Shown one piece after another: positions 1-64,000 of a stretch of DNA of 64,000 bases (position 1 is the stretch's first letter; each line of letters starts with the position of its first letter). The stretch lies in NCBI GenBank assembly GCA_025360125.1, contig JANYCU010000058.1:1-64000 (forward strand). The letters run 5' to 3'. The notes beneath the pieces were generated by a model. That model was not told the origin of the DNA, did not search any database, and saw only the letters and a list, made by a program, of their open reading frames with translations. The position numbers and the translations under genes were made by a program. The stretch comes from Armatimonadota bacterium. GTDB lineage: Bacteria > Armatimonadota > Fimbriimonadia > Fimbriimonadales > Fimbriimonadaceae.

Positions 1-1
1 C

Positions 2-124
2 CTCGCTGTTACAAACTATATCGAGGAATACAACAGTTCAAGAGACCACTCGTCACTCGGGAACACTTCCCCAAGACAATTTGAAGGGCTAATCGCCGAA
101 CACCTTCAAAAGAGAGTGTCTTAA
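2..124 (+). CDS. IS3-family transposase OrfB, C-terminal fragment (cut by window edge)
   Basis: The reading frame is open from base 2 to a TAA at 122-124 and encodes about 40 residues. They include YIEEYNSSRDHSSLG followed by TSPRQFE. This is the characteristic end of the DDE integrase core of IS3-family transposases (Y-N-x-x-R-x-H-x-x-L-G-x-x-S-P-x-x-F). The catalytic residues lie outside the window, so whether the element is intact cannot be judged. The element should end in the short gap before the VWA gene at 164; no terminal inverted repeat can be recognised without the other end. Confidence 0.8.
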   Translation, partial: LAVTNYIEEYNSSRDHSSLGNTSPRQFEGLIAEHLQKRVS

Positions 125-163
125 TATGAGGGCTCATCTCACTTCGTTCCTCCGCCCTATATC

Positions 164-1534
164 CTATTTGCTCGACTTGCCAGTGTCGAGGTTGACGAAG
201 GTGCCCATGAGCGTCTTTTCAGCGGAGCTATTGTCGCCGCTTTGCAGCGCTCGCAGAGCCATTGTGACTTCTTGAGCCTCGACAATTTTTCCGTCGCTGA
301 GCAACAGGGCTTGAGTTTTTTGAAGCTCTTGGATAGCACCCATTTGGGTGATTGCTCCCGTCTTGAGGCCCATAACCGTCTTCTCGATTGCTTTACTTGA
401 CGCAATAATTTGTGACGCCTGGGCGACTCTCGGATTGACTGGCACCGAATATCGAGCCGAGTCGGATGTGAACTCCATTTCAAAATCAAGGTCCAGCGTC
501 GTGGTCTGTCCCGACATCAAATCCTCATAGGTGAGCTTGCCGCCAAGCACGCGGTAATGACCGAGCGGATGGTTTGAGAACTCCAGGTCGATGACCTGTT
601 GGATGACGCTACCGCGCTCCATGTCAGCCAGCGAAATCTTGACCGTTCCTTCGGTTTGCATTTGCGGAGCTCGCATCTGAACCCATCGCGCCAATTTCAG
701 TTCCAGCGACATGTTCCGAGTGACAGTCGTCATCAGCTTTTCAAGCTCGCTACGGAAAATCTCCGGAATCATTTGCGGTTGCGGGATGAAGTAATAATTA
801 CCACCTGCTCGCTTGGCCATTCCCGCCAAAAGCTCTTCGTTATAATCTGGGCCAAAACCGAGGAAGGTAACCGAAACGCCGCGAGCCTTAAGCTCACCCG
901 CATGGTTGACAAGGGCAGTGTAGTCCTTGATTCCGGCGGTTGGGTCACCGTCGGTGAGAACGATCATTCGCGTGGCCCGGTTGGTTTCGATGAACTGCAC
1001 CACTTGCTGCATTGCCAGGGAAATACCGTCGTAAAGATTCGTCGTATTTCCAGCCTGAAGTCGAGCAATTCCCGCTTTGACCATGTCTTTGTTGGTCACT
1101 TGCTGGGGCGGCATGAGAACTTCAACCATTTCCTCAAAGGTGACGATGCTGAGAACGTCGGTTGGCGCGAGCATGTCGACCACGTGGGAACACGCTTGCT
1201 TCACATATTCAAGCGGCTGCCCTTCCATCGAACCCGAACGGTCGATGACGAGGCAGAGGTTCATTGGCGTTCGTCCACCGCTGACCACGCCACCAAAGGT
1301 TTCTCCACCGCCACCCGCTCGTAGTTCGAGAAGGAACTGCTCCCGCGCTGGGCCGTTGGCCATCGTCGCGGTTCGCCCGGCGATCACTTCAATTTCGAGG
1401 GCTTTCATCGGTGCCATGACCGAGGTTCGGTTCATGTCGTTCATCGGAGCCATAGCAACGGTTCGTTGCCCTCCGGCGGTTGGCGCACCGGCCATTACAG
1501 TTCGGTTGATGTCTATTTTTTGCGTCAGGTCCAT
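164..1534 (-). CDS. VWA-domain protein with repeated Thr motifs
   Basis: 456 residues with no signal peptide or membrane segment, so probably cytoplasmic. A von Willebrand factor A domain starts near residue 90. Its MIDAS motif is DRSGS at about 98-102, with further metal-site elements in GNTTN and LTDGDPT. The N-terminal tail repeats a short theme (NRTVMAG, QRTVAMAP, NRTSVMAP, GRTATMA), and KTLMGT occurs near the C-terminus. It is the last gene of a minus-strand operon behind two FHA-domain membrane proteins (9-nt gap). FHA domains bind phosphothreonine, so the repeated Thr motifs may be docking sites (inference). VWA proteins usually act as metal-dependent protein-protein adaptors; the target is unknown. 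Confidence 0.85.
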   Translation of the reverse strand: MDLTQKIDINRTVMAGAPTAGGQRTVAMAPMNDMNRTSVMAPMKALEIEVIAGRTATMANGPAREQFLLELRAGGGGETFGGVVSGGRTPMNLCLVIDRSGSMEGQPLEYVKQACSHVVDMLAPTDVLSIVTFEEMVEVLMPPQQVTNKDMVKAGIARLQAGNTTNLYDGISLAMQQVVQFIETNRATRMIVLTDGDPTAGIKDYTALVNHAGELKARGVSVTFLGFGPDYNEELLAGMAKRAGGNYYFIPQPQMIPEIFRSELEKLMTTVTRNMSLELKLARWVQMRAPQMQTEGTVKISLADMERGSVIQQVIDLEFSNHPLGHYRVLGGKLTYEDLMSGQTTTLDLDFEMEFTSDSARYSVPVNPRVAQASQIIASSKAIEKTVMGLKTGAITQMGAIQELQKTQALLLSDGKIVEAQEVTMALRALQSGDNSSAEKTLMGTFVNLDTGKSSK

Positions 1535-1543
1535 GTGGTTTAC

Positions 1544-3058
1544 CTATGAGGATTCAATACGAAAATTTGTTGCGCCTACCTTTACAATATCGCCATTATT
1601 TGCCGTTGCATTAGTCACTCTTTGACCATTTACGAAAGTTCCGTTGGTACTTCCTAAGTCAGAGACGTTGACAAACATGCCTGCGGGTTCGATTCTTGCG
1701 TGTTTCCTACTCGCGCTTGAATCAAATCCCATCGGGACTTGTTGGCATTCACGGCCGAGTTCGATCGGCATATTGAGAGGGAAACGTTGTCCAGCGAGCG
1801 GTCCGTCGGTCGCGACGAGGGTTGTCATGCCCGTTTGGACCGCCATGGTTGGTTGGAATCCGCCTTGGGCAGGAACGGCCACGGTTGGGTCTAGTTGGCC
1901 GTACGGTTGATTCATCACGGTTGGATTCATCATGGTCGGCTGCATTTGGGGTTGACCCATTGGTGGGTTCATCATAGTGGGCTGCAAATGCTGCTGCCCC
2001 ATCTGCTGCTGTTGCATCGCCATTTGGCTCGGCGTCATCAGTTGCGAAGAAGCGGCTGGCTGTTGGGGATGCTGCGGATATTGGGTTGGCACCGAGCCCA
2101 TCGCGTAAGCGTTATTGCGGTTTGGCTCTGGTCCTCGATTCGGCGCTTTCATATTTCGCACAAGGAATCGTAGATTGAACGATCCGATTTGGAGGACATC
2201 TCCGGGACTGAGGACGGCTTGCTGAACGCGATTTCCGTTGACCGCGATTCCGATGGGACTGCCTTGATCCATGACAACATACTGACTGCCCTGCTTTTGG
2301 ATAATCGCGTGTTGAGGAACGACGTGTTGGTCGCCAAACAACGGAATATCTGCTCGCTCAAATCGACCGAGTAGCATCGTTGCTTTATCGAGGACCCACT
2401 CTTTGCCCTCGTTTCGACCAAGCTCCAGTCGAAGCCAAGCAGAACGGCTAAGGGCCTCAATAATGCCGATCATGAGCGCAATGGCTCCACATAATATGAC
2501 GCCGGTCAAAGCTCGGGCCACGGCTCCGACATCGCCTTCGACTCCTGTTTTTACGTTGTTGGCGGTCAGCAAGATCCCAGCAGTTGATGTGGCAACAAAG
2601 TCAAAAAGTAGGCCCGCAATCGCGCCGCCAATTACCCCGCCAATCAGGCCCTGGACTCCTCGGCGAGTAACGAAGGTGCCCATGCCGATTCCAAATCCCA
2701 TTCCTGCACCGATAATTGCAATTGAAATCGTCCTAGGAACAATGTTGGCAATGATCGAACCGTGGGGATTAATAAAGTGAGCAAATGGAGAGGCGATTGG
2801 TCGAGCGGTGAGCAGTCCAATCACGGCAAACATGGCGCAGAGTCCGCACTCCTTCCACGCATGAGTTTTGCTTCCGCGAGTGTAGCCATTCATAAAGCCG
2901 ATCGTTGCACCGAGGAATAAGGCCCAACAAATCGCTAGCCACTTTTCCCATGATTCATATCCATCGGCAAAGAAACCAGGGTTTGAAGGTTCGAAAACCG
3001 CCCATACGGCGGCTCCGACCACCATTCCCGCGATTGCTTTAAAAAGGATGCTGCCCAT
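1544..3058 (-). CDS. Polytopic membrane protein with two FHA domains
   Basis: 504 residues. The N-terminal ~205 residues hold about six hydrophobic Gly/Ala-rich segments. A first FHA-like domain (about 215-300) follows, then a Gln/Met/Pro-rich linker (about 305-405), then a canonical FHA domain (about 410-504) with GRE, SRKH and STNGTF motifs. The linker repeats PTMMNP twice and also has PTVMNQ, PTVAVP and PTMAVQ, resembling the Thr motifs of the adjacent VWA protein. The first FHA keeps the GR turn but has VPQH where SRxH is expected, so it may not bind phosphothreonine. The start codon overlaps the preceding gene's stop by one base (TAATG), which indicates translational coupling. Role inferred: membrane platform for Ser/Thr-phosphorylation signalling. 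No kinase lies in the window. Confidence 0.82.
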   Translation of the reverse strand: MGSILFKAIAGMVVGAAVWAVFEPSNPGFFADGYESWEKWLAICWALFLGATIGFMNGYTRGSKTHAWKECGLCAMFAVIGLLTARPIASPFAHFINPHGSIIANIVPRTISIAIIGAGMGFGIGMGTFVTRRGVQGLIGGVIGGAIAGLLFDFVATSTAGILLTANNVKTGVEGDVGAVARALTGVILCGAIALMIGIIEALSRSAWLRLELGRNEGKEWVLDKATMLLGRFERADIPLFGDQHVVPQHAIIQKQGSQYVVMDQGSPIGIAVNGNRVQQAVLSPGDVLQIGSFNLRFLVRNMKAPNRGPEPNRNNAYAMGSVPTQYPQHPQQPAASSQLMTPSQMAMQQQQMGQQHLQPTMMNPPMGQPQMQPTMMNPTVMNQPYGQLDPTVAVPAQGGFQPTMAVQTGMTTLVATDGPLAGQRFPLNMPIELGRECQQVPMGFDSSASRKHARIEPAGMFVNVSDLGSTNGTFVNGQRVTNATANNGDIVKVGATNFRIESS

Positions 3059-4317
3059 TAACCCTCAAATCGGTATTCAATACTTCCAAATCGAACTGAA
3101 TCACCGGGCCGCAACATTTGAGATCCTGTGAGCTTGCCGCCGTTGATCCAAGTGCCGTTCGTGCTGCCATGATCGGTCAGTTCAATTGTCATTCCGTTTT
3201 TTGTCAAGCTAGCATGCTTTCGGCTCACGCTGTCGTTCGGCACGACCAGTCCAGCGCCAAACTCACGACCAACGACGGTTTCTCCGTCGGGCAAGTTAAA
3301 CGCGCTCCCATCGGAAGCCACCAATCTTGGAACTCCGGTCGAGGCGGCGGCGGCGGTTGACATTTGAATTTGCGAAACTGGTGCGGCGGGCATGGCAATC
3401 GGGCTTGGTGCCCCACCATCTAAGATGATTTGCTGCATCGGTTGAGGAGCAATCGGGGTCACCGGGTTCGGCTCTGCAGCGTGGCTAAGAGGGTCACCCG
3501 GAACCGGAATATCCGCACCCAGTTTGGTCAAGGTTGCCTTCACTCGGTCGGGATTTTTGCGAATATACATGGCGATAAAGTAAATGACGCCACCCATAAT
3601 CGCTAGCCCAAAAAGAGAACTGAGGAGTCCGCCTAGTGGTGAACCGGGGTCCTTCGGCTTTTCGTCATTAGTGGCGTCTTTGTCTTTCGAACTCTTTGCA
3701 GGTTCGTTAGTGGCAGCTACGGCTCCTGTTGGTGGAGCGATGGCTTCGCCTTCAGGAAGGGCGATTTTGAGGGTTGCTTCCTTGTCCCCACCGACGGTAA
3801 AGTTCTGACGAACCGGGTCTTTCGATTTGCCACCCGCTTTGTAGTTAACGGCAACCTTAACCTCTCCAGCTTTAACAAAATAGAATGTTGCTGCGCCAGC
3901 CGAGGATGGATCAATGAGCTCGTTGCGCTTGTCGGCGCCAGATTCAAAATCGACAGTTGCGGCCGCAACTGGACCCTTTGGAGTCGACACTTCGACGCGT
4001 ACTTTATATAACGTACTGAACTCTTCTTTGCCAATTGTCCAGGTGTTATTTTTGATTTCGCCGATTGGCTTAACCGCTACTTTCCCGGTAGGGATGTCGA
4101 CCACAAAAAGTTTGTCAGTTGTCACGCTTGATTCGATGGTGTAATCGAGTTTTTGTGCAGAAATCCGGGTGGATTGGCTCGGATCTTTTACTGGCCAAGG
4201 ACCAGATACGAAGACCGATTTTTCGGCGGCATCCGGAAAGATGAGCGATACTTTCGAGGACGCAAACGTCGCAGACGAAAGAATGACTAGAAACAAAGCG
4301 GCGAAGATTCGTTGCAC
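3058..4317 (-). CDS. Membrane-anchored FHA-domain protein with exported N-terminal region
   Basis: 419 residues from a GTG start. A signal peptide (about 1-19, ending SSATFA) is followed by an exported region of about 210 residues that looks beta-rich and Ig-like. A Lys/Asp/Glu-rich stretch, one transmembrane helix (about 230-253) and a Pro/Ala-rich linker come next. The C-terminal cytoplasmic FHA domain (about 335-419) carries VGREF, SRKHAS and STNGTW, the residues expected for phosphothreonine recognition. It is the first gene of the FHA-FHA-VWA operon, divergent from the HIT gene. A TAGAAT hexamer lies 9 nt before the GTG and no Shine-Dalgarno is seen. The topology would let it couple an envelope cue to cytoplasmic phospho-signalling (inference). 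Confidence 0.82.
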   Translation of the reverse strand: MQRIFAALFLVILSSATFASSKVSLIFPDAAEKSVFVSGPWPVKDPSQSTRISAQKLDYTIESSVTTDKLFVVDIPTGKVAVKPIGEIKNNTWTIGKEEFSTLYKVRVEVSTPKGPVAAATVDFESGADKRNELIDPSSAGAATFYFVKAGEVKVAVNYKAGGKSKDPVRQNFTVGGDKEATLKIALPEGEAIAPPTGAVAATNEPAKSSKDKDATNDEKPKDPGSPLGGLLSSLFGLAIMGGVIYFIAMYIRKNPDRVKATLTKLGADIPVPGDPLSHAAEPNPVTPIAPQPMQQIILDGGAPSPIAMPAAPVSQIQMSTAAAASTGVPRLVASDGSAFNLPDGETVVGREFGAGLVVPNDSVSRKHASLTKNGMTIELTDHGSTNGTWINGGKLTGSQMLRPGDSVRFGSIEYRFEG

Positions 4318-4451
4318 TCTAAGTTCATTCTAGCCTGATTCCCAGTAATCTTTATAGGGTAACCCCTCTCTTATGAGAATCTAATGTCGTCATATTCACT
4401 GATGATTTGCCGAACTTTCATCGACATCTTCCGTAAACCTGCCCATTGGGG

Positions 4452-4457
4452 GATAAT
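4452..4457 (+). promoter_or_regulatory. -10 element GATAAT, probable leaderless promoter
   Basis: GATAAT ends 6 nt before the ATG at 4464, so transcription would begin at or next to the start codon. No Shine-Dalgarno and no clear -35 is present. It favours ATG 4464 over the in-frame TTG at 4446, which would lie upstream of this promoter. Confidence 0.5.
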
Positions 4458-4463
4458 AGCGGA

Positions 4464-4952
4464 ATGACGCCAGCGGAACGATTACAGGACCTTGTCGACG
4501 GAAAGAATCCAAAACTGATTCTGAGAATGCGGAGTGGATTTGCGGTTTTTGCCGACAATCAGTTTCTGCCGGGCTACGCGCTTTTGCTCGCCTATCCCCA
4601 AGTTGAACAGCTTAATGATCTTGATTCGAAGCGGCGATTTCTCTTTCTCGAAGACATGGCATTGTTAGGTGAAGCGATCCATCGAGTTACCGACTGCATC
4701 CGCGTCAATTATGCGATGTATGGCAATCTCGATCCATTTTTGCACGCTCATGTGTGGCCACGATACGATTGGGAAGTTCCCGAATACGCCACGATTCCAC
4801 CACTATCCTATCCAGAAGAAATTCGAGTTCACGAAGACACGGTTTGGGACCCCGAAGTTCACGCTGAGATGCAAGACCAGATTCGCCGAGTGCTCTTGAC
4901 CCTTACCGAGGAGCACGGACATATTGTCATTATCGAGCGACCAAAGGTCTAA
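4464..4952 (+). CDS. HIT-like (histidine triad) family protein
   Basis: 162 residues from ATG 4464. The N-terminal half resembles HIT proteins: FADNQFLPGYALLLAYPQ corresponds to the first strands. The motif LHAHVWPRY at about 107-115 is a variant of the HxHxH triad, with two histidines in the usual spacing. HIT proteins are nucleotide hydrolases or transferases acting on AMP-linked substrates; the exact substrate cannot be read from the sequence. An upstream in-frame TTG at 4446 is less likely because the -10-like GATAAT lies between the two. A strong terminator follows, and the gene is convergent with the sugar-binding lipoprotein. Confidence 0.7.
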   Translation: MTPAERLQDLVDGKNPKLILRMRSGFAVFADNQFLPGYALLLAYPQVEQLNDLDSKRRFLFLEDMALLGEAIHRVTDCIRVNYAMYGNLDPFLHAHVWPRYDWEVPEYATIPPLSYPEEIRVHEDTVWDPEVHAEMQDQIRRVLLTLTEEHGHIVIIERPKV

Positions 4953-4960
4953 AGCAGAAA

Positions 4961-4998
4961 GAAGCCGGGTGTCGAATCGACACCCGGCTTCTTTTTTT
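4961..4998 (+). terminator. Rho-independent terminator after the HIT gene
   Basis: A perfect stem, GAAGCCGGGTGTCGA (4961-4975) pairing with its complement at 4977-4991, is followed by seven T residues (4992-4998). It sits between two convergent genes. On the other strand the flank is only partly T-rich, so it may also terminate the lipoprotein gene weakly. Confidence 0.93.
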
Positions 4999-5004
4999 AC
5001 TCGA

Positions 5005-6405
5005 CTAAGCCCTGTGCTTTTTAATCGAGTCGTCTTCGCGAACTGCTTGAGCGGCTTTTTCGACTCGATCGCAGAACTCTTGTGCGGTCGCCTTCTTGGT
5101 AACGAGCGCGGTCATGCTGTTTTCCAATTCCTTTTCAAAAGTTGGATACCATTGTCGGAATTTGATCGACCAAACCGCTTTGCTATCTTTAAATGCCGCG
5201 GCTGGCGCCTTTAGTTCTTCTGGAAGTTCGATGTCATTGCTTCCTTTGATCGACATGAAGGTTGCTTTTTCCTTCACAAATGCTTTGGCATTGTCGAGGG
5301 AGGTCATGAACTTGTAATAGTCGATGGCCAGCTGAGGGTTTTTAGCTTTCACTGGTACGAGCCATGGCTCAATATCGACCTGAAGGGCGGTGGGCTCTCC
5401 CTTTCCGCCATCAACCGTTGGTGGCAGGAAGAACATCAATTTTTGGCCCGGTTTGAGAATATCCTTCATCTCCGACTTGATCCACGTTCCGCAAGCGACC
5501 ATTGCCGCCTTCCCATTCAAGAAGTCCGTTTGAGCTTGAGTGTGGGTCAATGAAACGGCTCCATCTTCGAAGAAGCCTTTGTCGCGTAATTCTTCGATCA
5601 TTTGGGCGGCTTTCAGCACTGATGAAGATTTCCAGGCACCGGGCATCATGTTTTGGCAAGCATTGATCGCCGCCATTCCGCCGTTGCCTTGAGTCCATGG
5701 CATCAACATTCCATAAACCATGTAATAGGGATATTGACCTTGGAAGGTAATCGGAGCCATTCCTTTCGCTTTGATCTTTGGCGCGAGGATCATCAGCTCT
5801 GACCAAGTTTTGGGCGGGGTCCAGCCGTTTTTGGCGAATACGTCAGGGTCATACCACCAGCCATACATCATTAAGTACAACGGGAGGGCAACTTGTTTGC
5901 CATCGAGTTGACCAAGTTTGAGCAAATCTGGGTTAAATGTTTCTCCCCACGGTGTTTTGCCATCAGCACTTGGCGTTTTTAGCACGTCGCCAAGGTCAAA
6001 AACTTGTCCTTCTTCGGCCAAGCCCCAGTGGTCCATTCCCCAGCCAGGAAACATTAGGTCAGGAGGAGTACCGTTAGCAAGTCGGGGTTTCAACTGCTTC
6101 CAAACTTCTGGGTTTCCGTCAACAGTCACCTTCGAGCCTGGGTGGGCTGTTTCGTAATCTTTGGCGCACTTCTGGAAAAAGTCGATGCCGTATCCGCCCT
6201 TAAACGCCTGAATCTCAGCGGTACCGCCGGGCTTTGGCGCATCGGTTGGCGCCATCTTTAAGTTCAAAGTCGACGCTTCGGACGAATCGTTGTTGGCAAC
6301 ACTGTTGCCACTGGGGTTGTTCGTTTCTACTTTGTCGGGACTGCAACCAGCGAGTCCGATCGCAAGTAAGGCTAACGCAAAAATGCTCCTTCGCATGTCC
6401 ATCAT
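5005..6405 (-). CDS. ABC transporter sugar-binding lipoprotein (extracellular solute-binding family 1)
   Basis: 466 residues. A lipoprotein signal (MRRSIFALALLAIGLAGC) has lipobox LAGC, so the mature protein is lipid-anchored outside the cytoplasmic membrane. The body has the family-1 (MalE/UgpB-like) layout: a fused segment FQKCAKDYETAHPGSKV near residue 75, PDLMFPGW, and the central FLNGKAAMVACGTW. This family feeds oligosaccharides or glycerol-phosphates to ABC permeases; the ligand is not predictable. No permease genes are adjacent, so the transporter partners must be elsewhere. Three nearby in-frame ATGs (6405, 6402, 6396) make the start uncertain by a few residues. Confidence 0.88.
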   Translation of the reverse strand: MMDMRRSIFALALLAIGLAGCSPDKVETNNPSGNSVANNDSSEASTLNLKMAPTDAPKPGGTAEIQAFKGGYGIDFFQKCAKDYETAHPGSKVTVDGNPEVWKQLKPRLANGTPPDLMFPGWGMDHWGLAEEGQVFDLGDVLKTPSADGKTPWGETFNPDLLKLGQLDGKQVALPLYLMMYGWWYDPDVFAKNGWTPPKTWSELMILAPKIKAKGMAPITFQGQYPYYMVYGMLMPWTQGNGGMAAINACQNMMPGAWKSSSVLKAAQMIEELRDKGFFEDGAVSLTHTQAQTDFLNGKAAMVACGTWIKSEMKDILKPGQKLMFFLPPTVDGGKGEPTALQVDIEPWLVPVKAKNPQLAIDYYKFMTSLDNAKAFVKEKATFMSIKGSNDIELPEELKAPAAAFKDSKAVWSIKFRQWYPTFEKELENSMTALVTKKATAQEFCDRVEKAAQAVREDDSIKKHRA

Positions 6406-6485
6406 TTTAACCTGAAAATTGATGTTGAATTGCTTGGCCCGAATGTTAAGGGCTTAATTTTTTGGATTCACAATGCCGCGTGGGG

Positions 6486-7154
6486 CTATTTCTTGCGACG
6501 TCTCAACAGAACCAATGCACCGAGCGAAAGAGCAGTAAGACTCATTGGTTCTGGTACGGCCTGAACTCCATTTAGGGAAAAATCTCCACTGGCAGCAGGG
6601 TCAAAATAAATTTGAATTCCATCGACATCGCCAAGACTAGCCGCATTTGCCGAAAAGTCAAATTGGTAGGATGTTGGACTAGCCGAAAAGATTCCGGCGG
6701 CAATGGTTGCGGATCGAGAATAGCTGTTGGCGCCGCCATTGGTGAAAAGAGTTACGGTGACGGGCATCGCAAGATCGTTTGTCCGAAAATTGATGTCGAT
6801 GATCGGCATGGACATCATATTCTGGTTCAGTTGGTTTGAGGCCGGAGTGGTCGACGAATTGGCAAAGCCATAACCCAACGTAAAATTGATATCAACGTCG
6901 GTATCGGTGCTGACGTCGAGCACACCGGGAGTTGTAATGACTCGGCACTTTGCATCGCCCACCAATGGATTTGATATAACCGTCAACGACGAATATCGAA
7001 GACCACCAAATACAGAAGCTGCCGTAGACCAGTTATTGACTGTTCCCGACGTGATTCCCCCGCTGTTATAGCTGCCCGTCATAAAGTCATCGACGACGGT
7101 CGCCTGCGCACCTGACGCAAGCGCAATTAGCCCACAAAACAATAAACCCTTCAT
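6486..7154 (-). CDS. PEP-CTERM sorting-domain protein
   Basis: 222 residues from ATG 7154, which directly precedes the signal peptide MKGLLFCGLIALASGAQA; an upstream ATG at 7196 would add 14 non-hydrophobic residues. The C-terminus is a textbook PEP-CTERM tripartite tail: VPEP, a hydrophobic helix and RRRKK. This tail directs cleavage and anchoring by an exosortase (EpsH/XrtA family) in bacteria with an outer membrane and exopolysaccharide. The central part is Ser/Thr/Asn-rich and beta-like, with no recognised domain. No exosortase gene lies in the window. Confidence 0.9.
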   Translation of the reverse strand: MKGLLFCGLIALASGAQATVVDDFMTGSYNSGGITSGTVNNWSTAASVFGGLRYSSLTVISNPLVGDAKCRVITTPGVLDVSTDTDVDINFTLGYGFANSSTTPASNQLNQNMMSMPIIDINFRTNDLAMPVTVTLFTNGGANSYSRSATIAAGIFSASPTSYQFDFSANAASLGDVDGIQIYFDPAASGDFSLNGVQAVPEPMSLTALSLGALVLLRRRKK

Positions 7155-7219
7155 AATCAACTCAAAAAGTGGAGCAAAGCCCTGCTCCAAATACAATTAT
7201 GCGTCAAAACCGTTAAAGA

Positions 7220-7253
7220 ATTGTAAAATCATCCCGGTACAAATACCGGGATG
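7220..7253 (-). terminator. Terminator after the pst/M42 gene group
   Basis: A perfect 10-bp stem (CATCCCGGTA at 7230-7239 with its complement at 7244-7253) has a 4-nt loop. On the minus strand it is followed by GATTTTACAATTC, a short T-rich tract. It lies just downstream of the M42 stop codon. Confidence 0.8.
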
Positions 7254-7276
7254 TGTTAAGTCTTGAACCTGAAAAC

Positions 7277-8353
7277 CTATAAAAGTACTCGAGGTGTAAA
7301 GTCCGTATCGGGTCGCACCGACCGACAGTAAGCGGCCATAAGTTTCGCGCAGTTCTCAATATCGGTAAGGCTGATTAGCTCTACTGGAGTGTGCATGTAC
7401 CGAAGCGGAACCCCAGTGATTCCGACGGCCATTCCTGCTCGGTTTAGTTGCATGGCGTTTCCGTCCATACTGGTGCCACCCCCAGCCACGTCCATTTGAT
7501 ACGGAATTCCTTCAGCTTCACATGCTTCCCGAATCATCTTGAGAACGATCGGGTTGGCGTTTGCACCTCGAGTGACCGATGGTCCTTTTCCGATGTCGAG
7601 TTGTCCATATTTGGTCTTACTGACGCCAGGATAATCAATCGAGTGATTCACATCGACCGCGAGGCCCGATTGTGCGTTGATCCAGTAGCTGCTGGTTTTT
7701 GCTCCGCGCAGACCAATTTCTTCTTGAACGGTGGCGACAGCATAGACGCCAACATTAGGGTCGAGACCGCCGTCCTCTTTAAGAAGCCGAAGAGCTTCGG
7801 CAACGACAAAACTACCCATTTTGTTGTCAAAGCCACGGGCAGACGCTCGATCGCCCTGAAGCATTTGGAACTCGTATTGATAAGTGACAGGATCACCGAG
7901 TTCAACAAGCTTTTCAACTTCTTCGCGACTAGAAGCACCGATATCGATCCACATGTCTTCGATTTCAGGCTTCTTTTTTCGCTCCTCGTCTTTGAGAAGG
8001 TGAATTGCCTTTCGCCCGATGATGCCGGGAATTCGCTGTTTGCCGTGAATCCAAACTTGCTGCCCGATGGGAACCGTTGTATCGTGTCCGCCAATCGTGC
8101 TGAAATACAGTAGCCCATCATCGCTGATGTAGTGGATCAGGAACCCGATTTCATCCATGTGTCCCGCCAACATAATTTTCATCTCGGCTTTAGGATTGAT
8201 GATTGCGGCGACGTTCCCGTGAACATCGGTTTTGACTTCGTCGGCAAATGATTTGGTGTAGTTTCGATAGACTTCGGCAGCGCGTTCTTCAAATCCGGAC
8301 GGACTCGGAACGTTAACAATTGCCTTCAGAAACTCAAGGGATTCAGCTCGCAT
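7277..8353 (-). CDS. M42-family metallo-aminopeptidase
   Basis: 358 residues, the normal length for M42 (glutamyl aminopeptidase/deblocking aminopeptidase, FrvX/TET-like). The two-metal site is visible in order: GHMDEIG (His, Asp), RGFDNKMG (bridging Asp), VQEEIG (catalytic and ligand Glu), AVDVNH (Asp), YMHTPVE (His). These cytoplasmic enzymes form tetrahedral dodecamers that trim peptides released by larger proteases. Two tricorn-like proteases also lie in this window, which would be natural partners (inference). The gene starts 15 nt after the pstA stop and precedes the operon terminator, so it may be co-transcribed with the phosphate transporter. Confidence 0.93.
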   Translation of the reverse strand: MRAESLEFLKAIVNVPSPSGFEERAAEVYRNYTKSFADEVKTDVHGNVAAIINPKAEMKIMLAGHMDEIGFLIHYISDDGLLYFSTIGGHDTTVPIGQQVWIHGKQRIPGIIGRKAIHLLKDEERKKKPEIEDMWIDIGASSREEVEKLVELGDPVTYQYEFQMLQGDRASARGFDNKMGSFVVAEALRLLKEDGGLDPNVGVYAVATVQEEIGLRGAKTSSYWINAQSGLAVDVNHSIDYPGVSKTKYGQLDIGKGPSVTRGANANPIVLKMIREACEAEGIPYQMDVAGGGTSMDGNAMQLNRAGMAVGITGVPLRYMHTPVELISLTDIENCAKLMAAYCRSVRPDTDFTPRVLL

Positions 8354-8368
8354 TGAGGCTGATGTTAC

Positions 8369-9244
8369 CTATTTCTTGGCCTTGGCTCGCGCTCGGAAAT
8401 AGATTGCGAATGAGTTGATGAAAAGTAGTCCGACCATGAGAACAAGGATTGCGCTTGCAGCGACTTGGTGGAACTTCTCTTGTGATTCATTGGCCCAGTC
8501 AAAAATCTTGATGGGGAGAACGGTATAGCTGTCGCCAAGGCCCTTGGGGAGATTCGAAACGTAACTTACGGCACCAACCACAATGAGTGGTGCTGTCTCG
8601 CCAATGGCCCGAGAGATCGAAAGAATGATGCCAGTGAGGATTCCCGATAGGGCATTGGGAAGCACTTGAAGGCGAATGGACTGCCATTGAGTCGAACCGA
8701 GTGCCATCGATCCTTCACGGTAGGATTGCGGCACGGCTTTGAGAGCTTCCTGGGTCACGATGATAACGGTTGGAAGGATCAGCAGCGTCATCGTCAGGGC
8801 TCCGGCAATAATGCTCGTCTTGAACCCAAAGAAGTAAACGAACAAGAATCGTCCGAGCAAACCGTAGACGATCGACGGGACGCCAGAGAGGTTGGCGATG
8901 TTGAGTTGAATGATACTACTTAGGCGGCTCTTCCGACGATTAAATTCTTCAAGGTAGATCGCGGCGGCAACGCCGACCGGAACTGAGAAAAGCGCGGTCA
9001 AGACCATCACATAAAGGCTGCCAACAATTGCGGGCCAAATTCCAGTTCGTGAAGGACGTTGAGAAAGATCGCCGACAATGAATGCCCAACTGATATTTTG
9101 GACCCCGTCAACAATAATCTTGACGAGGAAAATAATCAGAATCAGGATGCCGAGCCCAGCCGCAAGTTGACAAAGACGACCGAATAGCACGTCAAGCCGT
9201 TTGCGGCTTCGAAGATTGTGATGAGTGCTAGGGTCAAGAATCAT
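8369..9244 (-). CDS. pstA: Phosphate ABC transporter permease PstA
   Basis: 291 residues with six predicted membrane segments and the binding-protein-dependent permease (EAA) loop around EALKAVPQSYREGSMALGST. With PstC it forms the high-affinity phosphate channel in the cytoplasmic membrane. The start codon overlaps the pstC stop by 4 nt (ATGA). A pstB ATPase and phoU normally follow pstA; here an M42 peptidase gene follows instead. Confidence 0.95.
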   Translation of the reverse strand: MILDPSTHHNLRSRKRLDVLFGRLCQLAAGLGILILIIFLVKIIVDGVQNISWAFIVGDLSQRPSRTGIWPAIVGSLYVMVLTALFSVPVGVAAAIYLEEFNRRKSRLSSIIQLNIANLSGVPSIVYGLLGRFLFVYFFGFKTSIIAGALTMTLLILPTVIIVTQEALKAVPQSYREGSMALGSTQWQSIRLQVLPNALSGILTGIILSISRAIGETAPLIVVGAVSYVSNLPKGLGDSYTVLPIKIFDWANESQEKFHQVAASAILVLMVGLLFINSFAIYFRARAKAKK

Positions 9245-10209
9245 TGGTAATTCAGCTTAAATTTGGCCACCAATTTGCGGGCAATAAGATTCATCGAGAA
9301 CGTGAAGGCAAAGAGGACAAGTCCCACTGCAAAAATGGACCAATATTTCATCGTTCCATGCTCAAGGTCGCCTTTCGAAGTGGAAACCATGTAGGCCGTC
9401 ATCGTCTGAATTCCCTTGAGTGGATTGAGGGTCAGAATTGGATTCGAACCAGCGGCGAGCGTCACGGCCATGGTTTCACCAAGGGCACGAGACAACGCGA
9501 GGATAAAGGAAGCGACGATTCCAGATAACGCGGCGGGAACGACGATCTTCATCGTTGTCTCCGCTTTGGTGGCCCCGAGCCCCTGAGCACCCTCTTTCAG
9601 TGCAACTGGCACCGATGAAATTGCGTCTTCACAAAGCGAAGACACCAAGGGCAAAATCATGATTCCAACCACGATTGCGCCCGCAAGCGCATTGGACGAT
9701 TGGATAGATGGGAAGACGTGCTTGAGCGCGGGAGTAACAAAGAACAAACCGAAATAGCCGTAGACGACGGTGGGAATTCCCGCTAAAAGTTCTAGAGCGG
9801 GCTTAAGGATGGCTTTGGCCCTAGGTTTGGCATATTCGGCCAAGTAAATCGCACTGAGCAACCCAAGGGGAACGGCAAATAGGCCCGCCCCAATTGTAAT
9901 CATGAGCGTTCCCGTGATGAGCGGCAACATTCCGTAGTGGCCAGGCTCGGGGGTTGGCTTCCATTCGGTGCCAGTAGCGAACTCCTTGAAGTCAACTTTC
10001 GTAAAAAATGGCAGTGCTTCTGTAAGCAGGACGTACACGATTGTGATCGTCGTAATGACCGATAGAAGCGCGCATAAAGCACAAAAGGCTTTGATCGCCC
10101 CTTCCCTAATTTGGCGTTGCAGGTGGACGCTTACTCTCTTATGCGGCAAATTGCCGGACCCCTTTGGGGATCCGGCAATTACAGCCTGGTCGGTTTGTGT
10201 CGAGGTCAT
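9241..10209 (-). CDS. pstC: Phosphate ABC transporter permease PstC
   Basis: 322 residues: a cytoplasmic N-terminal tail of about 40, then six membrane segments. The permease EAA loop (EDAISSVPVALKEGAQGLGAT) and the conserved LSRALGETMAV helix are both seen. It partners with PstA. It overlaps pstS by 4 nt (ATGA). Codons about 10-21 of the tail contain a strong hairpin (10149-10180), which is unusual inside a coding region and may tune expression relative to pstS. Confidence 0.95.
   Translation of the reverse strand: MTSTQTDQAVIAGSPKGSGNLPHKRVSVHLQRQIREGAIKAFCALCALLSVITTITIVYVLLTEALPFFTKVDFKEFATGTEWKPTPEPGHYGMLPLITGTLMITIGAGLFAVPLGLLSAIYLAEYAKPRAKAILKPALELLAGIPTVVYGYFGLFFVTPALKHVFPSIQSSNALAGAIVVGIMILPLVSSLCEDAISSVPVALKEGAQGLGATKAETTMKIVVPAALSGIVASFILALSRALGETMAVTLAAGSNPILTLNPLKGIQTMTAYMVSTSKGDLEHGTMKYWSIFAVGLVLFAFTFSMNLIARKLVAKFKLNYQ
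10149..10180 (-). other. Strong stem-loop in the 5' coding region of pstC
   Basis: AATTGCCGGACCCC (10149-10162) pairs with 10166-10180 through a 3-nt loop, giving about 14 pairs with a single bulged A. It lies 30-60 nt inside pstC, just after the pstS/pstC overlap. It could act as a 3' stabiliser or an attenuator so that PstS is made in excess (inference). Confidence 0.7.
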
Positions 10210-11246
10210 TTCTTGGCGTAGACGTCTGAAAGCTTCATGCCTGGTTTGAAGTCTTTCATCATGGTACCAGCGGTACCAGCGGCTACGTGTGCTTTGATTT
10301 GGGCCATTACATCTTCACCAAGTAATACATAGTGAGCTTCGGTAACGGCGGCCTTTCCTTTTTCTCCGAGGGCGAATTCGACGAACGCTTTGACCTGTGG
10401 TTTGGTGTTCATCGCATTCTTGTTGACATAGATGAACAAGGGTCGTGATAGTGGACTGTACGTCCCGTCTGCGATTGTCTTTTCTTCGGGGCCAACGCCA
10501 GAAACGGTGAGCGCCTTGATCTTATCTTTAGCATCGGCGTAGTAGTTGTAGCCAACGAATGCCATTCCGCCTTTGTCACCAGCGACAGCCGTAACGATCG
10601 GAGTGTATTCCTGCATCGGCTGGTATTCCTTTCGAATTTCATTCTTCTTGCCGTTGATGGCTTCGGTGAAGTATTCGTAGGTTCCGTGGTTATCGGTTGG
10701 ACCGTAGAATGTAATCTTCTCTTTCGGGAATTTGGCATTAATTTGGTCCCAAGTCGTGATAGTGCTATCTTTGCCCCAAGCGGTCTTGAGTTCAGCCGGA
10801 GTGATGTCGGTCGCCCACGTGTTGGCAGGATTGACGATGATCGAGACACCGTCGTAGGCGACGGGGATTTCGACGAATTCGATTTTCTTCTCGGCAAGTG
10901 CTTTCACTTCGTCATCCTTGATCGATCGAGAAGCGGTGGCGATGTCGATTTCGCCAGCAATGAACTTCTTCATTCCGCTACCGGTTCCAGCCTTTCCAAC
11001 TGTCTGTGCGACACCTGGATTATCTTTCTTGAAGTCTTCGCTGAGGAGGGAAACGATTGGATAAACCGTGGAACTGCCGTCGATCTTCAGATCGCCCGAA
11101 AGCTTTGCCGTTGTTGCTGATCCGCCAGTCGTGCTACCCGTGGCTGGATCGTTGTTCGTACTGCCGCCGCTGCAGCCAATAAGGACGAGAGCCAATGCGG
11201 CTCCCAAAATGTAGGTTGGTAAAACCCATGTGCTCTTGTTGCTCAT
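10206..11246 (-). CDS. pstS: Phosphate-binding lipoprotein PstS
   Basis: 346 residues. The signal sequence ends in lipobox LIGC (Cys at about 25), so it is a lipid-anchored binding protein. Typical PstS segments are visible: DGSSTVYPIV at about residue 56, the phosphate-loop GTGSGMKKF, and ATASRSIKDDE. Binding loads the PstCA channel with phosphate. It is the first gene of pstSCA(-M42). A triple repeat resembling a Pho box lies 26-53 bp upstream. No Shine-Dalgarno is evident before the ATG. Confidence 0.95.
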   Translation of the reverse strand: MSNKSTWVLPTYILGAALALVLIGCSGGSTNNDPATGSTTGGSATTAKLSGDLKIDGSSTVYPIVSLLSEDFKKDNPGVAQTVGKAGTGSGMKKFIAGEIDIATASRSIKDDEVKALAEKKIEFVEIPVAYDGVSIIVNPANTWATDITPAELKTAWGKDSTITTWDQINAKFPKEKITFYGPTDNHGTYEYFTEAINGKKNEIRKEYQPMQEYTPIVTAVAGDKGGMAFVGYNYYADAKDKIKALTVSGVGPEEKTIADGTYSPLSRPLFIYVNKNAMNTKPQVKAFVEFALGEKGKAAVTEAHYVLLGEDVMAQIKAHVAAGTAGTMMKDFKPGMKLSDVYAKK

Positions 11247-11271
11247 GTCATTTCAAAAGGTACCGACGAAT

Positions 11272-11299
11272 TGTTAAGAAACAATTAAGAGAGTGTTAA
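11272..11299 (-). promoter_or_regulatory. Pho-box-like triple direct repeat upstream of pstS
   Basis: Three hexamers, TGTTAA (11272-11277), AATTAA (11283-11288) and TGTTAA (11294-11299), recur at exactly 11 bp. On the pstS strand they read TTAACA, TTAATT, TTAACA. Eleven-bp direct repeats of TTAACA-like or CTGTCA-like units are the known binding pattern of PhoP/PhoB regulators. The location before pstS supports phosphate-starvation control. The site is close to the start codon, so the transcript leader must be very short or absent. Confidence 0.65.
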
Positions 11300-11385
11300 C
11301 GCCTTAGATTCTCAGGTTCAAACGGGTTGAACGCCATTGATGAAAAACAAATCGGAACGAGAGAGCGTAGAAGGTCAATAGCGGC

Positions 11386-12204
11386 TTGCCGCTCATTGTG
11401 ATCCCCGTGAATACCGAGAAATTAGCCGTTGGACTTGTAGATATTCAAAGTTCGGAAGATATCCGCAACATTGCCATCGATAAAGTCGGAGTCAAAAAAG
11501 TTAAGTATCCGATGATGGTGAGTGAGCGAGATAACGGCAAGCAACAAACCGTCGGTGAATTCACGCTTACTGTAGACCTGCCCAAAGAATTTAAGGGAAC
11601 GCACATGAGTCGATTTCTCGAAATCCTCGGCGAGCACAAATGTGTTGTCAGCGGAGAAACCATTCCCGAGATCCTCGCCAAACTTCGCGACAAGCTCAAT
11701 GCCGAAACCGCCCACCTCGAAGTCAAGTTCACGTTTTTCCGCTCCAAAGCCGCACCTGTTACGGGCAAAGAGGGCATGATGGGCTACGAGTGCGGATTTA
11801 TCGCTTCGGGTGGAAAGATCGATGATCTTTGGCTTTACTTGGTGGTACCCGTAACGACTCTTTGCCCGTGCAGCAAGGAGATTTCGGACTTTGGCGCCCA
11901 CAACCAACGAGGCTACGTTACGGTAAAAGTTCGCCCCGATGGCATGCTCTGGCTCGAAGACGTCATCGATATGATTGAGAAAGCAGGGTCATGTGAGCTG
12001 TATCCGGTGCTGAAGCGGCCAGATGAAAAATATGTGACCGAAATGGCTTACCTCAATCCACGCTTCGTCGAAGATATGGTTCGAGAGGTCGCTCTCGCTT
12101 TTGATGCCAACGATCGAATTCTCGCTTACGAAATCGAAGTCGAAAACCACGAGTCTATTCATGACCACAACGCGTACGCGTATTTGGCAAGAACGAAGGG
12201 ATAA
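11386..12204 (+). CDS. folE2: GTP cyclohydrolase FolE2 (type IB)
   Basis: 272 residues. It catalyses GTP to 7,8-dihydroneopterin triphosphate, the first step of folate synthesis. COG1469 signatures are clear: DIRNIAIDKVGVKKVKYP, FKGTHMSRF, and the catalytic-Cys motif LCPCSKEIS. The C-terminus has the usual NHESIHDHNAYA. A TTG start at 11386 is assigned, with AAGG about 11 nt upstream; a GTG at 11398 is the alternative. It is divergent from pstS, and its stop directly abuts the stop of the convergent small membrane protein gene. FolE2 does not strictly need zinc, unlike FolE. Confidence 0.94.
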   Translation: MPLIVIPVNTEKLAVGLVDIQSSEDIRNIAIDKVGVKKVKYPMMVSERDNGKQQTVGEFTLTVDLPKEFKGTHMSRFLEILGEHKCVVSGETIPEILAKLRDKLNAETAHLEVKFTFFRSKAAPVTGKEGMMGYECGFIASGGKIDDLWLYLVVPVTTLCPCSKEISDFGAHNQRGYVTVKVRPDGMLWLEDVIDMIEKAGSCELYPVLKRPDEKYVTEMAYLNPRFVEDMVREVALAFDANDRILAYEIEVENHESIHDHNAYAYLARTKG

Positions 12205-12510
12205 CTACTGATTGAGGCGTTGTTCAACTGAAGATGCTGACGTTCGATCATTGTTGATGATGTGATCCTGCATCATTGATCGCATTTCCGAAATCTGGTT
12301 CTGCATGTGATTTAGCTGATTTTGGACCGTTGGATCCATCATTTGCGGCTGGTTCCGGTGCATGATTTCCGCCATTTTCCGTTGATGGTGCGTCAGGATC
12401 GCAATAATAGGAATTCCAAACACGACCAAAATCGAAAAAACAGGAATCATATCGTCTGGATTGAACGCAAGTGGCAGTCCAGTCTTTAAACCGGGCAATA
12501 GGTCGAACAT
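12205..12510 (-). CDS. Small single-pass membrane protein with coiled-coil tail
   Basis: 101 residues. One hydrophobic helix (about 20-42, MIPVFSILVVFGIPIIAIL) is followed by a basic stretch (HHQRKMAEIMHR) and an amphipathic, probably coiled-coil segment rich in Gln, Asn and Met. This architecture recalls PspB-like envelope stress proteins, but no family signature can be claimed. A TAATAT hexamer lies 6 nt before the ATG without a Shine-Dalgarno, suggesting a leaderless mRNA. Function unknown. Confidence 0.7.
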   Translation of the reverse strand: MFDLLPGLKTGLPLAFNPDDMIPVFSILVVFGIPIIAILTHHQRKMAEIMHRNQPQMMDPTVQNQLNHMQNQISEMRSMMQDHIINNDRTSASSVEQRLNQ

Positions 12511-12576
12511 ATCCCTATATTATCGTTCAAGGAACCCAATGGGTTTCATATTTGGGCCGAATCTTCTCCAGACTCT

Positions 12577-14118
12577 TCACCGCTCCATCGTCGCCGAAAC
12601 GATGCGCGAACGAGCCGCAGGGAGTGCTTTTGCCACATCCGATGCTCGATATCCAACCTGGCCGATTTCTTCGGCGCAGATGTCGGCCGCAGCGCCATGC
12701 CAAAACATGCCACAGCCTGCAGCGTAGTAGCCCGGAAGATCTTGGCCAATTAGTGTAGCGATCATGCCACCGAGAACATCTCCCATTCCTGCGCTAGCTT
12801 GGCCGGGGTTGCCCGTGCAATTAACCAATAGGGGCTGTCCAGGCTCTCCCACAATGCTGTATGGGCCCTTGAGCAACACACAGTGCTTAATATCGTCGAC
12901 GGCGCTTCGGACGGTACGAAACCGATCGCACTGAATTTCGGCAATGCTCGAATGAAGCAACCGGCTCATCTCGCCAGGATGTGGAGTCAAGACGCAGTCG
13001 GTGTTAGGGAGCTTCACCCCTGCGGCAACGCAGTTCAGAGCGTCCGCGTCAACGACACAAGGAGTGGTCCAATGAGCGAAAAACTCATGAAGAAAGTCCT
13101 TCGCGGGTTGTTCCGTGCTCATCCCTGGGCCCACAAGCGTCGATTCAAATTTATGCTCCAGATCCAGCAACTTCATTACCGACTTGGGACTAATCGCGCC
13201 GCCTTCTTCTTCGAGGGGAAGCAACAATGCCTCGGGTACATGGGCGGCCACCGCATCGCAAACGCTCGGAATTGAGGCCACCGTTACCAGACCTGCACCA
13301 GCCGAAAGCGCCGACAGAGCCGCCAGGGAAGCTGCACCACGCATCCACTGGCTGCCTGCAATAATTAAAACGTGGCCATTATCCCCTTTGTGGCTCGACT
13401 TTAGGCGCTCTGGCAAAAGGGACGCAACCCATTCGCCATCCAAAACTCGAGCCTCCGAGGGCTCGGTTAACAAAACTTGAGGAAAGCCAATTTCGGAAAC
13501 TGACCAGAAGCCTGCGTGCTCTAATCCTATTCCTTGGAATAAGTACGGTTTGGCCATTCCGAACGTAATGGTTCGCAGGGCCCAAACGCTTTCGCCTAGT
13601 TCCTCTCCCGTGTCGCAACAGATGCCGCTCGGAACATCAACTGAGATAACCGGAACACCGCTCCGATTAATTGCCTGAATGCATTCCCGAACGCATCCAT
13701 AAACTTCTTTTTTGGCTCCAATGCCGAGGATCGCGTCAATAATGACGTCCTTAGCTCCGATCTGATCAATCTTCTTATTCCAGCACGTTGAGTTTGGGAA
13801 TACTGGATCGAGACCGGCGACAACCGCGGCATCCAGCTGGTGTTTACACAGCGGAGTCATCTCTTCCTCGAGACAAGTCACCAAAATTTCTACGCGATAA
13901 CCGTGCTGAAGGGCTACACGTGCAACGACTAAGCCATCGCCGCCATTGTTGCCTTTGCCAGCAACAACCAGGACTCGTCCACCGCTGGGAACCAAATTCC
14001 GAAGGGCATCAAACACGGCAAGACCTGCACGCTCCATCAGAACGGATGCACATATTCCGAACTCACACTCTGTTTTCTGCTCGAGAGTCCGAGTCCTTTC
14101 GACGTTGGCAATCCACAT
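12577..14118 (-). CDS. nnr: Bifunctional NAD(P)HX epimerase / ADP-dependent NAD(P)HX dehydratase
   Basis: 513 residues, the standard length of the fused enzyme. The N-terminal YjeF_N epimerase (about 1-215) shows GKGNNGGDGLV. The C-terminal ribokinase-like dehydratase (about 225-505) shows GNPGQASAGMGDVLGGMI and DADALN. It repairs hydrated NADH/NADPH: the epimerase interconverts R and S forms and the dehydratase removes water using ADP. It lies 14 nt after the sprT-like gene and is probably co-transcribed with it. Confidence 0.95.
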   Translation of the reverse strand: MWIANVERTRTLEQKTECEFGICASVLMERAGLAVFDALRNLVPSGGRVLVVAGKGNNGGDGLVVARVALQHGYRVEILVTCLEEEMTPLCKHQLDAAVVAGLDPVFPNSTCWNKKIDQIGAKDVIIDAILGIGAKKEVYGCVRECIQAINRSGVPVISVDVPSGICCDTGEELGESVWALRTITFGMAKPYLFQGIGLEHAGFWSVSEIGFPQVLLTEPSEARVLDGEWVASLLPERLKSSHKGDNGHVLIIAGSQWMRGAASLAALSALSAGAGLVTVASIPSVCDAVAAHVPEALLLPLEEEGGAISPKSVMKLLDLEHKFESTLVGPGMSTEQPAKDFLHEFFAHWTTPCVVDADALNCVAAGVKLPNTDCVLTPHPGEMSRLLHSSIAEIQCDRFRTVRSAVDDIKHCVLLKGPYSIVGEPGQPLLVNCTGNPGQASAGMGDVLGGMIATLIGQDLPGYYAAGCGMFWHGAAADICAEEIGQVGYRASDVAKALPAARSRIVSATMER

Positions 14119-14132
14119 GGAACTATTTGAGT

Positions 14133-14687
14133 CTACGTCGTCTCTGGCGGGAATGTCGCCCGTTGAACCTCAACCAAGGTGATTTGTCCGCCACATTGCC
14201 GATGGAAATACTTGCGTCGACGCTGAAATTGGCGTTTTCTCTCGAAGGAAATCCCGCATTTTTTGCATCGATACACCACAACCTGCCTCGACTGATTGCG
14301 AACCACTTCATAGTGATGGTGAACTTTGGGTTCTAACCCAAGGTCAATCATCGCTTGTTTCCAGTGTTTGCCATGCCCCGTTCCTTTTCGGCCATGCCGG
14401 TCGTACGCCAGCAAATGGGCGTATTCGTGCAGCAGGGTTTCACGAATATGCTCAGGGTCCTTCAGCACCACTGCCGACAGCGAGATCAAACCGTGCTGGT
14501 AATGGGCCATTCCGGCAGTGACGCTATAGCGACGCCATTCGAGACCCGGAACATATGACATTGGAAATCGACCAATCGCTTCGTCCAAGGCGATCTGAGC
14601 CGACGAAATATGCTCATCGCTAACCACAACGGTTGAGCGTTTGCGGGGTGCCTTAACTGGCTCTTTTCTCCGCAAAATCGAGAACAT
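14133..14687 (-). CDS. SprT-like zinc metalloprotease-domain protein
   Basis: 184 residues. The zincin motif HEYAH (HExxH, about residues 87-91) with GTGHGKHWK 14-22 residues later fits the SprT/Spartan family. A zinc ribbon follows: CKKCG near residue 137 and a single Cys-Gly (RQCGG) near 164, with a His before it. SprT-like domains are linked to protein or DNA-protein crosslink proteolysis; the bacterial substrate is unclear. TACACT lies 7 nt before the ATG with no Shine-Dalgarno, a leaderless arrangement. Confidence 0.85.
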   Translation of the reverse strand: MFSILRRKEPVKAPRKRSTVVVSDEHISSAQIALDEAIGRFPMSYVPGLEWRRYSVTAGMAHYQHGLISLSAVVLKDPEHIRETLLHEYAHLLAYDRHGRKGTGHGKHWKQAMIDLGLEPKVHHHYEVVRNQSRQVVVYRCKKCGISFERKRQFQRRRKYFHRQCGGQITLVEVQRATFPPETT

Positions 14688-14694
14688 TCAGCGT

Positions 14695-14700
14695 AGTGTA
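14695..14700 (-). promoter_or_regulatory. -10-like TACACT before the sprT-like gene
   Basis: On the minus strand TACACT is followed by ACGCTGA and then the ATG. The 7-nt spacing without a ribosome-binding site suggests a leaderless transcript. Confidence 0.4.
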
Positions 14701-14707
14701 CCGAACG

Positions 14708-15703
14708 CTATTTGATTCCCAGCGAACCAAAAATGCTGCTGTTGCCAAAGTCGCTGTTCACGCTAAACCATTTCCGCTTATTGTATTTGCTGCACAATGC
14801 TTGAACCCGCTCGTCGGCCAGATTGCCATATTCGTCAATCGATTTCGACTTGTTTTGCATGCCATACAGTTTCTCAAGCGCCTTTTGCGGATCTTGTTTC
14901 GAGAGTTCAATGTATTCCATGACGTCACTCATCGATGCTCGAGTTTCATCGAACGCGTGCCCGTATGGCTCGGCAATTTTTACACAGTCGGGTGGAGGGG
15001 GGAAGCTATCAAAATCTTTTCGCAAATCGGCCCACTCCTTTTTAGAAGCAGCGCTTTCGTCGGCAATTTTGTCGACCGCTGAATCGGGCATATTGGCCTC
15101 GGGATCGCCAGTCGTCAGCTGATTGAGGCCATTCATATCGGTCCCAAATTGTCCTGGTTGAGCCATAACCATGAATTTAGAAAGTCCTTTTCTGGCAAGT
15201 TCCCCTCGCCTCTTTTCAATTTTCTCTAAGTGGTAAAGCCATCTCAAATCAGGCTCAGGTGGTGGAGGCGGATTCTTATCCGACTTGCCCAGAAATGGGG
15301 TTTCTTCGCCAGTTCGTTGCAAGAAAGAGCCGGGAAGGCTTCCGTTTTTTTGGAGCATGGTGGCTTCGGATCCCGACTTTCGGAGCATGTTCATGACCAA
15401 AAATCCTGAACCAACTAAAACCAATAAGGCCGCTGCCGCAAGAATCCATCCAAGTTTCGACTTCTTTGCAACCGCAGGTATCGCTGCCGCTCCAGCGGCT
15501 TGGTAATAACCACCAGGGGCTACGGCTGCAGCTTTGCGAAGTTGTTCTTTAGTCGGGGCCTGAGCCTTTGCCGCACTTGGGGCTTTTCCGGCATCTGGGG
15601 CTTTGGGCGATTGCGCCTGCTGGAAAATACGAAGATCGTTCCCGCAGTGCGGGCAGAACGAAACTCCGGCCGGGGCAACCCCGCGACATCGTGGACAATT
15701 CAT
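14708..15703 (-). CDS. Zinc-ribbon membrane protein of unknown function
   Basis: 331 residues. An N-terminal zinc ribbon (CPRCRG at 3-8 and CPHCG at 17-21) is followed by an Ala/Pro/Lys-rich linker. One transmembrane helix lies at about 88-105 (LGWILAAAALLVLVGSGFL), and the C-terminal region of about 220 residues is hydrophilic and probably extracytoplasmic. A Shine-Dalgarno-like AGAGAGG precedes the ATG by 4 nt. No enzymatic motif is visible; it belongs to the broad class of zinc-ribbon anchor proteins. Confidence 0.75.
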   Translation of the reverse strand: MNCPRCRGVAPAGVSFCPHCGNDLRIFQQAQSPKAPDAGKAPSAAKAQAPTKEQLRKAAAVAPGGYYQAAGAAAIPAVAKKSKLGWILAAAALLVLVGSGFLVMNMLRKSGSEATMLQKNGSLPGSFLQRTGEETPFLGKSDKNPPPPPEPDLRWLYHLEKIEKRRGELARKGLSKFMVMAQPGQFGTDMNGLNQLTTGDPEANMPDSAVDKIADESAASKKEWADLRKDFDSFPPPPDCVKIAEPYGHAFDETRASMSDVMEYIELSKQDPQKALEKLYGMQNKSKSIDEYGNLADERVQALCSKYNKRKWFSVNSDFGNSSIFGSLGIK

Positions 15704-15850
15704 AGTGCCTCTCTGTACATATTACGCGAATTCAGGTTCTCTGGACTCGCACACGCGTTATTTATATCGGTAGAAAATCGTAAGAAGCCATGGGCTCCAA
15801 AAAGATTCTCATAGATAGGACGCCGGGGACGATGACATGGTTCGAAAACT

Positions 15851-17356
15851 CTACTTCATGGACATCGAAGGATCAAAAGTTGAGTATCCAGCTTTGCCAT
15901 CTTTCTTCGCTTGATACATCGCCACATCGGCTTTTCGGAGAATGTCGCTCGGCTCCGTATCACCTTCGTCGCTGATGGCGATTCCAATGCTTGCTGTGAT
16001 GATTCGAAGTTCGTCGCCCAGTTGAAATGGTCGCGCAAACTGCTCCGATAATCGCTGAGCGATAGCTATACTGGCCGCCGAATCTTGAGTGTTTTCTAGG
16101 ATGACGACAAACTCGTCGCCGCCAAGTCTTGCTGCCGTATCGCTTGGTCGGATCGTCCGCTGGATCCGTTTGGCGACTTCAACCAAAAGGGCGTCGCCCA
16201 TCTCGTGTCCAAGCGTATCGTTGATGGTCTTAAAGTTGTCAAGATCAATAAAGAGGGCCCCAATGAGCGAATGATTGGATTTTGCTCGCTTAAGAGCTTC
16301 TGTGATTCGAACTTGGATCAGGGATCGATTGGGGAGTCCGGTCAGCCGATCATGGGACGCCTCATAAGAAAGGGCTTCTTGAACCGCGGCCCGCTCAGTC
16401 ACGTCGTGAAACGTAAAGACCAGCCCACCAATGTGAACATTATTGAGTTGATTTCGGATATGAACTTGATAGGTGTGCTTCGAACCAGCTTTCAGTTCGA
16501 GCCGAATCGACGCATCTAAGCCATGATCCGGACTTGCGATGGTCGCAGATATTGCGTCCGACAATTCTTGTTGATCCGAGGTCGTCAAAAGGTCCAGAAT
16601 TGGCTTACCAATACACTCCCGAGGACTAATATTCCAAGTCTCTTTACATGCATTATTGGCGAGGGTCACTATCCCTTTACGTGAGGTCACAAGGATAATA
16701 TCGGTACTGTCTTGGACGAGAGCCGCGAACCGAAGACCGCTAATATCGCGGGCGTGTTGGGCTTGCTCCCGGTGGGCGACGATTTCGTAGCTTCGATAGG
16801 AACCAATCACGAGAAGTAAAACCAAGAGTCCCGCTCCGAGAAGCGTTGTATTTCTCACCGTTTGGCTTCGTTGCCGTAACTGTTTTGCTTCTGAATTGAG
16901 GCTAAGGTTTCGCGCTTCCATGCTCCTCATCGCGGTATTGAATGCAGGTTCACTTTGAACCTGACGAATGTGAGCAGCCTCATCAAATTGATTCACAGAT
17001 ATTGCTTTGATCTCTTGCTTCGTTCCCGCCAAAAAGCGATCAACGGTTGCCCAATCGATCGGCAACGTGCGGTCAACCGAGCCCGACCCGAGTGCATTGA
17101 CTTGCTCGGCAACCCGAACTTTGTTGGAGTCAAATCCATTCAATTGCGTGCCCAAGAGCATCGTATCGACCAAAGCGGGAATTTGAGTAAATTGAGACTT
17201 GAACTCGGAGAGGCGCAACTGGTCTACTCGAACTTTGTCCGAACTCGTGGCGAGCCCGCTAAGTACCACGCTGGCGCAAAAGCCAATCACGACAATGAGC
17301 GCACCGAGCGACGCAATGAGTTTGTTTCCGCGGTTCAAAACCGAGGGTGTGTCCAT
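15851..17356 (-). CDS. Membrane PAS-GGDEF diguanylate cyclase
   Basis: 501 residues from ATG 17356, chosen because GGAAGGAG lies 8 nt upstream; an ATG at 17419 would add 21 residues before the first helix. Layout: TM helix (about 12-33), extracytoplasmic helical sensor (about 35-165), second TM (about 172-190), PAS domain (about 210-325), GGDEF domain (about 340-500). The active site is intact (LGGDEFVVIL), and an inhibitory I-site RPSD sits five residues before GGDEF. It should therefore make c-di-GMP from GTP and be product-inhibited. Signal unknown. Confidence 0.93.
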   Translation of the reverse strand: MDTPSVLNRGNKLIASLGALIVVIGFCASVVLSGLATSSDKVRVDQLRLSEFKSQFTQIPALVDTMLLGTQLNGFDSNKVRVAEQVNALGSGSVDRTLPIDWATVDRFLAGTKQEIKAISVNQFDEAAHIRQVQSEPAFNTAMRSMEARNLSLNSEAKQLRQRSQTVRNTTLLGAGLLVLLLVIGSYRSYEIVAHREQAQHARDISGLRFAALVQDSTDIILVTSRKGIVTLANNACKETWNISPRECIGKPILDLLTTSDQQELSDAISATIASPDHGLDASIRLELKAGSKHTYQVHIRNQLNNVHIGGLVFTFHDVTERAAVQEALSYEASHDRLTGLPNRSLIQVRITEALKRAKSNHSLIGALFIDLDNFKTINDTLGHEMGDALLVEVAKRIQRTIRPSDTAARLGGDEFVVILENTQDSAASIAIAQRLSEQFARPFQLGDELRIITASIGIAISDEGDTEPSDILRKADVAMYQAKKDGKAGYSTFDPSMSMK

Positions 17357-17551
17357 TAATATTCTCCTTCCGTGGTTTGCCCAATTGCCGCGCAGGCAAT
17401 TACTGGTACTGTGCGACATTCAAGAAACGGCAGTCCTAAAGAAACATCCAAGTTCCCTTGAAATACAATGAATTCAACGTCCGGACACTATGCAATGTCA
17501 CGCGAATTCAGCACATAAATATGGCAATGGGTCCAAAGCTCCCAATATCTT

Positions 17552-17645
17552 TGGCGGGAATGTGTAGGAATCGAACCCACCCAACGCCCAAAGACGCCAC
17601 TACGGTTTTGAAGACCGCGGAGCACACCAGCACTCATTCACTCCC
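17552..17645 (-). tRNA. selC: tRNA-Sec (anticodon TCA)
   Basis: Reading the minus strand from 17645: a D-arm of six pairs (GAGTGC/GTGCTC) with a 4-nt TGGT loop. The anticodon stem GCGGT/ACCGT encloses CTTCAAA (anticodon TCA at 17609-17611). A long variable arm (GGCGTC/GGCGTT) is followed by a T-arm GTGGG-TTCGATT-CCTAC. The acceptor is 7 good pairs plus an A-A at position 8, then G and an encoded CCA. The extended D-stem, large variable arm, 8+5 acceptor/T layout and UGA-reading anticodon are diagnostic for selenocysteine tRNA. The organism therefore probably decodes UGA as Sec in some genes. selA, selB and selD are not in the window. Confidence 0.95.
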
Positions 17646-17733
17646 ACTTCATTATAGTGAATTCCCGCTATTAGTTCGCATCACAATTCTCTGTCCACAT
17701 AAGAGAGGTCATGAGCACGACGAGATTCTCAAC

Positions 17734-17739
17734 TATAAT
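17734..17739 (+). promoter_or_regulatory. -10 element TATAAT, leaderless promoter of the alpha/beta hydrolase
   Basis: A perfect TATAAT is followed by TCAAAC and then ATG at 17746. Transcription would start at the A of the start codon. No ribosome-binding site lies between. It also fixes the start, since the longer open frame upstream runs through the tRNA-Sec gene. Confidence 0.65.
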
Positions 17740-17745
17740 TCAAAC

Positions 17746-18549
17746 ATGTTCACCACAATGGCGGCAGGAATTCTTTTTGCATCGACAGCTCAAGGAACAA
17801 CTCAGCTCCCTGGAATCACCCAGGATTATCACGGATTCAATCTCCATCGGTTTACCGTCGATGGCTGTGAATGTAGCCTTGTAGAGCCCAAAACAACTGC
17901 CAAGGGTAACCCTTGGATCTGGCGAATGGAATTTTTTGACCATCGACCGATGGCCGATCTTGCCTTGCTCGAACGTGGATATTACGTTGCGTATATGAAT
18001 GTTGGAAACACTTTTGGAGCGCCGAGCGCGATCGCCCACCTCGACAAATTTTTTCAAATGGTGACGCGCCAAATCCACCTCAACCGAAAGGTCGTCCTTG
18101 AGGGGTTTAGCCGAGGTGGACTTTACGCATACAATTTCGCGGCAAAATATCCAGGTCGAGTCGCGGCCATCTATGGCGACGCCCCAGTTTGCGATTTTAA
18201 GAGTTGGCCAGGAGGCAAAGGTAAGGGACCCGGTAGCAAAGATGACTGGAAAAGTTTGTTGACCTGTTATGAGTTTGCGAATGAGCAAACGGCATTGGAT
18301 TACAAGCTGAATCCGGTTGACAATTTAGCCGTCCTCGCGAAGGCTCGGATTCCCATCATACACGTGATTGGCGGTGCCGACGAAGTTGTACCAGTTGATG
18401 AAAACTCAAAGGTAATCGAAGAGCGATATAAGAAACTCGGCGGATTCATTCAAGTCATCAGTAAGCCGGGCGGCAAACACCATCCGCATAGTCTCGATGA
18501 CCCGACTCCGATTGTCGACTTCATTTTGAGCCATACCTTAGCCCGTTAA
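17746..18549 (+). CDS. Secreted alpha/beta-hydrolase (esterase/peptidase-like)
   Basis: 267 residues from ATG 17746. The N-terminus MFTTMAAGILFASTAQG resembles a signal peptide, so the protein is probably exported. The alpha/beta-hydrolase triad can be read: nucleophile elbow GFSRGG, acid in GGADEVVP, and a histidine in KHHPHS near the C-terminus. The substrate is unknown; relatives are annotated as esterases or prolyl-oligopeptidase-like enzymes. Its stop overlaps the stop of the convergent GNAT gene. Confidence 0.85.
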   Translation: MFTTMAAGILFASTAQGTTQLPGITQDYHGFNLHRFTVDGCECSLVEPKTTAKGNPWIWRMEFFDHRPMADLALLERGYYVAYMNVGNTFGAPSAIAHLDKFFQMVTRQIHLNRKVVLEGFSRGGLYAYNFAAKYPGRVAAIYGDAPVCDFKSWPGGKGKGPGSKDDWKSLLTCYEFANEQTALDYKLNPVDNLAVLAKARIPIIHVIGGADEVVPVDENSKVIEERYKKLGGFIQVISKPGGKHHPHSLDDPTPIVDFILSHTLAR

Positions 18550-19001
18550 AAATCGCCAGTAAGCCCAGCGGTCATCACATGCCGTTCGTCAGTCCGCGAT
18601 TGCAATCCAATTTGCCTATACAGAGTCTTGGCTGCGACATTATCTGGGGCAACTTCAACGCTGAGAGCGGATAGTTTTCGATCTTCACAGTCGGCCATCA
18701 GTGCATGAAGAAGGTCACGACCAAAGCCCTTTCTTCTCGCAGCTGGCCGAACATACAGATCATCGATGTGGCCGTCAAATGCCCCAAACTCCATGCTAAA
18801 GCAGACAGTCAGAATGACATAGCCAGCTTCGACAAGGCCGTCATTGACGATGTAAATCGAACCAAAGTCAGGGTGCGCAAGAAGGGAGTTGAATGAAGTG
18901 GTCGCGGCATCATGGTCGAGCGAATAGTTGCTCTCCGCATAGAACTCGTCCATCATTTCCACCAAAGCCGGAACGTCTTCCCGGGTAGCTTGCCTGATCA
19001 T
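18546..19001 (-). CDS. GNAT-family N-acetyltransferase
   Basis: 151 residues from ATG 19001 (MIRQATREDVPAL, the classic GNAT beta-1 start); an upstream start at 19067 would prepend 22 atypical residues. The acetyl-CoA loop is visible as RRKGFGRDLL (R-x-x-G-x-G) after DLYVRPAAR. Acceptor substrate unknown. TATGAT lies 6 nt before the ATG without a Shine-Dalgarno, consistent with leaderless expression. Confidence 0.88.
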   Translation of the reverse strand: MIRQATREDVPALVEMMDEFYAESNYSLDHDAATTSFNSLLAHPDFGSIYIVNDGLVEAGYVILTVCFSMEFGAFDGHIDDLYVRPAARRKGFGRDLLHALMADCEDRKLSALSVEVAPDNVAAKTLYRQIGLQSRTDERHVMTAGLTGDF

Positions 19002-19007
19002 GGGATT

Positions 19008-19013
19008 ATCATA
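19008..19013 (-). promoter_or_regulatory. -10-like TATGAT before the GNAT gene
   Basis: On the minus strand TATGAT is followed by AATCCC and the ATG at 19001. The spacing is 6 nt, supporting the shorter start. Confidence 0.45.
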
Positions 19014-19075
19014 GCTCAAAGCTCGGGGAACGGTGCAGGAACTCAGATGAGAGCATAATCTAAGCATTCAATTGT

Positions 19076-19636
19076 ATGAAAGCTTTTCTGGCATGTCTCC
19101 GAACGTCTTTGCCCCTGTTATTTCTCTTTGCGGTTGGCTGTGGGTTACACGTCAAGCCTTACATTCGAACGTCAAGTTCGGCACCCGCAAACACATCGAT
19201 TTACCATCATCGCCACATTAATTACGAAGTGCCAAATCAATTTCGAGCCTTCCACGACAAAAACGATGAAGTCACGGTTGTATACAAGGAAAGCCGCGAT
19301 TTTGGCATCCATCTTGACGTACCGCGAGTTGGTTTCGACAAATCTAAGGGGCCAGCCGAAAATGTTGAACACATGCTACCCATCTTAAAAAAGGACCTTG
19401 AGCGCGAAGGCCGAAAAGAGATTAAGGAGGTCACTCAGACCTTTGGTAACAATGCCTTTTACGGCTTTTCCTACAGGGAAGAGAATTATCACCGTGAAAC
19501 ATTTGACGGAGTCATTCTTGTCGGCAAAATCTACATCATTTCGCAAATCTACTTCCCGCTGGAATCGGATGCAAAGAAATATCCGGGCGTTCGAAAGAGC
19601 ATAACGTCAATTCTGGAAAAAATGAACCATGATTGA
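19076..19636 (+). CDS. Putative lipoprotein of unknown function
   Basis: 186 residues. The signal sequence (about 1-22) ends in lipobox AVGC, predicting lipid modification at Cys. The mature part is hydrophilic with charged, beta-like segments and no recognised motif. It overlaps the following GNAT gene by 8 nt, so the two are translated from one mRNA. CATAAT sits 16 nt before the ATG. Confidence 0.72.
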   Translation: MKAFLACLRTSLPLLFLFAVGCGLHVKPYIRTSSSAPANTSIYHHRHINYEVPNQFRAFHDKNDEVTVVYKESRDFGIHLDVPRVGFDKSKGPAENVEHMLPILKKDLEREGRKEIKEVTQTFGNNAFYGFSYREENYHRETFDGVILVGKIYIISQIYFPLESDAKKYPGVRKSITSILEKMNHD

Positions 19637-20138
19637 GTGCGCTATTCGACCGTGGGAGCCAACCGATTCGGTCGAAGAGATCACCGAGTTATTGCATCTT
19701 GCCTACGGCGCATTGGCTCGCCAAGGTATGCATTACAACGCAAGCCATCAACCACCCTCACAAACTTTGGATCGATTGTCAAGAGGAGATTCCTTTCTCG
19801 CAGTTGATGAGGGGTCGGGCAAAATTATCGGAACCATATCGGCGTACAAGTCCACACCGGAGAATTGGCATGACTACTATTGCCGACCAGGGTTGATGTA
19901 TTTTGGACAGTTCGCGGTTCATCCCGACTACCAAGGCTACGGGGTCGCAAAGAAGCTATACCAAATCGTTGAAGACCATGCCCGACAAATGGGCGCGACC
20001 GAGATCGCTTTGGATACCGCCGAGACCGCCCACGATTTGATAGCCATGTATCGCCGCTGGGGGTTTGAGATCGTCGATTCTGCTAACTGGGACTCCACCA
20101 ATTACGTCAGCGTGATTATGTCCAAACCACTTACGTAA
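19629..20138 (+). CDS. GNAT-family N-acetyltransferase
   Basis: 169 residues. The acetyl-CoA-binding segment reads FGQFAVHPDYQGYGVAKKL (Q-x-x-G-x-G/A), followed by ALDTAETAHDLIAMYRRWGFE, the usual beta5-alpha region. It is translationally coupled to the preceding lipoprotein gene by an 8-nt overlap. Acceptor substrate unknown. Confidence 0.9.
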   Translation: MIECAIRPWEPTDSVEEITELLHLAYGALARQGMHYNASHQPPSQTLDRLSRGDSFLAVDEGSGKIIGTISAYKSTPENWHDYYCRPGLMYFGQFAVHPDYQGYGVAKKLYQIVEDHARQMGATEIALDTAETAHDLIAMYRRWGFEIVDSANWDSTNYVSVIMSKPLT

Positions 20139-20176
20139 CGTTCTGATTTCGTTTTCGAAATTGGTAACATCCGGTA

Positions 20177-20920
20177 ATGCTTTCATTCATTCCGCTGGTT
20201 GCCATTTCTCTCAATCTTATGCCAAAACCGCTTGACCTTCCTCGTATGCTTGTTGGGGTTCACAAGATCGTCATGATGGGCGACAGTATCACCCAAATGG
20301 GAGCCTCGCCCCACGGCTTTGTGACCTTGATCGACCGGGCCCTGAAAGACACCTATCCGTCGAACCCAATCGAGGTGGTCAATGTCGGCATCGGTGGGCA
20401 AAAGGCTCCGGACATGCACCACCGATTCAAGCGCGATGTTCTCGACAAGCATCCAGATATGGTGATGATCAGCGTAGGCGTCAACGATGTATGGCACGAC
20501 TTTCGAACCAATAACTTCTCAACTCGTCTCGCAACTGGCGACAGCGGGATGGGAATTAAGCTTGATGTCCACCTTGCCGAGGTCGACGCAATGGTCACCG
20601 AAGCCAAAGCCGCGGGCATTAAGGTCATCATGCTTTCGCCCACCGTCGTCTATGAGGACCTCAATTGCGACGAGAACAAGCGATTGTCGACCTACGTCGA
20701 TGCACAACGAAGACTGGCCCAAAAAGAGCAAGTATCATTTGTAAACCTTAATAAATCGTTTCGATCAGTCATCAGTTCGTTCCAGCGAGAAGCCGGAGCT
20801 ACCCAACTTCTACTCACCACCGATGGAGTCCACCTCAACGATCAGGGCAACACGCTAATGGCAAACAACATCCTGAAAGCCCTCGGGGTTCCGCTACCCG
20901 ACAAGCTAAAGCCCCAGTAG
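20177..20920 (+). CDS. SGNH/GDSL-family hydrolase
   Basis: 247 residues. SGNH blocks in order: GDSIT (Ser nucleophile, about residue 37), GIGGQ (Gly), GVNDVW (Asn), and DGVHLN (Asp and His of the triad) near the C-terminus. The N-terminus is hydrophobic for about 14 residues (MLSFIPLVAISLNL), possibly an export signal. Such enzymes are esterases or lipases, often acting on acetylated sugars or phospholipids; the substrate is unknown. TAACAT lies 6 nt before the ATG. Confidence 0.9.
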   Translation: MLSFIPLVAISLNLMPKPLDLPRMLVGVHKIVMMGDSITQMGASPHGFVTLIDRALKDTYPSNPIEVVNVGIGGQKAPDMHHRFKRDVLDKHPDMVMISVGVNDVWHDFRTNNFSTRLATGDSGMGIKLDVHLAEVDAMVTEAKAAGIKVIMLSPTVVYEDLNCDENKRLSTYVDAQRRLAQKEQVSFVNLNKSFRSVISSFQREAGATQLLLTTDGVHLNDQGNTLMANNILKALGVPLPDKLKPQ

Positions 20921-20922
20921 AT

Positions 20923-20956
20923 TTGAAATTATTTCCATATTTCTATAAATATAGAA
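20923..20956 (+). promoter_or_regulatory. Promoter and palindromic operator of the arsR-type operon
   Basis: TTCTATAAATATAGAA (20941-20956) is an inverted repeat of TTCTAT around AAAT. It overlaps a TATAAA -10 (20944-20949); TTGAAA (20923-20928) is a possible -35 with 15-bp spacing. An AT-rich dyad covering the -10 is the standard operator layout for ArsR/SmtB repressors, so the downstream gene is probably autoregulated. Confidence 0.65.
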
Positions 20957-20977
20957 CTATTGGAGTAAAATAAACCT

Positions 20978-21349
20978 GTGAGTGCAGAATCGATCGTTTT
21001 GATGATGAAAGCATTGGCGGACCCAACCCGCCTGCGAATCTACAACTTCTTGCGCGAAAGTTGTTGTGGAATCAAAGTAAAGGATGAAGAAGACGTTCTT
21101 GGTCCCTTGGGTCCAACTGTTAGCGAAGTTTGTTGCTGTGTCATGGGCTTGGAGAAGATTCCGTCTTCCCTGAGCTTCCATCTGAAAGAACTGCGGAATG
21201 CAGGCCTGATCAAGATGGAGAAACGCGGTAAGAACGTGCTCTGCTCGGTCAATCGCGAGGCCCAGTCAGAACTCGCCCAATACTTTTCGTCTCACGAAAT
21301 TTGCTGCGCTCGGGAGGAATCAAATGAACAACTGTTGCGAAACTTGTAA
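20978..21349 (+). CDS. ArsR/SmtB-family metal-responsive repressor
   Basis: 123 residues from GTG 20978. The winged-helix signature is clear: KALADPTRLRIYNFL at the start, then SSLSFHLKELRNAGLI as recognition helix and KRGKNVLCSV as wing. SEVCCCVM aligns with the ELCVCDL metal site of ArsR (alpha-3 site), so it should sense a thiophilic metal(loid) such as As(III), Cd(II) or Zn(II). Extra cysteine pairs occur in RESCCG and EICCARE. The 3' end overlaps a gene for a 22-residue Cys-rich peptide. The predicted role is to repress this operon until metal binds. Confidence 0.88.
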   Translation: MSAESIVLMMKALADPTRLRIYNFLRESCCGIKVKDEEDVLGPLGPTVSEVCCCVMGLEKIPSSLSFHLKELRNAGLIKMEKRGKNVLCSVNREAQSELAQYFSSHEICCAREESNEQLLRNL

Positions 21350-21392
21350 TTGCGAAAACTGTACATGCACTAATTGCTGTTGCGGCAAGTAG
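21324..21392 (+). CDS. Metallothionein-like Cys-rich micropeptide (22 aa)
   Basis: An ATG at 21324 opens a frame of 22 codons ending in TAG (21390-21392): MNNCCETCNCENCTC then TNCCCGK. Nine of 22 residues are cysteine (positions 4, 5, 8, 10, 13, 15, 18, 19, 20), including CxC and CC pairs typical of metal-thiolate clusters. A strong Shine-Dalgarno GGGAGGA lies 5 nt before the ATG, in a genome where many genes lack one. It starts inside the arsR-type gene, in another frame, and extends 43 nt beyond its stop. Operon context and Cys content indicate a small metal-binding peptide induced by the metal that the repressor senses (inference). Confidence 0.75.
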   Translation: MNNCCETCNCENCTCTNCCCGK

Positions 21393-21394
21393 TC

Positions 21395-21442
21395 AAAAAA
21401 TTCCCCGCGACAGGCGAAGCTGCGGGGAAGAACCTGTCTTTT
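21395..21442. terminator. Bidirectional terminator between the Cys-rich peptide and PAS genes
   Basis: TTCCCCGC (21401-21408) pairs with GCGGGGAA (21422-21429); on the minus strand it is followed by six T residues, ending the PAS gene. On the plus strand an overlapping hairpin GACAGG (21409-21414)/CCTGTC (21433-21438) is followed by TTTT, ending the arsR operon. The two stems are mutually exclusive. Confidence 0.75.
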
Positions 21443-21464
21443 CAGACATTCAATTTGCGTTGGG

Positions 21465-21959
21465 CTATTCCCGTTCGCGCAATTCGTCTAATTTGGAATT
21501 CAGTGCCTCGTTGAACACCATGATGGCCGAAACATCCGAAAAACTAGTAACCGCGGCAATCGGCTGTGAACTGGAATTATCAAAAAGTGGAATCGAGTTA
21601 ATTTTGATCCAGGTTCGGGTCCCGTTTGGCTTTAAGACGTTCATCAAAACGTCCGTTTGACGCTCTCCCGTTCGCAACGCCACCATCGCCGGATGTTGGT
21701 CGCCCGGAAATGGCGATCCATCTCTACGAAGGGCTTGCCACCGTGGATCAACCGATGTGCGTCCTTCAAGTTCATCTGAAGTCAACCCAAGAATTTCGGC
21801 TGCAGCGGCATTGTGAATCACAATTTCGCCTTTAGGGTTTTGGTAAACCACGCCTTCGCCAAGAGCATCGAACACCGTTTCGAAACGCTGTTGGCTTGCA
21901 TTGACCAAACTCATAACCGCCGAAGGGCTCGAATTCATTGAGTTATCGATTTCAGACAC
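21465..21959 (-). CDS. Stand-alone PAS-domain protein
   Basis: 164 residues from a GTG start. One PAS domain with its PAC motif spans about 25-145 (FDALGEGVVYQNPKGEIVIHN and the strand TWIKINSIPLF). It ends in a short helical tail (FNEALNSKLDELRERE) like the linker that normally leads into a kinase or GGDEF domain, but the frame stops there. It is either a free sensor/adaptor or a remnant of a larger signalling protein. Downstream sequence is a terminator, not decayed kinase. Upstream lies a dyad, CCAGTTA...TAACTGG, close to the start. Confidence 0.82.
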   Translation of the reverse strand: MSEIDNSMNSSPSAVMSLVNASQQRFETVFDALGEGVVYQNPKGEIVIHNAAAAEILGLTSDELEGRTSVDPRWQALRRDGSPFPGDQHPAMVALRTGERQTDVLMNVLKPNGTRTWIKINSIPLFDNSSSQPIAAVTSFSDVSAIMVFNEALNSKLDELRERE

Positions 21960-22023
21960 CAGTTAGAGGTCGGTTAGAACCTTTAACTGGCTCAGTCTAT
22001 AAATTCGCCTGTCCCCTAAAAGT

Positions 22024-23187
22024 TCAAACCGTTGCGGGTACTTTTGCGGGGTAGCTAGCGATGGCCTGACCGAGGTCCTCGATCAAATCTTGGGCATCTT
22101 CAATGCCAATGCTCAACCGAAGCATCGTCGGTGGAATACCTCGCTCAACGCGCTGCTCTTCGGTCATTGTCGCGTGTGACATGAGCGGTGGGTACGCAAT
22201 AAGGCTTTCCACGCCACCAAGGGATTCAGCCAGCAAGAAAATGCCAACATGCTCAGCAACCCAGCGCGCTTCGGCAACCGTGACGAATTCGATCGAAACC
22301 ATTCCACCAAAATCGGACATCTGCTTTTTTGCCACTTCGTGGTCAGGGTGTGATTTCAAGCCCGGATAATGCACCTTGGTCACTTGTGAGTGAGCTTCCA
22401 AGTACTCGGCAATGACCATCGCGTTCTTACAGTGCCGTTCCATTCGACACGAAAGCGTTCGAACTCCCCGCAGCGACAGCCAATTATCAAACGGCGACGG
22501 GTTGGAGCCAAACGCCTTGTTCCACTCATAAATGAAGTAAGCCAAGTCTGAATTATTCGTAATCGTGGCCCCACCAACGACGTCTGAGTGGCCCGAAATA
22601 TACTTCGTGGTCGAGTGAAGTACGACGTCAACTCCGTAGTCCAACGGCGTCTGGAGGGCGGGGGAGGCAAACGTGTTGTCAAATACGACCGTCAGGCCGT
22701 ATTCGTGAGCAATGTCACAAATCTTCTTGATGTCGGGCACCCGCATTGTTGGGTTTGTTGGACCTTCAAAAATCAGCAACTTAGATGTAGCTTGGATCAC
22801 TGATCGAATGGACTCAGGATTTTGAGCATCAAAGCCCGAATAGGAAACGCCATTTCGCGGCAAATATTTCTCGGCCAATCGGAAGGTGCCGCCATAAATA
22901 TCATTCGCCATCAACAGATGGTCGCCCTGCTGCAACAAAGCAAGCGTGGCCGCAACCGCCGCCATTCCTGAACTAAAGGCCGTACAATGCTCGCCATTTT
23001 CTAAAGCAGCAACTACCTTCTCAAACATTTCGCGAGTCGGGTTTTGACAACGGGAGTAGTCGATCGGCGGAATATGGTCCAAGTCTTCCCAGGCAAAAGT
23101 GGAAGATTGGTAAATCGGTGGTACGACCGCTCGGAACTTTGGATCCGGATCTTGACCGACTCTCAGGGCCTTTGTTGCGAATTGCAT
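22024..23187 (-). CDS. Cys/Met metabolism PLP-dependent enzyme (cystathionine gamma-synthase/lyase family)
   Basis: 387 residues, the normal length. The PLP-lysine motif is HSTTKYISGHSDVVGG, with SSGMAA and EGPTNP loops also present. Members make cystathionine from O-acylhomoserine and cysteine (MetB), make homocysteine with sulfide, or cleave cystathionine or methionine. The sequence alone does not separate these; the N-terminus ATKALRVGQDPDP and SRCQNPTR fit the synthase/lyase subgroup. The start codon lies inside a 7-bp inverted repeat and 6 nt after a CATAAT box. Confidence 0.9.
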   Translation of the reverse strand: MQFATKALRVGQDPDPKFRAVVPPIYQSSTFAWEDLDHIPPIDYSRCQNPTREMFEKVVAALENGEHCTAFSSGMAAVAATLALLQQGDHLLMANDIYGGTFRLAEKYLPRNGVSYSGFDAQNPESIRSVIQATSKLLIFEGPTNPTMRVPDIKKICDIAHEYGLTVVFDNTFASPALQTPLDYGVDVVLHSTTKYISGHSDVVGGATITNNSDLAYFIYEWNKAFGSNPSPFDNWLSLRGVRTLSCRMERHCKNAMVIAEYLEAHSQVTKVHYPGLKSHPDHEVAKKQMSDFGGMVSIEFVTVAEARWVAEHVGIFLLAESLGGVESLIAYPPLMSHATMTEEQRVERGIPPTMLRLSIGIEDAQDLIEDLGQAIASYPAKVPATV

Positions 23188-23200
23188 AATAAAATTATGC
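23184..23200 (-). promoter_or_regulatory. Inverted repeat spanning the start codon of the Cys/Met enzyme gene
   Basis: GCATAAT (23184-23190) and ATTATGC (23194-23200) form a dyad with a 3-bp spacer. It contains both the -10-like CATAAT (23194-23199 on the minus strand) and the ATG (23187-23185). It may be an operator covering a leaderless promoter, or simply the overlap of these two elements. Confidence 0.45.
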
Positions 23201-23271
23201 GCAAGTTTCGAGAATAATCCAGACTCAAAATGACCGATTCGCTAACGATCTTAGGTTCCAAGGTCCAATGA

Positions 23272-23637
23272 CTATTGTCCAGACTCGTCTTTTCCACCTT
23301 GATCCAAGCTTCCGCTGCTCACCTTATTGGCCTTATCTTTCGCTAAATTCTTCGCCGATTGTCCAACACTTCCGGCACCAGAACCCTCGACCGAGTCGGT
23401 CCCCGTCATCGGCGTCATGCCGCCAGCCGCGCCAGATGCCATCGGCGCAACCCCGCCGTTTGAACCAGTTGTCCCCGAAGCAGTACCACCGTTAACCGCT
23501 CCAGTCGTGCCAGATGAACCCGATGCGCTCTTAGTGATCCCAAACGGAGGCGCCGTGTTATTCGAAGTGGATTCAACGGGTGGCTTGCAACCAGCCAAAC
23601 AGAATCCCAAACCGACAATAAGGAGCAGCGACTTCAT
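23272..23637 (-). CDS. Small low-complexity lipoprotein
   Basis: 121 residues. The signal sequence ends in lipobox LAGC (Cys at about 17). The mature chain is almost entirely Gly/Ser/Thr/Ala/Asn-rich low-complexity sequence. GCAGGA precedes the ATG. It starts 21 nt after the stop of the ThuA-like gene and is probably in the same transcript. No function can be assigned. Confidence 0.65.
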   Translation of the reverse strand: MKSLLLIVGLGFCLAGCKPPVESTSNNTAPPFGITKSASGSSGTTGAVNGGTASGTTGSNGGVAPMASGAAGGMTPMTGTDSVEGSGAGSVGQSAKNLAKDKANKVSSGSLDQGGKDESGQ

Positions 23638-23658
23638 TCCTGCACGTTACCTAAAAAA

Positions 23659-24408
23659 CTAGCCCGACAACTTTCCGACCCATCGCACCGCGTTATAAAT
23701 AACCTTGCGTACATCTGTATTGAAATAAGTTGGATAGGTCTCGTGGCCGGGTCGGAAGTAGAACACTCGTCCTACGCCGTAACCTTGGTTCACGCCGTTG
23801 CCCGGCCCCGAAGTGAATTCAGGGTCGATGCCCTCGCCAACAGTCCAAACCATGCCGCTTGGGAATGTCTCGTTGCCGATGCTGAAGTGCGATTGGAAAA
23901 TATTCGTCAACGGCGCCGGAGTCTCGAATGGTGAGCCGTACATTTCTTCCGCATCAATCACAAAACTCTTTACCCCCTCGCAGATTGGGTGCCAAGGCGC
24001 GCAAACCTGAATCGTTTCCACGTCGTCCGATTCGCGCCACCCACCTTTGAGGTGGCCAGTGCAGCCCAATACGGCCTGAAACGTCTTGCTATAGTGTCCC
24101 GAATGGAGGCAGATGAACCCCATCCCCTTCGTGTGAACCTGCTTCTTCACCATTGCGGCGATTTCGTCCTTCACTTCGCCATGGCGCGCATGCCCCCACC
24201 AGATAAGCACGTCAGTGTTATCCAGTACAGCTTGGGTGACGCCTTGATTCTCGTCATCGAGGCACGCCGTCTTGACCTCGAGTTCGCCCTTAGAGTCCGC
24301 TTCGGATAGTCCGGAGGCAATCGCGGCACGAAGACTATCGGGATAGATTTCCATGGAACGATGGGACGGATTTTCATCCCAAACAAGGACGCGAAGATTT
24401 TTCGACAT
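23659..24408 (-). CDS. ThuA-like (trehalose utilisation) domain protein
   Basis: 249 residues covering the whole ThuA-like fold, a class I glutamine-amidotransferase-like domain. Recognisable segments are RVLVWDENPSHR, TDVLIWWGHARH, GMGFICLHSGHYS and RVFYFRPGHETYPTYF. ThuA proteins are linked to sugar (trehalose/sucrose) catabolism, but the biochemical activity is not firmly known. No sugar transport gene is adjacent. CACAAT lies 7 nt before the ATG with no Shine-Dalgarno. Confidence 0.9.
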   Translation of the reverse strand: MSKNLRVLVWDENPSHRSMEIYPDSLRAAIASGLSEADSKGELEVKTACLDDENQGVTQAVLDNTDVLIWWGHARHGEVKDEIAAMVKKQVHTKGMGFICLHSGHYSKTFQAVLGCTGHLKGGWRESDDVETIQVCAPWHPICEGVKSFVIDAEEMYGSPFETPAPLTNIFQSHFSIGNETFPSGMVWTVGEGIDPEFTSGPGNGVNQGYGVGRVFYFRPGHETYPTYFNTDVRKVIYNAVRWVGKLSG

Positions 24409-24415
24409 TGCAAAT

Positions 24416-24421
24416 ATTGTG
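24416..24421 (-). promoter_or_regulatory. -10-like CACAAT before the ThuA-like gene
   Basis: On the minus strand CACAAT is followed by ATTTGCA and ATG 24408. This fits the leaderless pattern seen elsewhere in the window. Confidence 0.35.
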
Positions 24422-24457
24422 ACGCGCGGCGGGCGAAGAATTCATGAAACCAGTGTC

Positions 24458-25057
24458 ATGCTGGTAGGCTTGAACACAGAATCTGTGACGCGAGTTAGCA
24501 TCATTGTTGGAACGAAAGGAAGGGGGAGCAACATGGTTGCTTTGGCTCAGCATATCACCGCCGATCCCGGTTTCGTCATTCACCGAGTCATCGGCACCAA
24601 GGCGGACGCTCCGGCCATCGAGAAGGCCAAGGAGCTTGGGTTCAAAACGGCGATTGTTCCCCTCGGCGAATCTTTTGAGAAAGATTTAGCAGCTGCCCTC
24701 GATGAGACCAATTGGATTTGTCTCGCGGGATTTCTTCGCCTTCTTCCCGAATCCATTGTTAACCGATGGGATCATCGAATCCTCAATATTCACCCGGCTT
24801 TGCTCCCGAAATTTGGCGGCAAAGGCATGTACGGTCATTTCGTTCACGATGCCGTTATTGCCGCCGGGGAGACTGAATCGGGTTGCTCGGTCCACTACGT
24901 CACCAAAGAGTATGACGAAGGGGCAATCATTCGGCAAGAACGATGCCCCGTCCTCCCTAACGATACAGCGGAAACGCTCGCCGATCGGGTCCTCATCCTC
25001 GAGCACCGCGCCTATTTTGCTGCGTTGAAGGAGGTTGCCCATCGCTCGCGAAGTTGA
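24458..25057 (+). CDS. purN: Phosphoribosylglycinamide formyltransferase PurN
   Basis: About 199 residues. It transfers a formyl group from 10-formyl-THF to GAR in purine synthesis. Signatures: GTKGRGSNMVAL near the N-terminus, the catalytic NIHPALLP (Asn, His), and EYDEGAII (Asp). The start is uncertain: ATG 24458 is used because an ATG at 24353 would overlap the divergent ThuA-like gene. GTG 24485, directly before the first strand VSIIVGT, is also possible. It overlaps the next gene by 23 nt. Confidence 0.92.
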   Translation: MLVGLNTESVTRVSIIVGTKGRGSNMVALAQHITADPGFVIHRVIGTKADAPAIEKAKELGFKTAIVPLGESFEKDLAAALDETNWICLAGFLRLLPESIVNRWDHRILNIHPALLPKFGGKGMYGHFVHDAVIAAGETESGCSVHYVTKEYDEGAIIRQERCPVLPNDTAETLADRVLILEHRAYFAALKEVAHRSRS

Positions 25058-25685
25058 TTTGCCAAAGCCCCCGCGGCAAATCTCCATCTCTCTCCTTCGA
25101 TGGTTCATTGGCTTTCCACTTTTTACTGTTCTCGGCCCAATCCGTATTCGCAATAAAAAGAATGTGCCTCGCGCCGGAGGACTCATTGTCCTTTCAAACC
25201 ACATTTCCGACTGTGACCCCCTCGTTTCTCAACTCGCTTGCCCGCGCGGCATGCAGTTTATGAGCAAAAGCGAATTATGGGAAATCAAATGGCTCGGCAA
25301 ATTCATGTCGTGGTGGGGGAATTTCTCGGTCAAACGCGGGGAGCCGGATCGCACTTCGTTGCGAATTGCATCGGAGCTCGCCAAGTCTGGCGCAGTCGTG
25401 TGCATCTATCCCGAAGGCCAAATCAGCGAGGACGGCAAACTACAGCCGCTCAAAGCGGGCGCTGCGCTCATCGTCCGCATGGCGGGAGTACCCGTGATTT
25501 GTTGTGGCATGACCGGCAACGATAAAGTCATGCCATACGCAAACTTGGTTCCGCGCCCTGCGTTTGGTTGGGTGACCGCCACGTGGGGCGAAGCGAAGAC
25601 CTTCGGCGACGACGCTACGAACGAAGACATCATAGCGTGGGCAGAAGCGGATTTGCGACGGCTGATTGGGGAGCCAAGTAGCTAA
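25035..25685 (+). CDS. plsC: 1-acyl-sn-glycerol-3-phosphate acyltransferase (PlsC family)
   Basis: About 216 residues. The acyltransferase motif NHISDCD (NHxxxxD) at about 56-62 and the phosphate-binding IYPEGQ motif are present, with GNFSVKRGEPD between them. It would acylate lysophosphatidic acid to phosphatidic acid at the membrane. The assigned TTG start at 25035 directly abuts an AAGGAGG, which is too close. The true start may be a few codons further in, for example TTG 25059. It overlaps the purN 3' end. Confidence 0.85.
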   Translation: MPIAREVDLPKPPRQISISLLRWFIGFPLFTVLGPIRIRNKKNVPRAGGLIVLSNHISDCDPLVSQLACPRGMQFMSKSELWEIKWLGKFMSWWGNFSVKRGEPDRTSLRIASELAKSGAVVCIYPEGQISEDGKLQPLKAGAALIVRMAGVPVICCGMTGNDKVMPYANLVPRPAFGWVTATWGEAKTFGDDATNEDIIAWAEADLRRLIGEPSS

Positions 25686-25747
25686 GATTCCGTTCGACAA
25701 AGTTGCATTTTCTGAAATGGCCTTACTGAGACTTGTGGTCTTCTAAA

Positions 25748-25784
25748 TACAAAACAGCCCCAATCCTTTAAGGGATTGAGGCTG
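25748..25784 (-). terminator. Terminator of the ACIII-cytochrome oxidase operon
   Basis: The hairpin CAGCCCCAATCC (25755-25766)/GGGATTGAGGCTG (25772-25784) has one G-T pair or mismatch. On the minus strand it is followed by TTTTGTATTT. It lies after the last cox gene. Confidence 0.88.
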
Positions 25785-25806
25785 AAAGCTGAAGCCTGAA
25801 GGCTCC

Positions 25807-26286
25807 TTAATACAGACTGCTTTTCGGATTTCGATTCTGGTCATTGGCAAATCGTGGATCAAGGTGCTCTTGATCGCGTGAACCAATGACTCTTGGAAGA
25901 GCGGTCTCGCTTTGACCAGGAATCCAACCATCGACCTGCTCGTGCGTTCGTGTACCGTAGTCACAAAATACCGAGAACAGAACGGGAAGGAAGAAGAAGC
26001 CCATCAGAGCCCAAACCTTTGCCGTGCTCGATGCCCACTTGAGGTGCATGAAGAACATGACAACGATGAATGCCTTGATTGCCGCAATTCCGACCGCAAC
26101 GAGGTTGTTAACGTAGTAGCCGTACTGACGGTTGTGGCCAGTAAGAATCTCGCCAAAGTTGACCTGAGCGGCAACAATTGTTAGAACCATAAAGAAGGCG
26201 AGGATTAATGCAGTTCGAACGTACATCGAAACCGGATGAATCTCGTGAGCATGACCTTCGGCAGCATGAAGCGGTGATTTTGCCAT
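25807..26286 (-). CDS. coxD: Cytochrome c oxidase subunit IV
   Basis: 159 residues with three hydrophobic segments (about 25-45, 58-80, 90-112). Central residues AIKAFIVVMFFMHLKWA are the hallmark of the prokaryotic COX4 family. It is a small membrane subunit that stabilises the oxidase. Its hydrophilic tail (about 115-159) is longer than usual. It is the last gene of the respiratory cluster, 3 nt after subunit III. Confidence 0.9.
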   Translation of the reverse strand: MAKSPLHAAEGHAHEIHPVSMYVRTALILAFFMVLTIVAAQVNFGEILTGHNRQYGYYVNNLVAVGIAAIKAFIVVMFFMHLKWASSTAKVWALMGFFFLPVLFSVFCDYGTRTHEQVDGWIPGQSETALPRVIGSRDQEHLDPRFANDQNRNPKSSLY

Positions 26287-26289
26287 AAC

Positions 26290-26982
<693 letters not shown>

Positions 26983-26984
26983 GT

Positions 26985-28667
26985 CTAGTGCTGCCTATTG
27001 GCTCCTAATTCTCGAATGGCTTCGTGCTCGGCTACGGGGTCGTAGTCGTACACATCGTCCGTGATGATTGGCGAATAGTAAAAGTTCTCTGTTGGAGGAG
27101 GAGAAGTGGTCTGCCACTCCAGTCCGTGAGCACCCCAAGGGTTGTCTCCGGCTTGCGCTCCGGTGAAGAGTGACTTGATCAGATAGATAACTGGAATGAC
27201 AAATCCAATTCCCAGAACCGTGGCACCCATCGTTGAGAGGATGTTATAGATCTGGAACTCCGGTGCGAAGTAGTAGTAGTGATATCGTCGCGGCATTCCC
27301 ATCCAACCAGCAATGAACTGCGGGAAGAAGGTGAGGTTAAAGCCAAGGAAGACGACGATTGCATTCCATTTCGCGATGTTATCGTTAAATAGCTTTCCAG
27401 TCATCTTGGGCCACCAGAAGTGGAGACCAGCGAGGAAGCCCATAACCGTACCACCGACCATGACGTAGTGGAAGTGGGCCACGATGAAGTAGGTCGCGGT
27501 GAGGTGAACGTCCATTCCCATCGCGGCAAGGAACAGTCCAGTTAGACCACCAATAAGGAACAATCCCATAAAGCCGATTGCATAGATCATTGGTGAGTTC
27601 AGGTGGATGTTGCCCTTAGCCATGGTTGCCGTCCAGTTAAAGATCTTGATGGCGGAAGGTACCGCGAGCAAGAACGTAACCAGCGAGAACGCCACACCTT
27701 GATACATCGACTGACTGGTGACGAACATGTGGTGTCCCCATACCAAGAAGCCAAGGAAGGCGATCGCCAAGGACGAGAACGCAACGAAGTGGTAGCCAAA
27801 CACTCGCTTTCGAGAGAAGGCAGAGATAACTTCGGAGATGACACCAAAGCTCGGCAGAACCATGATGTAAACCGCCGGGTGGCTATAGAACCAGAACATG
27901 TGTTGGAAGAGAACTGGGTCTCCGCCAAGCTCGGGGCTAAAGATAGGTAGCTGGAACGTTCGCTCGAAGATGACGCAAAGGAGCGTGATGGCAACGACTG
28001 GGGTTCCGAGCATCATGATGATGCCAGTTGCATATTGGGCCCATACGAAGAGCGGAAGTCTAAACCAGGTCATACCTGGCGCACGCATCCTATGGACCGT
28101 GGCGATAAAGTTGACACCCGTCGTAATCGAACTGAAGCCTCCTAAAAAGACGCCCACCAAACATAACGAAACATTACTGTTCGAATACAAACTTGAATAA
28201 GGCGTATAGAACGTCCAACCCGCGTCAACACCACCCGAAATACAGGAGATGAGAATGAGCGAGCCTGCCGCAGTATAGAGATACCAACTCAGCAGGTTGA
28301 TTCGCGGGAACGCAAGGTCACGAGCTCCGATCATGAGCGGAACTAAGAAGTTTCCGAGAACCGCGGGTACCGCTACCAACAGGAACAAGAAGACCATGAT
28401 CGCGCCGTGCGCCGTAAAGATTCGATTGTAAGCATCCGACTCAAAAACGTTGCCCGCTGGCGACGTTAATTCGTATCGAATCATGCCCGCAAACGCACCG
28501 CCGAGCATAAAGAAGAAGCTGACTGAAATGAGATACAAGATCGCAATTCGCTTATGGTCTTCAGTCAACAGCCAAGACTTCAGCGAGTGCCCGTTTGTCA
28601 GGTAATTCAGTCTTGGCCCTGGCGCTGCTTCGCCGCTACCAATTGGGGTCGTTACCGTTGTGCTCAT
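26985..28667 (-). CDS. coxA: Cytochrome c oxidase subunit I (type A2 heme-copper oxidase)
   Basis: 560 residues, twelve or more membrane helices. Ligands: low-spin heme His in TAHG (about 88), CuB His in YSHPAVY (261-267), the His pair in WGHHMF, and the two heme histidines in VAHFHYVM. The YSHP motif in helix VI replaces the GHPEV glutamate motif and marks the A2 subgroup, known from Rhodothermus and Thermus caa3 enzymes. It reduces oxygen to water and pumps protons. It overlaps coxB by 4 nt. Confidence 0.97.
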
Positions 28668-29794
28668 CTTTTTTGATCTCCTTTTTCTGCCGCCATCGCT
28701 CCTACCGAGAGGTCCTTGCCACGGCTCGTTGGTGTTGCGTCGGCACCCTCGGCGTTAAACTCGAGGGCATTTGAATTAAGTCCTGCTTTGCCATTAACCT
28801 GAGCCTCATGCCCTGGAACGCTCGCAGCAATGTTTGAAGCTGGCAAGGACGGCACTGCGCCACCCTTGATGAATGCAATCAGCGCCATGACTTCATCTTC
28901 GGTCAGCTGTTTGTCATACATTGGCATCGTGTTTGCGTAGCCCTTCAATAGCTTCTCTCCGGGTCGAAGAATCGACTCTCGGATGTACGTTTCGTCGGCA
29001 ACAAACTTTTGTCCATTGTCCATTTCTCGGGTCTTGTTGTAGAGGCCGAAGAGCGATGGCGAACGAGGAGGAAGATCAGCAGGTCCATGACAGTTGCCAC
29101 AGCCAATCTTGCTGAACAACTTCTCTCCCGCTTGGATCGGAGTCAAGTTTTGTCGCATGGAACCGTTGTTCGCTAGCCACTCTGCATAATCTCGCTTGCT
29201 CATGACGATGACCGAGCCACCCATTTCGGAGTGTTGCGCGCCGCAATACATGTTGCAGAAGAGGTGAAACTTACCGATCATCGTCGGTCGGAACCACATC
29301 TGCGTATATCGACCAGGAACGACCATGAACTGGGTTCTAAACGCGGGAATATAGAATGCGTGGATAACATCTTGAGCAATCATAGTCAGCTTAATATCGG
29401 TGTCAATCGGAACGTGAAGCGTGTTGTTTTCGCGCACTCCGTTCGGATGCTGAATATGCCACATCCATTGCTTGCCAACGACGTAAATCTCTTTCGCATC
29501 TTTAGGCGGGATTCTCAGATCGGCATAAACTTTAGCTCCCCAAACAAAGAAGATAATGGCGAGAATCGTTGGAAATCCGATCCAAATGAGCTCCAGCTTC
29601 ATGTTCTCATATACTGGGCTCGAACGATCAGCCGATGAACCTGCTCGATACTTAATCGCGTAAAAAATTACATAAGCAAAGGTTACAACCGCAAAGACCG
29701 TGGAGAGTGCCAAGATCGCATAGAACAAGGTGTCCATTTCCCCAGCAAAATTTGATGCCGCGGGAGGTGAGAAAGGAAAGTTAGCTAAGTTCAT
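28664..29794 (-). CDS. coxB: Cytochrome c oxidase subunit II with fused cytochrome c domain (caa3 type)
   Basis: 376 residues. Two N-terminal membrane helices (about 20-48 and 70-90) precede the CuA cupredoxin domain. CuA ligands: His145, then C180, C184, H188 and M191 in [13 protein letters not shown] class I cytochrome c follows with CGNCH at 232-236 and a later methionine in NTMPMYD as axial ligand. The fused cytochrome lets ACIII pass electrons directly to CuA. It overlaps the Sco gene by 4 nt. Confidence 0.96.
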
Positions 29795-30723
29795 GACTGC
29801 TTTGATTCTCCGGTTGAGTCCTGAAGACCACTGGAAAGTGTGTTACTAGGGAAGTGCTTGTTCCAGCGCCAAATGGCAAAGGAAACGCAGAGTAAAGTAG
29901 CGATGGCCGATAGATTCAAGATCTGAACAATCGACCGGGTACGGGGGCTTGAAGCTTCCATCTTAAAACAGCCCAGCAAGAACACGTCACCAAGGGGCTG
30001 AACGGCACCCTTGTAGGCTTCGTGGATGTTATTGCGGACGGTTTTGGTTTGGAAGTTAGAACCTGTATTGTAGGCAACAATTTTGCCCGATGTCGCGATG
30101 AACGCGGCGGCGGCTGGATGGTTAACCCAATTCTTTCGCTCGTCGTACTGGTAGTAGAATCCCATCACGTCGGTCAGCTTGTGCGCCTCCTCGGGCGTGG
30201 CAACCGTAAAGTGAACGCCTTGGTCAAGATACTTGCCGAGTTGCTGTTGCATTTCGGGTGTGTGCTTTGACCAAGCCTTGTGGAATTCGTCCATCAATTC
30301 CACTCGCTTAGAAGCAGCTAGTTCAACCGTTTCTTTCGGATGAATGCTCATCACAACCAGATCGAAGTCTCGGCCCGGAACGACGGAGTCTACTGCTTTC
30401 TTATTGACGCTGAGTGCAGTCTCAACCATCAACATTTTCATTAACGACTCGGTTTCTGCGTAGCAAACCCCGTTGCAATTGTAGAAAATGGGAAGGAAAA
30501 TGACTGGTCGCCCAGAGCGGAAGTATTCGCCGAATAAGTGTTCCTTGCCGTCTGACTCGGTCAGTTTCGCTCCGACAGGCATTTGCGCGCCGAGTTGAGG
30601 CTTTAAGTCAAATGAATTTGAAAGGACGCCGTTCGATTTAATCGGGCGAATCAGCACCAAGCTCCCAATCACAATCGCAAGGATTGAGATCGGAATCCAT
30701 ATTGGGCTGGTCTTGCTTTTCAT
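29791..30723 (-). CDS. sco: SCO1/SenC-type copper chaperone
   Basis: 310 residues from ATG 30723, which starts 5 nt downstream of the previous stop; an upstream frame to 30810 overlaps that gene and is unlikely. An N-terminal membrane anchor (about 7-25) precedes a thioredoxin-like domain with the copper-binding CNGVC (CxxxC). A second hydrophobic helix lies near the C-terminus (about 265-285). Sco proteins metallate CuA of subunit II, which is encoded next. The C-terminal helix is an extra compared with most Sco proteins. Confidence 0.9.
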   Translation of the reverse strand: MKSKTSPIWIPISILAIVIGSLVLIRPIKSNGVLSNSFDLKPQLGAQMPVGAKLTESDGKEHLFGEYFRSGRPVIFLPIFYNCNGVCYAETESLMKMLMVETALSVNKKAVDSVVPGRDFDLVVMSIHPKETVELAASKRVELMDEFHKAWSKHTPEMQQQLGKYLDQGVHFTVATPEEAHKLTDVMGFYYQYDERKNWVNHPAAAAFIATSGKIVAYNTGSNFQTKTVRNNIHEAYKGAVQPLGDVFLLGCFKMEASSPRTRSIVQILNLSAIATLLCVSFAIWRWNKHFPSNTLSSGLQDSTGESKQS

Positions 30724-30727
30724 TGTC

Positions 30728-31222
30728 TTATGGATTTGGCTTGCTGGATCCTGGTCCAACTGCGTTTTGGGTAATCGTATTGCCTTTCGTAACGGCGGGC
30801 ACGTCGGCACCAGTTGAAACGCCTCGTTGTATAACCAATTTCATCGCCTTATCGATTGGCATTCGAACGACGCCTGCGTTTTGGTCAATCCATCCAAACG
30901 ATTTCAATGCTTCGTTCTCGTGAATTCGAAGATGCTGAATATCGGTCTTCGTAGACAAGTTATCTTGCAAAATCGGGTCACCTGGTGCAATATGGTTTTG
31001 GGTCAATGGAGCGGGTTCTCGCGTCAATCCGAGGGCAGACTTCACTGTTCCACCTGGAGTTGTGAGCCAGTTGTAAACCGGGATTGAAACCAAGAAACAC
31101 AAGATACAAGAAACTGTAATCTTGATCGTATAATCTTTGACCATCGGAATCTTAAGATCCCGACGATCATATTTCATTTCCCTTAGGACTTCTGGATCTT
31201 CTGGTTGAAATTCAGTGTGCAT
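30728..31222 (-). CDS. ACIII/oxidase-associated single-pass membrane protein
   Basis: 164 residues. One membrane helix (about 32-52) is followed by a periplasmic region. The segment LQDNLSTKTDIQHLRIHENE and then LKSFGWIDQNAGVVRMPIDKAMKL recurs, from memory, in small proteins encoded between act and cox genes or in Sco-cytochrome neighbourhoods. It overlaps actF by 11 nt. A role in assembly or coupling of the two complexes is likely but unproven. Confidence 0.75.
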   Translation of the reverse strand: MHTEFQPEDPEVLREMKYDRRDLKIPMVKDYTIKITVSCILCFLVSIPVYNWLTTPGGTVKSALGLTREPAPLTQNHIAPGDPILQDNLSTKTDIQHLRIHENEALKSFGWIDQNAGVVRMPIDKAMKLVIQRGVSTGADVPAVTKGNTITQNAVGPGSSKPNP

Positions 31223-32444
31223 TGGCCTTAGCCTCCTTCAAACGATTGTCATAAAGCGGTAACAGTGGCTGTCTTTCCATCAATGAGAGAAGAATGGCGA
31301 ACCAAACGCATCCCAAGAAGAAAACGCCTAGGCCGTCTCCCAATGTTGGGATTGCTCTGTCCCATTCTCGATGGGGGACCGATGCCGCTATAATCCAAAA
31401 GACGTCGACGAATCGAAAGACCAGAATGAACATGGCGACTTTCTTCAGTCGAGCGTGATACATCTTGATTCGAGGTGACAACAAGGTCACGAACGGAATC
31501 AAGAAACAACCCAAGATCGTTGAAGCTCCAATGTAGTTCCATCCAAGCTTGGCGTCAACACCGCGGTGGGCATAAAAGAATGCCGTATCGGGCAGGTTGC
31601 CGTTCCACAAGATGATCAGCTGAGAAACTGAGGTGTAACCCCACAACATCGTCAGCAAGAACATCATGTTGCCAAGGTCCTTTGTCAGCGATGGTGACAT
31701 CGAATCTTTGTAGGGAGCCTTATTTGCCGCACTGGTGACAAGCCAAATTCCGATCGTTAACGCGGTTTGACAGCCACCAACGATCAGCCATAGCGGATAC
31801 ATCGTGCTGTACCAACCTGGGGTTAATGACATTCCAATATCGGTCAACAAGAAGGTCGTAATCAGCGCGAAGAATACGATACAGGGGCTGGCAACGTTGG
31901 ATCGAAGCTGAGCTTCGCTTTCGTCCTTACTCTTGTCTTGTCGTCGAGAAGACATTTGCAGATAGATTGACATTCCGCCGAGAAGCAAGAATGCAATCAA
32001 AACTCGGAGGTCAAAAAATCCCTGGTTGAGGTAAGCCTGCTTGAACTTCACGACGTAGTCCGTCGACTTCGGGTTGATCCATTCGTAGACCTTGTCCATA
32101 TGAGTTCGAACTGGCATAAAGAAAAATGCTAGCGCGACAAACATCCAAGGATGCGATCCGGCTTCAAATACTCGAAGAACAGGAAGAGTCCACATGCTGC
32201 GGATCGAATGGTGGATCAAGCTCAAGGCAAGGCAACCAAGAGTTGCCATCAGCCAGAAAACAAATCCGTACATGAAACCATTCAGCAGATGAGTTTGCAT
32301 GTCACCCGAAGTGAACATTAAGGCTCCCCAATATCCAAGGGCACCAAGAGCACCGAGAATTGCGAGCGGCTTCTTCTTCAAGAATCCGGGCTTGCTGTCT
32401 TGGTCCATTGCGACCATTCCGCTGTCCATTGTTGCTTCACTCAT
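31212..32444 (-). CDS. actF: Alternative complex III subunit ActF
   Basis: 410 residues with about ten membrane helices and a hydrophilic start. ActF is a shortened paralogue of the quinol-binding ActC and forms part of the membrane domain of quinol:cytochrome c/HiPIP oxidoreductase. The gene order and length match the canonical actABCDEF cluster. It overlaps actE by 1 nt. Confidence 0.92.
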   Translation of the reverse strand: MSEATMDSGMVAMDQDSKPGFLKKKPLAILGALGALGYWGALMFTSGDMQTHLLNGFMYGFVFWLMATLGCLALSLIHHSIRSMWTLPVLRVFEAGSHPWMFVALAFFFMPVRTHMDKVYEWINPKSTDYVVKFKQAYLNQGFFDLRVLIAFLLLGGMSIYLQMSSRRQDKSKDESEAQLRSNVASPCIVFFALITTFLLTDIGMSLTPGWYSTMYPLWLIVGGCQTALTIGIWLVTSAANKAPYKDSMSPSLTKDLGNMMFLLTMLWGYTSVSQLIILWNGNLPDTAFFYAHRGVDAKLGWNYIGASTILGCFLIPFVTLLSPRIKMYHARLKKVAMFILVFRFVDVFWIIAASVPHREWDRAIPTLGDGLGVFFLGCVWFAILLSLMERQPLLPLYDNRLKEAKANAH

Positions 32445-33061
32445 TAGTGACCTTCACCTTCAGCGCCTTCTTTCTTCGGTTCAACTTTCTCATCAAGTTT
32501 TGCTTTCTCTGGGTCGCTCAGATCGCTAACCGATCCGTGCTGACTGAGCTGCAAAGCTCGAATGTAAGCAATAACAGCCCATCGATCTTGCGGCTCAATT
32601 CGCGATGCATAGCTGTACATCGCGCCGTAACCATTGGTAATCACATCGTAAAAGTGTCCGACTGGCATTTTCCGCAAACGATCAGAATGATAGTTGCCTA
32701 CGGGTCGCTTCAACTGGAAACCACGAAGGGCGATCATGCCTTTTCCGTCTCCGAGTCGACCATGGCAAGGCGTGCAGTAAATGTCAAATCGATCCTGTCC
32801 GCGCTTCATCAAATCGTTGGTGATTGCAACTGGAATTTTGTCAACCCACTTGCCGTTCTCGATGCCCGTATAAAAAGCTCCATCTTCGCGAAGGTGGCCA
32901 CGAGGAATTGTTCCGGGTACAAGCGGTCGAGTAGCTGCTCCGTCCGGGAAGAATTCGCTTTCCGAAAGCGGGGCTGACTTCTTCTGGACCCACATGTCGG
33001 TGTTACAACCCACAACGCTGAGCGCAGCAAAAGCAATGACTAAGGTTCTTAGTAGTCGCAT
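32444..33061 (-). CDS. actE: Alternative complex III monoheme cytochrome c subunit ActE
   Basis: 205 residues. The signal sequence ends at lipobox VVGC, so it is a lipoprotein. A single heme site CTPCH lies near residue 107, with a downstream Met ligand in LRKMPVGHFYDVITNG. In ACIII it passes electrons from the pentaheme ActA towards the oxidase. Its start overlaps the actD 3' end by 13 nt. Confidence 0.93.
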   Translation of the reverse strand: MRLLRTLVIAFAALSVVGCNTDMWVQKKSAPLSESEFFPDGAATRPLVPGTIPRGHLREDGAFYTGIENGKWVDKIPVAITNDLMKRGQDRFDIYCTPCHGRLGDGKGMIALRGFQLKRPVGNYHSDRLRKMPVGHFYDVITNGYGAMYSYASRIEPQDRWAVIAYIRALQLSQHGSVSDLSDPEKAKLDEKVEPKKEGAEGEGH

Positions 33062-33600
33062 GTTGAAACCTCCAGGGCGCCGTTACTCTTCATGAGTTTC
33101 TCGATCGCCTCGGGATCATAATTCGGATCACTTGCCTCAACCGCCAAAAAGAATCGATCTTGCGATGCTCGCTCGAAGTTCTTTGCGTTGAAGATTGGGT
33201 GATAAGGCATTGGCAGTCGGTTGTAAACGAACATTCCGATCGCAGCGCTAAACGCAGCGAAGAGAATCGTACATTCGTACGCAACCGGAATAAACGCCGG
33301 AATCGAGTTCATCGGCTTTCCACCCACATTCATCGGGTAATCGATGACCGAGGTGTAGAACTGCATGGAGTAACCCAATGTCACGCCGAGCAAACCGAAG
33401 ATGAAGACCGTCCAAGGCACTTTGGTGTCTCGGAAACCAATCGCTTCACTCAATCCGTGGATTGGGAATGGCGAATAGGCATCCATCACCTTGAAGCCAG
33501 CATGACGAGCTTCTTCGGCGACAGATTTCAACTGTTCAGGAGTTGTGAACTCCCCAACCATTGCGTACAGTCCAATTGGATCGCTAAAATCGTGAGCCAT
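33049..33600 (-). CDS. actD: Alternative complex III subunit ActD (DUF3341)
   Basis: 183 residues. The N-terminal cytoplasmic ferredoxin-like part (about 1-60) includes GLYAMVGEFTTPEQL and AYSPFPIHGLSEAIG, both typical of DUF3341. Two membrane helices (about 62-82 and 100-120) follow. It is a structural subunit of ACIII with no cofactor. It abuts the actC stop. Confidence 0.94.
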   Translation of the reverse strand: MAHDFSDPIGLYAMVGEFTTPEQLKSVAEEARHAGFKVMDAYSPFPIHGLSEAIGFRDTKVPWTVFIFGLLGVTLGYSMQFYTSVIDYPMNVGGKPMNSIPAFIPVAYECTILFAAFSAAIGMFVYNRLPMPYHPIFNAKNFERASQDRFFLAVEASDPNYDPEAIEKLMKSNGALEVSTCDY

Positions 33601-34998
33601 TTAGTTCATCTCCACGGGTAGTTGACCCTCGACATATTCTTTCTTGCCTTGGAATTTGTAAAGCAGATCCTTCACTTCAAAGATGTTGATCATCGGCAAG
33701 AACCGAATGAACAAAATCATCAGCATCGTGAAGAAGCCAAGGGTTCCGGCGAACATTCCAAAGTCCCAGAACGACGGATAGTAAGGCTTATTGCTAGACG
33801 GCAAGTAGTTGCTCGTCAGTGACATCGGAATGATAACGAATCGCTCGAGCCACATGCCAATGCTGACCGCAATCGAGACAATCATCAACGACCAAACGTT
33901 CGTTCGAGCCTTGTTCCACCAGAAGATCTGAGGAATGATTCCGTTGCAGACAATCAGGGCCCAATAGAATTTCGCATACATTCCAGAGAACCGGGTGTTC
34001 GTGAGCAATCGGAACTCATATGGGTTGCCGCTGTACCACTGGAAGAAAACTTCCAAGAAGTAGCCGTAGCAAACGATCAATCCAGTTGCCAAAGTGATCT
34101 TAGCCATCCAGTCAAGGTGGCGGTTGGTGATCAGGTGCTCAAGCTTGTAATACTTTCGAAGCGGGATTGCCCAGATAATAACCATGGCGAACCCAGCAAA
34201 GACCGCGCCAGCAACGAAGTACGGGGGGAATACCGTGACGTTCCAACCCGGAACGATGGAGATCGCAAAGTCGAAACTAACGATACTGTGTACCGAAAGA
34301 ACGAGAGGAGCACTCAGGCCTGCAAGCAGGTAGTACATCTGTTCGTACCGGTGCCAGTGCTGGTTGCTGCCTCTCCACCCAAGGGCGAGGAGCGCGAAAG
34401 CAAGCTTTCCGTACTTGTTGGTTGACCGATCTCGAAGGTTTGCGAAGTCAGGAATGAGTCCAACGAACCAGAAAACGAGCGAAACACTAAAGTAAGTAGA
34501 AACCGCAAAAACGTCCCATAGTAGTGGCGACCTAAACTGCGGCCACATGCCTAGGATGTTGGGATAAGGGAAAAGCCAGAAGTCATTCCAAGGGCGACCC
34601 GTGTGGAGCAGAGGGAAGAGACCTGCGCACATAACCGCAAAGATCGTCATCGCCTCCGAGAATCGGTTGATTGAGTTCCTCCACTGCTGCCGAAGCAGCA
34701 ACAGAATCGCGGAAATCAGCGTTCCAGCGTGGCCAATACCGATCCACCAAACGAAGTTGACAATGTCAAAGCCCCAGGCGGCGGGAACGTTGTTCCCCCA
34801 AATTCCGGTTCCTTGGAACAAGAGCCAGGCAATGCTGAACATCATCAGGCCAGTTCCCATGACACCGACAACTAACCATTTGAACCAGTTCGTTGTGTGT
34901 GCCTTTGGATCAAGAACTAGTCGACCGACCGATTGGTCAATCGTAGCGTACGTCTGATCACCAGTAATGAACAGGTCATTGATTCTCTTATCTGCCAT
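33601..34998 (-). CDS. actC: Alternative complex III quinol-oxidising membrane subunit ActC (NrfD family)
   Basis: 465 residues with about ten membrane helices. NrfD/PsrC-type segments include FVWWIGIGHAGTLISAILLL and SVHSIVSFDFAISIVPGW. It provides the periplasmic-side quinol site and works with ActB. It overlaps actB by 1 nt. Confidence 0.95.
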   Translation of the reverse strand: MADKRINDLFITGDQTYATIDQSVGRLVLDPKAHTTNWFKWLVVGVMGTGLMMFSIAWLLFQGTGIWGNNVPAAWGFDIVNFVWWIGIGHAGTLISAILLLLRQQWRNSINRFSEAMTIFAVMCAGLFPLLHTGRPWNDFWLFPYPNILGMWPQFRSPLLWDVFAVSTYFSVSLVFWFVGLIPDFANLRDRSTNKYGKLAFALLALGWRGSNQHWHRYEQMYYLLAGLSAPLVLSVHSIVSFDFAISIVPGWNVTVFPPYFVAGAVFAGFAMVIIWAIPLRKYYKLEHLITNRHLDWMAKITLATGLIVCYGYFLEVFFQWYSGNPYEFRLLTNTRFSGMYAKFYWALIVCNGIIPQIFWWNKARTNVWSLMIVSIAVSIGMWLERFVIIPMSLTSNYLPSSNKPYYPSFWDFGMFAGTLGFFTMLMILFIRFLPMINIFEVKDLLYKFQGKKEYVEGQLPVEMN

Positions 34999-37900
34999 TA
35001 AGAATGCGCCTCCTCAGTCATTGCTGACTTGATTTCAGGATTCGGGTTTTTAAGCTTTGCCAAGTGACTCGTTCTTGGTCTAGTTTGAAGCTCCTCAAGC
35101 AAGAGGTAGCTTCTTGGGTCCGTTCTCATCTTCGAAACCATGCTGTTCTTATTTGCAATGTTTCCGAACACAATCGCCTGACTCGGACACGATTGCTGAC
35201 AAGCCGTAATAACATCGCCATCGGCGATTGGCTTTCCGGCCTTCTTGGCTTCAATTCTGGCCTCGCTGATTCGTTGAACACAGTAGGTGCACTTCTCCAT
35301 GACACCTCGGCTTCGGACCGTGACATCTGGATTATTGAGCAACTTGAGCAACTGAATTCCTTCCGATTTTGGTTCTCGAATCGGACCAGGGATAACACGC
35401 GTGTTAATCGGTACCGTCTTCTTTGTAAACTGCTCTTGGTTATCCGTCCAGTTCAGATAGTTAAATCTTCGAACCTTGTAAGGGCAGTTGTTGGAGCAGT
35501 AACGAGTTCCAACGCAACGGTTATAAACCATTTGATTAAGACCTTCGTGACTGTGAATCGTCGCCGCAACTGGGCAAACTGGTTCGCACGGAGCTTTTTC
35601 GCAGTGAACGCACGCGACTGGCTGCCAGACGACTTCAGGATTCTCATCGGAGCCCGTATAGTAGCGGTCCAATCGGATCCAGTGCATTTCCCGGCCTTTT
35701 CCAACTTGCTCTTTACCAACGACAGAGATGTTGTTTTCTGCTTGGCAAGCTGTGATACAGGCACCACAACCTGTACAGGCATTCATGTCGATTGTCATGC
35801 CCCACTGGTCGCCATCCCACTCAAAGACTTCTTCAGGATACAAATTACCCTTCTCGATTTCTTCCTTATCGGGGGACTGACCGATCTTGAGCGCCTCTGC
35901 ACCTTCCTTCAAATAGGCTTCGAGGGTTCCGACGCGAATGACGTCTCGCTTGTCAGGAATTCGACTTCCACCCAACGGGCTATGTCCTTGCGTGCTGGCA
36001 AGGTGTTGTTCGGTGTTTAAGCTAGTTATCGCAGTGATCGCAGTAAACGCTGGAGTCTTTGATGTTCGAATCTTGTAACTACTAAATCCGCCACCTTGGT
36101 CTCCGCCGTTGCTGATTCCAACCGTTGCAAGCGTTCCACCCGAAGTTCGACCGTATCCAAGGTTCATGGTTACCGAACCCTTGGCTTGGCCATTCAAAAC
36201 GTAGACAATGCCTTCGATCTCGCCGACTGCGGTCGTGACCTTGACCATTTCATCGGTTTTAACCTTTAATTCTGCGGCATCAGCTGGGGAAAGAGTGACG
36301 ACATTATCCCAAACGACCTTTGTAAGTGGCCTTGGCAACTCTTGGAGCCAACCGTTGTTTCCGAATCGACCATCATAAACGGCACTATCCGGAATGAAGG
36401 CTGCTTCGAGTCCAGATGATGGCGCGCTAACTGGTGGCAATGTTGCAGAAACCGTCGACATTGCCAGAGCGGCTGATGCGGTATTGGCAATCGTTCCGTT
36501 ATGAACCGATGTTCGCCAATTCTTTTCAAAATCAGCTCCACCCATTCCGTTTACTTGCCAGTGACTGCGAAGAATGTCATAGCCGCCTCTGCTTTCGCCA
36601 AGAAGGTTCGAGAAGACTTCCATTTCGCTTCGCCCATCAAATAATGGAGCGATAATCGGCTGCATGATCGTTGCCGTTCCTTCAAATGATCGTGCGTCTC
36701 CCCATGCCTCAAGCGTATGAGCCATCGGCAACGTCCAATCGCACTTCTCGGAGGTTTCGTCTGGGGTTCCGGTCAAATGAATTTTGACTTTAGCCTTGGC
36801 CAGCATAGCGGCAAACTTAAGGTCAGCCGGAGCCGTATAAACTGGATTCGAATTGGAAATGTAAAGAATGTCAACCAATCCAGTCGACAATTCCTTGGTC
36901 AAATCTTCCAGCGTTCCATAGTCAGCCGACGCCTCTGGCGAAGCAACAAACTTAACTGTCTTGCCAACGTTGCCCAATGCGTTGTTGATCATAAACGCCA
37001 AAGTGTGAACTTCGGCAGGCTGGTGTTCGCCTGCAATAACGACGCTTTGTCCAACATTCGCCTTAAGGTCTTTGACGATTGACGCGATATCCTTCTTCAA
37101 CGCGCCATTCAATGTTCCGGCTGGTGCAGTTACTCCAAGTGCGTTGGCAAGTCCGCAAGCGGCCGAATAAACTTCGCTCGGCTTCACCATGTATCGGTGA
37201 TCAGCCATTGCGCCGACCAATCCGCTGTTGGCTTCGATGGCATACATACGGTTCATTTCGCCCGTCTTGCCCGTTACTCGTCGCGCCTTCGAAAACTGTC
37301 GTGCGTAAATCAACGCACCAGGATTGTCGCTATTCGATAGGAAGTCTCCATCAAGGGTTACGACCACTTTGGCGGTTGAAAAGTCATAGACCGGAACTCC
37401 AGCCTTGCCAGTGACTGCCTTGACGGCAGCCGTAACTGATGCTCGGCCTGATGGTTCCCAACTGTAGATCTTCGCTGCAGGGAATTTCTTCTTAAATCGC
37501 TGAACCAAGTCACCCATTGACGGCGAAGTGATCGCACCGAACAGTACCGAAACGCCTTTCCCGCCAGTCGCAACTCGCGATTCCATTTGGCTCTTCAGCG
37601 CCTTTTGGAATTCTTCCCAAGTGGCAATTCCATTTTTGTCAGTGACGTTTTGTGCGCGGTCTGGATCGTAAAAATTGAGGACTTCGGCTTGTGAAATGGA
37701 ACCCAAAGCTCCCATTGAAGCAGGGTGATCAGGATTACCTTCAAGCTTAATCGGTCGGCCTTCATGTTGCTCAACCAAGACACCTGTTGCATAGCCTGCA
37801 AGGGTCACAGCGGAAGCGTAGAACAGAGCCTTGCCGGGCACCATCTCTTCTGGCGCCTTTACAAATGGAATCACCTTTTCCTCAGGCAAGAACACGCCAC

Positions 37901-38141
37901 GACAACCCGTAAGTCCGGCAAGCGCAAGCGATGCGCCCGCGAACTTGAGAAGGGTTCGACGGTCAATAGTCAGAAGGTCTTTTCGATTCGGAAATTCATC
38001 TTCAAACCACTTTTCAAATTCAGGTGTTTGACTGACTTCTTCCAGGGATTGCCAATAAAGCTGGCCACGCTTGCCTTCGAGTTCAGCACGCATCTTCCGC
38101 AAGGCTAATTCTTTGTTTAATTCAGGGGTCTTGTCCATCAA
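34998..38141 (-). CDS. actB: Alternative complex III iron-sulfur/molybdopterin-like subunit ActB
   Basis: 1047 residues. A Tat-like signal (DRRTLLKFAG) runs into lipobox LTGC near residue 80. The molybdopterin-oxidoreductase-like domain (about 85-740) carries no visible cofactor ligand, as is normal for ActB. The C-terminal ferredoxin-like domain has four clusters of cysteines: CTGCGACITACQ, CVHCEKAPCEPVCP, CVGTRYCSNNCP, and CTYC with CQQSCP. These bind three [4Fe-4S] and one [3Fe-4S] in the family. A tatC gene is present at 53808. Confidence 0.96.
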   Translation of the reverse strand: MMDKTPELNKELALRKMRAELEGKRGQLYWQSLEEVSQTPEFEKWFEDEFPNRKDLLTIDRRTLLKFAGASLALAGLTGCRGVFLPEEKVIPFVKAPEEMVPGKALFYASAVTLAGYATGVLVEQHEGRPIKLEGNPDHPASMGALGSISQAEVLNFYDPDRAQNVTDKNGIATWEEFQKALKSQMESRVATGGKGVSVLFGAITSPSMGDLVQRFKKKFPAAKIYSWEPSGRASVTAAVKAVTGKAGVPVYDFSTAKVVVTLDGDFLSNSDNPGALIYARQFSKARRVTGKTGEMNRMYAIEANSGLVGAMADHRYMVKPSEVYSAACGLANALGVTAPAGTLNGALKKDIASIVKDLKANVGQSVVIAGEHQPAEVHTLAFMINNALGNVGKTVKFVASPEASADYGTLEDLTKELSTGLVDILYISNSNPVYTAPADLKFAAMLAKAKVKIHLTGTPDETSEKCDWTLPMAHTLEAWGDARSFEGTATIMQPIIAPLFDGRSEMEVFSNLLGESRGGYDILRSHWQVNGMGGADFEKNWRTSVHNGTIANTASAALAMSTVSATLPPVSAPSSGLEAAFIPDSAVYDGRFGNNGWLQELPRPLTKVVWDNVVTLSPADAAELKVKTDEMVKVTTAVGEIEGIVYVLNGQAKGSVTMNLGYGRTSGGTLATVGISNGGDQGGGFSSYKIRTSKTPAFTAITAITSLNTEQHLASTQGHSPLGGSRIPDKRDVIRVGTLEAYLKEGAEALKIGQSPDKEEIEKGNLYPEEVFEWDGDQWGMTIDMNACTGCGACITACQAENNISVVGKEQVGKGREMHWIRLDRYYTGSDENPEVVWQPVACVHCEKAPCEPVCPVAATIHSHEGLNQMVYNRCVGTRYCSNNCPYKVRRFNYLNWTDNQEQFTKKTVPINTRVIPGPIREPKSEGIQLLKLLNNPDVTVRSRGVMEKCTYCVQRISEARIEAKKAGKPIADGDVITACQQSCPSQAIVFGNIANKNSMVSKMRTDPRSYLLLEELQTRPRTSHLAKLKNPNPEIKSAMTEEAHS

Positions 38142-38150
38142 ATTTCCTTT

Positions 38151-38921
38151 TTAGCGGTGACACACCGAGCAGTCCGCGAGTTGCTGGACCTTGATTCCAA
38201 GTTTAGCGACGATTTCTTTGCCTGCTTCTCGATCCTCAGCATGATCCGAACCCATAAAGTGGCCATTGATCAGCTCAGTTTCCACTTGCGACAGGTCGCC
38301 CTTGCCCTTCTCTTGCAGCTTCCAGTAAAGCTTGAATGCCATTTCACGAGGAGTTAGCCCAGGATTCTCCTTCGCAATATCTTTGTTCCAACCGAGGTAA
38401 CGGTCTGGCGCTCGGTGACAATCAAGGCACCAAGACATTTGGAAGGCATTGCCTTTCGCGGTGATGTGCTCATCTTGCATCGGGCCGTGGCACGTGTTAC
38501 AGTTCAAACCGCGGTTGACGTGAATCGAGTGGTTAAAGAAAACAAAGTCAGGAAGCTTGTTGACCTTGTTCCATTTGATCGGGGTTCCCGTATCCCAGCT
38601 GTCGTGGATTGGCTGAAGAAGCGGTGAGTTTGTCCAAATTTGGCTATGGCAACTCATACAAGTTTCGGTCGGTGGGATTCCCGCAAAGCTTGATTTCTCA
38701 ACGCTTGTATGGCAATAACGACAATCAATTCCTAACTCCCAGGTGTGATGCTGGTGAGAAAAGGGAACTGGTTGGTTTTTTGCGACGTTAACCTTAGTGT
38801 TGGCCGGCGACCGCGACAATGACGCGATCGCGAGTCCAACCGTCAATGGCAACACTGCGATTGCAATAATCGTCATGTGCGCTATTGAGTTGGCCCTTGG
38901 TCTAAATACCTGCGAACTCAT
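38151..38921 (-). CDS. actA: Alternative complex III pentaheme cytochrome c subunit ActA
   Basis: 256 residues. An N-terminal membrane anchor (about 14-35) is followed by five CxxCH heme sites: CRYCH, CMSCH, CNTCH, CLDCH and CSVCH, the last at the C-terminus. Five hemes and the anchor match ActA of ACIII. It is the first gene of the act-cox operon, 9 nt before actB. GGAG lies 13 nt before the ATG. Confidence 0.96.
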   Translation of the reverse strand: MSSQVFRPRANSIAHMTIIAIAVLPLTVGLAIASLSRSPANTKVNVAKNQPVPFSHQHHTWELGIDCRYCHTSVEKSSFAGIPPTETCMSCHSQIWTNSPLLQPIHDSWDTGTPIKWNKVNKLPDFVFFNHSIHVNRGLNCNTCHGPMQDEHITAKGNAFQMSWCLDCHRAPDRYLGWNKDIAKENPGLTPREMAFKLYWKLQEKGKGDLSQVETELINGHFMGSDHAEDREAGKEIVAKLGIKVQQLADCSVCHR

Positions 38922-39048
38922 ATATTTACCGATGCTCCGTTTTTATTAGCGCCTGCTCTGCTTCCGTGCAGGCTGAATTTGTTTGCAAATCTGATGCCCG
39001 CAAACAAAAAATGATGATACCGATTCTGGTTTCCGAAATGCTGTCCCA

Positions 39049-41022
39049 TTAAGCCATCACCACCACTCTATCAATCGCAAACATCAAAAATAATATGGCC
39101 AAGTACAGCATGCTGTAATGGAACAATCCACTTGCCGGGCTGCGCTCGGACATATTTTTCCAAAGTTTGTAGAAACTACGAATGAGGATTAAATTGAGGA
39201 CAAGCGCGCTGATGCCATAAATCCAGCCTACTTGGGGGAAGAACAGTGGCACAAACGTGGCAACGATCGTCGCTACCATATACACGCCGATTTGGATGAC
39301 AGTCACTCGGTCGCCTTTCACGACTGGCAACATCGGCACTCCGGCCGCTGCATAGTCATCTTTGATCAAAAGCGCCAGCGCCCAGAAGTGGACCGGGGTC
39401 CAGACAAAAATGATTCCGAAAAGATAAAGGGCGAGGGGTGGAAGGCTATTGGTGACAGCGGCCCAACCAACAAGTGGCGGGAAAGCACCAGCGGCGCCGC
39501 CAATGACAATGTTATGCCAGGTTCTTCGCTTGAGCAACATCGTGTAGATCACGACATAGAACACTAACCCACTCAATCCCATCAGTGCGCTGAGCGGAGT
39601 AGCAAAGACCCATAGCATCACGAAGGAAAGCGTTGCAAGGGTGAAGGCAAAGGTCAGCGCATTGGCGCTGGAAATACTTTGTGTCACAGTTGGCCTGTTT
39701 GCGGTTCGCTTCATCGAGATATCGATGTCGCGGTCAATAACCATGTTGATCGCATTCGCGGCGCCGGCAACCATATATCCGGCCACGCTGACGATCAAGA
39801 ACAGCATCGTGCCTGGCCATGCTCCTTTCGCTGCGACCATTGCGGTCATCGTCGTAAAGAGCAGCAAGCTAATTACTCGCGGCTTTGTCAGAGCAACGTA
39901 GGCCTTTATCAAGGCGCGCCCTTTCAGCGGAGCAACATCTTCAGCCTCTTCTGGCGCTGGCCTAGCTTCGACTGGCTCGATTCCAACTCCAAACGCGGCG
40001 ATGGCGAGCACCACTACTGAAATCCAGTTCAAATCCGCCAAGACAAGGTGAACCATCTGAATCGTAACTGGAGCCTTGAAGAAGATGTTCAACCCACCTA
40101 CGACGAGTTGAGTAATCAAAATTGCAATCAGTGCCTTAGTGGCATTTTTGACAAACGGATCCGGTCGCAGATGCTGAATCAGCCCGCACATGAGAAGCAA
40201 ATAAAGCCCAATCGACGCTGAACCAACGGGATGCGCCAACGCCAGCTTGCTCGCCCAAAAGGCCTGCGGCTTCAACATTTCGCTCAGTCCTTCAACTTCG
40301 GGACGGACTTGATGCCCAAATGCAGAAATCGCGCCACTCACTCCGAGGAGCATGGTTCCGATGAATCCGAATCCGAGAAGCCAACCAGCCGCGCCTTGCG
40401 ATTTCAACTTGATCGGTCGAATTCCGCTGGCCGCTAGCGCCGCTCCCGCAATCGCTCCGACCAGCATAAAGGTGCTCAATACGTGAGCCCCCATCCAAAA
40501 CGCTCGTTCCAAGGTTTCGTTGGAAGTTACCAAGCCCTTGACGACTAAGTGTCGACCGACTAAAGCTTCGGCAATTGTGAAAACAAGGGCGACGCTGGAG
40601 TATTTTATTGCAGGGTGACCTTTTGTCACGAGCTTAAATATCCAAACAACGACGTGCCATGGCCACCAAGATCTAGACCGCTTAAGGTCCCCATTTGCGA
40701 AAGATTTAATCGCCCAGACAAACAGTCCGACTGCAACTAAACCCGCGATTTCAGTTGAAGTTCGATGAGACTTCTCAATTAAAGTGGCAATGGGACCTTT
40801 CATTGGATTGGTCGGACCATTGCACAGCGGCCAATTGGACCCGCAGCCGTCGCCATATTTCATGGCCCGGAGATAAACGCCCCAGCCAACCACGAGTAAG
40901 TTATAGAAGAGCGTGAACCAGGCAAAACTTGCAAAAATTGGGTTGCCAGGGAGCCGGTCTACCGAATCGCTCGGAGAGACTGTAAAGTTTCTAAAAAAGT
41001 TGAAACCTTTGGCGGGGATCAT
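39049..41022 (-). CDS. ctaAB: Fused heme A synthase (CtaA) and heme O synthase/protoheme farnesyltransferase (CtaB)
   Basis: 657 residues from ATG 41022, chosen because AAGGGGAG lies 5 nt upstream; ATG 41037 is only five codons earlier. The N-terminal ~355 residues form an eight-helix CtaA with the extracytoplasmic disulfide loop CGSNWPLC. The C-terminal ~285 residues are CtaB: YVALTKPRVISLLLFTT, then NMVIDRDIDISMKRT, a UbiA-type prenyltransferase motif. Together they convert heme B to heme O to heme A for the oxidase encoded next. The heme O step is C-terminal although it comes first. Confidence 0.94.
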   Translation of the reverse strand: MIPAKGFNFFRNFTVSPSDSVDRLPGNPIFASFAWFTLFYNLLVVGWGVYLRAMKYGDGCGSNWPLCNGPTNPMKGPIATLIEKSHRTSTEIAGLVAVGLFVWAIKSFANGDLKRSRSWWPWHVVVWIFKLVTKGHPAIKYSSVALVFTIAEALVGRHLVVKGLVTSNETLERAFWMGAHVLSTFMLVGAIAGAALAASGIRPIKLKSQGAAGWLLGFGFIGTMLLGVSGAISAFGHQVRPEVEGLSEMLKPQAFWASKLALAHPVGSASIGLYLLLMCGLIQHLRPDPFVKNATKALIAILITQLVVGGLNIFFKAPVTIQMVHLVLADLNWISVVVLAIAAFGVGIEPVEARPAPEEAEDVAPLKGRALIKAYVALTKPRVISLLLFTTMTAMVAAKGAWPGTMLFLIVSVAGYMVAGAANAINMVIDRDIDISMKRTANRPTVTQSISSANALTFAFTLATLSFVMLWVFATPLSALMGLSGLVFYVVIYTMLLKRRTWHNIVIGGAAGAFPPLVGWAAVTNSLPPLALYLFGIIFVWTPVHFWALALLIKDDYAAAGVPMLPVVKGDRVTVIQIGVYMVATIVATFVPLFFPQVGWIYGISALVLNLILIRSFYKLWKNMSERSPASGLFHYSMLYLAILFLMFAIDRVVVMA

Positions 41023-41134
41023 AACGCTCCCCTTCATTAAACCTTAATCTTGAGTTCAAAAGGAACCTAAGGGCGTAGGAAAAAGTACTTCTCCTGTCAT
41101 GTGATTTACCCTCAGGCGGGGGTACAGAGTGGTC

Positions 41135-42922
41135 TCACAATTTCGCCATTTCACGCTTCTTCAGCTCAAGCAGTGTCCACGCCTGGCCAGCCGTGTCGAG
41201 CATTGCCAAGACATTTTCCTCGACCCCCATGGAGCGTAGGGCTTCTTTTTGGTCTTGAGTGACCGAGTTTTGACGCCAACCCGTGGCCGCCATAGTCAGA
41301 CCCTTGGTAAACGGCCAAATGTCCTTAATTTTTCGGTCGGCCCGACGAAAGGCTTCGCCTACTTCGCGACCTAGTTCAAATTCAATTGGGTCACGCACGG
41401 ACGACGTGATCACTAAGTGGTAAAAGCCTAACGCGTCTTCCTCAATTGCCGCCATCCGATGTCCTTCCAGCTTCGAAGAGCCGCAGGCCAACAAGTATCG
41501 GCCTTCCCCGACTTTCATCCAGGAGTTCCCGCTGACGCCCAGGACCTCCTCTGGTGGAGTCAACTCCGACAAAATATCTACCGCCGTCAACGAAGAATCG
41601 AGGTCATCAAAATTAACGTTTCGACGGAACAACAAAGCCTGCGCTCGCGGGTCGAGCTTGTCCCACTTTTGCATCGCTTCGAGCAATGTATGCCCTTCCA
41701 AATCGAAGTCTTGGGGCAACCCAACCACACCTGCAAGGGACGGAGTGTCCTCTTCTTTTTCTGCTTTTGGAGCCGTTAGCCGCTTGCCATTGTCAACGAC
41801 GTCGATCACCAGGCAGTCCGATTTTGCCGACTTAGCGATCTTCTCTCTTCTCGCGGTGGCGTCAGCCAATCCCTCGATCGTATTCGGCAGGACTCGGAGA
41901 CCACGGCCGATCATTTGACAAAACAGCGCCCAGCTTTTTGTCGGTCTTAACAAAAGAATGCAGCCGACATCGGGAACATCGAAGCCTTCGGTTGCGATTT
42001 CAACATTAACGAGAACCTGCGTCTTGCCAGACTTGAATCGGTTCATGATTTTGGATCGCTCTTCCATCTTCATCGAACCATCGACAGACTCTGCCGCAAA
42101 ACCTTCATCCTTGAACAGCGTCGCAACGGTCTTTGCGTGTTCCACGCCAGTACAGAAGACAATTGTTTTTCGATCTTTCGCGATTTCAGTCCAATTTTCG
42201 AACGCGGTCCGATTTCGGCTTTCGGTATTGACGGCTTCCTGCAAAGCCCTCGTACTATAGTCTCCGTGGACAATCCTCACTCGGCTAAGGTCGACGCCAG
42301 TCGCGATTCGGAAACCGCGCAGGTCGGCCAGCCAACCGTCGGCAATCGCCTCTCGAAGGGTGTACGTGAAGGCTACTTCTTCAAAAATCGCTTCTTCTTC
42401 GCCGTGGAGCGGACGGTTATCCATCCGGTGCGGAGTTGCGGTGACGCCGACGGTAAAGCAGGTTGAACTATAGGCTCCAACTGCCCGCATCACGTTCTGG
42501 TAGCTGTCGGCGGGAGCATGGTGCGCCTCGTCAATGATGAGGCACCCAGGGTTCCACTTGCCAAGTCTCACGTTGCCTTCTTTACCGAGCGACTGGACCG
42601 AGCCAATGATGACGTTTTGCTTACTCGGCCGCTCCTTGAGGTTGGCTTCGATTTCAACTTTGAGCTTGGGGTTCTGTTGCTGAATCCGTGCCAAGGCTTG
42701 TTCGAGGAGTTCTCGTCGGTGAGCAAGCACCAGTGTGGACGCCTTGGTTTCTTTGTAAAAGTCGCCGATGAGCGCGCTGAACAGAGTTGTTTTTCCCGTT
42801 CCGGTTGGCATAACCGCCAATACTCGGTTCAAACCACGATCACGACACGCGAAGATCTGCCCTAGAGCTTTCGCTTGATAGGGCCGCAATAAGACCTTGA
42901 CCACGGCTTCACGGGAGTGCAT
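41135..42922 (-). CDS. DEAD/DEAH-box superfamily II helicase (type III restriction-like/SSL2-like)
   Basis: 595 residues. Motif Q-like LRPYQAKAL, Walker A MPTGTGKT, DEAH box IIDEAHHAP, motif III GVTATPHR and motif VI QMIGRGLR are all present. The C-terminal ~190 residues match no domain I recognise. Relatives are SSL2/RecQ-unrelated DNA helicases of repair or restriction context, but no methylase or nuclease gene is adjacent. The biological role is unknown. Confidence 0.88.
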   Translation of the reverse strand: MHSREAVVKVLLRPYQAKALGQIFACRDRGLNRVLAVMPTGTGKTTLFSALIGDFYKETKASTLVLAHRRELLEQALARIQQQNPKLKVEIEANLKERPSKQNVIIGSVQSLGKEGNVRLGKWNPGCLIIDEAHHAPADSYQNVMRAVGAYSSTCFTVGVTATPHRMDNRPLHGEEEAIFEEVAFTYTLREAIADGWLADLRGFRIATGVDLSRVRIVHGDYSTRALQEAVNTESRNRTAFENWTEIAKDRKTIVFCTGVEHAKTVATLFKDEGFAAESVDGSMKMEERSKIMNRFKSGKTQVLVNVEIATEGFDVPDVGCILLLRPTKSWALFCQMIGRGLRVLPNTIEGLADATARREKIAKSAKSDCLVIDVVDNGKRLTAPKAEKEEDTPSLAGVVGLPQDFDLEGHTLLEAMQKWDKLDPRAQALLFRRNVNFDDLDSSLTAVDILSELTPPEEVLGVSGNSWMKVGEGRYLLACGSSKLEGHRMAAIEEDALGFYHLVITSSVRDPIEFELGREVGEAFRRADRKIKDIWPFTKGLTMAATGWRQNSVTQDQKEALRSMGVEENVLAMLDTAGQAWTLLELKKREMAKL

Positions 42923-43041
42923 CGGGAAAGGTTCAAGACGCGATCAAGTGCCTATTCGCCTCCCGTTTCGAATTGAATTCTGCATTTAGAGGGGCAATGT
43001 GTTTGGTCGATTCGAAGGTCAATTCCCTGGCCAAAGCCCGG

Positions 43042-43047
43042 TAGAAT
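43042..43047 (+). promoter_or_regulatory. -10-like TAGAAT before the tricorn-like gene
   Basis: TAGAAT is followed by 8 nt and ATG 43056. It supports that start over the GTG at 42999 and fits the leaderless pattern. Confidence 0.4.
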
Positions 43048-43055
43048 TCTGCCCA

Positions 43056-46000
43056 ATGATTCTCGCAACGATATTTTTGGTGACCACTCGGGCCCAAACC
43101 AATCAATTCGATCCCGGTCCAAACCCGATGCTGATGCGCAATCCAACCCTCAGCGCAACCACCATTGTTTTCCAATACGCGGGTGATCTTTGGTCAGTTC
43201 CCCGAGTGGGAGGGGAAGCAAAGCGACTAACCAGTTCGCCATCAATTGAGTCCAATCCATACTTCTCACCCGACGGCACCACCATCGCGTTTAGCGGCCA
43301 ATATGACGGCAATACCGACGTTTACACCATTCCTGCCACTGGCGGAGTGCCGAAGCGGCTCACCGCCGACCCAGATGCGGACAAGGTTGTCGGCTGGACC
43401 CCCGACGGCAAAAGCGTCCTCTTTACGTCATCTATACTCTCGAACACCGACTACCCACGCCTTTTAACGGTGGCAAAGAACGGCGGAGTTCCGACCCCTT
43501 TGCCCCTGCCCACTGGCGTCGAGGGGGCTTACTCGCCCGATGGCAAGCACATCGCCTACGTTCCCAACGGCAAATGGCAAGAAGCCTGGAAGCGGTATCG
43601 AGGCGGTCAAACCACGCCAATCTGGATCGCCCAGCTTTCTGACTCGAAATGGAAGGCCATTCCGCGCAAAAACACGAACGACAAGAACCCAATGTGGGTG
43701 GGCGACAGTGTTTATTATCTGTCTGACCCGACGGGTCCGGTCGGAATGTTTCGATATGACAACAGCACGGGCAAAGTAACGGCCGAGATTCCCGGCCAAG
43801 GATTGGACATCAAGTCGGCAAGTGCTGGTCCCGGCGCGATCGTGTACGAGCGTCTAGGCTCGCTGAACCTGCTTAATCTCTCGACCCATCAATCGAGCCG
43901 CGTACCGATCACGATTCATAGCGATTTTCCCGAAGTTAGAACATCCTTCAAAGACGTCAAAGGCAATGTCTCCGGAATGGCGATATCACCGAGCGGACAG
44001 CGGGTCGTGGTCGCCGCACGAGGTTGGATTTTTACCGCTCCAGCCGCAAAAGGCGATGTCCGTATGCTCGATGGCAAGCAAGGCGTTAACCGACGCGAGC
44101 CGACTTGGTCGCCAGACGGTAAAACAATTGCTTATATCAGCGATGAAGATGGCAATCAAAAGCTAGCGTTGTACGACATTGCCGCCGGGAAGGAGAAACG
44201 GGTTCCCCTCGCCGACGGTAGTGGCTACTACCGAAATTTGGTGTGGTCGCCTGACAGCAAGATGATTGCTTACAGCAGCGAGAAACTAACGCTGAATATC
44301 TTCAATGTCGCCACCGGAAGCACTTCTAAACTTGATAAGCAAACCTTCCGAGGCCGGGTGGAAATTGATCCGAAATGGTCGCCAGACTCCAAGTGGATCA
44401 CTTGGTGCCGCGACCTTCCCAACCTATACAATGCTGTGTTTTTGTATAGTCTATCCAGCAAGAAAGTCACTCAAATCACCGATGGGATTGCCGATGCCAA
44501 CAGCCCCATTTTTGATCGTGATGGCAAGCACCTCTACTTCTTGGCCAGCACCGACATCGGCCTTGGCGCGCACTTCGAAGACCTCTCGACGTACAACGCA
44601 CCGAACGCGACCAGCTCGGTTTATGCGGTGGTCCTACGCAAAGACCTGCCCAACCCGCTTCAACCAGAAAGTGATGAAGAAGTACTGAAGAAGCCGGATC
44701 CTACAAAGCCAGTTCCGTTTGATATCGACCTCGATGGCATTGAGCATCGAATTATCGCTTTGCCATTACCTCGGCAAGGATATCAATCGCTTGAAGCTGG
44801 TCCAGCCGGGTCATTCTTTGCCGCGGTCTCTACGCCAAGCGCCAACGTTGTTAGCCGCTCGCGAGGGACATCAGTGGTCAAATTTAGCTTTTCCGATCGA
44901 AAGGTCACCCCTTTCATGACCGGAGGAAGCATTATGGGTACCTCCAACGATGGCACGAAACTGCTCATCAATCTGGGCGGCGGACCAGCAATTGTCTCGG
45001 CCATGGCCCCTCCGACACCCGGTCAAGGCACGATTGATCTATCTGGCCTGCGAGTCAAGGTCGACCCTCGTGTCGAATGGGCGTCCATGTTCCACGAAGT
45101 GTGGCGCAACGAAAAGCTCTTGCTCTACGCACCAAACGTGCATGGCATCGACGTAAACGAGATGGACCGACGATATGAGCCGTTCCTCGAAAACGTCAGC
45201 AGCCGTGACGACCTTAACTATCTGTTCACCGACATGCTCGGCGAGCTTTGCGTGGGACATATGTTCATTCGGGGTGGAGACATGCCTGCCCAGAAGCGCC
45301 AAGCTGGCGGCCTGCTTGGAGCCGACTTTTCCTTCGAGAATGGACGCTATCGATTCACCAAAATTTACGATGGCGAGCGCTGGAATCCGAATCTCTATTC
45401 GCCTCTCGCTCAGCCTGGAGTGGATGCCAAGCCAGGCGATTATCTGCTCTCAATCGACGGAGTCGAGATGAACGACGCGATGGACGTCTATTTGGAACTC
45501 GAAGGCAAAGCAGGGAAACAGGTCAAGGTGAAAATCGGACCGACTCCCGATGGAGTTGGAGCCAAGGAGTCTATCGTCGTTCCGGTAGCCAGCGAATTTG
45601 CACTCCGATTCCGATCGTGGGCCGAAGAAAATCGCCGGATCATCGATAAAGCCACTGATGGCCGAGTCGGATACGTTCACGTGCCCGACACCTCGCCTCC
45701 GGGCTGGGAAGCGTTTCAACGGTACTACTACTCGCAGACCGACAAAGACGCGATGATCATCGATGACCGATTCAACCACGGCGGTTTGGTTAACGACTTC
45801 ATGGTCAACGAGATGCAGAAGCCGCTCGACTTCATCGACATCGCCCGTTATGGAACCGCAATGCACGACCCAAGTGCGGCGATCTACGGCCCCAAGGTCA
45901 TGTTGATCAACGAAATGGCCGGCTCCGGTGGCGACATCTTCCCGTTCATTTTCCAGCTTCATAAGGTCGGAAAACTGGTGGGACACCGCACTTGGGGAGC

Positions 46001-46280
46001 GATGATTTCTGCATCCGGATTCCCGTTGCGAGACGGAGGAAGTGTTACGGCTCCTGACGACGCGATGGTCGGCGCGGCAAGCGGAGATTGGGTTATCGAA
46101 AATGTGGGAACCTACCCGGACGTTGAAGTTGAGTTTGATCCGTACCTCTGGCGACGCGGCCACGATGCTCAATTGGATGCCGCCATTGCTCAGATCCTCA
46201 AAGATCTGAAGGATTACAAGGCTCATCCGATGAAGGTCCCGGCCTATCCGGATAAGTCGAAGATTCCTCCAAGTGGTTAA
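43056..46280 (+). CDS. Tricorn-like S41 protease
   Basis: 1074 residues from ATG 43056, where a short export-like signal (MILATIFLVTTRAQ) begins. The first ~640 residues are beta-propeller repeats with WD40/TolB-like SPDG units (FSPDG, WTPDG, WSPDG, WSPDS). Then come a tricorn C1-like helical domain, a PDZ domain (about 770-850) and the S41 protease domain. The S41 domain has nucleophile Ser in EMAGSGGDIFPF and the GHRTWGAMISASG loop. These enzymes degrade oligopeptides; the signal suggests action in the periplasm. A second S41 gene ends the window. Confidence 0.92.
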   Translation: MILATIFLVTTRAQTNQFDPGPNPMLMRNPTLSATTIVFQYAGDLWSVPRVGGEAKRLTSSPSIESNPYFSPDGTTIAFSGQYDGNTDVYTIPATGGVPKRLTADPDADKVVGWTPDGKSVLFTSSILSNTDYPRLLTVAKNGGVPTPLPLPTGVEGAYSPDGKHIAYVPNGKWQEAWKRYRGGQTTPIWIAQLSDSKWKAIPRKNTNDKNPMWVGDSVYYLSDPTGPVGMFRYDNSTGKVTAEIPGQGLDIKSASAGPGAIVYERLGSLNLLNLSTHQSSRVPITIHSDFPEVRTSFKDVKGNVSGMAISPSGQRVVVAARGWIFTAPAAKGDVRMLDGKQGVNRREPTWSPDGKTIAYISDEDGNQKLALYDIAAGKEKRVPLADGSGYYRNLVWSPDSKMIAYSSEKLTLNIFNVATGSTSKLDKQTFRGRVEIDPKWSPDSKWITWCRDLPNLYNAVFLYSLSSKKVTQITDGIADANSPIFDRDGKHLYFLASTDIGLGAHFEDLSTYNAPNATSSVYAVVLRKDLPNPLQPESDEEVLKKPDPTKPVPFDIDLDGIEHRIIALPLPRQGYQSLEAGPAGSFFAAVSTPSANVVSRSRGTSVVKFSFSDRKVTPFMTGGSIMGTSNDGTKLLINLGGGPAIVSAMAPPTPGQGTIDLSGLRVKVDPRVEWASMFHEVWRNEKLLLYAPNVHGIDVNEMDRRYEPFLENVSSRDDLNYLFTDMLGELCVGHMFIRGGDMPAQKRQAGGLLGADFSFENGRYRFTKIYDGERWNPNLYSPLAQPGVDAKPGDYLLSIDGVEMNDAMDVYLELEGKAGKQVKVKIGPTPDGVGAKESIVVPVASEFALRFRSWAEENRRIIDKATDGRVGYVHVPDTSPPGWEAFQRYYYSQTDKDAMIIDDRFNHGGLVNDFMVNEMQKPLDFIDIARYGTAMHDPSAAIYGPKVMLINEMAGSGGDIFPFIFQLHKVGKLVGHRTWGAMISASGFPLRDGGSVTAPDDAMVGAASGDWVIENVGTYPDVEVEFDPYLWRRGHDAQLDAAIAQILKDLKDYKAHPMKVPAYPDKSKIPPSG

Positions 46281-46309
46281 CTGTCTCAATCTTTGACCTG
46301 TAGGGTCAG

Positions 46310-46380
46310 CTCAAATTAGCCCAGGGCATTGCCCTGGGTTGATTGGAGTACATTTCCGCGGGCTGAAAGTCCGCCTCAAT
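46310..46380 (-). repeat. Dispersed palindromic repeat, copy 1 (minus orientation)
   Basis: Read on the minus strand it starts ATTGAGGCGGACTTTCAG. It has a perfect hairpin CCCAGGGC-NNN-GCCCTGGG (46320-46338) and ends CTAATTTGAG. The same order of elements is found at 62182-62270, and partly at 46405-46492 and 47583-47670. Confidence 0.75.
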
Positions 46381-46404
46381 TTATGAGATTCTGCTCAAAT
46401 AAAA

Positions 46405-46492
46405 TTGACGCGCCCCTTCAGGGCACAAGAATTCTGAATCTCTACCCAGGGCGTTGCCCTGGGCTAACTTGAAACGGACCTTCGGCCCGAAA
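46405..46492 (+). repeat. Dispersed palindromic repeat, copy 2
   Basis: The hairpin CCCAGGGC (46445-46452)/GCCCTGGG (46456-46463) is followed by CTAACTTGAAACGGACC and a short TTCG hairpin GGACCTTCGGCCC. The 5' part differs from copy 1 and includes GCCCCTTCAGGGC. It faces copy 1 in inverted orientation. Confidence 0.7.
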
Positions 46493-46516
46493 TGCGCGTT
46501 CGGTTTACAGCTCTGA

Positions 46517-47569
46517 CTAATGAACGCTGGCAAGCGAAGTCTTCAGAATATTGATGGAGTCGATGTTCTCGGGATCGACTTGGTTCAAAACCGCAAGATA
46601 GAGGCTGACGAAGTCACCCAAGTAAGTGAGCGAGAGCAGTTTCTCAAGCAACGTATCGCCGATCGCCTGAACGTGGGCGAATGAACAAAGGTCTTTGACC
46701 AAGCCTTCGGTCACTTCGGCGCGCTTCTTCATCTTCGCGCTCTCGGTGCCGTCTTCGAGGATCATGCCAACGTAGTTCGCAATGCCTTGCTCGCCTGCCT
46801 TGACCCAGCCCAAGATTTCATTGTGGTTAAGCTCGGGGAAGGCGTTTACGAACACATGGTTCTTTGCATTCTCATTGATCTGACCTTTCCAACGGTTAGC
46901 GATAATCGCTTGCCAGGTGCCGAGGCCGTAGATGATTCCCAGCTTGCCGTGGAGCGAGGAACCGAGTTCTTTGGCTATTGGGTTTGATCCTTCGACGGTC
47001 CACTCCTTGCAAAGCGACTCAAGTAGATCGAAGGCCCTGGCGAAATCTTGGGCGGGTAGCAAGCCCATCTTCACGCATGCGGTAAGGACAGGAATGAGCA
47101 TGAATCCAAGCGCGGTTCGGGGAGGCTGTCCACCGGGAACGGTAATGACAGCATATCCGTCGGCCAAAGCGAGTTCCTTAAGCTTTCCGCCGCTGGTGAC
47201 GCATACGATTTCGGCGCCGGCTTTCTTGGCATCGGCGTAGGCCGACAGCGTCTCCTCAGTGTTGCCGCTGTAGCTGGTAGCAAAGACGAGCGTGGAGGGT
47301 CCGACATAGGAAGGAAGATGATAGTCTCGGTTGACGACGAACGGGATTGAGCCGAAGGCATCGAACATCGCGCGGACGTAATCGCCACCGACGGCTGAGC
47401 CGCCGAGTCCGGTCAGCATTGCGGCGGTGTAGGTGCCCTTTGGAAACTCAACACCTTCGACGAGGGTGAGTGCATGTCGACATTGATTGGGATACTCCTC
47501 GGTGAAATGGAGCATGCCTTTGGGATCGAGAGCGGTCACGGATGCGCGGGAGTTGAGGTCAATGGACAT
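46517..47569 (-). CDS. Bifunctional phosphoglucose/phosphomannose isomerase
   Basis: 350 residues, two SIS sugar-isomerase domains. The first has GLGGSAVGGDYV (about 53-64) and SYSGNTEETLSAY; the second includes GTWQAIIANRWKGQINENAK and FPELNHNEI, the catalytic Glu/His region of the PGI/PMI family. It interconverts fructose-6-phosphate with glucose-6- and mannose-6-phosphate. TAAACT lies 6 nt before the ATG, with no Shine-Dalgarno. Confidence 0.94.
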   Translation of the reverse strand: MSIDLNSRASVTALDPKGMLHFTEEYPNQCRHALTLVEGVEFPKGTYTAAMLTGLGGSAVGGDYVRAMFDAFGSIPFVVNRDYHLPSYVGPSTLVFATSYSGNTEETLSAYADAKKAGAEIVCVTSGGKLKELALADGYAVITVPGGQPPRTALGFMLIPVLTACVKMGLLPAQDFARAFDLLESLCKEWTVEGSNPIAKELGSSLHGKLGIIYGLGTWQAIIANRWKGQINENAKNHVFVNAFPELNHNEILGWVKAGEQGIANYVGMILEDGTESAKMKKRAEVTEGLVKDLCSFAHVQAIGDTLLEKLLSLTYLGDFVSLYLAVLNQVDPENIDSINILKTSLASVH

Positions 47570-47575
47570 TCAGTA

Positions 47576-47581
47576 AGTTTA
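47576..47581 (-). promoter_or_regulatory. -10-like TAAACT before the isomerase gene
   Basis: On the minus strand TAAACT is followed by TACTGA and the ATG at 47569, a leaderless arrangement. Confidence 0.4.
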
Positions 47582-47582
47582 C

Positions 47583-47670
47583 TTGAGGCGAACTTTCTGC
47601 TGGCCCGATGATCCAATTTTCACCCAGGATTTCATGCTGGGCTAATTTGAAACGCACACTTTGGGGCAAA
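47583..47670 (+). repeat. Dispersed palindromic repeat, copy 3 (degenerate)
   Basis: It begins TTGAGGCGAACTTTCTGCT, has a decayed hairpin (CCCAGGATTTCATGCTGGG) and continues GCTAATTTGAAACGC with ACTTTGGGGC. Both conserved ends match copy 4, but the stem has mismatches. The remaining 180 bp up to the ssb terminator show no gene. Confidence 0.65.
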
Positions 47671-47784
47671 TCTGATTTGAGGGCATTCTCTCCAGTTCGA
47701 CCACTCTTTAACCTCGACACTACAGTCGCCGAGAAGCCAATTGACAAACCAGGGTGCTTCATCGGCTCCCTAAGGGTCGAGGTA

Positions 47785-47823
47785 TAAAAAACAAAAAGGC
47801 GAGTCCGATTTCTCGCACTCGCC
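47785..47823 (-). terminator. Terminator of the rpsF-ssb operon
   Basis: GGCGAGT (47798-47804) pairs with ACTCGCC (47817-47823). On the minus strand it is followed by TTTTTGTTTTTT. Confidence 0.9.
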
Positions 47824-47852
47824 TTCGTTTTAGCTGACAGCTAGCAGCTGAT

Positions 47853-48305
47853 TTATTCGTCCGCAAACGGATCGTATTCTTCTTCGCTTGGTGCCGCCGT
47901 GACAGGTCGAGCAGCAGGAGCTCCACCGCCGGAATTACCCGCTGAAGAACCGCCACCGCCAGAATTTCCACCAGTATCGTCACGAGGACGATCGAGGCCA
48001 TTGACATTGTCGGCAACAACTTCAACCGATTCTCGGTTCGTACCGTTCTGGTCGGTCCATTTTCGGGTTTCTAGTCGCCCATCAACTGCGACTAATCGTC
48101 CCTTTTGGAGGTAGCTGTTGACGTAGTCAGCAGTCTGACCCCACGCCTTAATTCGGAAGAAATCGGCATCAGGTGCACCGTCTTGCGGTTTGATTCTCTT
48201 CTGCACAGCGATGCTGAAATCAACGACGTTCTTTCCAGAATTCGTTGTTCGCAATTCGGGGTCACGAACGAGGCGACCAATCAACACAACGCGGTTAACG
48301 CTCAT
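47853..48305 (-). CDS. ssb: Single-stranded DNA-binding protein
   Basis: 150 residues. The OB fold (about 1-108) starts MSVNRVVLIGRLVRDPELR, with FFRIKAWGQTADYV and KGRLVAVDGRLETRKW typical of bacterial SSB. A Gly/Ser/Ala-rich linker leads to an acidic tip EEEYDPFADE. The usual C-terminal DDDIPF is absent: the Pro-Phe pair is three residues from the end. It lies 6 nt after rpsF. rpsR, commonly next, does not follow. Confidence 0.95.
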   Translation of the reverse strand: MSVNRVVLIGRLVRDPELRTTNSGKNVVDFSIAVQKRIKPQDGAPDADFFRIKAWGQTADYVNSYLQKGRLVAVDGRLETRKWTDQNGTNRESVEVVADNVNGLDRPRDDTGGNSGGGGSSAGNSGGGAPAARPVTAAPSEEEYDPFADE

Positions 48306-48311
48306 GGTTTA

Positions 48312-48605
48312 TTATGCCTCTTTGCTGGTGATCATGTGCCGCACAACGTCATCGCTGATGCGCATCAATCGGTTCAATTCAGCCGGAACGTCACCTTCAG
48401 ATTCGAAGTGCATCATGACGTAGTTGCCTTCTTTCAGACCTGCAATCTCGTAAGCGAGTTTTCGCTTTTCCCACTTTTCAGCGGAAGCGACTTTGCCGCC
48501 TTTGTCTTCGACGACTTTTTTGAACTTGTCGGCGATCTTTTGGATTTCTCCGTCCTTCAATTCAGGACGGACGATATAAAGTGTTTCGTAATTTCGTGTT
48601 GCCAT
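48312..48605 (-). CDS. rpsF: 30S ribosomal protein bS6
   Basis: 97 residues covering the whole bS6 fold (RNYETLYIVRPELKD, KRKLAYEIAGLKEGNYVMM). It binds 16S rRNA with bS18 in the small-subunit platform. A clear Shine-Dalgarno GGGAG precedes the ATG. The pair rpsF-ssb keeps part of the common rpsF-ssb-rpsR-rplI order. Confidence 0.97.
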   Translation of the reverse strand: MATRNYETLYIVRPELKDGEIQKIADKFKKVVEDKGGKVASAEKWEKRKLAYEIAGLKEGNYVMMHFESEGDVPAELNRLMRISDDVVRHMITSKEA

Positions 48606-48720
48606 TTTTCTCCCTTTGGTCTGTCAGCTCCGAACGCATTCGGAACAGAGAGTAGAACGTTGATTGTACCACGGAATAGGGCGAGGACTAAGGCTAGCTT
48701 CGCTAGGGCGATGCTTGAGG

Positions 48721-49413
48721 CTACTCTAGAACAGTCCCGTTCACATTGAGCTTGAAGTCGTAGCCAAAAAGCTCGGCGGAGCGGCGGCACATCACCATAC
48801 GGCTCAAAAATATCTCGAAGTACTCCATCACGGTGGCAATGGACGAGTCGATTTCTAGGCTCAATTGGATCGTTCGAGCGTCGTTATCCATCTCTACTCG
48901 ACTCTTTTGCACAGCCGCGTTGACCCGGTCGTGAATGTCGTAGGTCTCCACCACTGGATTCTGGACCCGGCTAAAGTGAACATCGCTCTTATCCGCAATA
49001 ATCAGCGCCGCGCTCATCGTGGAAATCGGCATCCCAGCCGACTCTTCGTGGTTCCCAATCGCACCCAACACTGGGGCAATCTCACTTGCATCCATTCCCA
49101 TCTCATTCAGAATTACGAATGCAATCGAAGCGCCATGAAGCGGGTGACCGACTCGGTTGATCACGTTGCCGATGTCATGCAAGTAGCCTGCAATCTGCCC
49201 CAATTCGATGTCGCGAGGCGTCGCCCCAAGGTTCTCAAGGATATAGCGAGTAATTGACGAAACCACTCCGACGTGGCGATGGCCGTGCTCGGTGTATCCC
49301 ATCGCTTTCATGACCTCGTTAGCCCCGTCAATCAGTTTTTTGACCTTGGGGTTGGACTTGACGTCCTTTATCGAAACGATTTTTGGTCCAGAAATGCTTA
49401 CTTGCTCGGCCAT
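48721..49413 (-). CDS. HD-domain phosphohydrolase
   Basis: 230 residues. HD-superfamily ligands: HGHRHVG (first His), YLHDIGN (His-Asp), GHPLHG, and a late Asp in IADKSDVH. The C-terminal ~60 residues form an added alpha/beta region. Members hydrolyse nucleotides or cyclic dinucleotides; the substrate is not clear. The ATG directly follows the stop of the upstream lipoprotein gene (TAGATG), preceded by GGAGAG. Confidence 0.88.
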   Translation of the reverse strand: MAEQVSISGPKIVSIKDVKSNPKVKKLIDGANEVMKAMGYTEHGHRHVGVVSSITRYILENLGATPRDIELGQIAGYLHDIGNVINRVGHPLHGASIAFVILNEMGMDASEIAPVLGAIGNHEESAGMPISTMSAALIIADKSDVHFSRVQNPVVETYDIHDRVNAAVQKSRVEMDNDARTIQLSLEIDSSIATVMEYFEIFLSRMVMCRRSAELFGYDFKLNVNGTVLE

Positions 49414-50022
49414 CTATTTACTCTCCAATTTCTCAATTCCTACCACGTGGTTTCGGTTAGTCCTTTGCTCCTGACGAACAATCCCAACCCCACGTTCAAA
49501 CCAGGTCCTTAGCTCCAGCGGCATGCCGTCCTTCGTTCCCTCTATCTGTACCAACAAAACCGTCTCTACAACCTCGGTTTCTCCGGTCAATAGCTGTACC
49601 GTAGACCGCCGCTGGCTCAGAGTCGCTTTGGCGTTTCGCCGTTTGCCTAAACTCTCGAAGCTGCCCGACCAGACGTCAGCGGGAATAAATGCTTCTTCTC
49701 TCGATTTCTTTTTCTCTGGAATCTTGTCTTCTAGGAGCAATGGAATTGGGGGATTGAAAGTAGTGTTAGCTAGCATCGAAGCGACGAGCTTTTTACCATT
49801 CCAAGCCAGTCGAGATTCGCCCAATTCACTTTTCAGCTCTCTTCCCTCAAATCCGCCTACGCTGATCTTCTTTCCGATCTTAATCGTGGGTACATTGTCT
49901 TGAAACGAACTCTTTTCAGAGTACGACCATTCGCGACCTTCCACCAACGGCATATACGATGGGCCACCCTGACCGCAGGCTCCCAAGAGCACCAGCGGAA
50001 TAAACAGGGCGATACGTTTCAT
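49414..50022 (-). CDS. Putative lipoprotein
   Basis: 202 residues. The signal sequence ends at lipobox LGAC (Cys at about 16). The mature part begins YMPLVEGREWSYSEK, a pattern often found in secreted beta-rich proteins that start with a Trp-Tyr motif. No domain is recognised. It overlaps the uvrD/pcrA stop by 4 nt and precedes the HD gene with no gap. Confidence 0.75.
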   Translation of the reverse strand: MKRIALFIPLVLLGACGQGGPSYMPLVEGREWSYSEKSSFQDNVPTIKIGKKISVGGFEGRELKSELGESRLAWNGKKLVASMLANTTFNPPIPLLLEDKIPEKKKSREEAFIPADVWSGSFESLGKRRNAKATLSQRRSTVQLLTGETEVVETVLLVQIEGTKDGMPLELRTWFERGVGIVRQEQRTNRNHVVGIEKLESK

Positions 50023-52229
50023 ACCTTCTCTAGTTTAGCGAGCTTTTGCACAAGTTTCTTCACACCAGTTACTCCGGGGAACGCAACCGTCACTTCTGAG
50101 TCATCTTTGATCGGATTGCAGGCAATCACAACTCCAATTCCAAACTTTGCATGCTTCACTCTTTCACCGACATCAAATATCGGCTTTACCATCCGGTCTG
50201 GCTTTGGTGCTGGAGGCTCCGTAATGGTATACGTTCCAGTTCGTTGCTGGGTTACGGCCCGAATTGGTGGTGCATATGAATAGCCTGCGTCGCCTCGAAT
50301 CTCTAAAATCTCTGGCGGTACGTCATCGACAAACCGCGACCGAGCGTTAAAGTTTGGCATCCCGTAGAGTGACCGTCGATGCGCGTGACTCAGGTGCAGC
50401 TCTTCCCTCGCCCTCGTCATTCCAACGTAGCAAAGTCGACGCTCTTCTTCAAGTTCCGTATCTGAATACAACGAGCGAGAGTGAGGGAAGACACCTTCTT
50501 CGAGTCCGGAAAGGAACACGACGGGGAATTCAAGTCCCTTTGCTGAGTGCAATGTCATAAGCGTCACTGCATCTCCGCCTTCGACGAGATTATCGATGTC
50601 AGCGACGAGCGCCACGCTCTCCAAGAATGTCCCTAGGTTCGGTTCGTCCGACGTTTCGTCAAACTGCACCGTTACGTTTAGCAACTCTTGGAGGTTCTCC
50701 AGACGGGCAATGCTATCGTCGCTATGCTCTTGCTTCAAGGCGTCCAAATAGCCACTCCGAACCATGATTGAACGCAAAACTGGAGTCACGGGGCCGTGCT
50801 CGGCAATATCCTGGGCCTCGGAAATAGCATCACAAAATGCCCTTATTGAGCTCGATGCCTTCTTTTGCATTGAGGACTGGATTCCCTGGTCATTCGCCGA
50901 AGTAAACAAGCTTTCACCGGTTCGGGTCGACCATTCTTCCATCAGGCCCATCGCCGTGTTTCCAATTCCTCTGGTCGGGGTGTTGACCACTCGCTTAAAG
51001 CTGACGTCGTCTCTCGGGTTATAAATCAACCGAAGATAGGCGAGCATGTCCTTGATTTCCTTTCGTTCGTAAAATCGTTGGCCACCGACGAGAAGGTGCG
51101 GGATTCGGTTTGTGAGGAAAGCTTCTTCAACGACTCTGCTTTGGGCGTTGGTTCGATACAAGACCGCAAAGTCTTTATATTGTCGGCGTCCGCGTTGAAC
51201 ATCGCCGAGAATCTGGGCCGCCACGTTCATGGCTTCTTCCTGCTCGGTTCCCGACATCGTCAGGGTGATCGGGACTCCGTTTTCGTTATCCGTCCAAAGC
51301 TGCTTGTTCGCCCGCGAGCGATTCTTTTTGATGACTTCGTTCGCCGCCGACAAGATGTTCTGAGTCGAGCGGTAATTTCGCTCTAACTTGACGATCTTCG
51401 CATCGGGATAGTCGCTACCAAACCGTAAAATCAAGCTGACGTCGGCACCGCGCCAGGCATAAATCGACTGGTCGTCATCGCCAACCACCACGATATTGCG
51501 ATGCTTTCCAGCCATGGCGTGAACAATGTTGTATTGTGCGATATTGACGTCTTGGTACTCATCGACCAACACGTGTAAGAATCGCTCCTGATACTTATCG
51601 AGGATTTCCTTGCGCTGTTCGAACAGGCGATTCGCAAAAAACAGAATGTCGTCAAAGTCCAGTGCGTTTGCTCGCTGCAATGCCTTGTTATAAGCCTTAT
51701 AAATTCCGACGACTGTCGTCTCGAAAAACCCTGCTGCTCGAGCTTCATATTTTTCCGGGTCCTGCAATTTCTCTTTTGCATTCGAAATTTCATTCAAAAC
51801 CGCTCTTGGCTGGATTGCTTTATCGTCGATGTTCTTTTGCTTTAAGATGTCTCGAATCAGCGAGAGTTGGTCGCCATCGTCGTAAATGACGAAATTTCGG
51901 TCAATCCCGATAGCCGACCCGTCAATGCGGAGAATTCTCGCGCACAAAGAGTGGAAAGTGCCAATCCACATTCCTTTCGCCTTTGGACCCGCCATAGATT
52001 CGACCCGTTCCACCATCTCTCGAGCGGCTTTATTGGTAAAAGTCACCGCCAAAATTCGGTATGGAGGAACTCCTTCATCGAGCAGACGGGCGATTCGGGT
52101 GGTGATAACTCGGGTTTTTCCTGATCCGGCACCCGCAAAAATGAGCAATGGTCCGGCGGGATAAACGACCGCTTCGAGCTGCTCTGGGTTCAAAGAATCA
52201 AGGTTTAGATCAGCAGTCATGTAGGTCAT
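50019..52229 (-). CDS. pcrA: ATP-dependent DNA helicase UvrD/PcrA
   Basis: 736 residues, normal for PcrA. SF1A motifs: Walker A AGAGSGKTRVITTRI, VDEYQDVN, GDDDQSIYAWRGAD, LERNYRST, VTLMTLHSAKGLEFP and VGMTRAREELHL. The C-terminal Tudor-like piece (GERVKHAKFGIGVVIA) is the RNA-polymerase-interacting domain of PcrA. It acts in nucleotide-excision and mismatch repair and replication restart. CATAAT lies 5 nt before ATG 52229; a second ATG is three codons in. Confidence 0.96.
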   Translation of the reverse strand: MTYMTADLNLDSLNPEQLEAVVYPAGPLLIFAGAGSGKTRVITTRIARLLDEGVPPYRILAVTFTNKAAREMVERVESMAGPKAKGMWIGTFHSLCARILRIDGSAIGIDRNFVIYDDGDQLSLIRDILKQKNIDDKAIQPRAVLNEISNAKEKLQDPEKYEARAAGFFETTVVGIYKAYNKALQRANALDFDDILFFANRLFEQRKEILDKYQERFLHVLVDEYQDVNIAQYNIVHAMAGKHRNIVVVGDDDQSIYAWRGADVSLILRFGSDYPDAKIVKLERNYRSTQNILSAANEVIKKNRSRANKQLWTDNENGVPITLTMSGTEQEEAMNVAAQILGDVQRGRRQYKDFAVLYRTNAQSRVVEEAFLTNRIPHLLVGGQRFYERKEIKDMLAYLRLIYNPRDDVSFKRVVNTPTRGIGNTAMGLMEEWSTRTGESLFTSANDQGIQSSMQKKASSSIRAFCDAISEAQDIAEHGPVTPVLRSIMVRSGYLDALKQEHSDDSIARLENLQELLNVTVQFDETSDEPNLGTFLESVALVADIDNLVEGGDAVTLMTLHSAKGLEFPVVFLSGLEEGVFPHSRSLYSDTELEEERRLCYVGMTRAREELHLSHAHRRSLYGMPNFNARSRFVDDVPPEILEIRGDAGYSYAPPIRAVTQQRTGTYTITEPPAPKPDRMVKPIFDVGERVKHAKFGIGVVIACNPIKDDSEVTVAFPGVTGVKKLVQKLAKLEKV

Positions 52230-52234
52230 TTACA

Positions 52235-52240
52235 ATTATG
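52235..52240 (-). promoter_or_regulatory. -10 element CATAAT before pcrA
   Basis: On the minus strand CATAAT is followed by TGTAA and ATG 52229, giving a leaderless mRNA with no ribosome-binding site. Confidence 0.45.
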
Positions 52241-52346
52241 CTTGGAAAAACACTTGTCCTCGCCTGTAACTTCAAGCTAAACTGGGGCGTCAGTATCCCT
52301 AGAGATCACACAACAAAGGTCATGAGACCGGAGATATACAGACGAT

Positions 52347-53798
52347 ATGAAACGGGCAATAAGTAGCATCATTTTTGGAGGAGTAACCATTTCTGCATTC
52401 GCAATGCAAGGTTCCTTCACCATCGTTCGGCCATTCGATGGCTCCAAAGTTCGGGAAATGGTCAAAGTACTCTTTCCAAACGACGAGAAGCTGAAAGATT
52501 CAGGTTACGTCGGAATCTTTATTGACGGCAAGTTTCTTGAAGCCGTTGCACCAAAGGTATCGGCCGACAAAAAGTATTGGGAATATGCTCTTGATACGAA
52601 GACCATTGACGATGGCAGTCACAAGCTTGAGGCCAAGCTCTATGTTGACTTCAACAACCAGCCAAGAATTGTTGACACGAGTAGCGTTGACATTACGATT
52701 GCCAATCGAACCAGCATTGCCGTTCCTGAAGATGGCTTCCTGCTCAAATACAAATTTAATCCCGGTACATCGCACGTCTATCGAATGCAAGAGCGAACGA
52801 TTCAGAACGTGATCAGCGAAGCTGACCAAAAGAAACTAGGATCGCGGCCTTTCCAAATCGAAGAGGAAGGCGAGTCCCTGAAGATCATGTATGCCTGTGA
52901 TAATGCGTATCCAAACGGAGATGGCCTTATTCGAATGCAGATTGTTCCTGACCGAGGAATGAAGAATCGAGAGTACTCCTACTTGACGGTTCCTGGAAAC
53001 GACGGTCCTAAGAAGTATTTCCCTGCTGACATGTCGCCGATCTACATGAGGATTCAGGCAAACGGCCGAGAAGTATTTGGAGCAATTCCTGACTATTTCG
53101 GACTTGAAGGAAACACTGGAACAACTGCCCGATTCGGACTTTTCGCTTCATTCCCATTGCCAACTTTGCCTAGCCAAGCTAAAAAGCCTGGCGATACATG
53201 GCAACCTAACTTCCAACTTGGTGCGCTTGATCTTCAGAACATGCACACTCAGAAATCGGTTGTTGACATCATTCCTGCCCGAGGCGACTTCCAAGGCGTC
53301 GAATGGGAAATGGGTCATCCATGCGCTAAGATCAAAAATTCGATCGCTCAGGGCACAACTGTCGGCAAGCTAAAGGATGGCGCAGGAAGCGACAAGATTT
53401 CTGACAAGAAAGTATCGGTCGAAGAGACCATTTGGTTTGCCCTTGACACCGGAGTTATTGTTAAGTACAGTCGAGACATCACGTACGAAGGAAAAGGAGA
53501 CTTTGGTATCGTAACTGGCGGATCGAATGGCGGTGGTGGAGCCCAGCAAGGCGCCCCTTCCAACGGTGGCAACAACGGTGGAGACACTGGAAAAGGCGGA
53601 AAGAAAGGCGGCGGATCGGTTGATCCGGGCGACTTTACCATTAGAGATCGATTCCAGGGACCACCAAGAGCTGCAGGCACCAACAACGGTAGTGGCCAAA
53701 ATGCTCGAGCTGGAAATGGCCCTGGCGGATCTGGCGGTGGCACTGTTCAAGCATTTGTTCGCATCCGAAGACAGTATCTTTTCGTTCTAGAGAAGTAA
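52347..53798 (+). CDS. Secreted protein with Gly/Asn-rich insertion, function unknown
   Basis: 483 residues. A signal peptide (MKRAISSIIFGGVTISAFA) is followed by a beta-rich region (about 20-120) that reads like an Ig or invasion-type fold. A longer domain of about 260 residues follows, then a Gly/Asn/Lys-rich low-complexity stretch (about 390-465) and a short C-terminal strand VRIRRQYLFVLEK. No enzyme motif is visible. TATACA lies 6 nt before the ATG. tatC follows 9 nt later, so both may be in one transcript. Confidence 0.75.
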   Translation: MKRAISSIIFGGVTISAFAMQGSFTIVRPFDGSKVREMVKVLFPNDEKLKDSGYVGIFIDGKFLEAVAPKVSADKKYWEYALDTKTIDDGSHKLEAKLYVDFNNQPRIVDTSSVDITIANRTSIAVPEDGFLLKYKFNPGTSHVYRMQERTIQNVISEADQKKLGSRPFQIEEEGESLKIMYACDNAYPNGDGLIRMQIVPDRGMKNREYSYLTVPGNDGPKKYFPADMSPIYMRIQANGREVFGAIPDYFGLEGNTGTTARFGLFASFPLPTLPSQAKKPGDTWQPNFQLGALDLQNMHTQKSVVDIIPARGDFQGVEWEMGHPCAKIKNSIAQGTTVGKLKDGAGSDKISDKKVSVEETIWFALDTGVIVKYSRDITYEGKGDFGIVTGGSNGGGGAQQGAPSNGGNNGGDTGKGGKKGGGSVDPGDFTIRDRFQGPPRAAGTNNGSGQNARAGNGPGGSGGGTVQAFVRIRRQYLFVLEK

Positions 53799-53807
53799 TC
53801 TGTTGCG

Positions 53808-54719
53808 GTGGATGAATCACCAAAGAAATTGACCAAACAAAAGAAATTTGGATGGAACTCCCCGGACCACAATCCGGAGGAGTTTCGTCTTTCTTTGGTC
53901 GAGCATTTAGAGGAACTCCGTACTCGAGTGTTCCGTTGTTTTGGCATCCTTGTCTTCTTTTGGACCATTGCTTGGGTCCGATTCAATGACATCAATAACT
54001 TCTTGACTGGCCGGGCCGACAAGTTCGTAAAGAAAGGTTTGCCACCTGGCGTCGTTTTTAAAACAGTCTTTCACAATGCACCCGACCCGTTCCTGTTGCA
54101 GTTCAAACTCTCGTTTTACGCAGCGCTTATCGTCTCTTTTCCATTTCTTGTGATGCAGATATGGGCCTTTATCGCACCCGGGCTCAAACCCGAAGAGCAA
54201 AAGCCACTTAAGCGGATTGGTCCCGTTAGTCTTTTCTTGTTTGCTCTCGGTGGTTTCTTTTGCTGGTTGATCTTGCCTCAGGCCTTTTCTTGGTTCGCTA
54301 GCTATCTGGTGAATTTTGATGGCGTGGATATTTATCAAGAAGCGGGATTGATGGCGATGCTCTCACTCAAGAGTATCTTGGCGTTCGGCATTGGTTTCCA
54401 ACTTCCGTTGGTTGTCTTCGTTCTTGGTGCATTGAATCTACTCTCCTCGGAAACGCTCCTCAAATACTGGCGTCACGCTGCGGTTGCGATCTTCTTTATT
54501 TCGGGAGCTATCACGCCGAGCAACGACATCCCGTCGATGCTCATGATGGCCATTCCGCTTACGATTTTGTTTGCAATTAGTGCGTATGCGGTTAAGATCA
54601 TGCAGGCCAAAAAGAAGAAAAACATCGAGAAAAACTTCGAGAGTGAACCCGTAACCGAATATGAGGCACCCAAAGCTTTGACGAGCGAGGAGCATGACTC
54701 GACCGATGTCGACGCCTGA
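53808..54719 (+). CDS. tatC: Twin-arginine translocase subunit TatC
   Basis: 303 residues from GTG 53808. The family start FRLSLVEHLEELRTRV and the six membrane helices are present, with FLLQFKLSFYAALIVSFPF and GIGFQLPLVVF. TatC recognises RR signal peptides of folded proteins; ActB in this window has such a signal. The hydrophilic C-terminal tail is about 45 residues. It overlaps the next gene by 26 nt. tatA/tatB are not nearby. Confidence 0.95.
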   Translation: MDESPKKLTKQKKFGWNSPDHNPEEFRLSLVEHLEELRTRVFRCFGILVFFWTIAWVRFNDINNFLTGRADKFVKKGLPPGVVFKTVFHNAPDPFLLQFKLSFYAALIVSFPFLVMQIWAFIAPGLKPEEQKPLKRIGPVSLFLFALGGFFCWLILPQAFSWFASYLVNFDGVDIYQEAGLMAMLSLKSILAFGIGFQLPLVVFVLGALNLLSSETLLKYWRHAAVAIFFISGAITPSNDIPSMLMMAIPLTILFAISAYAVKIMQAKKKKNIEKNFESEPVTEYEAPKALTSEEHDSTDVDA

Positions 54720-56907
54720 GTTTCCGAGTCACATTTCGGATCAGATCGTCCACGTTGAAACTATTGAGCGGCGAGACGCAAGTCTCGTCGCCAACGACCT
54801 CGACCTCCCTTTTTCTCTCAAGGGCCAGATTCCTGGTGATCTCTACTCGCATCAGTATCGGGCCATCCAGGCAGCCCGGAGGGGTGAAGATGTGCTCATT
54901 TCCACCGGAACGAACTCGGGAAAGTCACTTTGCTTTCAAGTTCCCGCGTTAGCCGCGTGTTGCGAAGAACCAATGGCCCGGGCATTGTTTCTCTACCCTA
55001 CCAAGGCCCTCGCCTATGATCAGCTAGGTCGGCTTGAGTCGATGGGGAAAGAGTTGTCGGTTCGGGTCTCGACTTATGACGGCGATACACCTAAGAGTCA
55101 TCGGTCGCCTATTCGCAATTTGTGTAACATTGTGCTAACAAACCCTGACATGTTGCACATGTCAATTCTTCCGAACCATGCGAATTGGACAAAGTTCCTG
55201 AAGGCATTGAGAGTCATCGCGATTGATGAGATGCACACTTATCGGGGCGTGTTTGGCTCGCACGTGGCCCAGGTTTTACGTCGACTTCTTCGCCTGTGTG
55301 CGTGGTATCACAACAAGCCGCAGATCATCGCTGGTTCGGCGACGATTGGCAACCCGGAGGAGCTGTTTGAGCGGTTGACTGGGCGCAAGGCGACCCTTAT
55401 TGATCAGGACGGATCGCCTAGTGGGCGACGGACGGTGGTCTTCATGAATCCGCCGATTTTGCCCAACCAAACCCGGCTGAGCTCGAACATTGCTACGAGC
55501 GAAGCTCTGGCCTCGTTGATCGAAGCGAACGTGACGACGTTGGCTTTTAATCGCTCGCGGGTGGCGACGGAGCTGACGCTTCGGTACACCAAGAAGCGGT
55601 TGGGTGAGGAACTAGAAAACCAAGTCGAAAGTTATCGCAGCGGATATACGCCGAAGGAAAGACGGCAGATCGAGCAGAGCATTATTAAGGGGAAAATCAA
55701 GGGGCTGACCACGACGAATGCGCTTGAACTTGGTATCGATATCGGTAGCCTTGATGCGGTCATCTTGAACACATATCCTGGATCCCAATCAAGCTTCTGG
55801 CAACAAATTGGGCGAGCCGGAAGAGGAACCAAGGACTCGTTGGCCATGTATATCGCAGGGGATAATCCCCTCGAACAGTATCTACTCGACAATCCTGAGC
55901 AACTGCTTAATGGCCGTCACGAATCGGTAACCATTCAGCCATCCAATCCTACTATCCTTGGGTCTCAGCTCCTTTGCGCCGCCTACGAGCGGCCCTTGGC
56001 TCCATCGGAATGTGATTTCTTCGGCGACAATGCGCTTGATATTGCAGAGAACCTCGATCGATCGGGCGAGCTGAAGTTTCAGGGCGGGCATTTCTACTAT
56101 CCCGGCTTTGAGCCACCATCGCTTAAGGTGAACATTCGGGGGGCGGGGATGGACATGGTTTCGTTGTTGGTTGGGGGCGAGGAACTGGGGACAATGGAAT
56201 ACGCACGCGCACTAATCCAAGCTCACCCTGGCGCGATCTACCTCCATCGCGGGGAGCCCTTTGAAGTTATCGAGTTAGACCTCCAAACGAATCAGGCTCA
56301 TCTTGAGCGGTTTAAGGGCAATTATTACACCCAGGCCAAAATCCAGTCCTTGCTTGAGCCCGGCTACTCGGTTCAGGGCAACGGGATTTACTCGCTGGCG
56401 GGGTGCAAGGTTACTGACCTTGTGATTGGCTACAGCAAAAAGAGCTTTGATGGAGATACGGTGCTTGACGTTCTGCCGCTGGAACTCCCGCCTCGGGCGT
56501 TTGATACGGTTTGTCTGCGCATTGACTTGCCTACGCTCGACATGGACGGTGCACTTGAGCAACAAATCGCTGGAGTTCACGGTTTGGAACACGCAATTCT
56601 GGCTCTGGCACCGTTGTTTGCAGGTTGTGACCGCAATGATCTTGGCTCGGCTTGGTTCTCGGTTTTTCACGAAACCATGTGCCCCGCGGTCTTTATTTAT
56701 GACCGGACTCCGGGCGGGATCGGGCTGGCTGAGGTGCTTTATAAGCGGGTTGATGAACTCATTTCTGCGGCGCTTGATCGGATTCGGAAATGCGGATGCG
56801 AACGAGGATGCCCTGGTTGCCTTTACCTTTCTCACTGTGAATTGGGAAATGAACAATTGGACAAGGCAATGGCATATCATATGCTCTTAAAGCTAAGAAA
56901 CCTTTAG
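54694..56907 (+). CDS. MrfA-like DEAD/DEAH-box helicase with C-terminal zinc-binding domain
   Basis: 737 residues; ATG 54694 overlaps tatC, and ATG 54706 (MSTPEF) is equally possible. Motifs: YSHQYRAI, Walker A STGTNSGKS, IDEMH (DExH), AGSATIGN, TTNALELGIDIG and QQIGRAGRG. The C-terminal DUF1998-type region carries the cysteines of CGCERGCPGCLYLSHC. This architecture is that of Bacillus MrfA (YprA), a helicase that repairs mitomycin-type DNA damage with the exonuclease MrfB. No mrfB-like gene is adjacent. Confidence 0.92.
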   Translation: MTRPMSTPEFPSHISDQIVHVETIERRDASLVANDLDLPFSLKGQIPGDLYSHQYRAIQAARRGEDVLISTGTNSGKSLCFQVPALAACCEEPMARALFLYPTKALAYDQLGRLESMGKELSVRVSTYDGDTPKSHRSPIRNLCNIVLTNPDMLHMSILPNHANWTKFLKALRVIAIDEMHTYRGVFGSHVAQVLRRLLRLCAWYHNKPQIIAGSATIGNPEELFERLTGRKATLIDQDGSPSGRRTVVFMNPPILPNQTRLSSNIATSEALASLIEANVTTLAFNRSRVATELTLRYTKKRLGEELENQVESYRSGYTPKERRQIEQSIIKGKIKGLTTTNALELGIDIGSLDAVILNTYPGSQSSFWQQIGRAGRGTKDSLAMYIAGDNPLEQYLLDNPEQLLNGRHESVTIQPSNPTILGSQLLCAAYERPLAPSECDFFGDNALDIAENLDRSGELKFQGGHFYYPGFEPPSLKVNIRGAGMDMVSLLVGGEELGTMEYARALIQAHPGAIYLHRGEPFEVIELDLQTNQAHLERFKGNYYTQAKIQSLLEPGYSVQGNGIYSLAGCKVTDLVIGYSKKSFDGDTVLDVLPLELPPRAFDTVCLRIDLPTLDMDGALEQQIAGVHGLEHAILALAPLFAGCDRNDLGSAWFSVFHETMCPAVFIYDRTPGGIGLAEVLYKRVDELISAALDRIRKCGCERGCPGCLYLSHCELGNEQLDKAMAYHMLLKLRNL

Positions 56908-56930
56908 AAAAGGTAACTTCTAACTGTCCA

Positions 56931-57959
56931 ATGATCATCGTAATGCAAGTTGGTGCCTCTGAGGCACAAGTCGAAGCCGTCGCAAACGTCATCCGAAATA
57001 AGGGGCTTGAGGCCCTGGTTATGCCAGGTGAAGGTCGTACTGCGATTGGAATTCCCGCGTCGCTCAATAATGATCAGCGAACGGACCTCGAAGCACAGAT
57101 TAGTGCGATGGAGGGTGTTAGCCGGGTCACTCAGACTTCGCATCCTTACAAACTGGCCAGCCGAGAATACAGCAAAGAAAGTCGGGTGGTTAAGGTCAAA
57201 AACGTTGAGATTGGCGGCGACGCCTTTGTGATCATGGGCGGTCCTTGCTCGGTTGAGTCTTTGGAACAATTTCGTTCCTCGGCGCGCGTTGTGAAGGAGT
57301 CTGGGGCCACAATTTTGCGGGGTGGCGCGTTTAAGCCGCGTACATCGCCTTACTCTTTCCAAGGTTTGGCCGAAGAAGGACTTCGAATCATGAAGGAGGT
57401 CGGCGACGAGTTTGGCCTCGTCACGATCACCGAAGTCATGAGCGGCGACATGGTTCCGCTGGTTGCCCAATATGCGGACATTTTGCAGATCGGTGCTCGG
57501 TCGATGCAGAATTTTCCGTTGTTGATTGAAGCAGGGAAGAGTGGCAAGCCGGTTTTTCTGAAGCGCGGGCCATCGGCCACGATCGACGAGTTTTTGTTGG
57601 CGGCTGAATATGTTTTGAGCCAAGGTAATCCTGACGTCATCCTGTGCGAAAGAGGAATCACCGCTTTCGACCGTCAGTACACGCGTAATGTTTTGGATCT
57701 GGGCATTGTTCCCGCCCTCAAGGAGTACTCACACCTTCCGGTGATTGTTGATCCTTCGCATGGAACGGGCATCGCCCGATACGTTCGTCCGATGGCGAAA
57801 GCGGCGATGGTTAGCGGGGCGGACGGGGTTATGATTGAGATGCATCCGAACCCCAAGGAGGCTTTGAGCGATGGTTCGCAGGCGTTGACTCCCGAGATGT
57901 TCTTGTCGGTTATCGAGGATTTGAAGCGATTGGCTCCGTACGTAAGCCGGACGATGTAG
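56931..57959 (+). CDS. aroF: 3-deoxy-7-phosphoheptulonate (DAHP) synthase, type I-beta with ACT-like N-terminal domain
   Basis: 342 residues. The N-terminal ferredoxin/ACT-like regulatory domain (about 1-70) resembles that of Thermotoga and Bacillus-type enzymes. The barrel (about 85-340) carries GPCSVES, FKPRTSPYSFQG, EVMS, IGARSMQNFPLL, KRGPSATIDEFLLAAEY and VDPSHGTG with metal ligands. It condenses PEP and erythrose-4-phosphate to begin aromatic amino-acid synthesis. The regulatory domain allows allosteric inhibition by Phe or Tyr. Confidence 0.96.
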   Translation: MIIVMQVGASEAQVEAVANVIRNKGLEALVMPGEGRTAIGIPASLNNDQRTDLEAQISAMEGVSRVTQTSHPYKLASREYSKESRVVKVKNVEIGGDAFVIMGGPCSVESLEQFRSSARVVKESGATILRGGAFKPRTSPYSFQGLAEEGLRIMKEVGDEFGLVTITEVMSGDMVPLVAQYADILQIGARSMQNFPLLIEAGKSGKPVFLKRGPSATIDEFLLAAEYVLSQGNPDVILCERGITAFDRQYTRNVLDLGIVPALKEYSHLPVIVDPSHGTGIARYVRPMAKAAMVSGADGVMIEMHPNPKEALSDGSQALTPEMFLSVIEDLKRLAPYVSRTM

Positions 57960-58481
57960 GCTTGGGGGAGGATGTAGATCATCCCTTCCGTCACATCGGC
58001 CACCAGGTACGGAAATAAGAGTAGGAATGGCCGATGTGCCACCTTCCCCTGCTTCGGGAAGGATTATGGTCTTCGATAGTTTCGATTTAGCTTCGACGGA
58101 CTGGAGGGGGTCGCTCAATGGTCAGGGTAGACGGGGATATTGTGAAATTCAGTTCGTCAGCCCTGATCGAGCGACCGTGGAAGGGACAATTGCGATCACT
58201 AACCCAGGCCTTCACTGGCTACGAATCTTGGACAAACCATCAGAATTTGTTTTCTCTTTGTACTATTTTCCACTGACAACTCTCAGCTTCGCAGTGGTCG
58301 CTGACAGTGCCACCCGGCTAGGCTCGAATACTCAAAAGCTACCCCGCTCACACAGAAACTCGTGGTCGAACTTTTCTAACCCTCAATAGCTTATTCATGG
58401 ACATGAGGACGCTGGCTGAATCTACCAAGACTTGGACTCGTGAGCTATTGAGGGAGCGATTCCACGCTTTCGTTCTTTGGC
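57960..58481. other. Non-coding stretch with two stem-loops
   Basis: An 11-bp inverted repeat (CACATCGGCCA at 57992-58002 and its complement at 58028-58038) is followed directly by CCTTCCC (58042-58048)/GGGAAGG (58056-58062). There is no T-run, so neither is a standard terminator. The rest has one plus-strand open frame (58027-58389) that I do not accept as a gene. Confidence 0.55.
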
Positions 58482-61403
58482 CTAGTTTGCTTTCATGTGG
58501 ACGCCTTTGAAGGTTGCCCATTCGATTTCTCGCCACCAGACTTTCATCGACTTTAACTGCTGACCTGGGCGCATATCCGCCTGGACAGTTGACTTCCCAT
58601 TCACCAATTTGCTTACGAAGACTCCACATTCAATCCGGAGATTGCGGCCATCGGACATGGTGGTTTCAATCAGGACATCCTTCTTGGCAATTTCATCTGG
58701 AAGCGCGAACAATATCGTCTCTGGGCCCTTGCCTCTTCTCACGGGATTCTTTTCGCTGATCGGGGCGGAGTGTTTTAGCTTTGCTGGGCTTGTCGGGATT
58801 GCCAAATTCAGATCGTCTTGGCCCGAAAGATTCTTTCCTAACGGTATCCAAGTTTCGATGTATTTGCCGTTGACACTCGACATGCCGGAACCATGCATGT
58901 GATTGGATTTGAAGAAGAATCGACTTGAGTCTGAAGGTAAGTTGCCAATTTCGATCAAGGCGGAAATGCCTTCACCACCTCGCTTCAACCCTTTTAACCT
59001 TTTAGCAATCTTTGAGTTCTTTTCGGGATTCTCAATCTTGCTGCCGTCGGGCATCCATGCGGTAAGGACCGAACCCTTCTTTTCGATCAATAATTCCAAG
59101 TTGATCACCGCGCCGCACTTCATCGTGAGGGTTCGGCCCCTTGACGTTTCGGTTGCTGGTACGGACTTTTCTTGATTCACGTCTTTCGGAATTGATTTCT
59201 GTATGCAGATGACTTGAACCTTTGATTCCATTCCATCGACGACCTTAACGGATACCTCAGGCCGTTCCGTATCACCCTCGCCCATGTAGTACACCTGGCT
59301 GATTCCGGCCGGAACTCTGGTGCGGAAGTGGCCCTTTGCGTCGGTCTTTGCTCCTTGAACCCAAGCAGAGGACCTTGGATGAGCAGGTCCATAGATGCCA
59401 ACATCACTATTCGGAATAGCTTTTCCATTTGGGTCAGTCAACGTGCCGGAAATGATGCCGCCGGGGATGACTTCAAAGTTGGTCCCTTGCTTGGCTTCGC
59501 CTTCCTTGACGACGACACCCTCATGGGCACGAACCGTGAACTCGGCCTCCTCTTCGTCGGAAAGTTTAGCCGCGATATTATAGACTTCAGGGCTTAGTTG
59601 CTTGATTGTGTACTTGCCCTGGGCGTCGGTGATGGCTTCTCCCCATCCGCTTTTTGTCTGTCCTTGGGCGGCAATCTTCATTCCGACCACGGGTTTTCCG
59701 TTGCGAGTGACTACACCAGAAACTGAGGACGTTAGTCGGAGGGTGTAGTTGATCGGCGTGTAATTACCTTGGTCGTCAGGCTTTGCCCGCAGCGACATGG
59801 AATCGAATGAGAACCGATTGTCGTCGGTACCGAGAGCGATTTCGACGCCATTTGGCATCCCGGTTAACTCGAAGTTTCCGTTTCGGTCCGTTTGAATTGA
59901 TCTGAAGTCAGGTTGAAGCTTTTCAAGATAGGCAAATTCAAAGTTATGGGACTCCTCGTCCACCTTTCGAACCAACATTCGAACATTCAGCTTGACGGGA
60001 CCAGTCAGCGAACCGGGGAAGCCGATTTTGCCTCGGATGGTGAATGGCTTCGCGAGCCGATATTCAGCGATTTTGTGTTCGGCTGGCCACAATCGTTTGA
60101 AGTCGATATTGCCGTTTGCGGTCTCGATAAGCAAAGTCCCGACTACCGAATTCTTCACGACTTCGTCGGAAATATTGACAGTATCTCCATCAACCGTAAG
60201 CGGAAAGAGGCGTTCCGTCTCGTCTTTCGCACGAACGATAAGTGAGACCTTGGCTCCATTGATAGGGTGGCCAGCATTGTCCATCAATTTGACCTGGCCC
60301 GAATATGGTCCTTGTCCGATTTGGCTCTGGTCTGTCTGGCTCGATTGTCCAAAGACGAAGGTTGACGTTGCAGCCATGGCCCCAAGAGTCAGTACCGCCA
60401 TTCCGGCTACGAGTCGGCTAACTTTCTTGACGCGGTTAACATCAGTGGCGAGGATCAGCTTCATGCGCTTGGCTAAGTTTGATTCGCGGCTGACAGCTCC
60501 GATGACAAGTCCGGGAACGTTGGACCGCTTGGCGTTTTCTCGAATCCGCAATAGGGTGTCCGCGTAGGCAGTGTTCGAGACTCCGGCTTGGAGCACGCTT
60601 TGGTCGCACAATTCTTCGCTCGCATTGCCCATTATTCGGAACGTCATCCAGGCTAGGGGCTGGAACCAGACGAGTGAGCAGGCCACGCGGCAAAGGAACT
60701 TTCGTTCGAGGTCTCGGGAAACGATGTGGGCAATTTCGTGTTCGATGATGGCGCTACAGGCAATATCGCACTGCCCATCGACCCAATTGATGGGGACGAA
60801 TATTTGTTTTAGGAAGAGGCCGGACACGAAGGGAATGGTGACTGCTTCGCTGGCGTTCAGCTTTGGCGCTCGGATTCCTTGGCGCTCGGAAACCCTCTTT
60901 ACAACATCAAAGGTGGTTCCTTCGGTGACTTGTCGGCAGCTTTTTCGTATTTTTCGAATCCAGAGGGTGCCAAATGCCATTGGCAAGAGCGAGAGGAGAA
61001 AGCCCGCGCCGTAGGTCATGGATACTAGTTTCGAGACCGTAAAACTGGAGACGGACTGGTAAACAGGTTCGGCTTTTGGCAGAGGTTGGGCTTCGGTTTT
61101 TGCAACCTCGGTTGTAGTATTTTCCTTTGGGTTTGCCTGGACTTGAGACGCTGGCGCAATCTCGTTCGTGGTATTTGGGACGGTAAAGGCGACGGCTTCG
61201 GGCAAATTGACTGCGACGATTGGGTGCGCTTGAAGCGTGAACAGGGATCCAGCGAGCAATAAGATTGCCGAGGCACCGATGGCAATTTGGGATACCAGCT
61301 GTCGGACGCCAGAGGACTTGCGGGCAATTGCGCAGATGATGAGTCCAACTGTGAGGCATAGGGTGGTTTGGATTAAGACGATGAGGAATGCGGATGCGTT
61401 CAT
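58482..61403 (-). CDS. BlaR1/MecR1-type M56 membrane metalloprotease with carboxypeptidase-regulatory-like repeats
   Basis: 973 residues. Four membrane helices (about 6-26, 40-58, 125-148, 325-350) and a cytoplasmic zinc protease with EHEIAH at 221-226 form the M56 domain. The extracytoplasmic part (about 355-973) is a series of beta-sandwich repeats of the CarboxypepD_reg type (for example GPYSGQVKLMDNAG, GVVTRNGKPVVGM, GTLTDPNGKAIPN). It does not contain the penicillin-binding sensor with SxxK seen in BlaR1. It presumably cleaves the BlaI-type repressor encoded immediately upstream (4-nt overlap), but its signal is not likely a beta-lactam. Confidence 0.9.
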   Translation of the reverse strand: MNASAFLIVLIQTTLCLTVGLIICAIARKSSGVRQLVSQIAIGASAILLLAGSLFTLQAHPIVAVNLPEAVAFTVPNTTNEIAPASQVQANPKENTTTEVAKTEAQPLPKAEPVYQSVSSFTVSKLVSMTYGAGFLLSLLPMAFGTLWIRKIRKSCRQVTEGTTFDVVKRVSERQGIRAPKLNASEAVTIPFVSGLFLKQIFVPINWVDGQCDIACSAIIEHEIAHIVSRDLERKFLCRVACSLVWFQPLAWMTFRIMGNASEELCDQSVLQAGVSNTAYADTLLRIRENAKRSNVPGLVIGAVSRESNLAKRMKLILATDVNRVKKVSRLVAGMAVLTLGAMAATSTFVFGQSSQTDQSQIGQGPYSGQVKLMDNAGHPINGAKVSLIVRAKDETERLFPLTVDGDTVNISDEVVKNSVVGTLLIETANGNIDFKRLWPAEHKIAEYRLAKPFTIRGKIGFPGSLTGPVKLNVRMLVRKVDEESHNFEFAYLEKLQPDFRSIQTDRNGNFELTGMPNGVEIALGTDDNRFSFDSMSLRAKPDDQGNYTPINYTLRLTSSVSGVVTRNGKPVVGMKIAAQGQTKSGWGEAITDAQGKYTIKQLSPEVYNIAAKLSDEEEAEFTVRAHEGVVVKEGEAKQGTNFEVIPGGIISGTLTDPNGKAIPNSDVGIYGPAHPRSSAWVQGAKTDAKGHFRTRVPAGISQVYYMGEGDTERPEVSVKVVDGMESKVQVICIQKSIPKDVNQEKSVPATETSRGRTLTMKCGAVINLELLIEKKGSVLTAWMPDGSKIENPEKNSKIAKRLKGLKRGGEGISALIEIGNLPSDSSRFFFKSNHMHGSGMSSVNGKYIETWIPLGKNLSGQDDLNLAIPTSPAKLKHSAPISEKNPVRRGKGPETILFALPDEIAKKDVLIETTMSDGRNLRIECGVFVSKLVNGKSTVQADMRPGQQLKSMKVWWREIEWATFKGVHMKAN

Positions 61404-61777
61404 TTTGACTCCTTCGATTTTTCGGCTATGAGTTGTCGAAGCTTGGCCATCTCTTCGGCGGAGATGTCTTCGTTTTCGAGGACGTGGGCGACGAGGCCGC
61501 TTAGGGAGCCGTGGAAGACCCGGGAGATGAGGTCCTTTGTTGCTGACTGAGTGACTTCGCTCTCAGAGACCAAGGGGCGGAAGACGAATGTGCGCTCGCG
61601 CTCCTCGTAGGCTACAGCTTTCTTGACCTCGAGCTTGCGCAGGAGGGTTTGGATGGTGCTGTGGGCGGTTGATTCTTGTTTGTTGATTTCGTCGGTGATT
61701 TGCCGGGCGGTTGCCTCGCCGTGCTGCCAGAGCACGCGCATGATTTTGAGCTGAAGATTGCCGATCTTGATTGCCAT
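61400..61777 (-). CDS. BlaI/MecI/CopY-family transcriptional repressor
   Basis: 125 residues. Winged helix-turn-helix: LQLKIMRVLWQHGEATARQI and STIQTLLRKLEVKKAVAYEE, then a C-terminal dimerisation helix region (DLISRVFHGSLSGLVAHVL). This family binds palindromic operators and is inactivated by proteolysis from its partner membrane protease. The two operators directly upstream indicate autoregulation. GAGG precedes the ATG. Confidence 0.94.
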   Translation of the reverse strand: MAIKIGNLQLKIMRVLWQHGEATARQITDEINKQESTAHSTIQTLLRKLEVKKAVAYEERERTFVFRPLVSESEVTQSATKDLISRVFHGSLSGLVAHVLENEDISAEEMAKLRQLIAEKSKESK

Positions 61778-61794
61778 TGATTTACCTCGTTAGA

Positions 61795-61832
61795 TTTACC
61801 ATAGTAAACGATATATAATTTACCACGGTAAA
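61795..61832 (-). promoter_or_regulatory. Twin palindromic BlaI-type operators and promoter
   Basis: TTTACCATAGTAAA (61795-61808) and TTTACCACGGTAAA (61819-61832) share TTTAC/GTAAA half sites, with centres 24 bp apart. A TATATA/TTATAT sequence between them is a likely -10 on the minus strand. A further half site TTTACC lies at 61781-61786, just before the start codon. The arrangement fits a repressor that blocks its own promoter. Confidence 0.78.
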
Positions 61833-62181
61833 TGACGATTTGTGACAAAGATTTTTAAAATTTTTTTTGGAGAATGATTGTTGGGGAAACAGGGCTAAGT
61901 GATTCTTCCATCGGTCGTCCCATAAGTTTGCGGCTGTAACAGCCGGGGTCGCTTGACGAGTTGATCTCATGGATCGCTGGTGCCGTGCGACCTTGGACTA
62001 GGGACAGCTTCGGACTATCCAGGGGTCAAGCTTGCATTTTCGCTTGAAGCTCAATATTGGCTTGACCGCCTGGCTAATATCCGTGATCCTCTGGACGCTC
62101 CGCGTCTCTGGGATCGGTCCTTGCTAAATCCAAGCAGTCGATGCAAAGCCAAACAGCCGTACCCTACTAAAGTTCGATTCA

Positions 62182-62270
62182 ATTGAGGCGAACTTTCAGC
62201 TCGCAAAAACTTCCAAATTCTATCCCAGGGCTTCGCCCATGGGCTAATTTGAATCAGCCCTTCAGGCTTA
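62182..62270 (+). repeat. Dispersed palindromic repeat, copy 4
   Basis: It begins ATTGAGGCGAACTTTCAGC, then CCCAGGGCTTCGCCCATGGG, GCTAATTTGAATC and a CAGCCCTTCAGGCT hairpin. This is the same order as copy 1. The region between 61833 and 62181 has weak palindromes, such as the one around 62094-62125, but no gene. Confidence 0.75.
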
Positions 62271-62795
62271 AGGAAAGGAAGAGTCGAAGGCAACATTGAG
62301 TGATGGGAAAACTTCGAGTTTCTCGACAACCAAGAGACTGTCCACCCCTTGGGAACTTCGTTCCTCGACTATTTGTGTGTGACCACTTCGTGGTCATATG
62401 TCAGAGTCTCAATTGTTGCAATGCAAAGCCAAATCGTTTGAAGCGATTTACAATGTTTGCGAAAGCTGATCGGAAACTAAGCTCTGGCGACATTTAACTT
62501 AAATAGCATTGAATTGAGGAATACCAAATCCCCCCCTCAGTCTTGCCTTCGCTAGGGCTCGACAAGACAGCTCCCCTCCAGGGGAGCAGCTTAGTTTTGG
62601 TGATATTCGATAGACTTTTCAGACTTAATCGATTTTAAAACCCGCAGCGAGGATGTTCCAGATCGGGGGTGGAGTGATAATCGTCAGAATTAAGTGGTTG
62701 CGCCTATTTTCGAGCCCGTCCACCCCCTCCGGTTCTTTGGTCGCTTCGCGCCGTCTCACCGACTCCTCTGGGGGCGTAGCTTGGTTAATTCCTTG
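62271..62795. other. Palindrome-rich non-coding stretch
   Basis: No credible gene. Short perfect hairpins: GGAAC-TTC-GTTCC (62352-62364), GACCAC-TTC-GTGGTC (62381-62395) and GCTCCCC-TCCA-GGGGAGC (62570-62587). The last follows CCCCCCTCAGTC. A similar layout recurs at about 62710-62775 with CCACCCCCTCC and CTCTGGGGG. Confidence 0.6.
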
Positions 62796-63374
62796 TTAAG
62801 GCAAGTCGATCTTAAATCCGGTCGCGAGGATTTTAACGATAGGATCCGGGGTAACAACGCGGAAGCGCTCTTTCCCAAGATCAACTTTCTCGTATCCTTC
62901 GAATGACCAGCGGTAGGTCCCTCCCTCTTTGACCAAATAGAACTGATCTTCATAAGCAACCATTGTGCCATTGGGAAGAGCACCGAGAGCTGCGATCGTA
63001 AATTCGCCATGATCGTCTTTTCGTCTTAGGACCTCGTCCATTTCGACTAACGTCTTCACTGGCTCGTTGACTTCGTTCCAGATGCGTTTGAATTCGGTTG
63101 CTCGGTCGCGTTGGCATTCCATGCATGGGCGATGGCCTGCGGCGAGGGCAGTTGCTTCATCGAGGAAGAAGAGTTCGGTGTAATGGCCGGGGCGCATTAC
63201 TTGGCGGTGCCACCCTTTGAACTCCAGCTTGCAGTAGATCCACCGTTTGAGTTGTGAGTGGCGGATGATTTGTTGTCGATCATTGTGAAGCAAGCCACGG
63301 TTCCCCATCCAATTTCCTCGGTGGGGAACCGCGTGCAGATTGCCTAACGGGTCGACTCGGTTTTGAAGCGGCAC
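62796..63374 (-). CDS. Conserved hypothetical protein with GHRPCMEC motif
   Basis: 192 residues from a GTG that directly follows the stop of the upstream peptidase gene (TAAGTG). The N-terminal two-thirds are conserved in a family I know only as hypothetical: MPLQNRVDP, WIYCKLEFKGW, MRPGHYTELFFLDEATALA, then GHRPCMECQRD. The single CxxC plus nearby Cys and His could bind a metal, resembling the Ada-type RPCxEC pattern, though this is not proof. No membrane or signal segment. Function unknown. Confidence 0.78.
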   Translation of the reverse strand: MPLQNRVDPLGNLHAVPHRGNWMGNRGLLHNDRQQIIRHSQLKRWIYCKLEFKGWHRQVMRPGHYTELFFLDEATALAAGHRPCMECQRDRATEFKRIWNEVNEPVKTLVEMDEVLRRKDDHGEFTIAALGALPNGTMVAYEDQFYLVKEGGTYRWSFEGYEKVDLGKERFRVVTPDPIVKILATGFKIDLP

Positions 63375-64000
63375 TTATTTGATCGTTTTGAGCAACTCGG
63401 TGACCGCACGCTCGATTTGGAGGTCTCGACCGCCCATCCAGGCGTTCGGATCGAACCAAACGGTGTGATCCATTTTTCGACCGTTGTTCTCGGTATTGGT
63501 CATATCGGCTGCGTAGGCACCGATGGCTGGCATTCGGATTGAACCGCCATCCCACAATGCGAAAGCTCCCGTTCCGATAACATAACCCGGAGTGCGTTCG
63601 CCAACCAGTGGCCCAAGTTTCAGTTTGCGAAAACCTTCGGCGATGACTTCGGCGTTGGAGAAGGAGAACGTGTTGGCCATGAGGGCAGTCGGCAATTCGA
63701 GCGCGTCTCCACGATAGATGTTCTCACTCAGTTTCAGGCCGAATTCACCACGCGTTGTTCGGATCATCCACGGGGTCTTGATGAGGACGCCGAGGACGTC
63801 GACGGCGGTTGACCCGCCACCGTTGAATCGAACGTCGATGATCATGCCTTTCTTGCCTTCGCCTTCGGTTCGAATTTCTCGCAAGAACTTGTCGAGTGAT
63901 GGCTTATCCATCGCGGCGATGTGAAGGTAGCCAAGCTTTCCTTCGCTGAGCTTCTCGACCATCTTTCGCTCATTTTCGATGAATGCTTGGTATTCAAGGG
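63375..64000 (-). CDS. S41-family peptidase, C-terminal part (runs off the window)
   Basis: The frame stays open to the right edge, so the N-terminus is missing; about 208 residues are visible. KLGYLHIAAMDKPSL and IIDVRFNGGGST are the S41/tricorn protease core, and NTFSFSNAE contains the probable nucleophile Ser. The loop VGERTPGYVIGTGAF and the end WMGGRDLQIERAVTELL match the tricorn/C-terminal processing protease group. It resembles the protease at 43056 in this part but is distinct. Confidence 0.85.
   Translation of the reverse strand, partial: LEYQAFIENERKMVEKLSEGKLGYLHIAAMDKPSLDKFLREIRTEGEGKKGMIIDVRFNGGGSTAVDVLGVLIKTPWMIRTTRGEFGLKLSENIYRGDALELPTALMANTFSFSNAEVIAEGFRKLKLGPLVGERTPGYVIGTGAFALWDGGSIRMPAIGAYAADMTNTENNGRKMDHTVWFDPNAWMGGRDLQIERAVTELLKTIK

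Follow-up and report, generated by a model that had tools for sequence, protein, structure and literature searches.

The window, a stretch of 64,000 nucleotides analyzed as a whole, encodes an ArsR/SmtB-family repressor whose 3' end is overlapped, in another frame, by a 22-codon gene for a peptide with nine cysteines. We propose, with a probability of about 0.7, that both genes form an autoregulated operon with As(III) or Sb(III) as the likeliest inducer, in which sequestration by the peptide replaces methylation by the product of arsM (arsenite methyltransferase). We also favor, a little less firmly, a broader reading in which overlapping operons of ArsR and mini-metallothioneins of 19-47 residues represent a class of metal(loid) buffers that recurs in the phylum (Armatimonadota) and has gone unannotated, with several origins and exchange among ArsR lineages and genera, and in which sequestration has replaced arsenic methylation in the window clade.

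The arsR gene and the overlapping peptide gene

The features of the unit are listed in Table 1. The repressor scores 28.1 bits with the Pfam family domain PF01022 (HTH_5; cut-off 22) and 54.9 bits of 55 with the NCBIfam model NF033788, and its AlphaFold2 model has a winged-helix make-up (pLDDT 81). The first-pass annotation had described a GTG-started ArsR/SmtB gene with a CCC metal site. The gene and its start stand, but the CCC site as such does not: C52 and C53 are kept among the orthologues and C54 is not. The cysteines conserved among the orthologues are C29, C30, C52, C53, C89, C109, and C110, including the pairs C29-C30, C52-C53, and C109-C110. Upstream of the gene, the predicted dyad is present; its proposed position over the -10 is doubtful, since TAAAAT is a better -10 candidate by alignment with relatives, and the dyad more likely sits upstream of the -10. 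No sigma-70-type promoter passed in a promoter scan of the unit.

Table 1. Features of the arsR-peptide unit, in window coordinates.
Feature	Position	Strand	Remarks
Operator dyad TTCTAT-AAAT-ATAGAA (TTCTAT-N4-ATAGAA)	20941..20956		Perfect in G002; TTCGAA-N4-ATAGAA in G009
Candidate -10 TAAAAT	20966..20971	+	From alignment with relatives; ArsR start 7 nt downstream
ArsR/SmtB-family repressor	20978..21349	+	123 aa; GTG start at 20978, TAA at 21347-21349
Ribosome-binding site GGGAGGA of the peptide gene	21312..21318	+	Inside ArsR; kept in G002 and G009
22-residue nine-Cys peptide gene, mini-metallothionein-like	21324..21392	+	ATG at 21324, TAG ending at 21392
Hairpin TTCCCCGC...GCGGGGAA, possible terminator between converging genes	21401..21429	+	Weak; folding z-score -1.4

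The peptide, MNNCCETCNCENCTCTNCCCGK, has 9 Cys among its 22 residues. Its gene was found in the sequence as first described, out of frame with arsR and preceded by GGGAGGA; it overlaps the 3' end of the repressor gene by 26 nt, and the GGGAGGA of G002 and G009 doubles as coding sequence for ArsR residues. The peptide is short, very Cys-rich, devoid of aromatic residues and contains CC, CxC, and CCC motifs, which are the operational hallmarks of a metallothionein, and its Cys pattern occurred in none of 100 shuffles of the window. Profile searches of Pfam and NCBIfam up to E = 1 gave no family match for the window peptide; ten mini-peptide relatives (see below) likewise matched no known family in these databases, and the SmtA-type metallothionein model was matched neither by the peptide nor by these relatives. 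The hairpin behind the gene exists, but as the terminator of the unit it is weak, with the sole match of a terminator scan lying on the minus strand and none on the strand of the unit. Elsewhere in the window, a selenocysteine tRNA gene was identified at 17552-17645 on the minus strand (ARAGORN and Rfam RF01852).

The ArsR orthologue search covered 101 relatives, and the top matches were found in G002 (79% identity) and G009 (74% identity), both of the same genus as the window. Each has an overlapping short ORF at the matching place (MTPCCENCNCGNCGCGCCTCCGG in G002, MNCCENCNCETCNCGCCCCGSGGK in G009). When the three units are aligned, the ArsR stop is shared and the peptides start 20-23 nt upstream of it. 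The peptide lengths differ in whole codons, the Cys codons are kept with synonymous TGT/TGC swaps, and the non-Cys residues drift. Past the ArsR stop, the frame is open with at least six Cys in all three species; these 13-16 codons are the most telling part, since two frames constrain each other within the overlap. The retention of frame, cysteines, and ArsR synteny that the first-pass annotation had proposed to look for was thus found in two further species, and on this comparative evidence the peptide gene is judged a genuine, conserved gene.

Synteny among the three species is partial, with an SGNH-hydrolase gene upstream and a cystathionine gamma-synthase-type gene nearby downstream. The gene directly downstream varies: in the window it runs on the opposite strand and encodes a PAS protein, and in G002 and G009 it encodes a LacI-type regulator (the SGNH-hydrolase and LacI-type names are our own interpretation of the sequences). 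This gene order bears on a reading of the ORF as a leader peptide that exerts Cys-codon- or metal-dependent attenuation on a gene further downstream. A short, Cys-rich peptide followed by a hairpin would suit such a role, but the next gene in the window is convergent and the next gene differs between species, and we rejected this scarcely credible reading on gene order.

ArsR lineage, operator type, and the position of arsM

Near relatives of the window ArsR have arsM directly 3', often overlapping, and the protein encoded there scores 333 bits with the arsenite methyltransferase model NF008823 (cut-off 263). ArsM follows 31 of the 123 ArsR genes surveyed. In a tree of these 123 proteins, the three peptide-linked ArsRs form one clade, the sister of which (L018, in G037) is arsM-linked (support 99/98). 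Across the genus, which comprises 20 species, ArsM occurs in 12, none of them among the three peptide genomes, and Acr3 is absent from all three as well. The peptide genomes are therefore three of eight arsM-free species, giving p ~0.05 by hand for three genomes that are related and not independent. They each contain a second ArsR beside arsenate-reductase-like and aquaporin-like genes, labels based on reading of the sequences and on likeness between loci.

An operator of the TTCTA-N6-TAGAA type (at least 8 of 10 positions) stands before 27 of the 31 arsM-linked ArsR genes and 6 of the 19 remaining peptide-linked ones; of 70 other ArsR genes, 14 have it. Because related ArsRs carry arsM at the equal position, with the equal operator type, and arsM is never found together with the peptide in the genus, the peptide is considered to occupy the slot of arsM. 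The window unit thus shares with arsR-arsM operons the ArsR lineage, the operator type, and the position right behind arsR, but has a nine-Cys peptide where they have a methyltransferase. The first-pass annotation had likened the unit to SmtB/SmtA; the likeness holds only in part, since this ArsR lineage is otherwise paired with arsM, which makes As(III) a better first guess than Zn.

Some variants of the arsR-arsM arrangement were seen. An open frame at 583-1830 of L021 (minus strand, G090) apparently fuses ArsR to an arsenite methyltransferase-like protein, and in L006, L007, and L013 arsM lies between two different tandem ArsR genes, ~1.3 kb apart. A survey of 149 genomes belonging to the L067 phylum (record labelled Pirellula) yielded no ArsR of the window lineage.

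The top structural relative of the window ArsR by sequence profile is PDB 6j05, which we infer from its residue numbers to be AfArsR. In AfArsR, Cys95, Cys96, and Cys102 are the As(III) ligands (PMC13236881). The C-terminal pair C109-C110 of the window ArsR aligns with Cys95-Cys96, but Cys102 has no counterpart past C110 and the window protein has the extra pairs 29-30 and 52-53. For the window clade, we regard As(III) as the most likely ligand.

Recurrence of ArsR and mini-peptide pairs in the phylum

ArsR gene ends were searched for ORFs of 13-61 codons that start within 60 nt and have at least six Cys and at least 22% Cys. Such an ORF, of 19-47 residues, is carried by 22 of 121 ArsR gene ends in the phylum, a fraction that is not an unbiased phylum rate because the ArsR sample was collected by similarity to two peptide-linked ArsRs. 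The contrast with other gene ends in those loci, of which 0 of 1064 carry a Cys-rich ORF by equal criteria, is independent of this sampling bias. The unit, initially viewed as a single case, is therefore one of many, and the phylum contains at least 22 pairs of this kind. Most of the 22 ORFs have a good ribosome-binding site. In G066, from another family of the same order, the TGA stop of a different ArsR overlaps the ATGA start of MSKCKCCDCCDCCDCCDCCKCGCGCCSK; further mini-peptides are MTDDKKCCENGCCGGCDCC (19 aa), MNDDKKCDCGCGCRGCGCGCC, MPTNCLCCEGGCTCPCNCPNCNCC, MSEKECPCCPGGECNCPEGCENCDCC, and a form of 47 residues. Mapped on the ArsR tree, which is poorly resolved in places, the peptide label needs about four changes against the arsM label, and well-supported branches force at least two of these.

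The 3.3 kb around one arsR and mini-peptide pair are 99.97% identical in L337 (G033), L338 (G026), and L339 (G171), which belong to three genera, suggesting that this unit moved recently. In G026 it sits in an island of CusA/CzcA-, ZntA-, and CopA-like genes. Since other mini-peptide units lie near such Cu/Zn/Cd-type efflux genes, arsenic need not be the ligand throughout the class, and the metal of each unit probably depends on its sensor lineage. For the window unit, sensing and buffering of Zn, Cd, Cu, or another soft metal, as by SmtB/SmtA or a BxmR-regulated metallothionein, is a possible but rather unlikely reading. The Cys-only pattern would fit Cd, Zn, and Cu(I), the efflux island lends it some weight, and the gene behind a CVCE-lineage ArsR in G011 has a start that resembles, by eye, a heavy-metal-binding domain. 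However, the units near efflux genes have another ArsR lineage, mostly without the window operator type, the window lineage goes with arsM, and no metal transporter adjoins the window unit.

The survey also speaks to the reading of the window ORF as spurious or as the decayed start of arsM. The ORF is very short, lies in the arsM position, and partly overlaps ArsR coding sequence, and a different unit has a stop in one of two close copies (L345 vs L344). Nevertheless, the open Cys-rich frame past the ArsR stop in three of three species, the whole-codon length changes, the TGT/TGC swaps, and the empty control gene ends make such an origin very improbable. An arsM remnant in particular was rejected, as the sequence is unlike ArsM starts.

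Some loci deviate from the common arrangement. The mini-peptide gene of L345 (G051) has an internal stop, and its adjoining ArsR is nearly identical to that of L344 (G022). L297 and L298 (G165, G166) contain, at ~1429-1557 on the minus strand, a 42-residue Cys-rich ORF (MSNETCTCENCTCKGCAEGAICPCCAAGNCPCEEGCSNCDCC) and its near-copy without an ArsR neighbor; the end of this ORF resembles several ArsR-linked peptides.

Outside the phylum, no convincing mini-peptide was found after 61 ArsR loci (31 from diverse genomes and 30 from a single further phylum), a thin sample, so that the concentration in the phylum is provisional. Scanning GTDB for the exact Cys pattern gave, among the matches listed, mostly low-complexity or chance frames and no new ArsR neighbors, the same pattern in viral contigs yielded nothing useful, and the CC-x-CC pattern in the phylum hit mainly TGY repeats. 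A search with the window 22-mer returned itself and unlinked weak matches, missing even the two orthologues. The 47-residue relative had no match in a plasmid tblastn search; its PDB matches were scorpion toxins, which we rejected as a chance likeness in Cys spacing.

Proposed regulatory model and relation to known metallothioneins

The window peptide, rich in thiols, very probably binds metals or metalloids. The proposal that it buffers metal and is co-expressed with its sensor gains support from the frame, cysteines, synteny, and operator kept in two further species and from the many ArsRs of the phylum with similar partners. In the two-gene operon, ArsR dimers on the TTCTA-N6-TAGAA operator would keep both arsR and the peptide gene from being transcribed. 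Binding of a thiophilic metal or metalloid, As(III) (or Sb(III)) being the likeliest, to the paired ArsR cysteines would release the repressor. The overlapping start, with its strong ribosome-binding site, would then allow translation of the peptide through re-initiation or coupling. With its nine thiols, the peptide could hold a maximum of about three As(III) or form a small thiolate cluster with Zn, Cd, or Cu, acting as a minimal metallothionein. It would thereby stand in for the arsenite methyltransferase that this ArsR lineage controls elsewhere, sequestering instead of methylating. Conceivably, the peptide acts on the sensor itself, stripping the ion from ArsR and resetting it (feedback or chaperone) instead of serving bulk detoxification. 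The immediate, overlapping co-expression with the sensor, which recurs with several ArsR lineages, would agree with such a role, but plain sequestration explains it equally well, and we regard sensor resetting as unlikely.

Among the known pairs, smtB and smtA of Synechococcus are divergent, and nmtA of Anabaena is unlinked and far from azuR (PMC8790569). Both SmtB/SmtA and AzuR/NmtA resemble the window unit, as proposed here, in placing an ArsR/SmtB-family repressor over a Cys-rich metal-binding peptide via an inverted repeat. They differ in that the window genes overlap in one operon and that the peptide is less than half as long as SmtA and has no Pfam metallothionein match. Fungal copper metallothioneins of the Neurospora type, with about 25 residues, are similar to the window peptide in length and Cys density, but the latter is bacterial, is encoded behind ArsR, and has another Cys spacing. 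In the literature searched, with subscription journals mostly outside the search, we found no description of metallothioneins behind arsR. The window unit is a variation on the established pairing of repressor and metallothionein and belongs to a broader class.

Bacterial metallothioneins are regarded as rare, and the known ones have roughly 50 residues or more. Should the peptides be produced and prove to bind metal, a metallothionein could be as small as about 20 residues, and metallothioneins would occur in many more bacteria, hidden under gene-calling limits. The gene order offers a direct recipe to search for them, behind every ArsR stop, and the window clade would provide a testable case in which the detoxification strategy was swapped under an unchanged sensor.
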